A DNA stretch of 64,000 bases from an uncultured Pelagibacteraceae bacterium (GTDB taxonomy: Bacteria; Pseudomonadota; Alphaproteobacteria; Pelagibacterales; Pelagibacteraceae). The notes below the pieces were generated by a model, which saw nothing but the letters and a program-made list of their open reading frames with translations, was not told where the DNA came from and did no database searches. Position numbers and translations under genes: made by a program. The stretch is taken from positions 1-64,000 of the forward strand of contig CACGUE010000005.1 in the NCBI GenBank assembly GCA_902576115.1. The letters are read 5' to 3'. Shown here piece after piece: positions 1 to 64,000 of this stretch (position 1 is its first letter; each line of letters opens with the position of its first letter).

Positions 1-1019
1 CTTGGACTAAAAATAAAAGAGAACGAATTTATAAATTTAATTTTATTAACTAGATTTATAGTTTCTTTAAAATCAGTCTCTGTTTCTCCAGGATATCCAA
101 TAATAAAGTCACTAGAAAATTTTATATCAGGATTAATTTTGATTAATTTTTCATAAATATCTAAATAATAATTTACTGTATGCTTTCTGTTCATCATTTT
201 TAATATTCTATCAGAACCACTTTGAATTGGTAAATGAACAAAAGGCATTAATTTTTTCGAATTTTTGTAACATTCAATAAGATCATCCGTCATATCTCTT
301 GGATGAGAAGTGGTATACCTAATTCTAGTTATTTCTTTATATTTGCTGAGTGTATTGATAAGATCTGACAATCGGTACTCTCTGGAGCCATCTATATAAG
401 AATATGCATTTACGTTTTGACCAAGAAAAGTAATTTCTCTAGATCCGTTCTTTATCAATCTCTCAGCTTCATCAATAATGCTTTTGAATGGTCGAGAATA
501 TTCTGGTCCTCTAGTATATGGAACAACACAAAAGTGACAGAACTTATCACAACCCTCTTGTATCGTTAAGAAAGATGAAACATTGGTATTATTATTTTTA
601 ATATTATCGAAGTACCTAAACTTAGAAACTGAGTCAAATTCAGTTTCTTCAACTTTATTTTCTTCCTCAAAATTCTTTAAAAGATTGTTTATTTTTTGAT
701 AAGATTGTGGACCTACAACTAGATCTATATATTTTTCTCTATTGAGCATCTCTGTATTTTCAGCTTGTGCTACACAACCTGCAACTACCATTATTGGTTT
801 TTTTTTATCTTTGTATAATTTTTTAACTCTTCCAATCTCATGATAAACTTTATCTTTAGCTTTATCTCTAATATGACAAGTGTTTAAAATATAACAATCG
901 GCTTCATCCTGATTTTCAGTTTTATTATAACCTATAGCCCTAACAGCATCATATATTCTATTAGAGTCATATTCATTCATTTGACAACCAAATGTCTTTA
1001 TAAAAACCTTTTTAAGCAT
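1..1019 (-). CDS. miaB: tRNA-2-methylthio-N6-dimethylallyladenosine synthase MiaB (partial, runs off left edge)
   Basis: Reverse-strand translation from ATG at 1019 reads MLKKVFIKTFGCQMNEYDSNRI...; radical-SAM CxxxCxxC region (EGCDKFCHFCVVPYTRGPEYSR); absent from ORF track because it is open at the window edge. Confidence 0.93.
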   Translation of the reverse strand, partial: MLKKVFIKTFGCQMNEYDSNRIYDAVRAIGYNKTENQDEADCYILNTCHIRDKAKDKVYHEIGRVKKLYKDKKKPIMVVAGCVAQAENTEMLNREKYIDLVVGPQSYQKINNLLKNFEEENKVEETEFDSVSKFRYFDNIKNNNTNVSSFLTIQEGCDKFCHFCVVPYTRGPEYSRPFKSIIDEAERLIKNGSREITFLGQNVNAYSYIDGSREYRLSDLINTLSKYKEITRIRYTTSHPRDMTDDLIECYKNSKKLMPFVHLPIQSGSDRILKMMNRKHTVNYYLDIYEKLIKINPDIKFSSDFIIGYPGETETDFKETINLVNKIKFINSFSFIFSP

Positions 1020-1022
1020 TAA

Positions 1023-1442
1023 TTACTTTTTTTTGATTCCGTATAGTTCTAATTTATGATCAACGAGCTTATAGCCATATTTATCAGCGATTTTTTTTTG
1101 CAATTCTTCGATCTCTGCGTCAACAAATTCTATTATTTCTCCAGTTTTTATATCAATTAAATGATTATGATCATCATTTAACTCATATCTTGCTTTACCA
1201 GATTTAAAATCATGCTTTGTTAATATACCCGCTTCTTCAAAAAGTTTGACAGTTCTATAAACTGTAGCAATACTAATTTTAGAATCTATTTGAGAAACTC
1301 GATTATATAATTCATCAACATCTGGGTGGTCAGATTCTCCATATGTTTTTTTAGATTCGGATATTACTCTAGCAATTATCCTTCTTTGATCTGTGAGTTT
1401 GACTCCATTTTTTTGACATTTTTCCTCAATAGTTTCTAGCAT
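1023..1442 (-). CDS. fur: Fur family transcriptional regulator
   Basis: Fur fold: LTDQRRIIARVI..., SIATVYRTVKLFEEAGIL, ELNDDHNHLIDIKTGEIIEF; adjacent to miaB as in other alphaproteobacteria. Confidence 0.9.
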   Translation of the reverse strand: MLETIEEKCQKNGVKLTDQRRIIARVISESKKTYGESDHPDVDELYNRVSQIDSKISIATVYRTVKLFEEAGILTKHDFKSGKARYELNDDHNHLIDIKTGEIIEFVDAEIEELQKKIADKYGYKLVDHKLELYGIKKK

Positions 1443-1450
1443 AATATATT

Positions 1451-1828
1451 TTAACTCGAGTAAAGGGGTTTAATCAAATTAATATTTGTAAAATTTTTTT
1501 TATCAATTTTTACTAACTGTTCTACATCTTTATCTGTTAATTGTTCGCTCAAAAATCCATATAAATCAATATTTTTTGCAAAAGCAATACCTTTAGCAAT
1601 TGCTATAGAATTTCTAATACTTGAGATTTTGCCAGGACCTTGATTTACAAATATTTCACTTATTTTATCTAAATTTGAATCATGTTCTTTAAGAAAATTC
1701 AAAATTAATATCATGATTTTATCAAAATTTTCTCTACTGTTTATATGGGCGGTAGTATAAGATTCTAAGTTGGTTATGAGAGAAAATAAAATTTTATCAT
1801 CTGCAGCGTTAATAACTAAAGTATTCAT
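1451..1828 (-). CDS. tsaB: TsaB (YeaZ) tRNA threonylcarbamoyladenosine biosynthesis protein, unusually short
   Basis: MNTLVINAADDKI..., motif VNQGPGKISSIRNSIAIAKGIAFA; start moved from 1885 to internal ATG at 1828, where TsaB homology begins; ends with IKPLYSS. Confidence 0.75.
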   Translation of the reverse strand: MNTLVINAADDKILFSLITNLESYTTAHINSRENFDKIMILILNFLKEHDSNLDKISEIFVNQGPGKISSIRNSIAIAKGIAFAKNIDLYGFLSEQLTDKDVEQLVKIDKKNFTNINLIKPLYSS

Positions 1829-2828
1829 TTTTTTTATTATTTTTTTAAACGTTAAAGCTGAAGTAGTAAATAAAAAATATTTCAAAAATGAACAAGGTGT
1901 TTTAGCAATTATGTATCATAGATTTGAAGAAAATAAGTATCCATCAACAAATATAAGATTAGATATATTTAAAAAACATATTAATTTAATAAAAGATAAT
2001 AATTTAAATTTTTATAATCCTGGTGAATTTTCAATAGGTTTTAAGAAAGTTAAGGAACAAAAAAAAATTTTATTAACTATTGACGATGCATTTACGTCTT
2101 TTTATGAAAACGCTTGGCCAATATTAAAAAAGGAAAAAATTCCTTTTATTTTATTCGTCTCAACAGGGGCGGTTGGGAATAGAGGATATATGAGTTGGGA
2201 CCAAATAAAAGAAATAGAAAAAGAGAACTTTGCATATATTGGTAATCATTCACACTCACACGATTATTTAACTAAATTTACTTTTCGAAAGTTTGTAGAG
2301 GATATTGAAGAATCAATTGAAATTTTTAAAAATAAATTAGGTTATAATCCAATTTTTTTTTCTTATCCCTTTGGTGAATATAATTCAGAGCAGAAAAATT
2401 ATATTTCAAATAATTTTGAATTTGCATTTGGCCAGCATTCAGGAGTTATTGATTTAAACAAAGATAAATATGAACTACCACGATTTCCCATAAACGAAAA
2501 ATATGGAGATATAAAAAGATTTAAAGAGGTTATATCTTATTTGCCACTTCAGTATAAAATTGTTAAACCTGAAAACAAATTTATGAATGATGGTGAAAAC
2601 CCGCCTAAAATGACGATAGAATTTTTCGAAGATCAAAAAAATTTAGAAAATATTAATTGCTTTTCAAATGAAGGATCAAATTGGAGAAAAACAAAAATTG
2701 TTCTAATTGACAATATATTAAATATTAATTTTTCAGAAAAATTTATTCAAAGAAGAGGGAGAATTAACTGTTCTTTAAAAGATGAAAATGGTTGGAGATT
2801 TTCAGGTTTCCAATTTGTTCAAAATTAA
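1770..2828 (+). CDS. Polysaccharide deacetylase family protein, secreted
   Basis: N-terminal hydrophobic signal, AIMYHRF, LTIDDAFTSFYENAWPIL, GNHSHSHDYL (NodB-like motifs). Start ATG 1770 or 1776. Confidence 0.85.
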   Translation: MVMRENKILSSAALITKVFIFFIIFLNVKAEVVNKKYFKNEQGVLAIMYHRFEENKYPSTNIRLDIFKKHINLIKDNNLNFYNPGEFSIGFKKVKEQKKILLTIDDAFTSFYENAWPILKKEKIPFILFVSTGAVGNRGYMSWDQIKEIEKENFAYIGNHSHSHDYLTKFTFRKFVEDIEESIEIFKNKLGYNPIFFSYPFGEYNSEQKNYISNNFEFAFGQHSGVIDLNKDKYELPRFPINEKYGDIKRFKEVISYLPLQYKIVKPENKFMNDGENPPKMTIEFFEDQKNLENINCFSNEGSNWRKTKIVLIDNILNINFSEKFIQRRGRINCSLKDENGWRFSGFQFVQN

Positions 2829-3916
2829 ATTAATTTTTTAGTCTTATTACTGGTAGGCATAATATTTACATCATCAAAATCCGTAAGAGAATTTTGTTTT
2901 ATAATTTTTTTTAACACCTCAATGTACTGTTGCCCTGTCTCTGCGTATTTATCTAAAAAATTTACCAACTTTAAACTGTCTAATTTTTCATCGTTGTCCC
3001 TTTGAATTGCTCTTTCTTTTCTAAATTCGATATAACTGCTGTGGGTATTTAAATTTCGCTGATATGCTCTTACTGATGCTTTAAGAACTGCAAACTTTGC
3101 AACTTTGTGTTTCGCATCTTTATCTACACCTGCCGGTCTAATTCCTTCGCCATTCCAGGTCCATTGTCCAAATAATGCATTGCCTTCTTGTGCAAATCTT
3201 GAAGTCCCCCATCCAGTTTCTTTAGCAGCTTGAGCAAGTGCTAAAGAGACAGGTATTTCGTCCATTCTAACTTTCAGAGAATAAAAATCTCCATCTCTTA
3301 AACCATATTGTTTAAATTTTTCTTTTAACCAATTTTTTTCTTTTTGCGTGTTAATATTTTTGCCCAATATTCTAAATAATTCTTTTCTATCGAGCCGAAT
3401 TTTGGCATTCTCTTCTACTATTAACGGTAAAACTATTTGGATAAATAGTTTTTTTCTTTTTTTTGAACTCTCAATACTTTTAATCTCTTTTGGAAGATGG
3501 TCAATTTTATTACCTATATTTACTAACTTAGTCTCTCTAACTCTTTTAAGGTTATAATTTGTATCTTTAAACAGTTGCTCAATTGTTCTTGCATCAAATC
3601 TTATTGAATTTTGTCCCTCATCATCTGTACTGAAAAAATCAATATCAGCAAAAATATTTTTTAGACTTAATTTATTTGTTATAGTTTCTTTCTCTCCATC
3701 AAGGATTTTTTTTCTTTTTTCTAATTCTTGGTCAAAATTTACACCTGCATTTGAAATTACAGATTTTTTGAATTTTAAGTTTTTGTCTAAAAAATTTTTT
3801 AAAGTTGGTAAAGAAAAGAATGAGAATATTACAAAAATACTTATTACTGAAAATCTTAATATATTATTTTTTTTTTTCGTCTGTTTAATATTTTTAATTT
3901 TTGTAAGTTTAACCAT
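2825..3916 (-). CDS. Bax-like glucosaminidase-domain protein, membrane anchored
   Basis: N-terminal TM; SLALAQAAKETGWGTSRFAQEGNALFGQWTW is typical of glucosaminidase (Bax) proteins. Confidence 0.8.
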   Translation of the reverse strand: MVKLTKIKNIKQTKKKNNILRFSVISIFVIFSFFSLPTLKNFLDKNLKFKKSVISNAGVNFDQELEKRKKILDGEKETITNKLSLKNIFADIDFFSTDDEGQNSIRFDARTIEQLFKDTNYNLKRVRETKLVNIGNKIDHLPKEIKSIESSKKRKKLFIQIVLPLIVEENAKIRLDRKELFRILGKNINTQKEKNWLKEKFKQYGLRDGDFYSLKVRMDEIPVSLALAQAAKETGWGTSRFAQEGNALFGQWTWNGEGIRPAGVDKDAKHKVAKFAVLKASVRAYQRNLNTHSSYIEFRKERAIQRDNDEKLDSLKLVNFLDKYAETGQQYIEVLKKIIKQNSLTDFDDVNIMPTSNKTKKLI

Positions 3917-3943
3917 TAGTTCAATATAATTATCATTAATTAT

Positions 3944-4486
3944 TTATACAGCTAAAACTTCTTTAACTTCAGGAATATAATGGCAAAGCAAGTTCTCTAC
4001 ACCTTTTTTTAAAGTAAGAGTTGAAGATGGGCAGCCTGAACAACTGCCTTTTAACAAAACTTTAACTTTTCCATCCTTGAATTCTTGGAACTTTATATCT
4101 CCCCCATCTCTTGCAACTGCAGGTCTGATTTTAGAGTCTAGAATACTTATTATTTTTTTTTCAATCTCAGAGTAATTTTTATTTTGCTCTTCTACATTTG
4201 TTTTATCGATAATACAATTATTGCCATTTGCATAATGCTCATTTACATAAGATATAACAATATGTTGAATATCTTCCCATTTTTTATTGTCTTCTTTATT
4301 TATTGAAAAGAAATCTTCTCCTAAAAATACTCCAGTCACTCCATTTATTTGTAATAAATTCTTTATAAGTAGATTGTTTGTATCTTCCTGATTTAAAACT
4401 TCTAATGGACCATCATTAGATACCTTTCTTCCAGGTAGAAATTTTAATGAATTTGGATTCGGTGTATTCTCTGTTTGTATAAACAT
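3944..4486 (-). CDS. NifU-like Fe-S scaffold (Nfu N-domain + NifU C-domain)
   Basis: MFIQTENTPNPNSLKFLPG N-domain; C-terminal RDGGDIKF...GSCSGCPSSTLTLKKGVENLL CxxC. Confidence 0.92.
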   Translation of the reverse strand: MFIQTENTPNPNSLKFLPGRKVSNDGPLEVLNQEDTNNLLIKNLLQINGVTGVFLGEDFFSINKEDNKKWEDIQHIVISYVNEHYANGNNCIIDKTNVEEQNKNYSEIEKKIISILDSKIRPAVARDGGDIKFQEFKDGKVKVLLKGSCSGCPSSTLTLKKGVENLLCHYIPEVKEVLAV

Positions 4487-4523
4487 ATTCTTTATATAGT
4501 GATTATTTCAAAATATTAAATCA

Positions 4524-5525
4524 CTAAAAACCAACTATTTCTTTTATTTTTTTAACTTTTTGCGAAGAAATATCCTGCGCTTTAGCACCACCATCCTCTA
4601 AAATTTGATCTAAATAATTTTTATCTGACAACAACTTTTTTATTTCTTTTGATATAGGCGACAGCTTAGTCACGATTATTTCAGAAAGTTTATTTTTTAG
4701 ATCTGAGAAATTTTTTCCCTCAAATTCATTTAATGTATCATTAATATTTTGATTACTTAGGCTAGAATAAATACCCATCAAATTTTCTGCTTCGGGTCTT
4801 CCTTTAAGTCCATCTTCATTTCCAGGCAAGGTATTATTATCTGTTTTTGCTTTTTTTATCTTATTAACAATTTGATCCTCATTATCTGTTAAGTTAATCC
4901 TACTGCCTTCAGCAATATCTGACTTACTCATTTTTTTTGTGCCATCTTTTAAACTCATTATTCTTGAAAAATTTTTTTGTATAAGAGGCTGAGGAGGTTT
5001 TAAGAAATCTGGACATTTATATTCATTATTAAATTTTTGAGCTATATCTCTGCAAAGTTCTAGATGCTGTTTTTGATCATCTCCAACTGGCACATGAGTA
5101 GCATCATACAAAAGGATATCAGAAGCCATAAGAACTGGATAAATATACAAGCCGACACTAGCTTTTTCCTTATTTTTTCCAGCTTTCTCTTTAAATTGTG
5201 TCATTCTATTGAGCCATCCCATTCTTGCAATACATCCTAATATCCAAGAACCTTCGGAGTGTGCTGAAACTAAAGATTGATTAAATATTATACTTTTTTT
5301 TGGATCAATACCGCTTGCAATAAAAGCTGCTGCTGTCTCTCTAATATTATTTTTTAATTCTATTGGATCTTGCATCACAGTAATGGCATGAAGATCGACA
5401 ACACAAAAGATACAATTATTATCTTTATTATTTTGTAAATCGACGAAATTTTTTATTGCGCCTATGTAATTACCAAGATGCAAATTTCCTGTTGGTTGTA
5501 CTCCAGAAAAAATTTTTTTAGACAT
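4524..5525 (-). CDS. trpS: Tryptophanyl-tRNA synthetase
   Basis: [21 protein letters not shown] (HIGH-like), KMSKS motif. Confidence 0.96.
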
Positions 5526-5528
5526 AAT

Positions 5529-7055
5529 TTAATACTTTAATTTAATATCAGATATTTTAAAGGCCTTAATGAGTATTGAAATCAACAAATAAAAAGTAAA
5601 TGTTAGAAGGACTAATAATATAATCGCTAAAAATTTATAGCTATTCGAGAACATAAAATAGTTACTAAAATAATTTATTAAAATTTTAAAAGATCCCAGA
5701 CAAATCATATTTGAAATAAATATTTTAAAGAGCTGAGTAAAAAATGAATTGTTAAAATTAAAATAATTTTTATTTAAAACAAATATCATCAATAAGAATC
5801 CATTTAACCATGAAGAAATAGTTGTTGCTATAGGAATTATAATAAAACCCAATTTACTAAATAAAGATAAACTAATAACTATGTTCAAAATTACAGAAAT
5901 TAATGAAAAGTAAAAAGGTGTTTTGGTATCATTTCTAGCAAATATAAAACTTGAAAATATTTTAATCATCGAAAATGCAGGCAGACCCAATGCAAAATAA
6001 AATAATGCATGTGCTGAATTTTTGACACTTTCCTCGTTAAAAGATCCATACCCAAAGAGCGCAGAAACAATTTCTTCAGAAGCAAAAATTAATGCAAGTG
6101 TAGCAGGAAGACTTAAAAATAAACTTAATTCTAAAGATTTATTTTGTAAAATTTGCAGTTTTGATTTGTTTTTGTTCTTTACATATCTACTTAAGTTGGG
6201 CAAAATAATTATACCGATTGCAATACCTGCTATCGCTAAGTTTATCTGATATATTCTGTCTGCATAATACAAATATGAGACTGCACTTGCTTGAAAAGAA
6301 GCAATTATTGTTCCAACTAATATATTAATTTGAGTAACACCAGATGAAAATATACTTGGCAAAAGCTTCTTAAAAAAGAATCTTATTTTGCTGTTCATTT
6401 GGAAGTTGAAATCAAAACTTGGATAAAAATATTTTCTAGTAAAAATAATTAAAAATATAAATTGTATAATTCCCGCAAATGTTATTGCATAACTTAAATA
6501 GTAAACTAAATCAGTATCGTTTTTTATAAAAAGGAAACATATTATTAATATTATATTTAAAAAAAGTGGAGCTGCGGCTGCGACGGCAAATTTGTTGTGA
6601 GAATTTAAAATTGCTGAAAAAAAAGAAGCTATACTTATAAAAAATAAAAATGGAAAAGTAATTCTTGTTAAATCAACTGCTAACTTGAACTTTTCATTTA
6701 TATCTGAGAAGCCAGGAGCGATCAATTTTATAAAGTTTGGCATAAAAATCTCTACCAATATTGTCAGACTTAAAAGTATTAAGACCAATAAATTAAATAC
6801 TGAGTTTGCAAATTTTAGAGCTTTTTTTTTACTAGACAAAAGTTCTGATGTGTAAGATGGAACAAATGCTGCATTAAAAGTACCTTCTGCAAACAATCTT
6901 CTAAAGGTGTTTGGTATTCTAAATGCTACGAAGAATGCATCAGCAATTGGTCCCGAACCAAGATAAATAGCTATAAATAAGTCTCTAATGTATCCTAATA
7001 TTCTGCTTAGAATAACAAACAGACTAAACGTGCCTGTTGACTTAATTAAATTCAT
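5529..7055 (-). CDS. murJ: Lipid II flippase MurJ (MviN)
   Basis: Polytopic; GTFSLFVILSRILGYIRDLFIAIYLGSGPIADAFFVAFRIPNTFRRLFAEGTFNAAFVP. Confidence 0.95.
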   Translation of the reverse strand: MNLIKSTGTFSLFVILSRILGYIRDLFIAIYLGSGPIADAFFVAFRIPNTFRRLFAEGTFNAAFVPSYTSELLSSKKKALKFANSVFNLLVLILLSLTILVEIFMPNFIKLIAPGFSDINEKFKLAVDLTRITFPFLFFISIASFFSAILNSHNKFAVAAAAPLFLNIILIICFLFIKNDTDLVYYLSYAITFAGIIQFIFLIIFTRKYFYPSFDFNFQMNSKIRFFFKKLLPSIFSSGVTQINILVGTIIASFQASAVSYLYYADRIYQINLAIAGIAIGIIILPNLSRYVKNKNKSKLQILQNKSLELSLFLSLPATLALIFASEEIVSALFGYGSFNEESVKNSAHALFYFALGLPAFSMIKIFSSFIFARNDTKTPFYFSLISVILNIVISLSLFSKLGFIIIPIATTISSWLNGFLLMIFVLNKNYFNFNNSFFTQLFKIFISNMICLGSFKILINYFSNYFMFSNSYKFLAIILLVLLTFTFYLLISILIKAFKISDIKLKY

Positions 7056-7099
7056 AAATCATATTACTAACTTAATCCTTTTGTATATCTAAACAAATA

Positions 7100-9388
7100 A
7101 TGAAAAAAAACAAAATTGAACATTATTCTGATAAAGAAGCTTTAGATTTTCATACTAATGATAAATCAGGCAAAATAGAGATCGTTTCATCTAAGCCTGT
7201 AACTACAAAGAGAGACTTGGCATTAGCTTATTCTCCTGGAGTTGCCGCTCCAGTAAAAGCAATAGCAGACAATCCTGAGTTAGCATATGAATATACTACA
7301 AAAGGAAACCTTGTAGCTGTAATTAGTAATGGATCAGCAATATTAGGGCTAGGAAATTTGGGTGCTATAGCATCAAAACCAGTCATGGAAGGAAAAGCTG
7401 TTCTATTCAAAAGATTTGCAGATATTGACTCGATAGATTTAGAAATAGACACAGAGGATACAAAAGAAATAATTAATTCAATAAAAAATATAGCAAAAAG
7501 TTTTGGCGGTATAAATCTTGAAGACATTGCAGCTCCGAACTGTTTTATAATTGAGGAAGAATTAAAAAAAATTTTAGACATTCCTGTATTTCACGATGAT
7601 CAACATGGGACAGCAATAATAACAACGGCTGCATTAATTAACGCAGTTGATATTGCAAAAAAAAACTTAAAAAAAATTAAAATAGTGATTAATGGTGCGG
7701 GTGCCGCAGCTATGGCATGTGCAAAATTATTTAGAAGCAAAGGTATTCCAAAGAACAATATCAAAATGCTAGATTCAAAAGGTGTAATAAATAAAAATAG
7801 AAAAGATATTAATTCATGGAAAAAAGAATTTGCAGTAGAAACAAAGGATAAAAGTTTAGATGATGCGATGAAAAATGCAGATGTATTTTTAGGCTTATCG
7901 GCTGCAGATGTTGTAAAAAAAAGTATGGTTAAAAAGATGGCAAAAAATCCAATTATATTTGCCTGTGCAAATCCAGACCCTGAAATAAAACCAGAAGATA
8001 TAGAAAAAGTGAGAAATGATGCAATTATAGCAACAGGTAGATCTGACTATCCAAACCAAGTAAACAATTTAATTGGTTTTCCATACATATTTAGGGGAGC
8101 TTTAGATGTAAGGGCAAAAACCATTAATGAAGAAATGAAAGTAGCTGCAGCTAATGCTATTGCTTCACTTGCAAGGGAATTTGTGCCTGACGAAGTCGCA
8201 GCTGCAATGGGTGGCGAAAGGCCTAATTATGGGAGAGAATATATTATTCCATCTACTTTTGATCCAAGATTGATAAGTGTAATACCAGTGGCAGTAGCAA
8301 AAGCTGCTATTAAATCTGGTGTTGCTAGAAAAAAAATAGAAAATTTTGATCAATATTTTGAGCAATTAAAACAAAGACTTGATCCATCTGTAACTATTAT
8401 GCAGGGAATAAATAACCAAATTAAAAAAACAAATAAAAAAGTTGTATTTGCCGATGGTGAAGATGAAAATACTTTGAAGGCTGCAATAGCATTTAAAAAT
8501 AGTGGACTAGGCACGCCTATTTTGGTTGCTAAAGAAAAAGTTGTTAAAGAAAAACTTAGAGAGATTGGTTACGGAGAAAACTTTGATATTCAGATTGTGA
8601 ACTCTACTTTGAGTGAAAAAAGAAAAAAATATGTAAATTATCTATTTAAAAAACTTCAAAGAACAGAGGGATTGCTTGAAAGAGATTGTGATAAAATGGT
8701 CAGAAATGACAGAGTTATATGGGGTTCTTGCATGGTTGCATGTGGCGATGCTGATGCAATGGTAACTGGAAATTCAAGAAGGTATGGGCAATCTCTTGAT
8801 AAAGTTAAAAAGGTCATAGATGTTAGACCGGGAGAAATTATGTTTGGATTAAACATGATTGTAAATAAGGGCAAAACAGTTTTTATTGCAGATACAAGTG
8901 TTCACGAATATCCAACATCTGAACAACTCTCTGAAATAGCTATTTCTGCATCTAGAGTAGCAAAATTATTTGGATTTGAACCAAAAGTCGCTTTTCTTTC
9001 ACACTCAACCTTTGGCCAACCAATTACTGCTAGAACTAAACATATAAGAGATGCAGTAGAAATTTTAAAAAATAAAAAGGTTAACTTTAAGTTTGATGGA
9101 GATATGCAGCCTGATGTAGCCTTAAGTGATGAATATAAAGACCTTTATCCATTTTCTGAGATTGTTGGTAATGCAAATATATTGATTATGCCTGGACAAC
9201 ATAGTGCTGCTATAACTTATAAAACAATGAAAACTTTAGGTGGTGCTAAGGTAATCGGACCACTATTAATCGGTTTAGGTCAAGCAATTGAAATTGCTCC
9301 ATTAAGATCATCCACATCTGACATATTAAATTTAGCGTCTGTTGCAGCATATTCAGCAGGAGTAATTAATTACAAGAAACCAAATTAG
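7100..9388 (+). CDS. maeB: NADP-dependent malic enzyme with C-terminal phosphotransacetylase-like domain
   Basis: Malic enzyme motifs (LAYSPGVAAPVKAI, FHDDQHGTAIITTAALINA) followed by Pta-like domain in 762 aa. Confidence 0.94.
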   Translation: MKKNKIEHYSDKEALDFHTNDKSGKIEIVSSKPVTTKRDLALAYSPGVAAPVKAIADNPELAYEYTTKGNLVAVISNGSAILGLGNLGAIASKPVMEGKAVLFKRFADIDSIDLEIDTEDTKEIINSIKNIAKSFGGINLEDIAAPNCFIIEEELKKILDIPVFHDDQHGTAIITTAALINAVDIAKKNLKKIKIVINGAGAAAMACAKLFRSKGIPKNNIKMLDSKGVINKNRKDINSWKKEFAVETKDKSLDDAMKNADVFLGLSAADVVKKSMVKKMAKNPIIFACANPDPEIKPEDIEKVRNDAIIATGRSDYPNQVNNLIGFPYIFRGALDVRAKTINEEMKVAAANAIASLAREFVPDEVAAAMGGERPNYGREYIIPSTFDPRLISVIPVAVAKAAIKSGVARKKIENFDQYFEQLKQRLDPSVTIMQGINNQIKKTNKKVVFADGEDENTLKAAIAFKNSGLGTPILVAKEKVVKEKLREIGYGENFDIQIVNSTLSEKRKKYVNYLFKKLQRTEGLLERDCDKMVRNDRVIWGSCMVACGDADAMVTGNSRRYGQSLDKVKKVIDVRPGEIMFGLNMIVNKGKTVFIADTSVHEYPTSEQLSEIAISASRVAKLFGFEPKVAFLSHSTFGQPITARTKHIRDAVEILKNKKVNFKFDGDMQPDVALSDEYKDLYPFSEIVGNANILIMPGQHSAAITYKTMKTLGGAKVIGPLLIGLGQAIEIAPLRSSTSDILNLASVAAYSAGVINYKKPN

Positions 9389-9978
9389 TTTTTTACGACT
9401 CTCAAGTCTTCAACTAAAAAAATGCTTGTAACTACATCTTCTACATCAAGAACTTTCTTAGCCTCGTTTATAACTTCAGCCCTTTCTTCTTCATTTTGCG
9501 AAATTCCGTAAACATAAATTATTTTCTTATATGTATCGATATCATAATTAGCAGACTTAATTTTTTTGTTTGTTATTAAAGCGGTTCTTAGTTGAGAAGT
9601 TATTAGTACATCTTTAGCAGTTTGTTTAAAATTAAACTCTTCTTTAATTTTTAAATCATTTTTTACTGATCTTGCACCTTTTATTTCCCAACCTAGTTTT
9701 GTAATTTTTAATTTTTCTTCAATAGTATCTACTTTACCAGTTATAAATATTCGGCCATCTAGAACTTTAGACTTTACATTTAGTAAATAATTTTTGTCCA
9801 TTAATACTAGTTTTGCTCTTAGGTTTTTTTGCATTAAAGAATCGTCTATTTGTGTTCCTATTGTTCTTGGATCCATTGCAATCGAAACCCCCGTTCCCAG
9901 AACTCCGGTTGATGAATAACCAACACATCCTGAAATTAAAATAAAAGTTATAATTAAAATTAAATTTCTAAATTTCAT
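9385..9978 (-). CDS. BON-domain lipoprotein
   Basis: Lipobox LISGC; two BON-like repeats (LRAKLVLMDKNYLLNVKSKVLDGRIFITGKV...). Confidence 0.82.
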   Translation of the reverse strand: MKFRNLILIITFILISGCVGYSSTGVLGTGVSIAMDPRTIGTQIDDSLMQKNLRAKLVLMDKNYLLNVKSKVLDGRIFITGKVDTIEEKLKITKLGWEIKGARSVKNDLKIKEEFNFKQTAKDVLITSQLRTALITNKKIKSANYDIDTYKKIIYVYGISQNEEERAEVINEAKKVLDVEDVVTSIFLVEDLRVVKN

Positions 9979-10825
9979 TTTTTTTCTTTAGACAATAATC
10001 ATAAACAATTTTTTTTGATATATTATTTTCTTTACTAACTTTTGATGTAATATCTTTAATTGACATTTTTTTTAAAAGTTTGATAATTTTTTTTTTAACC
10101 GATTCTTCAATTACTTGTAACCTATTTTCTAAATTTAAATTTTCTGATATAACTACAGTAATCTCACCTTTTTCTGTTATATTTATATTATTGAGGTTTT
10201 TAACCTTATCTCTAATATATTCCTCGTGTAACTTTGTCATTTCTCTAGTAATTAGAATATCTCTATCACTAAAATATTTTAGTATTTGTGCTGTAATTTT
10301 TTTTATTTTTTTGGGTGAAATAAAAAAAACAATTGAGTAATTTAGATTAGAAATCTTTTGAAAAAGTTGATCAATTTGCAACTTTTTATCTGGCAAAAAA
10401 CCACAAAAAAAGAAATTATTCGAGAAACCACTTATAGAAACAGCCGCTAAGGCAGCAGAGGATCCTGGAACTGGAAATATATCAATTTTATTCTTGATAC
10501 ATTCGTTTATCAAAATTCCACCTGGATCTGAAATTGTTGGAGTACCAGCATCTGAAATGATAGATATTATTTTATTTTCCTTTAATAAGTTTAAAACATT
10601 TTTTACATTTCTTTTCTCATTGAATTTATGATTAGGTAGTAATTTAGTCTTTATATTAAACTTAGATAATAGTTTACTTGAGACTCTAGTGTCTTCTGAC
10701 AAAATAAGGTGTGATTTATTTAGAATATTTATGGCCCTAAAAGTCATATCACCTAAATTTCCTATGGGTGTAGAAACACAATATAGCCCAGGTTTTAAAA
10801 TATCATTTATTTCAAAATTATACAT
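9968..10825 (-). CDS. rsmI: 16S rRNA (cytidine1402-2'-O)-methyltransferase RsmI
   Basis: GLYCVSTPIGNLGDMTFRAINIL, SEDTRVSSKLL, ISDAGTPTISDPG. Confidence 0.95.
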   Translation of the reverse strand: MYNFEINDILKPGLYCVSTPIGNLGDMTFRAINILNKSHLILSEDTRVSSKLLSKFNIKTKLLPNHKFNEKRNVKNVLNLLKENKIISIISDAGTPTISDPGGILINECIKNKIDIFPVPGSSAALAAVSISGFSNNFFFCGFLPDKKLQIDQLFQKISNLNYSIVFFISPKKIKKITAQILKYFSDRDILITREMTKLHEEYIRDKVKNLNNINITEKGEITVVISENLNLENRLQVIEESVKKKIIKLLKKMSIKDITSKVSKENNISKKIVYDYCLKKKNEI

Positions 10826-10828
10826 TTA

Positions 10829-11986
10829 ATGACAACGAGAAAATTATATATCATATTTTTAAAAGTTTTTCTTATAATCGTTTTAACTAATCTTAAAGCA
10901 ATTTCAGATGAGAAAATTAAAATTGGTTTAATTGTACCTTTGTCTGGTGAATATTCATATATTGGTAAATCAATTCTTAAGTCGACAAGAATGGCATTAG
11001 ATAAGATAAATGATGAAAGAATTACAATAATACCAAAAGATACAAAGGCAAATCCAATAGACACGCTCAAAGTTTCAAATGAGCTCTACAATAAAGGTAT
11101 AAAAATAATTATTGGACCAGTATTTAATGAGAGCAATAAATATTTAGATGAGTTAAATGAGGTAACATTCTTATCTTTTACAAACAAAATTAGAAATAAT
11201 CCAAAAAATGTAATTTCTGCAGGTGTAAATGCAATATCTCAAATAAATACAATTAAAAAATATTTAAGTAAAAATAATTTGAAGAATACAATATTTTTAG
11301 TTCCTGAAACGGAGTATAAAAAAGAGATTGAAGAGGCCATTAAGAAATCAAATTTAATATTAAAAGAGAAATTTATTTATAGCAAAGACCCAACTTTGTT
11401 AACAAAGCAAATAGAAGATTTAACTAGGTACCAACAAAGAAAACAAAATTTAGAAAACGAAATCAAAAGAATAAAAAAATCAAATACTCTCAATAAAAAG
11501 AAAAAAATTGATGAATTAAAAAAAAAAGATACGCTGGGTTTCATTAATTTTGATTCCGTAATAGTTGCTGATTTTGGTGAAAGTCTAAAAAGTGTTGCCA
11601 CATCTTTGTTGTACACCGATGTATCTTCAGAAAGAATAAAATATATTACATTAAATCAATGGTTCGATGAGAGCCTTTTAAAAGAAACTTCATTGCATCC
11701 AATTTATTTCCCATCAATAAATAAAGATAATTTTGAATTATTTCAAAGAGAATATATTCAAAACTTCAAAAATACACCAAATCAAATTTCTTTTTTAAGT
11801 TATGATCTAATAGGGTTAGTATATTACTTGTTAATTAATAATGATTTAGAGACTAATGAAAATTTATTTATTAAAAAAAATAAATTTAAAGGAAAGATAG
11901 GCATCTTTGAAATAAATAAAAAAACAATTACTCATCAATTAAACTTTTATGAAATAAAAGATAAAAATTTTAAAGAAATTTTTTAA
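10829..11986 (+). CDS. Penicillin-binding protein activator (LppC/LpoA-like) / periplasmic ligand-binding protein
   Basis: Signal peptide, KIGLIVPLSGEYSYIGKSILKSTRMALD; divergent from rsmI, as in many proteobacteria. Confidence 0.75.
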   Translation: MTTRKLYIIFLKVFLIIVLTNLKAISDEKIKIGLIVPLSGEYSYIGKSILKSTRMALDKINDERITIIPKDTKANPIDTLKVSNELYNKGIKIIIGPVFNESNKYLDELNEVTFLSFTNKIRNNPKNVISAGVNAISQINTIKKYLSKNNLKNTIFLVPETEYKKEIEEAIKKSNLILKEKFIYSKDPTLLTKQIEDLTRYQQRKQNLENEIKRIKKSNTLNKKKKIDELKKKDTLGFINFDSVIVADFGESLKSVATSLLYTDVSSERIKYITLNQWFDESLLKETSLHPIYFPSINKDNFELFQREYIQNFKNTPNQISFLSYDLIGLVYYLLINNDLETNENLFIKKNKFKGKIGIFEINKKTITHQLNFYEIKDKNFKEIF

Positions 11987-12572
11987 TTTTTTTAAAAGCT
12001 TTTGCTCGGTGGTCATTTTTAAATTTTAACTTTTGACTCATTTGACCGAATGTTAATCTTTTATTCACAGGAATAAAAATTGGATCATATCCAAAACCTT
12101 TTTTCCCAATTTTCTTTTTAGAGATTGCTCCATTAATAACCCCTAAAGATTGGATTGGTTTCTTTTTTAATCCATAAATAGTTAATGCACAAATAAATCT
12201 TGCTTTAATCTTTTTTGACTGCCAGTTTTTATCTACCTTCGATAGCTTTTGATACACTTTCGATATTGCCAAATTAAAATCACTTTTTTTTCCACCCCAT
12301 CTTGCTGAATAAATACCTGGTTGATTATTTAGCAAGTCAATTTCAAGCCCAGAATCATCTGCGATGCAAATTTTTTTTGTTTTTTTTGAAAAATATTTTG
12401 CTTTAATCAAAGAATTTTTAAGAAAAGTATCTCCATTTTCTTTTGGGCTTTTGAGACCATAGTCCTTAGGAGATGTAATAATATAGTATTTAGGCAGTAA
12501 ATCTTTTATTTCTTTTATTTTTCCATCATTATTTGAGCCTACTACGATTTCTTTATTTTTTTTTTTTAACAT
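11970..12572 (-). CDS. rdgB: dITP/XTP pyrophosphatase RdgB (HAM1)
   Basis: VGSNNDGKIKEIKDLL, ADDSGLEIDLLNNQPGIYSARWGG, GKKGFGYDPIFIP. Confidence 0.94.
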   Translation of the reverse strand: MLKKKNKEIVVGSNNDGKIKEIKDLLPKYYIITSPKDYGLKSPKENGDTFLKNSLIKAKYFSKKTKKICIADDSGLEIDLLNNQPGIYSARWGGKKSDFNLAISKVYQKLSKVDKNWQSKKIKARFICALTIYGLKKKPIQSLGVINGAISKKKIGKKGFGYDPIFIPVNKRLTFGQMSQKLKFKNDHRAKAFKKIKKFL

Positions 12573-12608
12573 CTAGAATTTTATAAATTTCTTACCATAT
12601 AGACTCTA

Positions 12609-13247
12609 ATGGAAAAAGAAGAATCACAAAATAAAGAAGATCAAAATTTAAAAGATGAAAATTCTGAGCTAAGCACAGATAAACAGGCCTCGGAGGAAAC
12701 CGAAAAAAAAGAAGAAGAGGAACAACTTTCACCTGAAGATGAAATTGCAAATCTTAAAGATAAAGTTGCTAGAACTTTTGCTGAAATGGAAAATCAGAGA
12801 AGACGATTTGAAAAAGAGAAAGATGAAGCTTTTGAATATGGTGGATTTTCATTTGCGAGAGAAACTCTTAATCTTCTAGATAATTTAGAGAGATCAAAAC
12901 AAACATTGGAAAGTGATGAAACTATAAAAGATAAAGACACACTAAAAAAATTGATAGAACATATTAATATTATTAATAAAGATATGATTTCAATTTTCAA
13001 AAAAAACAATATAGAGCCAATTAAAGCAATTAACGAAAAACTTGATCCAAATTTACATCAGGCTATGATGGAAATTGAAGATGATACAAAAGATCAAGGA
13101 ACAATAGTTCAAGAAATTCAAAAAGGTTTTATGATGAAGGATAGGTTGCTAAGACCTTCGTTAGTAGCTGTATCTAAAAAAAAAGTTGAAGAAAAACAAA
13201 ATAACCAAAAAGACAAGAAAATTGAGGAAAAAGAGGCAAAAAATTAA
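12609..13247 (+). CDS. grpE: Nucleotide exchange factor GrpE
   Basis: ARTFAEMENQRRRFEKEKDEAFEYG; C-terminal GFMMKDRLLRPSLVAVSKK; upstream of dnaK-dnaJ. Confidence 0.95.
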   Translation: MEKEESQNKEDQNLKDENSELSTDKQASEETEKKEEEEQLSPEDEIANLKDKVARTFAEMENQRRRFEKEKDEAFEYGGFSFARETLNLLDNLERSKQTLESDETIKDKDTLKKLIEHINIINKDMISIFKKNNIEPIKAINEKLDPNLHQAMMEIEDDTKDQGTIVQEIQKGFMMKDRLLRPSLVAVSKKKVEEKQNNQKDKKIEEKEAKN

Positions 13248-13308
13248 TTATTTATTATGGTTGTAGTTGTAAAATTAGCACTTATATGAAGATTAATTAG
13301 GGCAAGTT

Positions 13309-15231
13309 ATGAGTAAAGTTATAGGAATAGATTTAGGAACAACAAATTCTTGTGTAGCCGTAATGGAGGGAACACAAGCAAAAGTATTAGAAAATGCTGA
13401 AGGAGCAAGAACAACTCCATCAGTTGTTGCATTTACAGACGAAGGTGAAAAATTAATAGGTCAACCAGCTAAAAGACAAGCTGTTACAAATCCTGAAAAT
13501 ACAATATTTGCAGTTAAAAGGTTAATTGGAAGAAATTTTGATGATCCGACAGTGAAAAAAGATGTAGAGACTGCACCTTTTAAAATAGTTAATTCTGACA
13601 AAGGCGACGCATGGATTGAGGCAAAAGGGCAAAAATATTCACCATCACAAATTTCAGCTTTCACACTTCAAAAAATGAAAGAGACAGCAGAAAAATATTT
13701 AGGTTCTGAGGTGAAACAAGCGGTAATTACTGTTCCAGCATATTTTAATGATGCTCAGAGACAAGCTACTAAAGATGCGGGTAAAATAGCTGGCCTTGAA
13801 GTTTTAAGAATTATAAATGAGCCTACAGCAGCATCCTTGGCTTATGGTTTAGACAAAAAAGCAAATAAAAAAATAGCAGTATATGATTTAGGTGGAGGAA
13901 CATTCGATGTTTCAATTCTTGAATTAGGTGATGGTGTATTTGAAGTTAAGTCAACTAATGGTGATACATTTTTAGGTGGAGAAGATTTTGACAACGCAAT
14001 AGTTGAATACTTACTTTCAGAGTTCAAAAAAGAAAATGGTATTGACTTAAAATCTGATAAATTAGCCTTACAAAGATTAAAAGAAGCTGCGGAAAAAGCA
14101 AAAATAGAACTTTCATCAGCTACCCAAACAGAAATAAATTTACCATTTATTACAGCTGACAAAACTGGACCGAAACATATTAATTTGAAAATGACTAGAG
14201 CCAAATTAGAAGCATTAGTTGAAGATTTAATTTCAAGAACGATTCCGCCATGTAAAACAGCTTTAAAAGATGCGGGATTATCAGCAAGCGAAGTAGACGA
14301 AATTGTACTTGTTGGTGGTATGACCAGAATGCCAAAAGTTATAGAAGAAGTTAAAAATTTCTTTGGGAAGGATCCTAACAAATCTGTAAATCCTGATGAA
14401 GTTGTTGCCATGGGAGCAGCAATTCAAGCAGGGGTATTACAAGGTGATGTTAAAGATGTATTACTCTTAGATGTAACTCCTTTATCATTAGGAATAGAAA
14501 CTTTAGGCGGTGTATCTACAAAATTAATAGATAAAAATACAACAATACCAACTAAAAAAAGCCAAGTATTCTCTACTGCAGAGGATAATCAACCAGCTGT
14601 GTCAATTAGAGTTCTTCAAGGTGAAAGAGAGATGGCTTCAGATAATAAAGTATTAGGTAACTTTGAGTTGGTTGGAATAGCTCCAGCTCCGAGAGGAGTC
14701 CCACAAATTGAAGTGACATTTGATATAGATGCAAATGGTATTGTAAATGTCTCGGCTAAAGACAAAGGAACTGGTAAAGAACAAAAAATTCAAATTCAAG
14801 CATCTGGAGGATTAAGTGATGAAGAAATTAATCAAATGGTGAAAGATGCAGAGTCGAATAAAGAAGAGGATAAAAAGAAAAGAGAAGCTGTTGATTCAAG
14901 AAATCAAGCAGATACATTAATTCATTCAACTGAAAAAAATTTAAAAGAACATGGAAGTAAAGTTTCTGATGCAGATAAAAAAGCTATTGAGGATGCATCA
15001 GCAAACCTTAGAAATGCTCTTAAAGGGACTGATGTTGAGGAAATTAAGAAGAAAACACAAGATTTAGTTCAGGCATCTATGAAACTAGGTGAGGCAATCT
15101 ATAAATCACAACAAGGTGCAAAACCTGAAGATGCTCCAAAAGACGCAAAGAAAGAAGATACGAAAGACGATAACGTTGTTGATGCAGATTTTGAAGAAGT
15201 AAAAGACGAGAATAAAGAAAAAAGCGCCTAA
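13309..15231 (+). CDS. dnaK: Chaperone DnaK (Hsp70)
   Basis: [21 protein letters not shown]; full-length Hsp70. Confidence 0.99.
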
Positions 15232-15259
15232 CAAAACAACTGTTTGTCTATAACATGTT

Positions 15260-16384
15260 ATGGCAAAAAGAGATTATTATGAAGTTTTAGGTGTAAATAA
15301 AAGTGCTTCAGCAGACCAAATAAAATCAGCTTACAGGAAACTCGCGGTTAAGTTTCATCCTGATAAAAATAAGGGTGATAAAGGAGCTGAGGAAAAATTT
15401 AAAGAAGCATCAGAAGCTTACCATGTACTCTCGAATTCTGAGAGAAAACAAAATTACGATAATTTCGGTCACTCAGCGTTTGAAAATGGTGGTGGAGGGA
15501 GAGGTGGATTTGGAAATTTTGATTTCTCCAATCATTTTTCTGACATTTTTGAGGACTTTTTTGGAGAGGGTTTTGGTGGAGGCCGTAGGTCAAGAAGATC
15601 AAATAATAGAGGATCGGATCTGAGATATGATTTATCTATATCTTTAGAGGAAGCTTTTTCTGGCAAGAAACAGGATATAAAATTCTCTACATCTGAGAAA
15701 TGTAATACCTGTAGCGGATCAGGTTCAAAACCTGGTCATCAAGCTGGGGCATGCACAATGTGCGGTGGACAAGGGCAAATTAGGTCTAGTCAAGGTTTTT
15801 TTACAGTCCAACAAACATGTCCTCAATGTGCAGGTGCTGGAGAAGAAATTACTCATCCTTGTCCTGATTGTAATGGACAAGGTAAAAAACAGACTTCAAA
15901 AAGATTATCAGTTACTATTCCAAAAGGCGTAGATGATGGAACTAGAATTAGGCTTTCAGGCAAAGGTGAAGCTGGATCAAGAGGTGGTAATAGCGGTGAT
16001 TTATATTTATTTATTAATGTCCATTCTCACGAATTATTTAAAAGATCCGATGAAAACTTATTTTTCGAATGTCCAGTTTCAATAGCTGATGCAGCTCTTG
16101 GCACCTCAATTGAAATTCCAACGATTGATGGCGGTAAAGCTAAAATTAAAATACCCGCTGGAACCCAGAGTGGTAAACAATTTAGGTTAAAAGGAAAAGG
16201 AATGCCTTACATGAGAGGTAATGATTTTGGAGATCTTTATATACAAGTAAATACAGAGGTTCCAATATCCCTAAACAAAGAACAAAAAGAATTACTTGAA
16301 AAATTTAGAGAAATAGAAAATGAGAAATCTAATCCAAGTATTAAAAAATTCTTTCAAAAAGCTAAAAGTTTCTGGAAAAACTAA
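15260..16384 (+). CDS. dnaJ: Chaperone DnaJ
   Basis: J domain with HPD, G/F region, four CxxCxGxG repeats. Confidence 0.98.
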
Positions 16385-16410
16385 ACAATAGTGCTAATCT
16401 CAGTTTACGA

Positions 16411-17187
16411 ATGGGTAAAATTAACATAGCCATAACAGGATGTATGGGAAGAATGGGCCAACAGCTCATTAAATCTGCTACTAAAGATAAATCTACCAAA
16501 TTAGTTACAATCACAGAAAATAGAATAATTAATAAAAAGATTAGTGGTATTAAGCCTGAATTAAACACAAAAAAAGCTTTAGGTAGAGCAAACGTCATAA
16601 TAGATTTCACTACACCAAAGTGTACTTTCGACATTTTAAATATAGCTTCAAAACTAAATAAAAGAGTAGTTATCGGCACAACAGGTTTTACCAAAAAAGA
16701 GGAAGAATCAATAAAAAAGTTTTCTAAAAAAATTCCAATTTTAAAAGCTGGAAATATGAGTCTTGGGATAAACCTGCTTATGTATTTAACTGAGATCGCA
16801 TCGGCATCACTTGGAAATAATTATCTTAGTAAAGTTTTTGAGGTACATCATAAACATAAAAAAGATCATCCATCTGGGACAGCTTTAATGCTTGGAAAGG
16901 GAATTGCTGTAGGAAAAAAAAAAGACTTCTACAAAATAATTGGAAAGAAATATCTGAACAAAAATAAATTTCCTTATGGAAAAAAAATTAATTTCAATTC
17001 AATTAGAAAGGGCGAAATTATAGGTGAACACGAAGTTACTTTTTCAAGTGGAAAAGAAATCATAAAATTAAATCATGAAGCTTTTGATAGAGCTTTATAT
17101 TCAGAGGGCGCAATAACCGCTGCCAAATGGTTAATTAATAAAAAACCAGGTCTCTATTCAATGAGAAATCTTCTGAATTTTAAATAA
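16411..17187 (+). CDS. dapB: 4-hydroxy-tetrahydrodipicolinate reductase
   Basis: INIAITGCMGRMGQQLIKS; EVHHKHKKDHPSGTAL. Confidence 0.95.
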   Translation: MGKINIAITGCMGRMGQQLIKSATKDKSTKLVTITENRIINKKISGIKPELNTKKALGRANVIIDFTTPKCTFDILNIASKLNKRVVIGTTGFTKKEEESIKKFSKKIPILKAGNMSLGINLLMYLTEIASASLGNNYLSKVFEVHHKHKKDHPSGTALMLGKGIAVGKKKDFYKIIGKKYLNKNKFPYGKKINFNSIRKGEIIGEHEVTFSSGKEIIKLNHEAFDRALYSEGAITAAKWLINKKPGLYSMRNLLNFK

Positions 17188-17840
17188 TGAATGAAGTTCA
17201 GAGAGCCAAAATAGTTTTAAAAATACTAAATAAAACTTATCCAAAAACACCTATCCCATTAAAACATAAGAATATATTTACACTTTTAATATCTGTTCTA
17301 CTTTCAGCTCAATGCACAGATGTAAATGTAAATAATGTTACAAGTAGTATTTATCCAAAATATAACAAACCTGAGCATTTCGTTAAATTAGGAAGAAAAA
17401 AAATTGAAAATTTAATAAGGAGTATTGGAATTTTTAGAATTAAAGCAAAGAGTATTTATAATTTATCAAAGACTTTAGTTGAAAAATATAAAGGTAAGGT
17501 ACCAAAAACATTTGAAGAGTTAGAGGAACTGCCAGGCGTGGGACATAAAACAGCTAGTGTAGTAATGTCTCAAGGATTTGGATATCCTGCTTTTCCAATA
17601 GATACTCATATACATAGACTAGCTCAACGTTGGGGTTTAACTAATGGAAAAAATGTTGTTCAAACAGAAGAGGATCTGAAACGTTTATTTCCAAAAAAAT
17701 ATTGGAATAAACTTCATCTTCAGATAATTTATTATGGTAGAGAATATTGTAAAGCAAGAGAGTGTTATGGTATATCTTGTAAAATCTGCACATCTTGCTA
17801 TCCTAAAAGAAAAAAACCTATAATTACGAGAAAAGCTTAA
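17187..17840 (+). CDS. nth: Endonuclease III
   Basis: LLSAQCTDVNVN, LPGVGHKTASVVMSQGF, C-terminal 4Fe-4S CKARECYGISCKICTSC. Confidence 0.95.
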   Translation: MNEVQRAKIVLKILNKTYPKTPIPLKHKNIFTLLISVLLSAQCTDVNVNNVTSSIYPKYNKPEHFVKLGRKKIENLIRSIGIFRIKAKSIYNLSKTLVEKYKGKVPKTFEELEELPGVGHKTASVVMSQGFGYPAFPIDTHIHRLAQRWGLTNGKNVVQTEEDLKRLFPKKYWNKLHLQIIYYGREYCKARECYGISCKICTSCYPKRKKPIITRKA

Positions 17841-17841
17841 A

Positions 17842-18771
17842 ATGAAAATCTTAGGAATAGGAAACGCAATAGTGGATGTAATTTGCAAAGTTAATGAAGA
17901 ATTTATTTCTCATAATAATTTAACTAAAGGAACTATGAAACTTATTTTTAATGATAAAGAGTTTCAATCAATGTTATCAAATCTGAATATTGAAAAAACT
18001 ATATCAGGTGGTTCAGTTGCAAATTCAATTGTTGGATTATCCCAACTAGGTAATAAAGTAGGTTTTATCGGTAAGGTGAGTGATGATAATTTAGGAAGCA
18101 AATATGAAGAAGGCTTAAAATCGGAGAATGTAGAATATTTTTACTCAAAAAAAAAAGAAAATTTACCAACTGGTACTTGCTTGATTTTAGTAACACCAGA
18201 CTCTGAAAGAACAATGTGTACATTTCTTGGAACATCAGGGAAAATTAATGAAAATGATGTTAATGTTGAGACTATAAGACAATCAAAGATGATATTTTTA
18301 GAAGGTTATTTGTGGGATGAAGGTGAGCCAAAAAAAGCATTTGAAAAAGCCATGAGTAACGCAGAAAAAGTTGCAATGTCTCTTTCAGATCAGTTCTGTG
18401 TTGATAGACATAAATCCCATTTTCTTGATTTAGTAAAAAATAAACTAGATATTACTTTTGCCAATGAACAAGAGATGATGTCTTTGATAGATGCTAGAAA
18501 TTTTGAAGATGTAGTAAATTTTGCTAAAGGCTTACAAAAACTTATCGTAATTACTCGAGGTGAAAAAGGTGCAATAGCAATATCAGGAAACGAGATTATA
18601 GAAAACGGTGTTGAAAAAAATTTAAAAATAAAAGATCTTACCGGTGCTGGTGATTTATTTGCTGCAGGGTTTTTGCATGGCCACTTAAATAATCTAAGTA
18701 TATTGGAATGTTTAAATAAAGGTAAAGAGATGTCATCTAAGGTTATACAACAGATAGGGGCTAGACTTTAG
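17842..18771 (+). CDS. PfkB-family sugar/nucleoside kinase (adenosine kinase-like)
   Basis: LGIGNAIVDVI..., SGGSVANSIVGLSQLG, DLTGAGDLFAAGFLHG. Confidence 0.9.
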   Translation: MKILGIGNAIVDVICKVNEEFISHNNLTKGTMKLIFNDKEFQSMLSNLNIEKTISGGSVANSIVGLSQLGNKVGFIGKVSDDNLGSKYEEGLKSENVEYFYSKKKENLPTGTCLILVTPDSERTMCTFLGTSGKINENDVNVETIRQSKMIFLEGYLWDEGEPKKAFEKAMSNAEKVAMSLSDQFCVDRHKSHFLDLVKNKLDITFANEQEMMSLIDARNFEDVVNFAKGLQKLIVITRGEKGAIAISGNEIIENGVEKNLKIKDLTGAGDLFAAGFLHGHLNNLSILECLNKGKEMSSKVIQQIGARL

Positions 18772-18877
18772 TATTTTTCCTACTATAGCTGCCTTTACCT
18801 TTTTTTGGTTTTACTATTCTAGGTTTATACTTGGTGGTTAATAATTCTTTGGCGTGAATATTTTTTTTTTTACGCAT
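18761..18877 (-). CDS. Small ORF, ArfA-like alternative ribosome-rescue factor (38 aa)
   Basis: Own translation: MRKKKNIHAKELLTTKYKPRIVKPKKGKGSYSRKNTKV*; KKGKGSYxRK matches the conserved ArfA core (E. coli ...NKKGKGSYMRKGKHG). Start overlaps the end of the upstream gene (18870..) by 8 nt. Below ORF-track cutoff. Confidence 0.72.
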   Translation of the reverse strand: MRKKKNIHAKELLTTKYKPRIVKPKKGKGSYSRKNTKV

Positions 18878-19433
18878 TTAATTTATACCCACCTTTAATA
18901 CTAGAAATAAATATTTTATCGTTAAATTTTTTTTCTATTTTTTTTCTCAACCTATAAATATGAGTTTCAACTGTATGTGTTTCTAATTTAGATTTGTGAT
19001 CCCAAACTTCTTTTTGTAAATCAAATATTGACTTAGGTTTTTTTGATTTATTAAGGTAAATTATAATTTTTGCCTCTTTTTCTGTTAATGAAAGATTTTG
19101 ATTATCCTTATTCATAATTCTCGAATTTAAATTAATATAGTAATTACCAATTTTAATATTATTCTGCTGATAAAACTTATTTTTTAAAAAGTTAATATTA
19201 ATTATTTCAACTAATTTTAATATATCTATTGGGAACTCTTTAATAAGTATTTGGTTGCTAATTTTAGAATTTTTTTGTCCAGATATAACTAAACAATTGT
19301 TTTGATGCAACATTTCATGAATTTCCTCTGTATTTAATAATTTTAATTTAAAGTCGAAAAGATTCTTAAATTCATTTAAAATATTAAATAATACCTCGAA
19401 TTTGTGTATTATTAATATGTGTTTATCAGACAT
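18870..19433 (-). CDS. Winged-helix (OmpR/PhoB-type) DNA-binding protein with degenerate receiver-like N-terminus
   Basis: C-terminal LSLTEKEAKIIIYLNKSKKPKSIFDLQKEVWDHKSKLETHTVETHIYRLRKKIEKKF..IKGGYKL is a Trans_reg_C fold. ATG at 19433 preferred over 19451. Confidence 0.8.
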   Translation of the reverse strand: MSDKHILIIHKFEVLFNILNEFKNLFDFKLKLLNTEEIHEMLHQNNCLVISGQKNSKISNQILIKEFPIDILKLVEIININFLKNKFYQQNNIKIGNYYINLNSRIMNKDNQNLSLTEKEAKIIIYLNKSKKPKSIFDLQKEVWDHKSKLETHTVETHIYRLRKKIEKKFNDKIFISSIKGGYKLNA

Positions 19434-19444
19434 ACTAATACAAT

Positions 19445-19939
19445 ATGACAATTATAATAAAAAATAAAGATACACTAGAATACAATGACTTTATTTTCAA
19501 ATGTTGTGTTGGAAAACGTGGATTTAGTAAAAATAAAATTGAAGGAGATAAAAAAACACCTACAGGGACATTTTCCTTAAGTAACATATATTACAGATCT
19601 GATAAAAAAATTAAACCTTATACAAAATTAAAATCCATAAAAATAAAAAAAAAAATGGTTTGGTGTAATGATCTAAAATCTATAAAAAAATATAACAAAC
19701 TTATGATTGGAAATACAAAATTAAAACACGAAAAACTATTTAGAAAAGACTATAAATATGATTACTTAATTCCATTAAAATATAATTGGACCAATCCTAT
19801 CATTGGGAAAGGAAGTGCTATTTTTATCCATTTAACCAAAAACTATAAGCCAACAGCTGGATGCATAGGACTTGCAGAAAAAGACTTTTTAATACTTTTA
19901 AAGTTATTAAAAAAAAATACAAAAATAAAAATACTTTAA
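19445..19939 (+). CDS. L,D-transpeptidase (YkuD/ErfK-like) family protein
   Basis: KKTPTGTFSL, AIFIHLTKNYKPTAGCIGLAEKD catalytic HxxxxxxxxSxGCI-like motif. Confidence 0.85.
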   Translation: MTIIIKNKDTLEYNDFIFKCCVGKRGFSKNKIEGDKKTPTGTFSLSNIYYRSDKKIKPYTKLKSIKIKKKMVWCNDLKSIKKYNKLMIGNTKLKHEKLFRKDYKYDYLIPLKYNWTNPIIGKGSAIFIHLTKNYKPTAGCIGLAEKDFLILLKLLKKNTKIKIL

Positions 19940-20598
19940 CTTCTTTGACCAAATATATCAGATCCAATTCTAACAAAAGTTGAACCATGTTTAATTGCAT
20001 TTAAATAATCAGCTGACATGCCCATACTTAAATCATTTAAACCAATTTTATTATTTAGCTCTCTCATCTTAATAAAATATTCTGTACTATCCTGATCAAA
20101 TGGTGGGATACACATTAAACCTAAAATATTGAGATTAAGATTTTTGCAATAATCATAGAAATCTTGAATTTCATTTTCTAGGACTCCAGATTTTTGCTCT
20201 TCTTTTCCAATATTAACTTGAATGAAAAACTTTCTTTGAATATTTTGTTCAATTTGATAATGAGAAATTTTGTCGGCGAGTTTTTTACTATCTAATGAAT
20301 GGATATAATCAAATAGTTTTAATGCAAATTTAACTTTATTCGTTTGTAAACGACCAATTAAATGTAATTTGATATTTTTATTTACCTTTTTAATTACAGA
20401 CCACTTTTCAACAGCCTCTTGAACTTTGTTTTCTCCATAATCAAAATGACCATGATTAACAAGTGGCATTATATGGTCAATTTTAAATGTTTTTGAAACG
20501 GCAATTATTTTTGGAAATTTAGACTTTTCATAATCTTCTGTTAAATTTGCCTTAACTTTATCATTAATTTTAAGTAAATTTTTTAATGTAACATGCAT
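19936..20598 (-). CDS. YggS-family PLP homeostasis protein
   Basis: KIIAVSKTFKIDHIMPLVNHGHFDYGENKVQEAVEKW, HLIGRLQTNKVKF, LGLMCIPPF, MGMSADYLNAIKHGSTFVRIGSDIFG. Confidence 0.94.
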   Translation of the reverse strand: MHVTLKNLLKINDKVKANLTEDYEKSKFPKIIAVSKTFKIDHIMPLVNHGHFDYGENKVQEAVEKWSVIKKVNKNIKLHLIGRLQTNKVKFALKLFDYIHSLDSKKLADKISHYQIEQNIQRKFFIQVNIGKEEQKSGVLENEIQDFYDYCKNLNLNILGLMCIPPFDQDSTEYFIKMRELNNKIGLNDLSMGMSADYLNAIKHGSTFVRIGSDIFGQRS

Positions 20599-21120
20599 AG
20601 TTTTTATCCATATAAGTTTTATTTTATAAATGTATTTAAAAAAAAAAACATTGATAAATTAGATAATAACACAGGATTAGTTTACAGAAATTATAACAAA
20701 AAACTTAATATAAATGATATAATCGAGCTAAAAAACTACTGTAAAATTAAAGGATTAAAGTTTTTTTTATCGAATAATTTTAAGTTAGCAATTAAATTAG
20801 ATTTAGATGGTGCTTATATTCCAGCATTTAACAAGAGTTTTAAACACTTAAATTTTAAAACTAAATCATCCTTTTTAATAATTGGATCAGCTCATAATAT
20901 TAAAGAAATTAGACTAAAGGAGAAACAGCAAGTAAAAATTATTTTTATTTCCTCAGTTTTTAAAAAAAATAAAAATTTTTTAGGCATTAATAAATTTAAG
21001 ATATTAAGAAAATTTACAAAAAAAAAAGTTGTAGCTTTAGGTGGAATTTCAAAGAAAAATGAAAGAAAAATTAAATTACTAAACTGTAATGGAATAAGTG
21101 GTATTTCTTATTTCGAGTAA
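20593..21120 (+). CDS. Divergent ThiE/TenI-like (thiamine-phosphate synthase superfamily) protein
   Basis: YRNYNKK..., DLDGAYIPAFN, FLIIGSAHNIKEI, VVALGGISKKN beta/alpha-barrel pattern; 175 aa. Confidence 0.68.
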   Translation: MHSFYPYKFYFINVFKKKNIDKLDNNTGLVYRNYNKKLNINDIIELKNYCKIKGLKFFLSNNFKLAIKLDLDGAYIPAFNKSFKHLNFKTKSSFLIIGSAHNIKEIRLKEKQQVKIIFISSVFKKNKNFLGINKFKILRKFTKKKVVALGGISKKNERKIKLLNCNGISGISYFE

Positions 21121-21152
21121 AAAAAAAGGCCCCATTTATGGGGCCCTTTTTT
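21121..21152. terminator. Bidirectional intrinsic terminator
   Basis: aaaaaaaGGCCCCATttATGGGGCCctttttt: 8-bp perfect stem flanked by A-run and T-run, between convergent genes ending at 21120 and 21171. Confidence 0.9.
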
Positions 21153-21170
21153 AAATGTATATTTTACAAA

Positions 21171-22106
21171 TTAGAACGCAAAAGTTAACACCATTTGATA
21201 ACCTTCTCTATCGTCTGAAGAAGTATTATTTACGTTGTCAACTGTGTGCATAGATACTGCAACACCCAATGATCCAATTGTATATGAAGCACCAATCGCC
21301 ATTGACTCTTGGTCATCAGATCCAACTTTCTCTAAAGTGTGTGAACCATAAGATACAGTTAAATCATCATTAACAGCATAAGATATACCAATACCTGTTG
21401 ATTCTACATCAGAAGAAGTTTCGTTGTCTTGCTCTGATTTTTGGATACCAACTGTTGCACCACCGATTGCATATTTAGCAAACAATGTGCTTTCATCAGA
21501 TTTAGTTCCAGTTGTTACTTCAACATCTCCTGTACCATAACCAACTGTTAATCCTTCCATTCCAGTGTAAGTTACACCGTAGTCAGAATAAGATACATCG
21601 TTAACATCATCATCAGCGTTTAGGTAAGTTAAAGTTAAGTTAAGACCTGACTCATGAGAGTAGTCGTATCTCCAAGCATTATTACCTGAATGACCATTGA
21701 CTATTCCTGTGTCAGCACCTGTGATAACATCCCATGGCTCTTCTGAAGCAGTTGGCATTACATCGTCATTACCACTTAAGAATGTTGATCCACCATGACC
21801 ATCAAATCTTAAAACTCCAGCATCACCGAAGTCCATAGCAATTGAGTAGTTGTCAACACCACCTGTTGATGTGTCAGCTCCATCTAACTCTACGCTGTAA
21901 GTTACTGTGAAGTCATTTACATCTCCTGAAGCAGAAAATGCAACTGCATCACTTAATACCCAACCATTACCATGTGTTGCTTTTTCATCACCACCGGTAT
22001 AAGTCATTGTAGCACTACCAGATACTGACATTTCAGCAGCTGAAACAGATCCAGCAACTAAAGAACCAGCAAGAGCTGTTAGCCCTATTTTTTTATATTT
22101 GTTCAT
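21171..22106 (-). CDS. Porin-like outer-membrane beta-barrel protein
   Basis: Signal peptide MNKYKKIGLTALAGSLVAGSVSAAE; alternating beta-strand repeats, terminal aromatic (LTFAF); SD AAGGAG upstream. Confidence 0.88.
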   Translation of the reverse strand: MNKYKKIGLTALAGSLVAGSVSAAEMSVSGSATMTYTGGDEKATHGNGWVLSDAVAFSASGDVNDFTVTYSVELDGADTSTGGVDNYSIAMDFGDAGVLRFDGHGGSTFLSGNDDVMPTASEEPWDVITGADTGIVNGHSGNNAWRYDYSHESGLNLTLTYLNADDDVNDVSYSDYGVTYTGMEGLTVGYGTGDVEVTTGTKSDESTLFAKYAIGGATVGIQKSEQDNETSSDVESTGIGISYAVNDDLTVSYGSHTLEKVGSDDQESMAIGASYTIGSLGVAVSMHTVDNVNNTSSDDREGYQMVLTFAF

Positions 22107-22318
22107 ATTAAGTACTCCTTGTTATTGTTTAATATTAAACAGGATCTTTTTACCAAAATTGATAAAAAACTCATAAATTTGAGAATATAACTCTATATTT
22201 TTATTAAAGTGTTGCATTTTTACATCATACAAAAGCACAGAAAAACATAGGTTTTTTGTCAATTTTTTATATAAATCTTATTAATTTTAAAGTGTATCTA
22301 AATTTTTAATAATTTTTT

Positions 22319-22840
22319 ATGTTATCAAAATACTTCAAACTCTCACTAATATTAGCCTTTGCTGGTGTACTTATTCTTAATTCTTGTTCTGGCGCAGGTG
22401 ATGCTCGTAAGAGACCTGCAAATGTAAAAGATAGAATACAAAAAAATATTGAAGAAGGAAGAGGTATTAAATTAATGGGTAATAAAAAAAACGTGGGTGA
22501 ATTTGATTTTGCAAGTTCAAATGAACTTTGGAGAGCATCTTTAGATACTTTAGATTTTATGCCTTTAGCTTTAGCAAATTATAGTGGAGGAGTAATAGTC
22601 ACTGATTGGTATAGTGACAACAATGAAAATAATGAGTCTGTAAAAATTTCAATAAGGTTTCTTAGCAATGAAATCAGATCTGATGCACTTGTAATTAAAG
22701 TATTTTATAAGAATTGCTCTATACAGCAAACATGCAAGATAACAGACAGATCGGGAGCATTATCAAATGAATTAACAGAAAAAATTTTAAAAAAAGCTGC
22801 ACTATATGAAAAAGAAGATAAGTCGAAAAAGAAAAAATAA
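22319..22840 (+). CDS. DUF3576-like lipoprotein
   Basis: Lipobox LILNSCSG; position directly upstream of leuS as in other alphaproteobacteria. Confidence 0.78.
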   Translation: MLSKYFKLSLILAFAGVLILNSCSGAGDARKRPANVKDRIQKNIEEGRGIKLMGNKKNVGEFDFASSNELWRASLDTLDFMPLALANYSGGVIVTDWYSDNNENNESVKISIRFLSNEIRSDALVIKVFYKNCSIQQTCKITDRSGALSNELTEKILKKAALYEKEDKSKKKK

Positions 22841-22888
22841 ATTTATAAAACTTTTAATTTTTGAAAGTTAATCACTTTAATTAGAAAC

Positions 22889-25432
22889 GTGGAAAGATAT
22901 AATTTCAAAGAATTTGAGCATAAATGGCAAAAGATTTGGGAGGAAAAGAAGATTTTTCAAACCAAGATAGATAAGAATAAAAAAAAATTTTATTGCTTAG
23001 AAATGTTTCCGTATCCATCCGGTAAAATACATATGGGACACGTTAGAAACTACACTATAGGAGATGTACTATCTAGATATAAAAAACTAAAAGGCTTCAA
23101 TGTTTTACATCCCATGGGATGGGATGCTTTCGGAATGCCAGCAGAGAATGCAGCAAGGGAAAATAATCTAAGTCCAAAAGACTGGACTAATAAAAATATT
23201 GAAACAATGAAAAATCAGCTTAAAAGATTAGGATTATCAATAGATTGGAGTAGAGAAATATCGACCTGTAACGAAGATTATTACAAGCACCAACAAATTT
23301 TCTTCTTAGAATTGTTTGAAAAAGGATTAGTTTACAGAAAAGAAAATTATGTAAATTGGGACCCTGTTGATGAAACAGTTTTAGCTAATGAACAAGTTAT
23401 AGATGGAAAAGGTTGGAGATCAGGAGCAACTGTTGAAAGAAAAAAACTAAGTCAATGGTTTTTTAATATTTCAAAATTTTCACAAAAATTGTTAGATGGA
23501 TTAGATGATTTAAAGACCTGGCCTAATAAAGTTAAAACTATGCAAAAGAATTGGATTGGTAAATCTTTTGGGTGCGAAATTAACTTTGAAATCGAAGGTG
23601 AGTTACCTATAAAAAATATCAAGTGTTTTACAACAAGACCAGATACTCTCTTTGGTTTTTCATTTTTGGCATTATCAGTAGATCACGAAGTTTCTAAATT
23701 TTATAAAAATAATAAAGATTTTTTGAAATTTAAAGAAGAATGCTCTAAAACAGGAACAACCGAAGAAGCTATTGCAGTTGGAGAAAAAATAGGTTTCAAA
23801 ACAAATTTATTTGCTAAAAATCCTCTAAGTCCTGATCAAATGGTTCCGGTATACTTTGCTAATTTTGTATTAATGGATTACGGTTTTGGAGCAGTTTTTG
23901 GCTGTCCTGGTCATGACCAAAGAGACTATGATTTTGCAAAAAAATACAACTTGGAAATAAAGACGGTTGTGAGGCCACATGATAAAAAAGACGATTTTAA
24001 AGTTAGTAATGAGGCTTATCCGGGTCCTGGGGTTTTAATAAATTCAGACTTTCTAAATGGACAAAAAGCTCCTGAACAATCAGTTATCGAGACTATTAAA
24101 ATTTTAGAAAAAAGAAAAATAGGAAAAAAAAGAATTAACTATAGACTAAAAGACTGGGGAGTGTCTCGTCAAAGATATTGGGGATGTCCAATACCAATAG
24201 TTTATGACAAAGATGGAAATGTTAAAGCCTTACCAAAAGAAATGTTACCTGTAAAACTTCCTGATGATATTGATTTATCAGTTAAGGGAAATCCTTTAGA
24301 TAGTCAGAAAAAATGGAAAGAAGTAACCATTGATGGAAAGACGTATACAAGAGAAACAGATACTCTTGATACTTTTGTATGTTCATCTTGGTACTATCTT
24401 AGATTTTGCTCGCCTAAGGAAATTAATTATGGATTTAAAAAAAATGACATTGATTATTGGATGCCTGTGGATCAATACATTGGAGGTGTTGAGCATGCTA
24501 TTCTACACTTGTTATACTCAAGATTTTTTATGAGGGCGATCGAGCATAACAATTCAAACTTTCAGATAACAGAACCTTTTAGTAGTTTATTTACTCAAGG
24601 GATGGTTTGTCACGAAACATATAAAGATGAAAATAATAATTGGTTAAGTCCTCAGGAAATAGAGAGAGTGGGTAATAAAGTTGTAAAAAAAAATGACCAT
24701 TCTAAAATTATAAAAGTAGGTCCATCAGAATCTATGTCTAAATCAAAAAAAAATGTTGTAGATCCAGAGTTTATTATTAATAATTACGGAGCAGATGCGG
24801 TTAGACTTTTTATTCTATCTGATAGTCCTCCTGAGAAAGATGTTCAATGGTCTGAGCAAGGTATGGTTTCATCTTACAAGTTTATTCAAAAATTATGGGC
24901 ACTTCATACAAATATTAAAAACAAAATTTTAAATGAAAATTCAGAAGATTTTGATGAAGAGATTGAAAAATTTACAAATCAATTAATAGAAAAAATAACT
25001 AATAATTTAGAAAAATTTAATTACAATGTGATTATTGCAAATATGTATGAAACTTTTAACTATTTATCTAATTATATAAAGGTGAATAAAAATATAAAAA
25101 ATCTAGAGATGAACTACAGAAAAATTTTAATATGCTTTACTCCAATAGTGCCTCATTTTACAAGTGAATGTATGAGTGAACTTAATGTAAAAAACGAAAT
25201 TCATTGGCCAGATTATGATGTTTCGGCACTTCAAGAAGAGGAGATTAATATTGTTATACAAATTAATGGTAAAAAAAGAGCAATCATAAATGTAAAGAAA
25301 GACATAAGTGAAAATGACATTTTAAAAATTGCAAAAGAAAATAAAATTGTCGATAAATATTTGAACAATAAGTTAGTTAAAAATATTATATTTGTTCAAA
25401 ATCGTTTAATTAATATTTTAACAGATGAGTAA
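22889..25432 (+). CDS. leuS: Leucyl-tRNA synthetase (GTG start)
   Basis: [35 protein letters not shown]; 847 aa. Confidence 0.97.
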
Positions 25433-25883
25433 GTTAATAAAATTAATATTGGTAAGCTGTATTTTAATTGGATGTACTTACGAACCAATATTATTAAATA
25501 AAAATTATGATTTTTTCTTTAGTGAAATCAATTATAATGGAGATATAAAAATAAACGAGACTGTAAAAGAAACTTTGTCTGAAAAAACCAATTTTGGAAA
25601 AGGCAATGAACTTAAATTATATTTTTCTTCAAAAAAAAATAAACAAAATATTTCGTCTAACAGACAGGGGGACGCTACAATATTTAAAATTAGTATTATT
25701 ATAAATTATAATTTGATTAAAGGTGACGAAATTATATTTAAAAATGAAATAACAAAACAGTCAACTTATAACAATATTAAAGATAAGTTTGAATTATTGC
25801 GATATGAAGAAAATATTATAAAAAGCTTATCTCAAAAATCTGCTGATGAGATTTTGATGTCTATTACATCAATTCAAAAATGA
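25425..25883 (+). CDS. lptE: LPS-assembly lipoprotein LptE-like
   Basis: Lipobox ILIGCTYEP; leuS-lptE-holA synteny. Confidence 0.75.
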
Positions 25884-26857
25884 TTTTTAAAAATTTTGAA
25901 TTAGGTAATAAAAATTTAAAAGAATTCAATTTTTTTCTCTTGTACGGTAAAAATGACGGCTTAAAAAATGAGATAATTGAAAAATACTTCACTAAAAATT
26001 TTAAAGGGGAATTAAATAAATATGAAGAGGCTGAATTTTTAGTCAACAATGATAATATTATGGAAGAATTTCTAAATAAATCATTATTTTCGACCGAAAA
26101 AATTATAATTATTTCAAGATCCAGTGATAAATTAGTTAATACCCTAGAAAAAATTCTTGAAAGAAGTCTGACTGATTTAAAAATAATAATTAAAACAGGA
26201 ATACTTGAAAAAAAATCAAAATTAAGAAGTTTATTTGAGAAAAGTGTATCTATGGTAGCAATTCCATTTTACGATGATGATAGTAGAAGTTTGTTGCCAA
26301 TTTTGCATGAATTTATAAATAAACATAAATTAAAAATATCTAGAGAGTCTATCAACTTAATATTAGATAGAGTAAGTGGAAACCGTGAAAATCTCAAAAT
26401 AGAATTGCAAAAGATATTTAATTATAGTTTAACAAATAAAAATCTAACATTTGAAACAATAAAAAAATTAACAAATTTAGCTGAAAATTATGGTGTAGGT
26501 GAACTAGTAGATGAATATTTATCTGGAAACACTAAAAATGTAACAAAAATCTTGAATGAAAATAATTATTCAGATGATGATTGTATACTGATTCTTAGAA
26601 CATTATTAATTAAATCTAAAAGATTATTGAAAATTTTAGAGACAAATAAACAAATTAATAACATCGATAAAGTAATAATGAATACAAAACCACCTATTTT
26701 TTGGAAAGAAAGAGATTATGTAAAAAAACAAGCTAATAATTGGGATTTAAGAAAACTAAAAAATAAAATTTATGAAATAAATGAAATCGAAACTTTAATA
26801 AAAACAAACTCTAAGAACTCTTTAAATATACTGTCAGATTTTATTATAAGCTACTAA
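25880..26857 (+). CDS. holA: DNA polymerase III delta subunit
   Basis: FFLLYGKNDGLKNEIIEKYF; 325 aa; follows LptE. Confidence 0.85.
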   Translation: MIFKNFELGNKNLKEFNFFLLYGKNDGLKNEIIEKYFTKNFKGELNKYEEAEFLVNNDNIMEEFLNKSLFSTEKIIIISRSSDKLVNTLEKILERSLTDLKIIIKTGILEKKSKLRSLFEKSVSMVAIPFYDDDSRSLLPILHEFINKHKLKISRESINLILDRVSGNRENLKIELQKIFNYSLTNKNLTFETIKKLTNLAENYGVGELVDEYLSGNTKNVTKILNENNYSDDDCILILRTLLIKSKRLLKILETNKQINNIDKVIMNTKPPIFWKERDYVKKQANNWDLRKLKNKIYEINEIETLIKTNSKNSLNILSDFIISY

Positions 26858-27705
26858 TAATTATTTTTAATAATACTAATCAACTTATCTAATTGATCAT
26901 ATCCTTTATACTGAAAAGTCAAAGTGCCGGAATTATTTTGATGATTATTTAACACAACACGCATTCCAATTTTATTTGTTAATTCATTTTGCATAGCAAT
27001 GATGTTTGGATCCTTTTTATTATAAGATTTGGACGATCCACGTTTTAATATTCTTACCAAACTTTCTGTTTGTCTTACTGATAATTTTTTTTTGATTATT
27101 TTTTCCGCTAAAAATGAAGCATTTTCCAATCCTATAAGTATTTTAGCATGGCCTTGTGTAATTTTTTCATTTCTGAGCATCTCAATTATTTTTTCAGGGA
27201 GGGTAAGTAGACGTAAAGAGTTTGAAATATGTGATCTGCTTTTTCCAATAAACTTTGCAACCTTATCTTGGTCATAATTAAAGTTATCTATCAAATTTTT
27301 GTAACTCTCTGCTTCTTCTATAGGATTTAAATCTTTTCTTTGAACATTTTCAATAATAGCAAACTCTAAAGATCTCAGATTATCAGCTTCGAGAATAACA
27401 ACAGGAACCTCATGAAGTCCAGCAGATTGAGCTGCTTGCCATCTCCTTTCCCCTGCGATTATTTCGAATTTATCATCTTGGTCCTCTGATTTTCTAACTA
27501 TCAGTGGCTGTATTATACCTCTCTCTTTTATTGAGTTTGTTAATTCTTCTAAAGAATATTTTTCAAATAATTTTCGAGGTTGATTTCTATTTGGAACTAT
27601 AGAACTTATTGAAATTTTGTTATTAGATAATTTTATATCACTATCACCAATTAAAGATGAAAGTCCTCTGCCAAGACCTTTTTTATTTTTAAAAGGATTT
27701 ATCAT
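26854..27705 (-). CDS. parB: Chromosome partitioning protein ParB
   Basis: GLGRGLSSLIGD, IVPNRNQPRKLFEKYSLEELTNSIKERGIIQPLIVR, GERRWQAAQSAGL, IENVQRKDLNPIEEAESY. Confidence 0.97.
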   Translation of the reverse strand: MINPFKNKKGLGRGLSSLIGDSDIKLSNNKISISSIVPNRNQPRKLFEKYSLEELTNSIKERGIIQPLIVRKSEDQDDKFEIIAGERRWQAAQSAGLHEVPVVILEADNLRSLEFAIIENVQRKDLNPIEEAESYKNLIDNFNYDQDKVAKFIGKSRSHISNSLRLLTLPEKIIEMLRNEKITQGHAKILIGLENASFLAEKIIKKKLSVRQTESLVRILKRGSSKSYNKKDPNIIAMQNELTNKIGMRVVLNNHQNNSGTLTFQYKGYDQLDKLISIIKNNY

Positions 27706-28502
27706 GCTGCACTCACAACTTTGCTATCCTGTTCTAAGAACTCTTCGGTAAATTTAAAGTATGCCTTACTACCGGGACAAACACTATCATACAAAAGAAC
27801 AGGAATTCCATGAGATGGTGCTTCTGATAACCTTACATTTCTTGGAACTGCTGTAGAATAAACTTTTTCCTTAAAATAGTTCCTTGCTTCTATCTCTACT
27901 TGGCCTGAGAGTTTATTTCTTTTGTCAAACATTGTAAGCAAGATACCTCTTATCTCTAAAGATGGATTTAGGTTAGATTTAATTCTATCAATTGTTTTCA
28001 TCAGTTGGGTAAGACCTTCTAAGGCGAAAAATTCGGTTTGAAGAGGTACCACAAGAGCATCGGATGCCACTAAAGCCATAATTGTAAGTAAACTTAGTGA
28101 TGGTGGACAGTCAATTAGTATATAATCATACGATGCTTCAGAATCATTTAAAATAGCCATCAATTCGTCTTTTAATTTAAACGCCCTACGGCTATCTCCT
28201 GCTGTTTCAACTTCAAGACCCGATAAATCGACGTTAGACGTAATTAAATTTAGATTAGCAAAGCTAGTTTCTTGTATTACCTCCGAAATTTTTTTATTTC
28301 CATTTAGAACATTGTAAATTGTTGTCCCAGAGCTTATGTCATTCGATAATCCAAGTCCAGTAGTAGCATTGCCTTGGGGATCTAAATCAATTACCAAAAC
28401 TCTTTTCCCTTTCATCGATAATCCTGCTGCTAAATTGATTACAGTTGTAGTCTTACCAACTCCCCCTTTTTGATTTATGACTGAAATAATTTTTTTATCC
28501 AT
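27702..28502 (-). CDS. parA: Chromosome partitioning ATPase ParA
   Basis: ISVINQKGGVGKTTTVINLAAGL deviant Walker A. Confidence 0.97.
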   Translation of the reverse strand: MDKKIISVINQKGGVGKTTTVINLAAGLSMKGKRVLVIDLDPQGNATTGLGLSNDISSGTTIYNVLNGNKKISEVIQETSFANLNLITSNVDLSGLEVETAGDSRRAFKLKDELMAILNDSEASYDYILIDCPPSLSLLTIMALVASDALVVPLQTEFFALEGLTQLMKTIDRIKSNLNPSLEIRGILLTMFDKRNKLSGQVEIEARNYFKEKVYSTAVPRNVRLSEAPSHGIPVLLYDSVCPGSKAYFKFTEEFLEQDSKVVSAA

Positions 28503-28586
28503 TTTTTTTTGCAGTTTTATGCATCTACAATTATTTTTTTGATTATTAAGATTTGATTTTTATAAAATTGTAAAAATTTTTTTAAA

Positions 28587-29240
28587 TTATTTTTTATTTT
28601 CATATTTTTTTCTTAAATTTGAAATTTTAACAATCATAGATTCATTACTTGTTAAGCTTTTTTTTTCTTCATAATCAAATTTCCAAAGTTTAAGCGAATC
28701 TTTCAAAATTTTTTTTCCACTCTTACCTAAAAATAAAATTATATACTTAAAATTTGTAAAATTATTTTGTGCTATTTGAAAAATTATTGGTAAAGGTTTA
28801 AAAGCTCTTGAGATTATTACATCTGTATATAAATTTTTTTCTTCAAAAATACTTTTTTGTCGTATCTCAGAATTCAAATTAAATTTTTTTGTCATTTCTT
28901 TTAAGAAAACACTTTTGTGATAGCTTTTTTCATAAAAAATCAGCTTAAATAAGGGTTTTTTAGGTTTCATCAAAATACCTAAAACTATGCCAGGTAAACC
29001 GGCTCCTGATCCTAAATCCATGCAGGTTTTTATATCATTTTTATCAATAAAATCAATTGTTTGTGCACTATCTTCAATATGCCTTATTTTTATTGATTTT
29101 TCAGTGCTCTTACTAATCAAATTTAATGTCTTATTCTTTAATATTATTAATTTTGAAAATTCCTCAAGTTCATTTAATGTTTCACGTGAAACATTATTTC
29201 TCACATTCTTATCTTTTTTTAAAATTCCCGAATCAATCAA
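28587..29240 (-). CDS. rsmG: 16S rRNA (guanine527-N7)-methyltransferase RsmG (GidB)
   Basis: [42 protein letters not shown]. Confidence 0.94.
29178..29193. promoter_or_regulatory. parS centromere-like site (perfect)
   Basis: TGTTTCACGTGAAACA, a 16-bp perfect palindrome identical to the canonical parS consensus, inside rsmG (encodes VSRET). Confidence 0.95.
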
Positions 29241-31108
29241 GCTATATGCTTAATAGACTTTCTTTTAAGATGAGACAACAAAATATATACAGCAGCAGGA
29301 GTAATTCCATCAATTCGTAGTGCCTGACCCATTGTTTTAGGCTTAATTTTCTTAAACTTTGATTTTACCTCATTTGAAAGTCCAGAAAAACTATCGTAAT
29401 TTATATTTTCTGGAATAATTAAGTTTTCATCTCTTTTAAAAGCTAATATATCTGCTTTTTGCTTTTTTAAATAACCTTTATAATGAGAGCTTATCTCTAA
29501 TTGCTCATCAATTTCACGTGAAACATATTTAATTTCTGGCCATATTTCCCTGATTTTTATCATATTTACTGATTTTTGACTTAATATTTCATGAGCTGTA
29601 CGATTAATACCGTCTTTAGCAATATTTACTCCATATTTTGCAATTTTTGATGGTGTTATCGTTAATTGGTTCATTTTAGTTTGAATTTTAGACAATTCAT
29701 TGTTTTTTTCTAAAAATTTCTCTTTTCTTTCATTTAAAACTAGTCCAGTTTTTATTCCTTTCTCTGTTAATCGAATATCTGCATTGTCTGACCTTAAAGA
29801 AAGTCTGTATTCTGCTCTTGATGTGAACATTCTGTATGGTTCTGCTACGCCTTTGGTTACAAGATCATCAATCATAACACCAATATATGCTTCTGATCTG
29901 TCTAGAATAAAAGGCTCTTTTCCCTTTACAGTAAGAGCTGCATTTGCTCCAGCAATTAAACCTTGAGCTGCTGCCTCTTCATACCCAGTCGTTCCATTGA
30001 TTTGTCCAGCAAGGAATAGATTTTTTATTTTTTTTGTCTCTAAAGTTATAAAAAGCTCCCTTGGGTCTACAAAATCATACTCTATAGCATATCCAGGTCT
30101 TAAAATTTTTACACTTTCTAAACCGTTGATTTTATTACATATTTCTTGCTGTATATCTGCAGGTAGGGACGTAGAAATCCCATTTGGGTAAATTGTATTG
30201 TCATTCAAGCCTTCGGGCTCTAAGAAAATTTGATGTCTTTGCTTATCTGCAAATTTATTTATCTTATCTTCAATTGATGGACAATATCTTGGACCCACAC
30301 CTTGTATGCTACCTGAGTAAATCGCGCTTCTCTTTAAGTTTTTAGAAATAATTTTATGAACAGCTTCGTTAGTATAAGTCATCCGGCATGAAATTTGTTT
30401 ATTAAGATTTTCTTTAGTCAGAAAAGAAAAAAAATATGGATCTTTATCGGCATGTTGCTCTTCTAAGTTTTCAAAATTTATTGTACGAGCATCAAGTCTT
30501 GGAGGTGTTCCAGTTTTCAATCTTCCTATTTTAAAATTATATTTTTTTAATTGCTCACTCAAACCTGTTGATGGTTTTTCATTAAATCGTCCTGCTGGTG
30601 TTTTATGTTCACCTATGTGTATCAAGCCATTCAAAAATGTTCCGGTTGTTAAAATTATCTTAGATGATTTTATTTCTTTACCAGATTGTGTTATAAATCC
30701 AGTTATATGATTATTTTTAAAATTAAATCTAATTACAGGATCTGAAAAAATTGTTAAATTACAGTAGTTTAACAGTTTTTCCTGCATATATTTTTTGTAT
30801 AACGATCGATCACTTTGAGTTCTTGGCCCTCTAACAGCCGGCCCTCTACTTTTATTTAATAGTCTAAATTGAATGCCTGATTTGTCAGCTACTTCTCCCA
30901 TAACTCCGTCTAAAGCATCTATTTCTCTTACCAAATGTCCTTTACCCAATCCTCCAATAGCTGGGTTACATGATAACTCTCCAATTGTTTCAAAGCTGTG
31001 AGTAAATAGTGCTGTATTAACTCCTAATCTAGCAGATGCTGCTGCAGCTTCACATCCAGCATGACCTCCGCCTACAACAACTACATCAAAAGATAACTTG
31101 TTTTTCAT
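29237..31108 (-). CDS. mnmG: tRNA uridine-5-carboxymethylaminomethyl modification enzyme MnmG (GidA)
   Basis: [45 protein letters not shown]. Confidence 0.97.
29510..29525. promoter_or_regulatory. parS-like site (14/16)
   Basis: AATTTCACGTGAAACA; 12-bp TTTCACGTGAAA core intact; inside mnmG (encodes VSREI). Confidence 0.85.
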
Positions 31109-31184
31109 AGTTGTAATTTATTATTGATCTTAAAATTTACAAGAAAACACTCAAAATTGCTAAAAAAGCCTTTATTATCAACGA

Positions 31185-32516
31185 TTATTTACCTATACAA
31201 AAATCATTGAAAATTGACCCTAGTACCTCTTCAACATCAACTTTACCTACTATCATTCCAAGATGTCTTGAAGCAAGTCTTAGATCTTCTGCTCCTTTAT
31301 CGAAGTCATGAATAAATTTTTTTTCTTGAAAATTTTTTAAATGTTCAACACAGTTTTTAAGATTAAATCTGTGTCTTTCTCTTGTAATGAAAATATCTTC
31401 AGATGATATAAATTTATTTTTTAAACTTTCTTTAATTAGATCAATGAGTTTATCTAAATTTTTTTCTTCTTTTATTGATATAAATATTGGATTATATTTT
31501 TTTATTTCTTGACTAACTTCATTAACACCTAGATCTGATTTATTTACAACCATAATTGCCTTTTTTATTGCAATTTCGTTGAAAAAGTCAGTAAAATCAA
31601 CACTTTTAGGCTCTATAACAATTATGTTTAAATCAGCATTTTCGGCCTTATTTAAAGCCAATTTAATTCCTTTTTTTTCTATTTCATCTTTTGACTCTCT
31701 TATTCCAGCAGTATCAGATAATATAACCGGAAAACCGTCTAAACTTAAATGGGCCTCAATTACATCTCTCGTGGTTCCTGCAATTTCTGAAACAATAGCA
31801 ATATCTCTTCTTGATAAATAATTTAAAAGTGAAGATTTGCCAGCATTAGCTGGACCAACAATAGCAATTTTAAAACCTTCCCTAATTCTTTCTCCTACTT
31901 TTTGGTCATTTAATATTTTTTCAATTTCATTTTTAATATTTTTAACTTCAGTATGGATATTTTCTAAAATATCATCAGGCAAATCATCTTCTGGAAAATC
32001 TATTTTTCCTTCAACATTAGATAATATTTTTATCAATCTTGACCTTAAAGAATTAAATTTTTCTGAACTTTTTCCTGACATAATTTTAATTGCTTGCTGT
32101 CTTTGAATTTCTGTTTCAGAAGATATTAAGTCAGAAATACTTTCAGCTTTTAAAAGATTTATTTTACCGTTTTGGAAAGCTATCTTGGTAAATTCACCTG
32201 GATCTGCTAATCTGCAGTTATCTACTTTTGAGATTGTGGCTTGAATAGAGTCTACAACCGCTTTGCTACCATGAACATGAAATTCAGCCATATCCTCACC
32301 TGTGTAGCTGTTTGGACCAGGAAACCATATTAAAATTCCCTCATCTATTATCTCATTACTGTTGATTTTGCTGAATTTTCTTAATGTTGCAACTCTTGGC
32401 TCTGGCACTTCTTGTTGGGTTAAATTTACAATAACATCTTTTGTTTTTGGGCCAGAAACTCTTATTACAGAAATACCAGCAATACCTGGTCCTGATGATA
32501 GGGCATATATTGTCAT
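31185..32516 (-). CDS. mnmE: tRNA modification GTPase MnmE (TrmE)
   Basis: MTIYALSSGPGIAGISVIRVSG, GPANAGKSSLLNYLSRRDIAIVSEIAGTTRDVIEA, C-terminal FCIGK. Confidence 0.97.
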   Translation of the reverse strand: MTIYALSSGPGIAGISVIRVSGPKTKDVIVNLTQQEVPEPRVATLRKFSKINSNEIIDEGILIWFPGPNSYTGEDMAEFHVHGSKAVVDSIQATISKVDNCRLADPGEFTKIAFQNGKINLLKAESISDLISSETEIQRQQAIKIMSGKSSEKFNSLRSRLIKILSNVEGKIDFPEDDLPDDILENIHTEVKNIKNEIEKILNDQKVGERIREGFKIAIVGPANAGKSSLLNYLSRRDIAIVSEIAGTTRDVIEAHLSLDGFPVILSDTAGIRESKDEIEKKGIKLALNKAENADLNIIVIEPKSVDFTDFFNEIAIKKAIMVVNKSDLGVNEVSQEIKKYNPIFISIKEEKNLDKLIDLIKESLKNKFISSEDIFITRERHRFNLKNCVEHLKNFQEKKFIHDFDKGAEDLRLASRHLGMIVGKVDVEEVLGSIFNDFCIGK

Positions 32517-32562
32517 TATAACAATTATAGCTAGTATTGAATTTAAATATATAATTTTTTCT

Positions 32563-33402
32563 ATGATTATTTGGATCGCCTCTTACCCCAAATGCGGAAA
32601 TACCTGGATAAGATCTTTGCTATCAGCTTATTATTTTTCTAAAGACGGAGAATTTGAATTTAGTCTTTTGAAAAATATTAAGCAATTTCCAAGCATAGAT
32701 TTTTTTCAAAAAAATATTGATAGTGTTGAAGAGGCATCTGCAAATTGGATACCTATTCAAAAAAAAATTAAAGAAACAAATAAAGTATATTTTCTAAAAA
32801 CACACAATGTATTTGGCTCTTATAAAGGAAATAGTTTTACATCACCTGAATACACTTTAGGTGCGATAAATATTGTAAGAGATCCAAGAAATGTAATTAC
32901 ATCTTTAATGAATCATTTTTCAATAAAAGAAGAAGAAGCACTTAAATTAATAAGTAACGTTAATAGAAATTTAAGGGATCGCAATGATAAAAATAATTAT
33001 GCAACATATTCTTTCATTAGCTCTTGGAACAATAATTATAATTCTTGGAAATTTACAAAAAATATAAATAAAATTCTTATAAAATATGAAGATTTAGAAG
33101 ATGATATTGAAAGAAGCTTCACGAGAATAATAGAATTTACAAATAAAATAATGAGGAAAGAGAATAAAATAGATATTAAGAGACTTAAGAGATCAATTGA
33201 GACAACAAGTTTTGATTTACTTAAAAAAAAAGAGGAGAAAGAGGGTTTTGATGAAGCTATATATTCTTCAGATGATGGAAAGAATAAGTCATTCTTTAAT
33301 TTGGGTAAGAAAAATGATTATAAAAAACTTTTAAAAAAAAAAACTGTTCAATCAATAGAAGATATTTTTAAAAAAGAAATGAAAGAACTTGGGTACCTAT
33401 AA
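32563..33402 (+). CDS. Sulfotransferase-domain protein
   Basis: MIIWIASYPKCGNTWIRSLLSAYY (5'-PSB-like loop), INIVRDPRNVITSLMNHF (3'-PB-like). ATG at 32563 chosen; longer ORF from 32362 overlaps mnmE and is not supported. Confidence 0.88.
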   Translation: MIIWIASYPKCGNTWIRSLLSAYYFSKDGEFEFSLLKNIKQFPSIDFFQKNIDSVEEASANWIPIQKKIKETNKVYFLKTHNVFGSYKGNSFTSPEYTLGAINIVRDPRNVITSLMNHFSIKEEEALKLISNVNRNLRDRNDKNNYATYSFISSWNNNYNSWKFTKNINKILIKYEDLEDDIERSFTRIIEFTNKIMRKENKIDIKRLKRSIETTSFDLLKKKEEKEGFDEAIYSSDDGKNKSFFNLGKKNDYKKLLKKKTVQSIEDIFKKEMKELGYL

Positions 33403-33404
33403 TA

Positions 33405-34676
33405 TTAAGAAGGTTTATTCATTGAATTGAAAAAATCTGAGTTATTTTTTGTTTCTTTCAATTTAGAATTTATAAATTCAATTGCATCCATAGAACCCAT
33501 TGGAGCTATAATTCTTCTTAGAACATTCATTTTTTGAAGGTCATTTTTTTCAAATATTAGTTCTTCCCTTCTTGTTCCTGATTTAGTTATATCGATAGCT
33601 GGGAATATTCTTTTTTCAGAGATTTTTCTATCTAATATTGTTTCACTATTACCAGTCCCTTTAAATTCCTCAAATATTACCTCATCCATTCTGCTACCAG
33701 TATCGATAAGGGCTGTAGCAATAATTGTTAAGGATCCGCCTTCTTCAATATTTCTTGCTGCACCAAAAAATCTTTTAGGCCGTTGTAGGGCATTTGCATC
33801 AACACCACCTGTTAATACTTTTCCAGAACTTGGGACAACAGCATTATAAGCTCTTCCTAATCTTGTTATAGAGTCTAAAAGTATAACAACATCTTTTTTA
33901 TGCTCGGTTAATCTCTTTGCTTTCTCTATAACCATTTCAGCAACAGCAACGTGTCTTTGGGCAGGTTCGTCAAAAGTTGAGCTAATAACTTCACCTTTTA
34001 CAGTTCTTTGCATATCTGTTACTTCTTCTGGTCTTTCATCAATTAATAATACCATCAAGTAACACTCTGGGTGATTTGCAGTTATTGAATTTGCTATGCT
34101 TTGTAAGATCATTGTTTTACCAGCTTTAGGGGGTGAAATAATTAATGATCTTTGTCCTTTTCCAATTGGGCTAACTAAATCAATTAATCTTGGAGTTAAA
34201 TCTACTTTCTTATCAACCTTTACTGTCTCAACTTCCATTACTAGCTGCTTGTTTGGATAAAGTGGCGTTAAATTGTCAAAAGCTATTTTATGTTTAAACT
34301 TTTCTGTTTCTTCAAAATTAATTTTACTTACCTGGAGTAATGCAAAGTATCTTTCTCCATCCTTAGGCGCTCTAATTGGCCCTTCAACTGTATCCCCAGT
34401 TCTTAATCCAAATCTTCTTATTTGGTTGGGACTAACATAAATATCATCAGCTCCTGGCAGGTAATTAGACTCCATTGCTCTTAAAAAGCCAAAACCGTCT
34501 TGAAGTAATTGAAGAACTCCACCTCCAGTAATTTCCTCTCCTTTTTCCGCAAGTTTTTTTAAAATAGCAAAATAAATTTCTTGTCTTCTCAATGTGCTAG
34601 CATTTTCTATCCCTAAATTTTCAGCTTCATTGATTAACTGCTCTGAACTTTTTTCTTTTAATTCTTGTATATTCAT
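33405..34676 (-). CDS. rho: Transcription termination factor Rho
   Basis: [49 protein letters not shown]. Confidence 0.98.
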
Positions 34677-34735
34677 AATGGGAGATTTTTTATAAGATTA
34701 ATATAATATAGTTATGTGTTTACAAGATTTCAAGT

Positions 34736-35170
34736 CTATAAAGGCTTAAAAACAACAACAAAAACTATCAAAATAAGTAGTAATGTTGGTATTTCATTTA
34801 TAAATCTGTAGAATTTATGACTATGTGTATTTTGATCTATTTTAAATTGGGCAAGGATTCTACCAAGATAAAAATGGTAAAGTGTCAAAATAGTTACAAA
34901 AATTAATTTTAATATCATCCAAGTTTGTCCTATTTGTTGAAATCCAATACTATGAATTAAAATGATACCAAAAATCCATGAAAGAATCATGGCCGGAGTC
35001 ATTATATATAAGAATAATTTTCTTTCCATTGTCTTAAATATTTCTGAGGTTTTTTCTTCAGAAGTATTTTGAGCATGGTAAACAAATATCCTAGGTAAAT
35101 ATAGAAGTCCTACCATCCAAGATATAACTGAAATTAAATGTAAAGACTTAAACAATAAATAAGAATTCAT
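34736..35170 (-). CDS. hemJ: Protoporphyrinogen oxidase HemJ
   Basis: Small polytopic protein, FKSLHLISVISWMVGLLYLPRIFVYHA; clustered with hemH and hemE. Confidence 0.9.
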   Translation of the reverse strand: MNSYLLFKSLHLISVISWMVGLLYLPRIFVYHAQNTSEEKTSEIFKTMERKLFLYIMTPAMILSWIFGIILIHSIGFQQIGQTWMILKLIFVTILTLYHFYLGRILAQFKIDQNTHSHKFYRFINEIPTLLLILIVFVVVFKPL

Positions 35171-35172
35171 TA

Positions 35173-36165
35173 TTATATTTTTTTTTCAATCAAATTTTTT
35201 AACAAAAGTATATGATCCTCATTATCATTCAAACAGGGAACCATATCGAAATTTTCTCCTCCGGACTCCATGAAGCTCTCTTTGCCTTGTATAAGTATTT
35301 CTTCTAATGTTTCTACACAATCTGATGAAAAACCAGGGCATATTGCAAGAACATTTTTTTTTCCATGTTTTGGGAGCTCTTCCAAAGTTTTGTCTGTGTA
35401 AGGCTGTAACCATTCCTGTGGTCCAAATCTTGATTGGAATGTCGTTTTAATTTCAACAGAATTGAACTTTTCATTAATAAGCCTCGTAGTTTTATGACAA
35501 TAACAGTGATATGGATCACCTTTATCAAAATATTTTTTTGGGATCCCGTGATAAGAAGCCAATATCAAATCCGGTTTCCAATCAATCTCACTGATTTTTT
35601 TATTTATAGATTTTACTAATGCTTCTATATAAAGTGGATTAGATTCGTAATGTGGTATTATTTGTAAAGACGGTTGCCATCTCATGTTCATTAGCGTTCT
35701 GTAAACCTCGTCACAAACTGTTGCCGTGGTAGCACCAGCATATTGGGGATACAATGGTAAAATTATTAAATTTTCACATCCATCTGAATGTAATTTTTCT
35801 ATTTTACTCTTAATACTTGGATTTCCATATCTCATAGCAAAATCTATGATTAAATTTTTGCTTTTAAAATGCTTAGAAGTCTTCTCCGCTTGTTCTTTTG
35901 TGTAATAAAGCAATGGAGACATATTTTTATCTTTCATCCAAATTTCTTTATATGCTTTAGCAGTTTTAGAGGGCCTAAAAGTTAAAATAAAAAGATTAAG
36001 AATTATTTGCCAAATAATTGGATTAACTTCGATTACTCTCCTGTCAGATAAAAATTCTTTTAGGTATTTCCTTATATCAAACCAATTAGTAGAATCTGGA
36101 GTTCCTAAGTTAATCAATAATACTCCAGTTCTTCCAAATTTTACAGGTGGATGTTCTTGTTTCAT
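35173..36165 (-). CDS. hemH: Ferrochelatase
   Basis: GVLLINLGTPDSTNWFDIRKYLKEFLSDRRVIE; LASYHGIPKKYFDKGDPYHCYC. Confidence 0.96.
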   Translation of the reverse strand: MKQEHPPVKFGRTGVLLINLGTPDSTNWFDIRKYLKEFLSDRRVIEVNPIIWQIILNLFILTFRPSKTAKAYKEIWMKDKNMSPLLYYTKEQAEKTSKHFKSKNLIIDFAMRYGNPSIKSKIEKLHSDGCENLIILPLYPQYAGATTATVCDEVYRTLMNMRWQPSLQIIPHYESNPLYIEALVKSINKKISEIDWKPDLILASYHGIPKKYFDKGDPYHCYCHKTTRLINEKFNSVEIKTTFQSRFGPQEWLQPYTDKTLEELPKHGKKNVLAICPGFSSDCVETLEEILIQGKESFMESGGENFDMVPCLNDNEDHILLLKNLIEKKI

Positions 36166-37163
36166 TTATAGTTTCTCACTATTTCTACAAGTTCGTAGAC
36201 CATATCAATTTCCGTTTCGGGCAGAATACCATGCCCTAAGTTAAAGACATAAGGGTGATCTCTAAATATTTCTAGATATTTTTTGATTTGTTTTTTTAGA
36301 TTTTCTTTATTCGATAAAAGAATCTTGGGATCCAAACCTCCTTGTATGGGTATATCCAAAGATTTTATTAATTTTTGAGGATCTACGTTATAATCAATAT
36401 TTATCATACTAGGCTTAACAATTTTAGTGAATTTAGAATAATCGGAGATACCTCTTGGAAAGCATATAACAGGCACACCTAATTTTTTTACATGATTTAC
36501 TAAAGATAATGTTGGATAATATAAAAATCTGTCAAAATCATTTTGAATCAAACCAGCCCAACTATCAAAAATTTGAATTATAGTTGCTCCAGCATTAATT
36601 TGGTTTTCTATGTGGATCTTAATGAATTTGTCCAATAAATTTAAAACTTCATTGATTAAGATTTCATCCTTAAAAAAGTCTTCCTGCAAACCGTTTTTAG
36701 GTGAAATTTTATTAATCATGTATACTAGCAAAGTCCATGGTGCGCCCACAAAACCAATTAAGTCTCTGTTTTCAATTTCTTTACAATTTTTAAGATTAGT
36801 TAATAATTTATATATGGGTGATAAATTTTCTGTAAATTCGTTTTTACTTACATTGAACAGTTTTTTTAATTCAATGTTTCCTAAAGTGGGACCAAGATTT
36901 TTTTTAAATTCAACATTTTGACCTATTCCATAAGGGATCATTAATATATCTGAGAATATTATTGCAGCATCAAAACCAAATCTTTTTATTGGCTGCAATG
37001 TTATCTCTTGAGCTAAAGTATGATTTAGACATAGTTTGATGAAGTCTGGATTTGATTTTCTAATTTCTCTAAACTCAGGTAAATATCTTCCAGCTTGTCT
37101 CATTAACCAAATAGGGTTAATTTTTGTACTTTTATTTATTAAACATTCTTTTATTGGTGTCAT
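36162..37163 (-). CDS. hemE: Uroporphyrinogen decarboxylase
   Basis: PIWLMRQAGRYLPEFREIR; FSDILMIPYGIG; NLGHGILPETE. Confidence 0.97.
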   Translation of the reverse strand: MTPIKECLINKSTKINPIWLMRQAGRYLPEFREIRKSNPDFIKLCLNHTLAQEITLQPIKRFGFDAAIIFSDILMIPYGIGQNVEFKKNLGPTLGNIELKKLFNVSKNEFTENLSPIYKLLTNLKNCKEIENRDLIGFVGAPWTLLVYMINKISPKNGLQEDFFKDEILINEVLNLLDKFIKIHIENQINAGATIIQIFDSWAGLIQNDFDRFLYYPTLSLVNHVKKLGVPVICFPRGISDYSKFTKIVKPSMINIDYNVDPQKLIKSLDIPIQGGLDPKILLSNKENLKKQIKKYLEIFRDHPYVFNLGHGILPETEIDMVYELVEIVRNYK

Positions 37164-37444
37164 TTATAATAAGATAATTATATTTAGTATTTATTATTAG
37201 TATGTATTGTTGATAACGTAAATTACTCAATTTCAACATTTTATTAACCTTTTATACATATCTCCGTTTAAAAAACCCTTAAAAAACATATCTATTTAAT
37301 TATTTAACTAAACTTTAAAATTGTTAATAAGTTATGCACATTAATTTTAATGTTAATTAAATGACCAAAAAAAAAGTTTTTCTTAGAATTTTAATAAATG
37401 GGAGTTATTTTTTAAATCTAAGTTAATTTATAAACAATTTATAC
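37164..37444. other. Candidate chromosomal replication origin (oriC) between divergent hemE and ppsR
   Basis: 281-bp AT-rich gap; DnaA-box-like TTATGCACA (37332-37340, matches TTATNCACA), plus one-mismatch boxes TTATTAACA (- strand 37322-37330), TTATCAACA (- strand 37208-37216), TTATACATA (37252-37260), TTATAAACA (37428-37436); alphaproteobacterial origin synteny and transcription diverges from here. Confidence 0.72.
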
Positions 37445-38266
37445 ATGAAAAACACACACCAAATATTTTTAATTTCTGACTCAACTGGGGAGACGTTAGA
37501 CAGAATTTTTATGGCTTTAAAAGCTCAGTTTAACAATTTTAATTATGAGTTAAACCAATTTTCTTTTACCCGAACTGAGAGTCAAATATCTACTATTCTT
37601 AAAAGTGCAAAAAAACAAGATAGTCCCATTATACTATACACCGTAGTTAATAGTAAACTTGCGAAGTACCTTGCTGAAGAAGCAAATCATATTAATATAC
37701 CATGTTTTGGTGTTCTGGGGGACTTAATTTTAAATTTTTCAAAAATTTTAAACCAAAAAGCAACTCACAAACCTAGTGGTCAACATGTTTTAGATGAAGA
37801 ATATTACAAACGAATTGAAGCAATCCAATTTACAATGAACCATGATGATGGAAATCAAACAGAAAATATACTTGAATCGGATATTATATTAATTGGTGTT
37901 AGTAGAACGAGCAAAACACCAACTTCTATTTATTTGGCGAATAAAGGCCTTAAAACTTCTAATATACCACTGGTAAATGAAATGCATATACCGAGAGGTG
38001 TAATCGAGTCGAAAAATCTATGTGTTGTTGGTTTGGTAACAGAAGCCGAAAGATTATATGATATTAGACGAAATAGACTTAACTCGCTTAAAGAAAATGA
38101 AGCATCTGATTATACGGACTTAGAAAAAATTAAATTTGAAGTGGAACAATCAAAAAAAATTTTTAAAAAAAACAAGTGGCCCACTATAGATGTGACTAGA
38201 AAATCGGTTGAGGAAACTGCTGCTTCAATTATCAAAATATATGAAATAAAGAATAGAAATGCATAA
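37445..38266 (+). CDS. Pyruvate,phosphate dikinase / PEP synthase regulatory protein (DUF299)
   Basis: IFLISDSTGETLDRIFMALKAQF; ILIGVSRTSKTPTSIYLANKGLKTSNIPLV. Confidence 0.93.
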   Translation: MKNTHQIFLISDSTGETLDRIFMALKAQFNNFNYELNQFSFTRTESQISTILKSAKKQDSPIILYTVVNSKLAKYLAEEANHINIPCFGVLGDLILNFSKILNQKATHKPSGQHVLDEEYYKRIEAIQFTMNHDDGNQTENILESDIILIGVSRTSKTPTSIYLANKGLKTSNIPLVNEMHIPRGVIESKNLCVVGLVTEAERLYDIRRNRLNSLKENEASDYTDLEKIKFEVEQSKKIFKKNKWPTIDVTRKSVEETAASIIKIYEIKNRNA

Positions 38267-38840
38267 ATTGATTTTAGCATCAAAAAGCAAAGTAAGACAT
38301 AAAATTCTGTCAAAATATAACATTGAATGTATAATTGAACACTCAAATGTTGACGAAGATCCAGTAAAGCAAAGTTTACTAAATGAAGGTGCAACTCCAG
38401 AAATTATCTCAAAAAATTTAGCTGAATTGAAAGCAAATAAAGTAAGCCAAAAATTACATGATCAGCTAGTTTTGGGAGCTGACAGTGTTATAGACTTAAA
38501 CGGAGAGTTAATTTCTAAACCTGAAAATAGAAAGCAAGCATTCAATATTTTGAAAAAATTAAATGGGAAAACACATCATTTAATAAGCTCTGCATGTATA
38601 TCAATAAATGGATCAATGGTTTGGAATTATACGGATAAAGCAAATTTAACTATGAAGGAATTTACCGAAGGTGACCTAAAAGAATATTTAAAAAAAATAA
38701 CTGACGAAAATTTATATGCCTATAATGTCTACCAAATAGAAGGTGAAGGAAGAAATCTATTTTCTAGAATCGATGGAGATGAAAATACAATTATGGGCCT
38801 TCCCGTTGATAAAATTAAACAATATATTGAGGGTAAATAG
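38259..38840 (+). CDS. maf: Maf-like nucleotide pyrophosphatase
   Basis: LILASKSKVRHKILSKYNI; LGADSVIDLNGELISKPENRKQAFNILKKLNGKTHHLISS. Confidence 0.92.
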   Translation: MHKLILASKSKVRHKILSKYNIECIIEHSNVDEDPVKQSLLNEGATPEIISKNLAELKANKVSQKLHDQLVLGADSVIDLNGELISKPENRKQAFNILKKLNGKTHHLISSACISINGSMVWNYTDKANLTMKEFTEGDLKEYLKKITDENLYAYNVYQIEGEGRNLFSRIDGDENTIMGLPVDKIKQYIEGK

Positions 38841-39634
38841 TGAAAAAATATTTAGTTGTTGGAAATCCCATTGAACATTCATTGTCTCCAAAACTTCAAA
38901 ATTTTTGGTTAAATTCTAATAACATTGAGGCAATTTATGGAAAATTACAGGCATATGATGACGATTTAAAAGAATTATGTAGTAGTATAAAAAATGGCCA
39001 ATTAAACGGCCTTAATATTACTGTGCCTTATAAAAAAAAAATTATTCCTCATTTAGATGTACTAAGTGGCCATGCACTTAGAACTCAATCTGTAAACACA
39101 GTTTGTCTGAGTAACGGAAATGTTACTGGCTACAATACCGATATAGATGGATTTGAGCTTAGCCTAAAAAAATTAAATTACGATGTTAGCAATAAAAAAA
39201 TAATCATTTTAGGAGCAGGAGGAGTTGTACCTTCAATAATATATGCTTTAAAAAAAATGAATGCTCCACAGATTTATTTAAGTAACAGAACTAAAGAGAA
39301 GGCACAAATTTTAAAAAATTTATTTGATGGAATAGAAGTTATAGATTGGGGAATACTCCCTGACTTTGATATGATTATTAATGCTACTAGCCTAGGATTA
39401 AAAGAAAATGATAAATTTGAAATTGATTTTTCAAAAGTAGGAAATAAAAAACTATTTTTTGATGTTATTTATAATCCGTTCAACACCAACTTTTCTCAAG
39501 CTGGAAATAAACCAGGAAATATTATAGAGAATGGTTTAAATATGTTCTTATTCCAAGCACAAAAAGCATTTAGTATATGGCATAATATAGAACCTAAGAT
39601 TGATAAAGAAGTAATAAAATTTTTACAAAGTTAA
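38840..39634 (+). CDS. aroE: Shikimate dehydrogenase
   Basis: YLVVGNPIEHSLSPKLQNFW; GLNITVPYKKKIIPHLD; ILGAGGVVPSIIYALK. Confidence 0.95.
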   Translation: MKKYLVVGNPIEHSLSPKLQNFWLNSNNIEAIYGKLQAYDDDLKELCSSIKNGQLNGLNITVPYKKKIIPHLDVLSGHALRTQSVNTVCLSNGNVTGYNTDIDGFELSLKKLNYDVSNKKIIILGAGGVVPSIIYALKKMNAPQIYLSNRTKEKAQILKNLFDGIEVIDWGILPDFDMIINATSLGLKENDKFEIDFSKVGNKKLFFDVIYNPFNTNFSQAGNKPGNIIENGLNMFLFQAQKAFSIWHNIEPKIDKEVIKFLQS

Positions 39635-39636
39635 AA

Positions 39637-40380
39637 TTGGTGAGACTTAATAATAAAATTGCAATAATAACAGGTTCGGCCTCTGGTTTTGGTAAAGGCA
39701 TAGCAAAAAAATTTACGGAAGAGGGTGCTCATTTAATATTGGTTGATCTAAATTCAAAATTATTAAAACAAGTTTCTAAAAATTTATCACAAGATTACTT
39801 TGTTGCCGATGTATCTAAAGCGCAAAATTTTAAGTCCCTATTAAAATATGCTTATAAAAAGTACGATTCTGTTGATATATTTGTAAATAATGCTGGGATA
39901 ACTCACAAACCTAAACCAATGGAAAATGTAAGTGAAAAAGAATTTGACAAAGTATTCAATGTAAATGCAAAGTCAGTTTATTATTGTGGAAAATATTTTG
40001 TGCCAAAAATGAAAAAAATAAAAAGAGGTGTTATCTTAAATGTTGCATCAACAGCAGGATTATCTCCAAGACCTAAATTGAATTGGTATAATGCAAGCAA
40101 AGGCTGGATGATTACAGCAACAAAAGCTATGGCCGTAGAATTAGCTCCTTTTAAAGTAAGAGTTAATGCTATTGCACCTGTCGCAGGAAAGACACCTTTA
40201 TTAAAATCATTTATGGGAGGTAATACGCCAAAAAAAAAACAAGCTTTTCTATCTACAATCCCAATAGGTAGATTTTCTACACCTAAGGATATGGGGAACG
40301 CTGCATGTTTTTTGTGTTCTGATGAAGCAAGCATGATAACCGGAACAGTTTTGGAAGTTGATGGCGGAAGATGTATTTAA
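39637..40380 (+). CDS. SDR-family oxidoreductase (FabG-like)
   Basis: TGSASGFGKGIAKKF, NNAGITHKP, YNASKGWMITATKAMAVELAP; non-ATG start (TTG/GTG). Confidence 0.93.
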   Translation: MVRLNNKIAIITGSASGFGKGIAKKFTEEGAHLILVDLNSKLLKQVSKNLSQDYFVADVSKAQNFKSLLKYAYKKYDSVDIFVNNAGITHKPKPMENVSEKEFDKVFNVNAKSVYYCGKYFVPKMKKIKRGVILNVASTAGLSPRPKLNWYNASKGWMITATKAMAVELAPFKVRVNAIAPVAGKTPLLKSFMGGNTPKKKQAFLSTIPIGRFSTPKDMGNAACFLCSDEASMITGTVLEVDGGRCI

Positions 40381-40385
40381 TTTAA

Positions 40386-40973
40386 ATGATTAGAGTTGGA
40401 GTTATAGGAGGAATTGGATCTGGTAAATCATTTATATCTAAACTTTTTAAATCACCTGTTTTTAACGCAGATAGGGAAGTAGAAATTCTATATAAAAATA
40501 ATTTGGAATGTTTCAAGAAATTAAGAAAAAAACTTCCTAGATTTGTAAAATCTTTCCCTATATCAAAAAATCAATTAATAAATGCAATTAATGATGATAA
40601 AAAAAATCTAAAAAAAATTTCTAAAGTAGTTCACCCTTTAGTTAGAAAGCAAATGAAATTATTTTTAAATAAAAATAAAAAAAATAAAATTATAGTTCTA
40701 GACATACCCCTATTAATAGAAAATAAACTTTATAATAAAAGAGATATTTTAATATTTGTAAAATCAAATCAAAACAAAGTAATAAATAGATTAAAAAAAA
40801 GAAAAAATTATAACAAAAAAATTCTTATAAATTTAAGAAAAAACCAAACTGATCTGTTAGAAAAAAAAAAATTAGCAAATTATATTGTCGATAATAATTT
40901 TAGTCCAAATATAATGAGAAAAAAAATTAAAGCTTTAAAAAATAAAATTTTAAATGAAAGAAATTGTACTTGA
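40386..40973 (+). CDS. coaE: Dephospho-CoA kinase
   Basis: GVIGGIGSGKSFISKLF; IVLDIPLLIENKLY. Confidence 0.92.
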   Translation: MIRVGVIGGIGSGKSFISKLFKSPVFNADREVEILYKNNLECFKKLRKKLPRFVKSFPISKNQLINAINDDKKNLKKISKVVHPLVRKQMKLFLNKNKKNKIIVLDIPLLIENKLYNKRDILIFVKSNQNKVINRLKKRKNYNKKILINLRKNQTDLLEKKKLANYIVDNNFSPNIMRKKIKALKNKILNERNCT

Positions 40974-41619
40974 CACTGAAACAACAGGCCTTTCGGTAAA
41001 AGATGGGCATAGAATAGTTGAAATTGGCTGTATAGAAATTGAAGATTTAATTCCGACTAAAAACGTTTTTCATTGTTATTTAAATCCTGAAAGAAAGGTC
41101 TCTGAAAGTGCATTAAAAGTCCATGGCTATACTGACCAGTTCTTAGCAAACAAAAAAAAATTTATTGATATAGCAGATGATTTTTTAAAATTTATAAAGG
41201 GGAAAAAAATAATAATTCATAACGCTGAATTTGATATTAGTCATCTAAATAATGAACTTTCATTGATAAAAAAAAATACAATTTCAAAAGAAAATATTAT
41301 TGACACTTTAGAGATTGCTAGAAATAAGTATCCAGGATCAGGAATAAGCTTGGATGCATTATGCAAAAGATTTAAAATCGATAATTCAAGAAGGAAAAAG
41401 CATTCTGCTTTAATTGATTGTGAATTACTTTCAAAAGTTTATATAAATTTAATAGATCAAAAAGAGCCTTTTTTCCAATTCAAAAAAGATATTAATTTGA
41501 ATGCACGAGAGAATTCTGATGAAATTAATTATTCAAAAAAAATAATTAAACCATCAACAAATGAACTAGAAAATCATAAGGAATTTTTAAAGAAAGAATT
41601 TAAAAAGAATTTTTTTTAA
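40954..41619 (+). CDS. dnaQ: DNA polymerase III epsilon subunit
   Basis: [47 protein letters not shown]. Confidence 0.95.
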   Translation: [221 protein letters not shown]

Positions 41620-42047
41620 TTTAATCTTTGTTGATAAAGCTTTTCAAAATCAATTTTTTTTTCAAGTTTCATATCTGGAAAACCTGCATCTTTTATTGAA
41701 TGTAAAAAAATTTTTTCTAGTCTAGGATAAATCTCATTTTGAAGTTCACAGAGAATAAGTTTCTCTAATTGATCTTTTTTTATTCCTTTGTCTTTTAATT
41801 TTATAACTGTTGCATAAGATATTTCAAAATACGATTTTCTTTTATTATTTTTTGTATCTTTATAGTTCAATTTAGTAATCACTTCGATTGTTTCATTTTT
41901 AATTGGGTTTGTTGTTATATTTAAACCTAGTGTATAGTTTGTTATGTTTTCTCTACTAAAAATAAATGTTTCAGCATTAGGAATCTCTATTGAGAGATCT
42001 TTAATATAATTAAGAATTATTTCATATTTTTTTGTCATTATCGTCAC
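41616..42047 (-). CDS. secB: Protein-export chaperone SecB
   Basis: YIKDLSIEIPNAETFIFS; YPRLEKIFLHSIKDAGFPDMKLEKKIDFEKLY. Confidence 0.88.
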   Translation of the reverse strand: MTIMTKKYEIILNYIKDLSIEIPNAETFIFSRENITNYTLGLNITTNPIKNETIEVITKLNYKDTKNNKRKSYFEISYATVIKLKDKGIKKDQLEKLILCELQNEIYPRLEKIFLHSIKDAGFPDMKLEKKIDFEKLYQQRLN

Positions 42048-42447
42048 TTATATCCTCATAATCTCCCTCGATGTATTTTTTTTTCTCCTCATTCTTTTTA
42101 ACTCTAGATTTTACAAACTTACTTAGTAAAATTTTTCTTGTAAAAGGTATAATCAATAACATCCCAACAAAGTCAGTGGCAAAACCAGGCAAAATCAATA
42201 GAAAAGCTGCAAACGCTAAAGTTGCACCTGATATAATTTCATAAACTGGAAGCTCATTTTTTACTAGCTGTCCGATTCCTGATTTTAAGGTATTAAATCC
42301 CTCAAATCTTGCGTACGCAACACCAACTATTGCAGTAAGTAGTATGAGTAAAACAGTATTAAATGCCCCAATTTGTGATCCAATTTTAATAAATAAATAA
42401 ATTTCAATAAGTGGAATACCTATAATTAAAATTAATACTGTGTTCAT
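42022..42447 (-). CDS. fxsA: FxsA family membrane protein
   Basis: GIPLIEIYLFIKIGSQIGAFNTVLLILLTAIVGVAYARFEGF; LLILPGFATDFVGMLLIIPFTR. Confidence 0.92.
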   Translation of the reverse strand: MNTVLILIIGIPLIEIYLFIKIGSQIGAFNTVLLILLTAIVGVAYARFEGFNTLKSGIGQLVKNELPVYEIISGATLAFAAFLLILPGFATDFVGMLLIIPFTRKILLSKFVKSRVKKNEEKKKYIEGDYEDISDDNDKKI

Positions 42448-42505
42448 TTGTCTATAATTTAATTAGCTGGTTGAAATTTTGTAACATAGTAAATATTATA
42501 CTTAT

Positions 42506-43093
42506 ATGAGTTATAGTTTCGAATATATAGATATCATTCTTCTTGCAATGATAGCAGGTTTTATTTTCCTAAGATTAAGAGGAATTTTAGGAAAAAAAAC
42601 AGGTTTTGAAGAGGATATAGAATCAGGCTTTGCTCATGAAGCACCGCCAGCAAAACCTGTTGTTGATTTGAATGCTAACACATTTGATGAAAATGCCAAA
42701 AAAGAATTCGTATCTGGAGCTAAGATTGCTTATGAGACGATAATAATAAATTTTGCAAATGGAACATTGAAGGATATCAAATCTCTCTTAGATAAAAGTG
42801 TCTATCAGCAATTCGAAGATGCAATTAAAGATAGACAATCTAAAAATCTTTCTTCTGAGACAACTTTTATTGGGATAAATTCTGCGGAGGTAAAACAACA
42901 TGAACAAAATAAAAATATGCTTGAAGTTACTGTCGAATTTGTGAGCGAGATAATTTCTTGTGTTAAAGATAAAGATAACAAAGTTATTTCTGGTGATCCA
43001 GAAAAAATCAAAAAAGTTTTGGATACATGGAAGTTCTCAAAAGATAGTAGATCTTCAAACCCCAACTGGTTATTAATAGATACCCAAGCTTGA
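42506..43093 (+). CDS. Tim44/TimA-domain protein
   Basis: N-terminal TM then FLRLRGILGKKTGFE; SGAKIAYETIIINFANGTLKDIKSLLDKSVYQQFEDAI. Confidence 0.88.
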   Translation: MSYSFEYIDIILLAMIAGFIFLRLRGILGKKTGFEEDIESGFAHEAPPAKPVVDLNANTFDENAKKEFVSGAKIAYETIIINFANGTLKDIKSLLDKSVYQQFEDAIKDRQSKNLSSETTFIGINSAEVKQHEQNKNMLEVTVEFVSEIISCVKDKDNKVISGDPEKIKKVLDTWKFSKDSRSSNPNWLLIDTQA

Positions 43094-43503
43094 CAAATAG
43101 GCTAACAGATAAAGATAAAAAAGATTGGCAAGATTTTTTAAATAGTTCTGAAAAACTACAGAGTAAAGACATAGATCAATCATATAAAAGAAAAATTTTG
43201 GAGAAATCTATTGATTTACATGGATACAAATTGGAAGAAGCAAATAAAGAAATCTCTAAATTTATTGAAAATTGTTATTTGAACGGGGTAAAAAAAATAA
43301 ACGTGATCACAGGTAAGGGGATGAGGTCAAAAAACCTAGATGATCCTTATCAATCTTCTGACCTAAGTATTCTAAAACATTCTATACCAGAATTTATTAA
43401 AAATAATTCTGAATTGATGAAAAAAATAATTAAAATTGATCTTGAATCTGTCAATAGTCCAGCAAAAGGGAGTTTCGAAATTTTACTAAAATCTACAAAA
43501 TAA
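43090..43503 (+). CDS. Smr-domain protein
   Basis: [41 protein letters not shown]. Confidence 0.9.
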
Positions 43504-44860
43504 ATTTTGATAAGTCAGTATCTTTAACAAGTTCTCCAATGTTGTCTTTAATGTATTTGCCATCAACTGTTATTTTTTCACCAGCTCTATCTGTTGCTGT
43601 AAAGCTAATTTCGTCTAATACACGCTCAATAATAGTATGCAATCTTCTCGCACCTATATTTTCTACGGAAGAATTGACTTCACTTGCAATATGAGCAATT
43701 GTATTAATTCCATCTTCTGTAAATTCTAAATCTACGTTTTCAGTTTTTAAAAGGGCTTTATATTGTTTTATTAAACTGTTATCAGGCTCTTTCAAAATTT
43801 TGATGAAATCGTTGCTATTTAGTGCATCTAATTCAACTCTTATGGGTAGTCTTCCTTGTAATTCAGGCAAAAGATCAGATGGTTTTGCTAGCTGAAAAGC
43901 ACCCGAAGCAATAAATAAAATATGGTCAGTTTTAACAGGTCCATATTTTGTACTAACTGTTGTGCCCTCTATCAGTGGTAATAAATCTCTCTGAACACCT
44001 TCTCTTGATACATCTCCACCAACTCGGTCTGTTCTGGCAGAAATTTTATCAATCTCGTCTAAGAAAACTATTCCATTATTTTCTGTTGAGTCTTTTGCTG
44101 ATTTTATAATTTTATCTTGTTCAATAAGTTTGTCTGATTCTTCATTTATTAAAATTTCATGAGACTCTTTTACTGACATTTTCTTTTTCTTTGGCTTCTG
44201 TCCCATAGATTTTCCTAGCATGTCAGATATATTTATCATTCCAACATTTGCACCAGGCATTCCAGGTATCTCGAAAGATGGCATTTGATTAGTTTCGCTA
44301 ACAGCTATTTCAATTTCATTATCATCCAAATCTCCATCTCTTAATCTTTTTCTAAAACTTTCTCTTGTTGCAACACTAGCTTTATTTCCAACTAAAGCGT
44401 CTAAAACTCTATCTTCTGCTAATTTTTGAGCTTGAGCGTGAACTTCTTTTCGTTTCTTCACTTTTTCCATTGCAATTGCAATTTCTAAAAGATCCCTTAC
44501 AATTTGCTCCACATCACGTCCCACATATCCAACTTCCGTAAATCTCGTTGCCTCTACTTTTACGAATGGTGCTTCTGCTAATTTAGAAAGTCTTCTAGAA
44601 ATTTCAGTTTTACCAACACCAGTAGGTCCTATCATTAAGATATTTTTTGGAAGAACTTCATCTTTCATATCATCTTCTAAAGCCTGTCTTCTCCATCTAT
44701 TTCTTAAAGCTATTGCAACAGCTCTTTTAGCTTTATTCTGCCCAACGACAAATCTATCTAATTCTGACACTATTTCTCTAGGTGATAATGAATTTGTTAT
44801 GGTAGTCTTCTCTTTTGTAACTTTGCCTTTTGGAAATGATGTAACGTTTGATTTTTCCAT
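43493..44860 (-). CDS. hslU: ATP-dependent protease ATPase subunit HslU
   Basis: [51 protein letters not shown]. Confidence 0.98.
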
Positions 44861-45375
44861 TATATTTTTTCTACACTCAAATTATCATTAGTAAATACAC
44901 AAATATCAGATGCAACTTTAATAGCTTTTTTTGCAATTTCTTCTGCAGACATATCAGTATCTATTAATACCTTTGCAGCTGCTAAAGCATAATTTCCTCC
45001 AGAGCCGATTCCTATAACATCACCCTCAGGTTCAAGAACATCTCCAGTTCCTGAAATTATAAAACTTTTTTCTTTATCACCTATAGCCATTAAAGCTTCT
45101 AATCTTCTTAAATATTTATCAGTGCGCCAATCTTTTGCTAATTCTACAGCAGCTCTAGTTAGGTTTCCTGCATGCTTTTCAAGCTTTGACTCTAGTCTCT
45201 CAAATAATGTAAGCGCGTCTGCAGTAGATCCTGCAAATCCTGCGATCACATTTCTTTTCTCAATTTTACGAACCTTGTTAGCAGTTTTCTTAATTACAGT
45301 ATTACCCATACTAACTTGACCGTCACTGGCCACAACTACGTCATTATTTTTTCTTACAAGTACAATTGTTGTCAT
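44860..45375 (-). CDS. hslV: ATP-dependent protease subunit HslV
   Basis: [50 protein letters not shown]. Confidence 0.98.
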
Positions 45376-45465
45376 GGACTATAGATGGATATGAATTTCA
45401 ATAGTTCAAGCCCAGGTTTAGTATTATTGATATAATCAAAAATACCTATATACCTAATTTAAATT

Positions 45466-46056
45466 ATGAAAAGAAAAGCAAAAATAGCCAGAAAAACAAA
45501 AGAAACCAATATCAGTGTTGATCTTAATATTGATGGTAAAGGTAAGTACAAAGTTGACACAGGGATAGGTTTTCTAGATCACATGCTCGAGCAATTATCT
45601 AAACACTCATCAATGGATTTAACTGTTAAAGCTAAAGGCGATACACACATTGATCTTCACCACACAACTGAAGACACTGGAATCGCTATTGGAGAATGCT
45701 TGAAGAAAGCCTCAAAAAAATTTGTAGGTATTAAAAGATATGCTCATATCTTATTACCAATGGATGAAACATTAACACGAGTTGCAATAGACGTTTCGAA
45801 CAGACCTTATTTGATCTGGAATGTAAAATTAAAAGTTGAAAAACTTGGAGAGATGGACACAGAATTATTTAAAGAATGGTTCCAAGCATTCTCTCAAGCT
45901 GCAGGAATTACATTGCACGTTGAAAATATTTACGGTGATAATAGTCACCACATTATAGAGTCTTGTTATAAAGGACTAGCCAGAACTTTAAGAGCTGCAT
46001 TAGAATTGGATGCAAGAAACAAAAGTACAATTCCTTCGACAAAGGGCTCTTTATAA
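45466..46056 (+). CDS. hisB: Imidazoleglycerol-phosphate dehydratase
   Basis: [47 protein letters not shown]. Confidence 0.97.
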
Positions 46057-46061
46057 GATTA

Positions 46062-46688
46062 ATGGACGTCACAATTGTTGACTATAAATCGGGTAATATT
46101 AGCTCTGTAATTAACTCCTTTAAGGAAGTTGCTAAAGATAAAGTTAATATCGAAGTAACTTCAGATTTAAATAAAATTAAATCAAGCGATAAAGTAGTTT
46201 TACCAGGGCAGGGCTCATTTAAGAGCTGCATAGATGGTTTAAATAGCATAAATGGTTTGATTGATACTTTAAGTGAGTTTACGTTATATACTAAAAAACC
46301 ACTTCTTGGTATTTGTGTAGGCCTTCAAATGTTTGCAGATGTTGGATATGAAGAAGTTGAAACCAAAGGTTTAGGATGGATTTCAGGAAAAGTATCTAAA
46401 ATTGATAATCAAAATGGAAAATATAAACTTCCACATATTGGTTGGAACCAAATAAATATTGTTAAGGAAAGTAAAATTTTTAAAGATATAGAAAATAACT
46501 CACATATGTATTTCGTCCACAGCTATGAATTTATTCCAAATGATAATTCAGTCACCGCTGCTACAACTGATTATTCATCAAATATTGTGTGTGCTATTGA
46601 AAAAGAAAATATATTTGGAACACAGTTCCACCCGGAGAAAAGTGATAAAACTGGTCTTAAAATAATTGATAATTTTATAAATTTATAG
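46062..46688 (+). CDS. hisH: Imidazole glycerol phosphate synthase subunit HisH
   Basis: VTIVDYKSGNISSVINSF; PLLGICVGLQMF; FGTQFHPEKS. Confidence 0.96.
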   Translation: MDVTIVDYKSGNISSVINSFKEVAKDKVNIEVTSDLNKIKSSDKVVLPGQGSFKSCIDGLNSINGLIDTLSEFTLYTKKPLLGICVGLQMFADVGYEEVETKGLGWISGKVSKIDNQNGKYKLPHIGWNQINIVKESKIFKDIENNSHMYFVHSYEFIPNDNSVTAATTDYSSNIVCAIEKENIFGTQFHPEKSDKTGLKIIDNFINL

Positions 46689-46691
46689 AAC

Positions 46692-47630
46692 ATGAAATTA
46701 ATTAATTATATTATTTTTGTGACAATTCTAATTATTGGTAGTGCAAATTCTAAAAATATTAATATTCAAGATATTAACTTTGATGTTCCTCAAAGCCATA
46801 TTTACATTGAGTATACGAATGATGAAGTTGAAGATTTTTTCCAGGAGTTTATGAATTCAGTAAATATCAAAATGTATCTTATGGGGCCTAAAAAATATGT
46901 TGATTTAGAAAGAGCTATTTTAAATGGTGAAGATGTCATGAATAATCAATATGCAAAATCAATCATGAAAAAAATGGAAAAAAAGAATTTTAAAGATGAG
47001 GTCCAAGCCTCTAAGTGGGTAATGTCAGAAGTAAAAAAGATAATGAAAAAAGAGAAAATTGACTTTATATCTTATGTGATATTTTCAGACCAAAATTTAA
47101 AAAAAACTTTTTCAGACAACGATTTTTCAGGAATTATAGATGAATTAAATCAGATGAATTCTTCTGAATTGGCTGAACAAACAAAAGAGATTAGAAAAAT
47201 GATTACAAGCTTATCTGGTAATAATAAAAGTATTCCAATTAATGAAGATATGACAATAAATTTATCAAAATTTAAAATATCAAAAAATAAAAATAATCAA
47301 TTATATTTAAGATCTGCTGGTGATTTTATTTACATATTCGGTCCTATGAGATTAGATATAGATTTAAATCTTTTTTTAACAGAGCATAATGATAAGGCAA
47401 TTATGTTAATTTCAGCTTGTTATGTAAATTGCTCAAAATTTAATTCTAAATTTGATAAAATGAAAAAAAACTCTTTCAATGATATTAAAATCAATAAAGT
47501 AAATATAAATAATAGTAATGATATAAATTCTAATATTGTTGAGCAGTTAGAGCAGTTAAATAGTTTATATAAATCGGGTGTCCTAACCAAAGAGGAATTT
47601 GAAAAAGCAAAGAAAAAAATCCTAAATTGA
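46692..47630 (+). CDS. Secreted protein of unknown function with C-terminal SHOCT-like motif
   Basis: Signal peptide MKLINYIIFVTILIIGSANS; C-term QLEQLNSLYKSGVLTKEEFEKAKKKIL is SHOCT-like; lies between hisH and hisA. Confidence 0.7.
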   Translation: MKLINYIIFVTILIIGSANSKNINIQDINFDVPQSHIYIEYTNDEVEDFFQEFMNSVNIKMYLMGPKKYVDLERAILNGEDVMNNQYAKSIMKKMEKKNFKDEVQASKWVMSEVKKIMKKEKIDFISYVIFSDQNLKKTFSDNDFSGIIDELNQMNSSELAEQTKEIRKMITSLSGNNKSIPINEDMTINLSKFKISKNKNNQLYLRSAGDFIYIFGPMRLDIDLNLFLTEHNDKAIMLISACYVNCSKFNSKFDKMKKNSFNDIKINKVNINNSNDINSNIVEQLEQLNSLYKSGVLTKEEFEKAKKKILN

Positions 47631-47631
47631 A

Positions 47632-48351
47632 ATGAAAATTTTTCCAGCAATAGACATTAAAGATAAAAAATGTGTTAGATTAATCAAAGGAGATTTTGAA
47701 AATAAAACTGAATATGAAATGTCTCCTGTAGAGCAAGCTGGAAAATATAAACAAAATGGATTTAAAAATTTACACATTGTTGATCTGGACGGTGCATTAA
47801 CCGGCGAGCCAATTAATATTGATATTATTCAAGATATTATTGGAAAATTCGACCTCAAAATAGAAATAGGAGGCGGAGTAAGAAATTTTGAAACTATTCA
47901 AAAATATATTGATGCTGGTGTTGAAAAAGTAATTTTGGGAAGTGCTGCTATAAAAGATAGAAGATTTTTAGAAGATGCTTGTAATAAATTTCAAAACCAA
48001 GTTGCATTAGGTTTAGATGCAAAAGATGGACATCTTGCGATTTCAGGATGGACTGAAGAGTCTGACAAACTAACAACTGAATATTTAAAGAAGGTAAATG
48101 ATTATGGAGTTAGCAGGATTATTTATACAGATATTAATAGAGACGGAACAAAGCAAAGTCCAAATTTTGAAGAAACACAAAAAATCGCGAATATTTCTAA
48201 TTGTCCGGTAGTTATATCTGGTGGTGTTTCATCAATTACAGATATTAAAAAGGCTAAAAATTTAAATAATATTGAAGGTGTTATAGTTGGAAAAGCTATA
48301 TACGATGGAGATATAAAGTTAGATGAACTCGTAAAAGAAATAGATGCTTAA
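47632..48351 (+). CDS. hisA: Phosphoribosylformimino-5-aminoimidazole carboxamide ribotide isomerase
   Basis: [33 protein letters not shown]. Confidence 0.97.
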
Positions 48352-49096
48352 AAATAGAATTATTCCTTGTTTAGACGTTAAAAATGGTCGTGTTGTAAAA
48401 GGAATCAACTTTGTTGACCTAAAAGATGCAGGAGATCCTGTTGAACAAGCAAAAATTTATAGTGATGGTGGTGCTGATGAGATTTGCTTTTTAGATATTA
48501 CTGCTTCAAATGAAAATAGAGATACCATTTATGAAGTGGTAGAAAAAACTTCTAAGAAATGTTTTGTGCCCTTAACAGTTGGTGGGGGAGTTAGAAGTGT
48601 TGATGACATAAATAAATTACTTAATTGCGGAGCTGATAAAGTTTCCATAAACACAGCAGCTGTTCAAAATGCAAAAGTTGTTGAAGATAGTTCTAGAAAA
48701 TTTGGCTCTCAGTGCATTGTTGTTGCAATTGATGCAAAAAGAAAAGATGATGGATGGGAAATCTTTACTCATGGGGGAAGAAATCCAACTGGCATAAATG
48801 CATTAGAATTTGCTTCTAAAATGGAAAAATGTGGTGCTGGAGAGTTATTAGTGACCTCTATGGATAAAGATGGAACTCAATCTGGATACGATATTGAATT
48901 AATGCAAAAGATATCATCCATGGTCAATATTCCAGTTATTGCATCAGGTGGAGTTGGAACTTTAGATCACTTAGTAGATGGAATAAAATCAGGAGCTAGT
49001 GCTGTTTTAGCTGCATCTATATTCCATTATGGTACTTATTCAGTAAATGAAGCTAAGCAATATTTGGCTTCAAAAGATATACCTGTTAGGATTTAG
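48344..49096 (+). CDS. hisF: Imidazole glycerol phosphate synthase subunit HisF
   Basis: [51 protein letters not shown]. Confidence 0.98.
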
Positions 49097-49097
49097 A

Positions 49098-49370
49098 ATG
49101 TTAAAGATATTAGAAGATCTCGTTACCCTTGCAAGAGAGCGAAAAAATAATCCTGTTGAAGGTTCATACACTAATAAGCTTTTAGAAGATAAATCTTTAG
49201 CAAAAGAAAAAGTCCTAGAAGAAATTAATGAACTTATAGAAGCTGTAGAACAAGACTCAAATAAAATCCATGAAGCAGCAGATGTTTTGTATCATTTAAT
49301 CATGTACCTTGAAAAAAGTGACATAAAAATTGAAGAAGTGATGGATGAATTAAAATCTAGAAAAAATTAG
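49098..49370 (+). CDS. hisE: Phosphoribosyl-ATP pyrophosphatase
   Basis: ATG at 49098 (MLKILEDLVTLARERKNNPVEGSYTNKLL...EAADVLYHLIMYL); longer ORF start at 49047 overlaps hisF and is unlikely. Confidence 0.94.
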   Translation: MLKILEDLVTLARERKNNPVEGSYTNKLLEDKSLAKEKVLEEINELIEAVEQDSNKIHEAADVLYHLIMYLEKSDIKIEEVMDELKSRKN

Positions 49371-49460
49371 ATATCAATTCATAAAAAACCATTATTCACA
49401 CAACCTAAAACTTTTTTTTATCTCAAAAATACTAAGCTTGGTGAAAAGTTTTTTTTAATT

Positions 49461-52400
49461 TTACTTAATATCTTCTTTTGAAATTTTACACGTTTCAATT
49501 ATTAGATTATTAAGCATTGAATCTCTTTTTCTAATATTATTTTCATTTTTGTAAATAGAGTCTCTTTTTTTTGAGTGCTTCTCAATCTCATTAAAAAGAA
49601 TCTTTTGGTCTTTGTTTGGTATGGGTAACTCCAAATTGTAAATTAGAGAAGGTTTAATGGTTGGATACCCTTGGTCAGCCTCTTTTAAATTGCTGGTCTT
49701 AAAATATTTCAAAAAATCATAAATAAACATTCTTATTTTTTCATCATTAATATAAATTCCCGTTAGATGTTGAACAACATAAGAATCGTTTTTTAAAATC
49801 CCTATATTGTTAGTATTAATTGCCTGTCCACTTGTAGGAAACAATATAGTGCCTGATTTAAATTTTTTTAAATTATATTTTTTTAAAGCTATGTCGGTTA
49901 AACAATCATCATTCTTAGTTTTAATAAAGCCATTATCATCAATATTATTAAGGTCTTTTGCTCTCACGAATTGATATTTTCCGTTAATAAAATATTCATC
50001 TTCAGGAGCTGAACTTCCTTTCTCAATTTCAATTTTTAAATTATTTATTTTACTATTATTTAGATTTTTAATTTTTATTTTTTCATAACTTGAAATTATA
50101 TTGATTGGCTCCTTTATTATCAATTTATAGTCAAAATCTAAAGTGTCAAATTTTATTAAATCAGATATTTTTTTTATTTTTAGATAATTTTTAATATTAG
50201 GATTTATATTCTTATAATTTTTATTATTTTCAAATTTATTCAAAATATAAGAATTAATTTTACTTTTATCTAAAAGATCTTCTTCATTGAATAGGCCATT
50301 GAAAAGTTTTCCATTTTTTTTGTAAATTTTGATACCTTCTTGGCCTCGTCTTTTTCTAAATTCGTAACCTAATAATCTCTTAGTTTTTTTATGATCTCCT
50401 AAGTCAGTATCAACAATTATTATGTCTTTATCTTTAATCCAATTAAAACATTGAATTTTATCATTTTCATTCTTTTTGATTTTATCAATTTTTTCTTGTC
50501 CACTCAGTTTATCGAAATTTTCATATTCTTTATAAAAAGCAAATATATCTAAATTATCAGGATCAATTTTTTGTAAAATATTTTGAAATTCTTTAGAATT
50601 TTTAATATTTGGATAAAATTCTTGTATATAATCTTTTGGATCTGTCGATAAAGAAATTTCTTTTTTTGACATAAACAATACACATGTTGATTGAGTAGAT
50701 TCCATAAAAGCTTCTGAGTTAAGCATCACAATTGATTGTAAATCAAAATTTTCTAATAAAATTCTTCTTGTTTCTTTATGTAAAGGACTATCGTTAATAA
50801 AAATTGAAGTTGGTATTATAATTCCTGCAACACCATATTTTGAAATTAATTGTTTTGTTCTTTCAATAAACAAACATTCAATTTCTTTGCTTTTATCAGA
50901 CAGAAATTTAAATAGATTAAAATCTTTTTTAGCATGAGGAAGAGAATTTTGAAATGATTGAACTGAAAATGGAGGGTTGGCGACTATTATATCAAAGTTT
51001 GAATTGTCTTGACTTTCCTCATTATTTTTTAATTTTTTCTTATAGACTTTTGATTTAAAAAAACTATCGAGACCATCGCAAGGAAAAATATTTGCGTCAC
51101 CGTCACCATTTAAAAAAGAGCTTATCTTAGTAGTTTTTGCTAACCTATAGTCCTTCTCTATACCATAAACATATTCTTTTGCCCAAAGATAATTATTTTT
51201 GTGTGAAACAAATTCGTCTCTTCCTCTTCGTCCACTTTTGATTATTTCAGCGTCAAATTTTGAAAAATACATATTAATTTCATCCATTATTTCTGTCAAA
51301 AAATGACCAGCTCCTGAGGAATAATCTATTACATAAGGAAAAAAATATATTTCTTCTTTTTCATTTTTTTTTTCAATTAATTTTTCTATAGGCAATGATT
51401 TGCAAATAAATCTTGCTAAAACAGTTGGAGTAAAAAATTGTCCTGCTTCTTGTTTTACACCATGGTTTAATAAACTTTCAAAAAAATCACCAACGTATTG
51501 ATGTTTTGAGCTGTAGTTAATTTGAAATTCTTGCAATAATTGCACAACTTGTTTTACAATATCAAAATTTTCAATAAAAGTTTCATCATTATAAACATCT
51601 TTAAAGTTAAAATTATTACTTAATTTAATTTTTATATCATCATAATCATTAGAGAATTTAAAAGTAGATACATCTATGTAATCTTTTAAACCCTTTGAGT
51701 ATAGTTCTTCCAATCTTAGTAAGAAAGATTTAGGATCATCGGTATCAGATTTCCATTGAAAATCTAAATCAGAGTCTTTACTTGCTGATTTTTTGTCTTC
51801 ATCTACAATTTTACAAATAAACAAGTTAAATATTTTGTTAAAAGCGTTTGATTTATCAGATATTACATTTCTTCTTAAAATTTCTGCAAACAAGTTGAAA
51901 ATGAACCCACCCTCAGTCTCATTTAAATTTTTTAAATCATTATATGTTAAATTTCCTTTATCACTTGAATACGGTTTAGCATTGTCTTCAAGTAATCCTT
52001 TTTTTTCAAAACTTTTATCCCAATCTTTGAAAGAGTCTTCATGGGATAATTTTTTCCACTCCTTTTTAACTCTAATAAAATCATAATTTCTAACAAGTTT
52101 ATCTTCTTTTAGTTTTGAGGTATAAAGTGATACAACTTTAACGTCAGGCTCTTGCCTCAAGTAGCTGAAGCTTTGGTCACCATCTTTTATTGTTAGCTCT
52201 TTTGCGCGAATATACTCTTTGCCAAAAGTTTTACACTCTATTATTAAATATGTTTTATTATTCTTTTTTACTAAAACATCACAATAGGACTTATATTGTC
52301 TTCCAAATTTATATTGTTTTTCAATCTCTATATCTTCAGGATTATAACCAATTTTAAGTAATTGGTTGATGCATTCTAAAACCACTAAATATTCATCTTT

Positions 52401-52565
52401 AGAATTAAGATCTAAAACGTTATTTCTATGAACTTTTATCTTATCACCATAATTTACTTTTAAGTTTTTAATAGATATTTCGTAATTGTTGTTATATTTT
52501 TTAATATATTTTCCATTAGTTGATTCAAAGTCTAATTTTAATATTAATTTTTCTTTTTCCATCAT
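49461..52565 (-). CDS. Single-chain restriction-modification protein (HsdR_N-like nuclease + N6-adenine methylase + type I S-like target recognition domain)
   Basis: N-term YCDVLVKKNNKTYLIIECK (PD-(D/E)xK-like), motif I DYSSGAGHFLTEIMDEI, motif IV VANPPFSVQSF, C-term GSSAPEDEYFINGKYQFVRAKDLNNI...KSGTILFPTSGQAI (HsdS-like); no helicase motifs seen. Confidence 0.86.
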   Translation of the reverse strand: MMEKEKLILKLDFESTNGKYIKKYNNNYEISIKNLKVNYGDKIKVHRNNVLDLNSKDEYLVVLECINQLLKIGYNPEDIEIEKQYKFGRQYKSYCDVLVKKNNKTYLIIECKTFGKEYIRAKELTIKDGDQSFSYLRQEPDVKVVSLYTSKLKEDKLVRNYDFIRVKKEWKKLSHEDSFKDWDKSFEKKGLLEDNAKPYSSDKGNLTYNDLKNLNETEGGFIFNLFAEILRRNVISDKSNAFNKIFNLFICKIVDEDKKSASKDSDLDFQWKSDTDDPKSFLLRLEELYSKGLKDYIDVSTFKFSNDYDDIKIKLSNNFNFKDVYNDETFIENFDIVKQVVQLLQEFQINYSSKHQYVGDFFESLLNHGVKQEAGQFFTPTVLARFICKSLPIEKLIEKKNEKEEIYFFPYVIDYSSGAGHFLTEIMDEINMYFSKFDAEIIKSGRRGRDEFVSHKNNYLWAKEYVYGIEKDYRLAKTTKISSFLNGDGDANIFPCDGLDSFFKSKVYKKKLKNNEESQDNSNFDIIVANPPFSVQSFQNSLPHAKKDFNLFKFLSDKSKEIECLFIERTKQLISKYGVAGIIIPTSIFINDSPLHKETRRILLENFDLQSIVMLNSEAFMESTQSTCVLFMSKKEISLSTDPKDYIQEFYPNIKNSKEFQNILQKIDPDNLDIFAFYKEYENFDKLSGQEKIDKIKKNENDKIQCFNWIKDKDIIIVDTDLGDHKKTKRLLGYEFRKRRGQEGIKIYKKNGKLFNGLFNEEDLLDKSKINSYILNKFENNKNYKNINPNIKNYLKIKKISDLIKFDTLDFDYKLIIKEPINIISSYEKIKIKNLNNSKINNLKIEIEKGSSAPEDEYFINGKYQFVRAKDLNNIDDNGFIKTKNDDCLTDIALKKYNLKKFKSGTILFPTSGQAINTNNIGILKNDSYVVQHLTGIYINDEKIRMFIYDFLKYFKTSNLKEADQGYPTIKPSLIYNLELPIPNKDQKILFNEIEKHSKKRDSIYKNENNIRKRDSMLNNLIIETCKISKEDIK

Positions 52566-52585
52566 AATAAATTTATCAATAATCT

Positions 52586-52698
52586 CTAAAATTTACTATT
52601 TGATTTATCTTTAGTTTTACCAAATCTAGCACCTAGTTTGTTGCTTAAATTGCTATTTAGCTGAAACTTTTGTTAAGGTGACGCTCTACATATTGCAT
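52586..52698 (-). pseudogene. Possible frameshifted small ORF remnant upstream of the RM gene
   Basis: Frame 1 MQYVERHLNKSFS*; one frame away QLNSNLSNKLGARFGKTKDKSNSKF* continues to TAG at 52586; together would read as one ~37-aa protein with a single frameshift. Confidence 0.3.
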
Positions 52699-52821
52699 AT
52701 TGATTATGTGAAAATATTAAATATTTGTTTTTTTAATTTTTATAATATAATTTTAAAATAGTCCTGATTTAGAAAATAACTCTACTTGCTAGGACTTTAA
52801 ACACAACGCTAAAGGAGGCAA

Positions 52822-52989
52822 ATGAAACTAATAATACAATCAATCAAAAACTATTTAAAATCTAAAAAGGATAGAGGATTAGAACCTGTATTCTTTGAAA
52901 AAATAGGTGATCAAAAAACATCAAGAGATCAGATGCGTAAAAATTTAATAAAAGCATTAGAGAAAAATGGTTGGACAATAAAAAAATAA
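52822..52989 (+). CDS. Unannotated small protein, 55 aa
   Basis: MKLIIQSIKNYLKSKKDRGLEPVFFEKIGDQKTSRDQMRKNLIKALEKNGWTIKK*; AAAGGAGG at 52811-52818 just upstream; TATAAT-like -10s at 52741-52751; below ORF-track cutoff. Confidence 0.65.
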   Translation: MKLIIQSIKNYLKSKKDRGLEPVFFEKIGDQKTSRDQMRKNLIKALEKNGWTIKK

Positions 52990-52990
52990 T

Positions 52991-54256
52991 TTACAATTTA
53001 CCAGGTAACCAGGTTGAGAATATTGGAAAGAGTATCATTAGTATTCCATAAATTATTCCAACGATTGTAAATAAAGGAACCTCTTTAAAAGCTTTGGCTG
53101 GATTTTCTTTGATCACACCTGCAGCTGTATAAATACCAACGCATACGGGGGGTGTAATCATTCCTATTCCGGCAAAGGCAACAAACACCACATAAAGATG
53201 AAGTAAGCTTTGGTTAAATGATAATGTAATTGCTGCAAAAATTGGAACAGTTAAATAAAATACAGGAACAATTTCAATAAACGTTCCAAGAATTAAACAT
53301 ATTGCTCCAAGCATTATCCAGAACAGATTTACACTCACACCTTTATCTGTGAAGAATGTAATAATTTTTTGAGGAGCCTGAGTGTAAGTTAAAACTACAC
53401 TTAAGAATGTTGCAGTTGCTATAATTGCAAAAATTACAGCTGTAATGATAGCTGTTTCCCTTAAACAACTCATCAAAGATGAAAAAGTAAGTTCACGGTA
53501 AATTAAAAATCCAATTAAAACTGCATATACTCCTGCAACAGCAGCTGATTCAGATGGAGTGAGTATACCTGCATAAATTCCACCCAAAATTATTACTGGA
53601 GTGATCAATGCTGGTAATGCAGCTACAAAAGAACTTATTCTTTCTTTTAATGATGCCTTGTCATCTGTTCTAATATGCCTGCATTTAAACAAAACTAGAA
53701 GGACCATCAAAACAAGTAGAACTAGGCCTGGAATAACTCCTGCAGCAAAAGTTTTTGAGACCGGAACATTAGTTAGAGCACTAAATAATATTGCTGCATT
53801 AGATGGAGGTATCAATGCCTCCAATAGAGCAGCTGAAGCGGCAAGGACAACAACAAAAGGGGTTGGATAACCTTGTTCAATCATCTTTGGCATCATGATA
53901 GTTCCTACTGCAGTAATTGCTGCAAGTATTGATCCACAAAAAGCTGCGAAGAAACCCATCGCAATTACCATTGCAACACCAAGGCCGCCTGGCCAATGAC
54001 CAACTAGTGTTGTTGTAAATTTAACTAATCTTGATGCAGCACCTCCTTTTAACATAGCCATTCCAGTAAAAATAAATAATGGAACGGCAATAAGAACATG
54101 TTTAGTTAATGCACCAAATGAAACTTGAATCAAAACTGACCAAGGTAAATTTAATCCTGCAATTGCAGCTAACGAACTTCCTAAACCAAAAACTAAAAAA
54201 ATCGGAACTGATATAACTAATGTAACAAGAGAAATAATAAAAGCCAATCCAAACAT
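52991..54256 (-). CDS. dctM: TRAP transporter large permease DctM
   Basis: Polytopic; PLFIFTGMAMLKGGAASRLVKFTTTLVGHWPGGLGVAMVIAMGFFAAFCGSILAAITAVGTIMMPKM. Confidence 0.96.
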   Translation of the reverse strand: MFGLAFIISLVTLVISVPIFLVFGLGSSLAAIAGLNLPWSVLIQVSFGALTKHVLIAVPLFIFTGMAMLKGGAASRLVKFTTTLVGHWPGGLGVAMVIAMGFFAAFCGSILAAITAVGTIMMPKMIEQGYPTPFVVVLAASAALLEALIPPSNAAILFSALTNVPVSKTFAAGVIPGLVLLVLMVLLVLFKCRHIRTDDKASLKERISSFVAALPALITPVIILGGIYAGILTPSESAAVAGVYAVLIGFLIYRELTFSSLMSCLRETAIITAVIFAIIATATFLSVVLTYTQAPQKIITFFTDKGVSVNLFWIMLGAICLILGTFIEIVPVFYLTVPIFAAITLSFNQSLLHLYVVFVAFAGIGMITPPVCVGIYTAAGVIKENPAKAFKEVPLFTIVGIIYGILMILFPIFSTWLPGKL

Positions 54257-54751
54257 TTATTCTTTCCCTAAAAGTTTTTTAAAATTATCTAAAATAAGCT
54301 CTAATGATGTTAATGCTAAAATTAAAAAACCCACTGGAAATGCTAAAAACATCCACCAGATAGGAATATTTATTTCTAATTCCATCATCTGTCCTAAATT
54401 GTAATACATTGTTGTTGCATCAACTCCTGCTTTAAAGAAAACACACGCAGAAATAAGAGCAATTAAATTTACAATTGTGCCAATAATATTTTTTGATTTT
54501 TCAGATAAATAATGACTTAGAAAATCTACTTTAATATGTTGTCCTTGTTTTAGTAAAGGACCTAGCAATGGAAATACCAACCAACTTACCATTACAGGTG
54601 GTAATTCTATAAACCATGCAAATCCTGTACCTGTGATAAATCTTGTTGTGGCACTTAATGCTAAAGCTGCCACCATTAAAAAGACGATGAACATTGCGAG
54701 CGAAATTACAGCTTTTGCTAGCAAATTATTAATAGCTCGCAATGCCCTCAT
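54257..54751 (-). CDS. dctQ: TRAP transporter small permease DctQ
   Basis: 4-TM protein; adjacent to DctM; WFIELPPVMVSWLVFPLLGPLLKQGQHIKVDFL. Confidence 0.92.
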   Translation of the reverse strand: MRALRAINNLLAKAVISLAMFIVFLMVAALALSATTRFITGTGFAWFIELPPVMVSWLVFPLLGPLLKQGQHIKVDFLSHYLSEKSKNIIGTIVNLIALISACVFFKAGVDATTMYYNLGQMMELEINIPIWWMFLAFPVGFLILALTSLELILDNFKKLLGKE

Positions 54752-54780
54752 AATCTTTTTTAGAAAAAGTTTAACTTCTT

Positions 54781-55797
54781 CTAATTACTTTTAGCATATG
54801 CTTGTGCCGCCTCTAAAGCGTCAGCATCAATCATTTTGGCCATTGCTGGCATTACTTCATCTTTCATAAGCTTATCAAATTTAGCTTTTTCAGCCCCTGA
54901 AAGTGTAGTAACAACTCCACCTCTTTCTTGGAATTTTTTAAGAGTACTTTCTCCAGTATCCATAATTAGATCTGTTGATCTTTTTCCAATTTCTTTACCA
55001 ACATCCATTATGATTTTTTGTAAATCTGTAGACAAACTATTGAACCAAGTTGAGTTAGCCATAATATATGCATCAGCATAATATTGATATGGCTTTTGAG
55101 CGTATTTTAAAAATTCCCACCAGCTATATGCTTCAATACTTCCAGGAGGACTGTTAATCGTATCAATCATTCCAGTTTGTAAAGATGTATAAACTTCACC
55201 TGTAGGCAAAGACACTCTATTTGCTCCTAAAGCATCCCACATTGGCTCTTCACTTTTTAAAAGTCGTCTAGCTTTTAGACCTTTCATAGCATCAATGCCT
55301 GTTAACTCTTTCGCACTTGAAAAAGTCATTACTGGTCCAACTGGGTTGTACATTACTAATGTTGAATTAGTCTTTTTAGTTAACTCACCCCAAATTTCTT
55401 TTCCTTTAGGAGAATTTTGAAAAAAACCTCTTTGTTGTTCCCATGAATTAAATAATCCTGGAAATGAGGCAACATTAAAATTTTTATTTATTGGTGGAAA
55501 ACTTACCACACCAACAATTCCTCCAAGTTCAACTGCACCAGAAGTTACTGCTCCCATCACTTCTCTAATTCCAAATAATTGTTTAGATGGATAAACTTCT
55601 ATTTTTAGTTTTCCTTTTGCTCTTTTATTAACTTCATCAGCAAATATTTGTGCATGTTTTGCACTATGGTGCTTAGGGCTCCAGTGAACAGATAAACGTC
55701 CAACTATTTCCGAGAAAGCAGCTGTTGAAGTAAGAACAAATGAAAAAATAAATGTTAAGCTAATAATAGCTTTATAAATTGATTTAAATGTATTCAT
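54781..55797 (-). CDS. TRAP transporter substrate-binding protein DctP family
   Basis: Signal peptide; HHSAKHAQIFADEVNKRAKGKLKIEVYPSKQLFGIREVMGAVTSGAVELGGI; KGLKARRLLKSEEPMWDALGANRVSLPTGEVYTSLQTGMIDTINSP. Confidence 0.95.
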   Translation of the reverse strand: MNTFKSIYKAIISLTFIFSFVLTSTAAFSEIVGRLSVHWSPKHHSAKHAQIFADEVNKRAKGKLKIEVYPSKQLFGIREVMGAVTSGAVELGGIVGVVSFPPINKNFNVASFPGLFNSWEQQRGFFQNSPKGKEIWGELTKKTNSTLVMYNPVGPVMTFSSAKELTGIDAMKGLKARRLLKSEEPMWDALGANRVSLPTGEVYTSLQTGMIDTINSPPGSIEAYSWWEFLKYAQKPYQYYADAYIMANSTWFNSLSTDLQKIIMDVGKEIGKRSTDLIMDTGESTLKKFQERGGVVTTLSGAEKAKFDKLMKDEVMPAMAKMIDADALEAAQAYAKSN

Positions 55798-55886
55798 TTT
55801 TCCTCTCTTTTTTAAAATATTATCTTATTAGTTGCATATATTTTAACAATGCAAAAATTTAAAAATTTATTAAGATATATTCTAAA

Positions 55887-56369
55887 ATGATGCATAAAGG
55901 TTTTACTTTAATCGAACTTTTAGTTGTAGTAGCAATAATCGGTATATTGGCTGCCGTAGGTGTAGTTGCTTATAGTGGATATACTTCTGGTGCAAAGAAA
56001 TCTGCAGCAAAGTCCAATCATAATGCAATTGTTAAATACATTATGAGCGAATCCATGAAATGTACATTGGGGGAATCTAATGCAATGAGCGGTGAATTAG
56101 ATTGTTCAAAACAAAGTCAAGCTGACTGGAAAGATGTTGTTGCAAAAGCAACCGAAAAGGCACTAGCAGATTTTAAAAATCCATACAATAGTTCAGAAAA
56201 AGCGGTAACTCATGGTGGAGGTGTTTCAAACGACACTGATGTTGGATTTAACAGGATGCGGTCACCCGGAACTACAATTAAAGTTATGACTTGTATTACA
56301 ACTCCTTGTACAGGAACTATGTGTACTGTTCCAAATCATCTTTGTAGTAAAGATATAACAATTAAATAA
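55887..56369 (+). CDS. Type IV pilin-like protein (copy 1, Cys-rich C-terminus)
   Basis: MMHKGFTLIELLVVVAIIGILAAVGVVAYSGYTSGAKK class III/prepilin signal. Confidence 0.92.
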   Translation: MMHKGFTLIELLVVVAIIGILAAVGVVAYSGYTSGAKKSAAKSNHNAIVKYIMSESMKCTLGESNAMSGELDCSKQSQADWKDVVAKATEKALADFKNPYNSSEKAVTHGGGVSNDTDVGFNRMRSPGTTIKVMTCITTPCTGTMCTVPNHLCSKDITIK

Positions 56370-56920
56370 TGAAACAAAAAGGTTTCACTTTAATTGAATT
56401 ACTTGTTGTCGTAGCAATTATTGGTATTTTAGCTGCAGTTGGTGTAGTTGCTTACAGTGGCTATACCAAAGGAGCTAAAATAAAGACAGCTAAACAAAAC
56501 CTTAAAACTCTATCTAGTTGGCTAGGTGCAGAATCAACAAAAGTTTGTTCAGCCTATCAAGGAAATTACAATAATGGCATGTATTTAAATAATGATAGTA
56601 GTAATTTTAGGTATTTTATAAAATGCTCAGATGATGGTACAGCATTGGCATATGCAGCAAGCCATTTCTTTTATAACAATGGAGACTTTAAAAATCCTTA
56701 CAATGGGAATAATGCAATTGCATCAAAAGCGGTTACAAGCTCATTTAATATTACTAGAGGGGGTACCAAAACTCTCTCTAACACTTATGTTCAGAAAGGT
56801 GAAATTATGTTTTTTAATTTAGGCGGTGAAAATAAAACAGCAATACTATCAAATATAGGTGACAATAATGGTAATGATAAGAATGAATGGGTCTTTATTG
56901 ACTCGCCAATAAATTATTAA
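56369..56920 (+). CDS. Type IV pilin-like protein (copy 2)
   Basis: MKQKGFTLIELLVVVAIIGILAAVGVVAYSGYTKGAKI; start overlaps stop of copy 1. Confidence 0.92.
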   Translation: MKQKGFTLIELLVVVAIIGILAAVGVVAYSGYTKGAKIKTAKQNLKTLSSWLGAESTKVCSAYQGNYNNGMYLNNDSSNFRYFIKCSDDGTALAYAASHFFYNNGDFKNPYNGNNAIASKAVTSSFNITRGGTKTLSNTYVQKGEIMFFNLGGENKTAILSNIGDNNGNDKNEWVFIDSPINY

Positions 56921-56942
56921 GTATTATTTAAATAATTAATAA

Positions 56943-57245
56943 ATGTTAAAGTTGTCTTTAATTATTGCTGCAATAATATTTAGCATACTTACTTGGGCTA
57001 CTGCCAATGTATGCAGTTATAATTACGTTATCAAAAAAAAAAGTAATATAATTGAGGAACTGAGTAAAGAGATTGATATTTCATTGGGAAATACGAGAGT
57101 ATATTATTTTAGAGAATTAAATTGTAAAAAAGCTGATTTAAGTTTTGATATTGTGAGAATGATGGAAAATATTGAAGTTATATCTGTTATGTTTTATCAA
57201 TACTTCACTACAGATATAACTGGAAAACCTTTGAGAGATAAATGA
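56943..57245 (+). CDS. Hypothetical small secreted/anchored protein downstream of pilins
   Basis: 100 aa; N-terminal hydrophobic segment MLKLSLIIAAIIFSILTWATANVCSYNY; co-oriented with pilins. Confidence 0.6.
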   Translation: MLKLSLIIAAIIFSILTWATANVCSYNYVIKKKSNIIEELSKEIDISLGNTRVYYFRELNCKKADLSFDIVRMMENIEVISVMFYQYFTTDITGKPLRDK

Positions 57246-57251
57246 TAATCT

Positions 57252-57617
57252 ATGAAATATGATGAGAATAATATATTTGCTAAAATTTTAAGAGGTGAAA
57301 TACCTTGTAATAAAATTTATGAAGATGATTTTGTGTTATCATTTTATGACATCAATCCTCAAAAAAAAATTCATGCCCTAGTTATTCCAAAAGGAAAATA
57401 TATTGACTTAGATGATTTTAGTACGAATGCATCGAACGAAGAAATAATAGGATTGATGAAAGGTGTTACTAACGTTGCAAAAAAATTAGGCATCTCATCC
57501 ATAGATGGTAAAGGTTATAGAGCTCTCGCCAATATAAGTGATTACGGTGGTCAAGAAGTCCCGCATTTGCATTTTCATTTATTTGGAGGAGAAAAAGTTG
57601 GAAAAATGGTTTTGTGA
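57252..57617 (+). CDS. HIT-family (histidine triad) protein
   Basis: NIFAKILRGEIPCNKIYEDDFVLSFYDINPQKKIHALVIPK; GGQEVPHLHFHLFGG. Confidence 0.95.
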   Translation: MKYDENNIFAKILRGEIPCNKIYEDDFVLSFYDINPQKKIHALVIPKGKYIDLDDFSTNASNEEIIGLMKGVTNVAKKLGISSIDGKGYRALANISDYGGQEVPHLHFHLFGGEKVGKMVL

Positions 57618-58126
57618 TAACTAGAGTTGATAGAAAATATTTAGAGATTGACTCACCAGATAAAATTAATTTATCTGAAAAGCCCCAAAATTCCTGCAAG
57701 ATAGAAAAAAAAAATCCTCCAGATTTTCAAATCAATAAATTTTTTTATAAGAACATTGGTAAAAGTTATCGTTGGATCGATAGATTAGTTTGGAATGATA
57801 CTAAATGGATGGATTATACCAATAATTCAAATTTAGAGACTTATATACTTTCTGAAAATGAAAATTTAATTGGTTTTTTTGAGCTTTTGTTTCATCCAAG
57901 TACAAGAAAATGTGAAGTTGCCTATTTTGGTATTCTAGAAGAATTTATAGGCAAAAAATATGGTGGCTATCTTTTATCTGAGGCTTTGAAGTTAGGGTTT
58001 AGAAAAAATACCAAAAAAGTTTGGTTACACACTTGCTCTCTAGACCATAAACATGCATTAAAAAACTATTTGGGTAGAGGTATGAAAATATTTAAGTCTG
58101 AAACAATTAATTTAGATATTAGTTAA
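57614..58126 (+). CDS. GNAT-family acetyltransferase
   Basis: LIGFFELLFHPSTRKCEVAYFGILEEFIGKKYGGYLLSEALKLGFRKNTKKVWLHTCSLDHKHALKNYLGRGMK. Confidence 0.88.
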   Translation: MITRVDRKYLEIDSPDKINLSEKPQNSCKIEKKNPPDFQINKFFYKNIGKSYRWIDRLVWNDTKWMDYTNNSNLETYILSENENLIGFFELLFHPSTRKCEVAYFGILEEFIGKKYGGYLLSEALKLGFRKNTKKVWLHTCSLDHKHALKNYLGRGMKIFKSETINLDIS

Positions 58127-58673
58127 TATAATTTTGAACTCTAAATAATTTTTTATCAATCATCTTATTTGTTTCTATATTAAGCAATTTCGTTTCAACT
58201 GTATTTAGATAAACATCAGTCGTTGTCCATCCTTTAATATCATAACTATCTTTATCAAAAAAAATATTTAATAAATTGTTATTATGTATGATTTCAAAAG
58301 AAAATGTCTCATCATTTTCTCGAATTATTTCTATATTATCTAACTTATCAAGAAGAAATTTTTTATCTAGAATTAAATCAAGAGGGGTATCTTTAAGTTG
58401 ATATCTTAAATAATTTGTAATTTTTTTGCTATTAATTACAAGTGATTTTCCGTTAGATACTAAAACTTTATTATAAATATCATCGTATTTACAAAAAATT
58501 TTTTTTGGATACGAAATTATACATTCTCCTTGTTCAGTCTTTTTTCCAATTTTTTGTATAAACTTAAAAGATATATTATCCGTCTCTTCTAATTTATTTT
58601 TTATTAATTGTTTTGATGAAGCAAAAATATTTAATGGATAAAAAAAAATTAAAATAAAAATTAAATACTTCAC
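58119..58673 (-). CDS. lolA: Outer-membrane lipoprotein carrier protein LolA
   Basis: Signal peptide; NISFKFIQKIGKKTEQGECIISYPKKIFCKYDD; adjacent to ftsK. Confidence 0.85.
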   Translation of the reverse strand: MKYLIFILIFFYPLNIFASSKQLIKNKLEETDNISFKFIQKIGKKTEQGECIISYPKKIFCKYDDIYNKVLVSNGKSLVINSKKITNYLRYQLKDTPLDLILDKKFLLDKLDNIEIIRENDETFSFEIIHNNNLLNIFFDKDSYDIKGWTTTDVYLNTVETKLLNIETNKMIDKKLFRVQNYIN

Positions 58674-60751
58674 TATTTTAAAACTTCTCTTTTACCTACA
58701 TGATTAGCTTTACTTACTTCACCATTTAATTCCATTTGATCAATGATCCTCGCAGCTCTATTATACCCTATTTGTAATTTTCTTTGCAAAAATGAGGTAG
58801 ATGCTTTTCTTTCTGATTTAATTATTTCTAATGCTTCATTATACAATTCATCAGTATCAGAATTATCTTTATTTTTTTCACCAACTTCTTTCTCGTCAGC
58901 AAAATTCAAAATTTCATCAACATAATCTGGCTCTGCCTGATTTCTCAAAAAGTTATTTACTTTATCTATTTCAATTTCTGAAACATAGGGTGCATGTATC
59001 CTTGTGATTCTATTTGCTGAAGACATATATAGCATGTCTCCTTTCCCTAAGAGTTGCTCAGCTCCTTGCTCACCTAAAATTGTTCTACTATCAATTTTAG
59101 AGGTTACTTGGAATGAAATACGAGTAGGAAAATTAGCTTTTATTGTTCCAGTTATTACGTCTACGCTCGGCCTCTGTGTGGCCATAATTATATGAATTCC
59201 AGCCGCTCTAGCCATTTGTGATAATTTTTGAATATAGTTTTCAATTTCTTTTCCAGCTACCAACATAAGATCTGACATTTCATCAACTATTACAACAATA
59301 TAAGGCATCTTAACTTTATGCTTCTCGTTATATCCATCAATGTTCCTCACACCCACTTTTGTCATTAACCTGTATCTACTTTCCATTTCTTTAACTACCC
59401 AACCCAAAACAGATGCTGCTTTTTTTGCTTCAGTAATAACAGGACATAATAGATGCGGTATCCCTTCATAGGTCGAAAGTTCAAGCATTTTTGGATCGAT
59501 CAAAATGAATTTACAGACGTCAGGTGTATGTTTGTAAATGAGTGATAGAATAATTGTATTAATACATACTGATTTCCCTGAGCCAGTAGTTCCCGCAATT
59601 AATAAATGAGGCATTGAACTTAAATCACTAGTTATCGGTTCTCCAGATATACTTTTACCAAGAGCAATAGGTAATTTAATTTCTCTTTTTTTAAAATTCT
59701 TATCTGAAATTATTTCTCTTAAAAAAACATTTTCTCTGGATATCTTTGGTAGTTCAATACCAACAGTATTACTCCCAGGTATTGTGGCTATTCTTGCAGA
59801 CTCTGAACTTGTATTTCTAGCTATATCTTCTGCTAAATTTATTATTTTGGAAACTTTAACTCCAGCTGCAGGCTCAAATTCATTGAGAGAAACAACGGGT
59901 CCATGACTTATTTTTTTTATTTTTCCTTCAACACCAAAATCTAGAAGTATTTTTTCTAAACCTTCTGCATCTATTTTAATATCATCTTTTTTATTGGAGC
60001 CTTTTTCTGGTTTTTTTAAAAAATCAATTAAAGGTAATTTAATTCTTACATCACTTAAAATTGATTTGTTATTAGAAAATAAATCTTTTTGAACAGGAGG
60101 TTCCTTAGATTTTTCAATTATAGTATTTTCTTTTAAAGTATTTTCTTGAGAAATTAAATTGTCCTTTTTTGATGAAAACAGTTTTTTTATCATAGTGAAA
60201 GAACTTAAAATATGAGAAATTTTGAAATTACTGCTTAGCAAAAAAAATAATAAAATAAAAAATAATAATAAATAGTAACTCACTGTCTGATTAATTTTCA
60301 AAAAATCTGCAATTACCGTTTCTGACATTAAATCGCCAACAAAACCATTGTTTCCATTTACTATTAACCAATAGGTTTCCTTATGAAAAATACTAAAGAA
60401 AAAAGTTGCAATAATAATGTAAAGAATTATGAAAAAAATATTTTCTATAATAATAACAAATTTTTTGTTAATTGTTATTGAAACTCCAGTAAATAGAAGA
60501 GAAAAAGGAATTAAAAGTGATATTATACCAATTGATTGAAAAAATATATCAGCGATGAAGCTTCCCCTAAATCCAAGTAAATTTCTTATTTCTTGATTTT
60601 CTGGAAATATAAAATTTGGATCTTCTGGTGAATAGCTAATTAAAGATATAAAAAGTAATATAGAGGCAACCACCAGAAAAATACCAACTAATTCGGCCAA
60701 TCTCCTTATGATAAAATCGTTTATTTTATTGATATAATTTTTAAATATCAT
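58673..60751 (-). CDS. ftsK: DNA translocase FtsK
   Basis: N-term TM helices; LIAGTTGSGKSVCINTIILSL; IIMATQRPSVDVITGTIKANFPTRISFQV; C-term gamma domain. Confidence 0.97.
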   Translation of the reverse strand: MIFKNYINKINDFIIRRLAELVGIFLVVASILLFISLISYSPEDPNFIFPENQEIRNLLGFRGSFIADIFFQSIGIISLLIPFSLLFTGVSITINKKFVIIIENIFFIILYIIIATFFFSIFHKETYWLIVNGNNGFVGDLMSETVIADFLKINQTVSYYLLLFFILLFFLLSSNFKISHILSSFTMIKKLFSSKKDNLISQENTLKENTIIEKSKEPPVQKDLFSNNKSILSDVRIKLPLIDFLKKPEKGSNKKDDIKIDAEGLEKILLDFGVEGKIKKISHGPVVSLNEFEPAAGVKVSKIINLAEDIARNTSSESARIATIPGSNTVGIELPKISRENVFLREIISDKNFKKREIKLPIALGKSISGEPITSDLSSMPHLLIAGTTGSGKSVCINTIILSLIYKHTPDVCKFILIDPKMLELSTYEGIPHLLCPVITEAKKAASVLGWVVKEMESRYRLMTKVGVRNIDGYNEKHKVKMPYIVVIVDEMSDLMLVAGKEIENYIQKLSQMARAAGIHIIMATQRPSVDVITGTIKANFPTRISFQVTSKIDSRTILGEQGAEQLLGKGDMLYMSSANRITRIHAPYVSEIEIDKVNNFLRNQAEPDYVDEILNFADEKEVGEKNKDNSDTDELYNEALEIIKSERKASTSFLQRKLQIGYNRAARIIDQMELNGEVSKANHVGKREVLK

Positions 60752-60812
60752 GAATCAAAACTGCATTTGTCACTTTGTATCATTTAATTTTTATTGTTAA
60801 AATTATTTTGTT

Positions 60813-61895
60813 ATGAAAATTTGTCTTATAGGCCAAAATTTAACAAATTTGATTCTCGCTAGCGTTTTTGAGGAAAAAAAACTCAATGTTGACATATATT
60901 TAAATAAAAAGTTTCAAAACATAAAAACAAATAGAACAATAGCATTATCAAGCGAAAATTTTGATTATTTAAAATTTGTTACAAAATCAAGCATTATACC
61001 TTGGAAAAGTAAAGAAATTAAAATTTTTACAGAAGATTCACAATCTAAAGAGATAATTAATTTTATAAAAAAAAATAAAGAGGTTTTTAATTTAGTATCT
61101 TATTCGAAATTAAATGAAATTTTTTTAAAAAAAATAAAAAAATCAAAATTTATAAAATTACATCATTTAGATACGTCTAGTTCATTTATTCTAAATAAAA
61201 TTAAAAAATATGATTTAGTTATTAACAGTGAAAATAAAAATTTTATTTCAAATAAATTTTTTACAAATAAAATAAAAAAAAATTACAGAAGTAGAGCGTA
61301 CACATTTATAATAAATCATAGTCGTAAAGATAATGATATCGCTATTCAAGTTTTTACAAAATTTGGTCCCTTAGCTTTTCTGCCATTATCTAATACCAAA
61401 ACTTCAATAGTTTTTTCTTATAAGGGAGTGAAAATAGATGATGAGAAAATCGTCGATATATTTAAAAAATATAATTCTTTCTACTCATTTGCTAAAATAA
61501 ATAAAATTGAAAATTTTAGTCTTAGTTTTGAAATGCTTAGAAATTATACTTATAATAATATCCTCGCTTTTGGCGATTTAATACATCGCATTCATCCCCT
61601 TGCAGGGCAAGGATTTAACATGACAATTAGAGATATTAAAATAATCTCAAGATTAGTAAATGAAAGAATATCTTTAGGTCTTCCGATAGATATCTCAGTT
61701 GCCGAAGATTTCCAGAATTCTACAAAACACCTTAATTATCTTTATGGAAAAGCTATCGATGGTATATATGAATTTTTTAGATTAGATAGTAATATTAATA
61801 ATTCAATTTCAAAACCAGTTTTTAGTATTCTAAATAAAAATTCTATTTTTAAAAAGTATTCTAATATTTTATCTGATAAAGGATTTAATTTGTAA
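60813..61895 (+). CDS. UbiH/UbiF-family FAD-dependent monooxygenase, divergent
   Basis: TRTIALSSENFDYLK-like; ILAFGDLIHRIHPLAGQGFNMTIRDIKIISRLV. Confidence 0.85.
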   Translation: MKICLIGQNLTNLILASVFEEKKLNVDIYLNKKFQNIKTNRTIALSSENFDYLKFVTKSSIIPWKSKEIKIFTEDSQSKEIINFIKKNKEVFNLVSYSKLNEIFLKKIKKSKFIKLHHLDTSSSFILNKIKKYDLVINSENKNFISNKFFTNKIKKNYRSRAYTFIINHSRKDNDIAIQVFTKFGPLAFLPLSNTKTSIVFSYKGVKIDDEKIVDIFKKYNSFYSFAKINKIENFSLSFEMLRNYTYNNILAFGDLIHRIHPLAGQGFNMTIRDIKIISRLVNERISLGLPIDISVAEDFQNSTKHLNYLYGKAIDGIYEFFRLDSNINNSISKPVFSILNKNSIFKKYSNILSDKGFNL

Positions 61896-61896
61896 A

Positions 61897-62538
61897 TTAC
61901 TGAAGAGTTGTATTTTCGAATTCGTCTTTAATATAATTATTTAGAATTTGTTCCATCTTTTCTTTTCTTACATTTATATCAAGACTTTCTAATAATATTT
62001 GTTTTTCTTCTAATGAAAAGGGTGATGCCATTGATAAATCATTAAGAGTTTGGCTGAGATCCTTCTTTTCTAAGTCTTTTAAGTTCACAATATACCCTTG
62101 TTTTTTGAAAAATGTTCTCATGTTCTTCATAATTAAGCTTAAGTCTGAAAAGTTAACTTCGTTACTTTTTTGCATTATATCTTTTGAAAAATGATCGTAT
62201 CGAACATTGCACTCACGATACATTTTGTCGGTATTTAACTCTGAGTTAATTTTGTACCTACAAATCCCGTTTAAAATAATAAGTATTCTACCGTCTTCTG
62301 TTTCATTGAAACTTGTGATTTTTCCAATACATCCTATTTCATATAAATCAGGTTTTTTCAAAGACCCTGTTTTTTTTGGCTGTATCATTCCAATCATCCT
62401 ATGTTTTTTCATACTATCATTTACCATTTGTAAATATCGAGGCTCAAAAATATTTAGTGGAACAGTTGTACCAGGAAACATTATAAAATTTGATAAAGGG
62501 AAAATTGGTATAGTTTTCGGTAATTCTTCGAGTTTCAT
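61897..62538 (-). CDS. Stand-alone Lon N-terminal (LON substrate-binding) domain protein
   Basis: IPIFPLSNFIMFPGTTVPLNIFEPRYLQMVNDSMKKHRMIGMIQPK. Confidence 0.92.
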   Translation of the reverse strand: MKLEELPKTIPIFPLSNFIMFPGTTVPLNIFEPRYLQMVNDSMKKHRMIGMIQPKKTGSLKKPDLYEIGCIGKITSFNETEDGRILIILNGICRYKINSELNTDKMYRECNVRYDHFSKDIMQKSNEVNFSDLSLIMKNMRTFFKKQGYIVNLKDLEKKDLSQTLNDLSMASPFSLEEKQILLESLDINVRKEKMEQILNNYIKDEFENTTLQ

Positions 62539-62660
62539 ATCTTAATTATAATAATTCTTTTCAAGGTTACAACTATACAGAAATGATTCGTAGTCGCATT
62601 TAACTATTTAATCACTTGCTAAATTCAAAAAAAGCTTTTAGTTTTGTTATGTAAGAATAA

Positions 62661-62735
62661 GCGGGCATAGCTCAGTGGTAGAGCGTCTCGTTGCCAACGA
62701 GAAGGTCGTGGGTTCAAGTCCCATTGCCCGCTCCA
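62661..62735 (+). tRNA. tRNA-Gly(GCC), CCA encoded
   Basis: GCGGGCA...TGCCCGC acceptor stem, D-loop AGCTCAGTGGTAGAGC, anticodon stem CTCGTTGCCAACGAG, T-loop GGTTCAAGTCC, TCCA end. Confidence 0.98.
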
Positions 62736-62751
62736 TTGAAGGAATTATATT

Positions 62752-63090
62752 ATGAGTGATTTAGCAAGTAAAAAATGTATCCCATGCGAAGGTAACATCC
62801 CGCCATTTAACGCAGAAGAAATTCATAAATATTTAAAACAAGTTGATGGATGGGAAGTTATAGAGGATAAAATCGATGGATTTCATTTGATAAAAAATTT
62901 TAAATTTGATGATTTTTTACAAAGTCAAAAATTTGTGAATAAAGTTGGAGAAATTGCTGAAACAGAGGGACATCACCCTGATATTTGGTTTGGATGGGGC
63001 TATGCAAGAATTAAAATATTTACTCATGCAATTAAAGGGCTTGCTGAAAGTGATTTTATTTTAGCTGCTAAAATAGATAAGATAAATTGA
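62752..63090 (+). CDS. 4a-hydroxytetrahydrobiopterin dehydratase (PCD)
   Basis: KYLKQVDGWEVIEDKIDGFHLIKNFKFDDFLQSQKFVNKVGEIAETEGHHPDIWFGWGYARIKIFTHAIKGLAESDFILAAKID. Confidence 0.94.
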   Translation: MSDLASKKCIPCEGNIPPFNAEEIHKYLKQVDGWEVIEDKIDGFHLIKNFKFDDFLQSQKFVNKVGEIAETEGHHPDIWFGWGYARIKIFTHAIKGLAESDFILAAKIDKIN

Positions 63091-64000
63091 TCAGTGATTA
63101 AAGTGTCTTGTTTTGGAAAATACTAAAATAGTATTTGTTTGATTAGCAAATTTAATAATTTCTTTATCATTTTTTGAACCCGACGGTTGAATGACTGCCG
63201 AAACACCTGCTTGAACTAATTTTTCTATACCATCCACAAACGGGAAGAACGCATCAGATGCTGCTAAGATTTCATCACTGTCGCTTATTTTCTGAAACTT
63301 TTTCATTTTATCAATTGCTATTTTGCAACTATCTAACCTACTTGGTTGACCAGAACCTATGCCTATTGTCTTGTAGTCTTTTGTAATAACTATCGCATTC
63401 GATTTTACACTTCTGCATATATTAAATGCAAAAATAAGTTTGTTTAAAGTTTTATTTGTAGGTTTTAATTTTGATACAATTTTAAAATCTTTGTTAGAAA
63501 AATTTTGATTATCCGGATCTTGAACTAAAATAGAATTAAATTTATTTATAAAATTAAATTTAAAATTTTTTTCTACTTTACTAGAATCAATTAACCTTAG
63601 ATTTTTTCTCTTTTTTAAAAGTTTGATTGATTTTTTGTCAAATCCATTTGCAATTATTACCTCAAAAAATATTTTATTAATCTCTTTAGCTAAACTAATA
63701 TTTAATTTAAAGTTACATGATACAATACCACCATAAGCGCTAATTGGGTCACTTTCTAAAGCCTCTTTAAAAGATTTGATTTTGTTTGGATTAATGGAAA
63801 CACCACAGGGATTAGCATGCTTAATTATTGCTACACCTTTATTTCTTGGCAAAGTTTTGGATATACTTAGAGCCGAATAAAGATCGTTATAGTTGTTGTA
63901 ACTTAGTTGTTTTCCACTGATTTGAATAATTTCCTGTTTGTTATTTTGTGAATATATTGCCGCTTTTTGATGAGGGTTTTCTCCATACCTCGTCTTCTCA
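63091..64000 (-). CDS. purH: Bifunctional AICAR formyltransferase/IMP cyclohydrolase PurH (partial, runs off right edge)
   Basis: LGKTRYGENPHQKAA... (edge) and KGVAIIKHANPCGVSI, DAFFPFVDGIEKLVQAGVSAVIQPSGSKNDKE, C-term TRHFNH; ORF-track start at 63852 is an internal Met. Confidence 0.95.
   Translation of the reverse strand, partial: EKTRYGENPHQKAAIYSQNNKQEIIQISGKQLSYNNYNDLYSALSISKTLPRNKGVAIIKHANPCGVSINPNKIKSFKEALESDPISAYGGIVSCNFKLNISLAKEINKIFFEVIIANGFDKKSIKLLKKRKNLRLIDSSKVEKNFKFNFINKFNSILVQDPDNQNFSNKDFKIVSKLKPTNKTLNKLIFAFNICRSVKSNAIVITKDYKTIGIGSGQPSRLDSCKIAIDKMKKFQKISDSDEILAASDAFFPFVDGIEKLVQAGVSAVIQPSGSKNDKEIIKFANQTNTILVFSKTRHFNH

Follow-up and report, generated by a model that had tools for sequence, protein, structure and literature searches.

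A SAM-II-type leader RNA is predicted to control a conserved microprotein gene bordering variable islands in Pelagibacteraceae

What does a 55-aa open reading frame that ends beside dctM in a SAR11 genome encode, and what is the role of the RNA leader in front of it? The window, that is the whole 64,000-nucleotide stretch analysed here, comes from an uncultured Pelagibacteraceae bacterium (GCA_902576115.1, contig CACGUE010000005.1, positions 1 to 64,000, forward strand; GTDB lineage Bacteria; Pseudomonadota; Alphaproteobacteria; Pelagibacterales; Pelagibacteraceae). A sequence-only reading had proposed a microprotein gene with a strong Shine-Dalgarno (SD) sequence and a possible structured leader. 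Our analysis makes it very probable that the locus is a self-contained module of ~250 bp, in which a promoter, a SAM-II-type riboswitch and the microprotein gene follow one another. Its features and the adjoining gene are as follows.

49461 to 52565, minus strand: type IIG restriction-methyltransferase between hisE and the riboswitch, divergent; context, outside the module (PADLOC REase_MTase_IIG, E=1.5e-143)
52741 to 52751, plus strand: overlapping -10-like boxes, TATAATATAAT (sequence; phasing in homologous leaders)
52758 to 52818, plus strand: predicted SAM-II-type riboswitch aptamer, putatively translational (Rfam RF00521, 23.6 bits; own model R1)
52760 to 52765, plus strand: P1 5' strand AGUCCU (Rfam SAM_alpha alignment; both-side changes at two P1 pairs)
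52766 to 52770, plus strand: GAUUU, putative third strand of the P2 triplex and SAM pocket (analogy with SAM-II/SAM-V; PMC6061858)
52780 to 52789, plus strand: pseudoknot P2 5' strand CUCU(AC)UUGC (leader alignment, pairing)
52791 to 52796, plus strand: P1 3' strand AGGACU (Rfam SAM_alpha alignment; both-side changes)
52808 to 52817, plus strand: pseudoknot P2 3' strand GCUAAAGGAG (overlaps the SD at 52811-52818; invariant in 42 leaders)
52822 to 52989, plus strand: microprotein gene, family A, 55 aa (homologues, dN/dS; strongly basic by composition)

Direct reading of the sequence recovered the 55-aa frame as it had been quoted, with its ATG at 52822 and a stop codon that ends at 52989; the stop of the convergent dctM starts at 52991, which leaves the 1-nt gap described before. 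The gene is single copy in the source genome according to the own-genome search. The homologues that the sequence-only reading had proposed to seek in relatives were found in 34 of 297 family genomes, in 67 of 399 genus genomes and in 37 of 297 order genomes, with two genera represented in the order search; among near-complete family genomes, about one fifth (27/127) carried one. The proposed dN/dS check gave a median pairwise value of 0.12 over 72 distinct microprotein sequences, and the differences between homologues lie mainly at third codon positions; because of both observations the frame is, judged by this pattern of change, a real protein-coding gene under purifying selection. Certain copies are decaying, with stops within the match in two genomes of the genus search.

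The inverted repeat pointed out earlier (AGTCCT at 52760-52765 and AGGACT at 52791-52796) is present and forms the P1 stem of the putative riboswitch, and the suspected structured leader proved to have a SAM-II-type aptamer architecture kept across the homologous leaders. We scanned 92 distinct homologue sequences, each comprising the open frame and the DNA ahead of it, for motifs: the CGCUAAAG[GA] core is present in 90, of which 87 hold the full core pattern and three do not, and two sequences showed neither pattern. By eye, the five leaders without the full pattern have the same architecture. Of these five, L073 and L124 have AAUUU in place of GAUUU, L030 has AAUUGC and a shorter loop, L146 has AUGCUAAAG and L138 has AAGCUAAAG; a further leader, L131, has CGAUUU in place of UGAUUU with AUUU kept. 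Alignment of 42 distinct leaders shows no variation in AUUU, UUGC, GCUAAAGGAG or the GUC/GAC cores of P1, and the G preceding AUUU is at least 90% conserved. The structure cells of these leaders are paired in 98.0% of cases, compared with 42-60% for slid versions, and both-side changes occur in 9 cells versus 2.5 in shuffles. P1, the hairpin for which a covariation check had been suggested, shows compensatory changes at two pairs (C-G to U-A and A-U to U-A). In P2, 99.7% of cells can pair, but the strands are so nearly invariant that the stem is supported by complementarity and cannot be supported by covariation. Thermodynamically, the hairpin is unexceptional by itself (z = -1.4); its support is, in terms of sequence, comparative. 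The ligand-pocket positions (the UUU third strand, UU, a bulged U and AAA) do not vary among the 42 leaders of the alignment and were covered elsewhere by the pattern scan only; on our reading, they would correspond to the triplex/ligand positions of SAM-V and SAM-II (PMC6061858).

Rfam returned one relevant match for the window leader, SAM_alpha (RF00521; 23.6 bits, E=0.0056), which lies under the curated gathering threshold of 36 bits. This cut-off has no discriminating power in SAR11, since the SAM-II leaders of SAR11 metX genes that we scored fall below it as well: in the positive control, SAM_alpha gave four of them 27-30 bits, a range to which the window leader comes close. The metX leader of L197 was matched by RF01726 in place of SAM_alpha, and two bhmT leaders scored 21-26 bits. 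We also built a covariance model, R1, from microprotein leaders only, which scores the window leader at 90 bits by construction, and ran it on 148 family genomes; 33 matches at 58-91 bits were followed by a gap, and eighteen match places were fetched and read. The lower matches, at about 26-37 bits, include leaders upstream of metX (L186, L188, L193, L197 and L199) and bhmT (L187 and L196), with genes named from sequence, and both genes are known SAM-II targets in SAR11 (PMC2704228, PMC5069961). Several of the weakest matches, at 24-29 bits, fall within other genes and seem to be due to chance. Because R1 finds the metX and bhmT leaders and the metX controls are also sub-threshold, we infer that the leader is an aptamer of the SAM-II type on a translational platform, which would bind SAM and act in the OFF direction at the level of translation.

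The leader shares with SAM-II RNAs (RF00521/RF01726; SAR11 metX and bhmT) the H-type pseudoknot and the GAUUU / UUGC / AAA / GCUAAA core, but differs from them in having its SD inside P2/P2a, with presumed translational action, an unrelated small protein as target and a sub-gathering Rfam score. Its target is a microprotein gene and not a methionine or SAM gene, so that a usual, though not strictly defining, SAM-II trait is lacking. SAM-V (RF01826) resembles it in being translational, in having the SD in a short P2a and in occurring in marine alphaproteobacteria (PMC6061858), but the window leader has no SAM-V match at E<=5, the own-genome search gave none at the locus, and the leader core follows SAM-II. 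SAM-V and RNAs of the glutamine/downstream-peptide type were rejected for want of any Rfam match in the leader. The leader may alternatively have an altered ligand specificity, as in the spermidine-binding switch derived from SAM-I (PMC10853860); that the target is not a methionine gene would fit this, but the pocket positions are unchanged.

The SD, AAAGGAGG, lies at 52811-52818 with the ATG 3 nt downstream, just as the sequence-only reading had it. Its 7-nt match beats all 65 ATG-started ORFs of at least 120 aa in the window, only one of which reaches 6 nt (at 22106, minus strand, 311 aa), in agreement with the remark that few other genes here have so strong an SD. The conclusion drawn from this, high expression, was dropped, as the aptamer reading puts the SD within the P2 3' strand. 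The overlapping TATAAT boxes are likewise present (52741-52746 and 52746-52751), and 65 of 88 leaders have a TATAAT-like box 4-14 nt upstream of P1, versus 18-23 leaders when three equally wide control windows are taken and about 27 when the sequences are shuffled. A consensus promoter scan with a -35 element found no promoter at the -10 boxes of the leader. The phased -10 box suggests a minimal unit of promoter, aptamer and ORF, with transcription starting at or near the P1 5' edge.

At high SAM, the leader RNA would fold into an H-type pseudoknot with GAUUU in the P2 groove, and the 3' strand GCUAAAGGAG would pair with CUCUACUUGC, hiding the SD; in the model drawn from the SAM-V structure, the triplex is stabilised by SAM and the SD is masked (PMC6061858). 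A drop in SAM would release the SD and allow the 55-aa basic protein to be made. Since the SD is the pseudoknot strand hidden when SAM is bound, expression is predicted at low SAM. In Ca. P. ubique, SAM-riboswitch genes are induced when sulfur is limiting (PMC5069961).

The genomic setting was studied in 80 module loci from genome contigs. The genes closest upstream differ between loci; downstream, the next gene is often a core one, and its distance from the module hardly changes within a given site. The cargo clusters c39, c52, c60 and c4 adjoin the module at different sites, and certain sites adjoin tRNA-Met or tmRNA. By its gene neighbourhoods, the module is an accessory element that occupies many sites on the chromosome, at the edge of variable islands that often hold defence genes, and it is apparently mobile. 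Cargo across the loci includes the type IIG enzyme of the window, a C5 methyltransferase, DrmA/DrmB, a Mokosh-like protein and a GajB-like UvrD helicase. The position next to a restriction-modification gene that had been noted therefore holds for this copy, in that the type IIG gene adjoins the module, but the enzyme is an example of variable island cargo and not a fixed partner. C5 methyltransferase genes were recognised by motif in 6 of 80 module loci and in 0 of 40 control windows; for methyltransferase-like motifs of any kind the counts are 14/80 and 3/40, two of the control matches looking like chance. The enrichment near the module, measured against controls that are not island-matched, is modest, with no fixed partnership. 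Relatives without the module at the window's site have a direct hisE-dctM junction, other cargo or a partial tRNA-like sequence. A part-tRNA-Met-like sequence abuts dctM on the left in L318, L321 and L325, where ARAGORN calls no complete tRNA. The hisE-dctM junction of L323 has at its end a stretch nearly identical to the final ~27 nt of the microprotein gene, which is read as a probable deletion remnant; the ORF tail as an att repeat was rejected, with no second copy found flanking islands. The product of c4 is a 110-aa protein encoded divergently from the module in 15 of the 80 loci (for example L060, L077, L120 and L343), and by coordinates c4 adjoins the leader in 8 genomes; as an obligate module partner it was rejected, since other genomes carry c4 without the module.

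Leaders of the same kind (71-86 bits with R1) also precede small ORFs of a second family, B, with a GGPxGP motif, in three genomes (loci L182, L183 and L184). In long forms, family A frames encode 77-78 aa and overlap a second small ORF downstream, and certain of these second ORFs may, on alignment, be related to family B: they share 22-24% identity with the first family B member, with E=5.5e-4 for one, and one second ORF is common to the A operon L022 and the B operon L184. Viral contigs were searched by pattern scan and R1. No exact SAR11-type leader was found in these viral sequences, only related aptamers, at 36-39 bits, and all but L200 of seven viral pattern matches look like chance within other sequence. 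SAM-II-like aptamers lie directly upstream of ArdC-domain genes at L200:2634-2689 and L283:7498-7554, whose products match Pfam ArdcN at 6e-10 and 6.5e-9; for the L200 aptamer, Rfam gives no SAM riboswitch match at E<=5. These regions look phage-like, with SSB-like and lysozyme-like ORFs by eye. The phage ArdC genes thus resemble the microprotein gene in the R1-type leader directly upstream, but their proteins, of 258 and 255 aa, have no noted similarity to the 55-aa protein. Related aptamers also precede small ORFs without an assigned family in L280, L221, L236 and L248. Weaker and shorter relatives, at 20-25 bits, occur in L209, L215, L262, L253, L281 and other viral contigs, and in L209, L262 and L253 the ORF that comes after them encodes 115-117 aa and begins like a signal peptide. 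In a literature search set mostly within non-subscription sources, SAM riboswitch, antirestriction and phage were joined only in an RNA-motif survey, where antirestriction belongs to a different motif.

The earlier remark that the protein belongs to no recognised family agrees with our searches of Pfam, NCBIfam, PHROGs and PDB, which gave no convincing relative and weak partial matches only (best PHROG match E=0.0027 over 14 residues). Membership of XisH was rejected on a weak partial match, and that of HicA on a match of 15 residues (E=0.056). A viral origin was also rejected, the viral contigs holding no relative and a phage collection giving two weak Microviridae matches (E=0.5-0.6). An AF2 model has two helices (2-17 and 35-48; pLDDT 79, with a low pTM of 0.45), and Foldseek against PDB found no significant match to it (best E=2.2).

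Our leading guess, tentative and somewhat short of probable, is that the microprotein is a SAM-starvation-induced, nucleic-acid-binding island factor, which would either restrain restriction when methylation fails or regulate the island; this ranks above a methionine-pathway factor. Under the first version, modification fails at low SAM and the microprotein restrains the resident restriction system, as a restriction-alleviation (anti-self-restriction) or anti-defence factor. The divergent type IIG enzyme of the window, the methyltransferase counts given above, the DISARM-like DrmA/DrmB, Mokosh-like and helicase genes beside other copies and the ArdC-type antirestriction proteins behind related aptamers on phage contigs are all in its favour, but the 4 kb around most copies hold no methyltransferase-like motif, SAR11 islands may hold defence genes generally, which the control windows do not match, and the protein lacks homology to known antirestriction proteins. 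Taken singly, this version is rather unlikely. The second, in which the protein would regulate the mobile island as a small DNA-binding factor, excisionase-like or repressor-like, with expression tied to SAM starvation, is unlikely when taken singly: it fits a basic protein of 55-78 aa, a gene at the island border beside core genes and in certain loci tRNA-Met or tmRNA, and cargo genes shared between sites, but only one copy, L343, had an integrase-like gene nearby in by-eye, not systematic, reading, the ORF tail has no second copy flanking islands, and no fold match was obtained.

A part in the sulfur- or methionine-limitation response, for example as an inhibitor of a SAM-consuming enzyme, is possible though doubtful. 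Ordinary SAM-II targets are methionine genes, and S-limited Ca. P. ubique induces SAM-riboswitch genes together with two small unknown genes (PMC5069961), whereas the microprotein gene is carried by only about one in five near-complete genomes, lies in accessory islands and has no methionine gene noted beside it. Compared by description, the small S-limitation-linked genes SAR11_1163/1164 are similar, but they are called unique to their species (PMC5069961). It is improbable that the microprotein is a toxin-like effector of abortive infection whose release would follow SAM depletion by a phage, with families A and B perhaps forming a pair; the two-ORF long forms with overlapping frames and the defence-island setting speak for it, but the short form has no consistent second downstream ORF in the 80 loci, and the HicA match is as short as stated above.

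What emerges, on the sequence evidence, is a known kind of RNA, SAM-II-type, with a new class of target, a conserved microprotein gene. It is conceivable, if doubtful, that mobile islands and phages adopted a compact SAM-II-type riboswitch as a SAM-depletion sensor for restriction and anti-restriction proteins (SAR11 microproteins and phage ArdC) rather than for methionine genes. SAM-II control would thereby reach beyond methionine genes to genes of mobile islands and phages, antirestriction genes included, and in the latter case would tie a metabolite pool to DNA defence. A conserved microprotein of one of the ocean's most abundant bacterial groups thus gains a testable regulator and a growth condition, low SAM or sulfur limitation.
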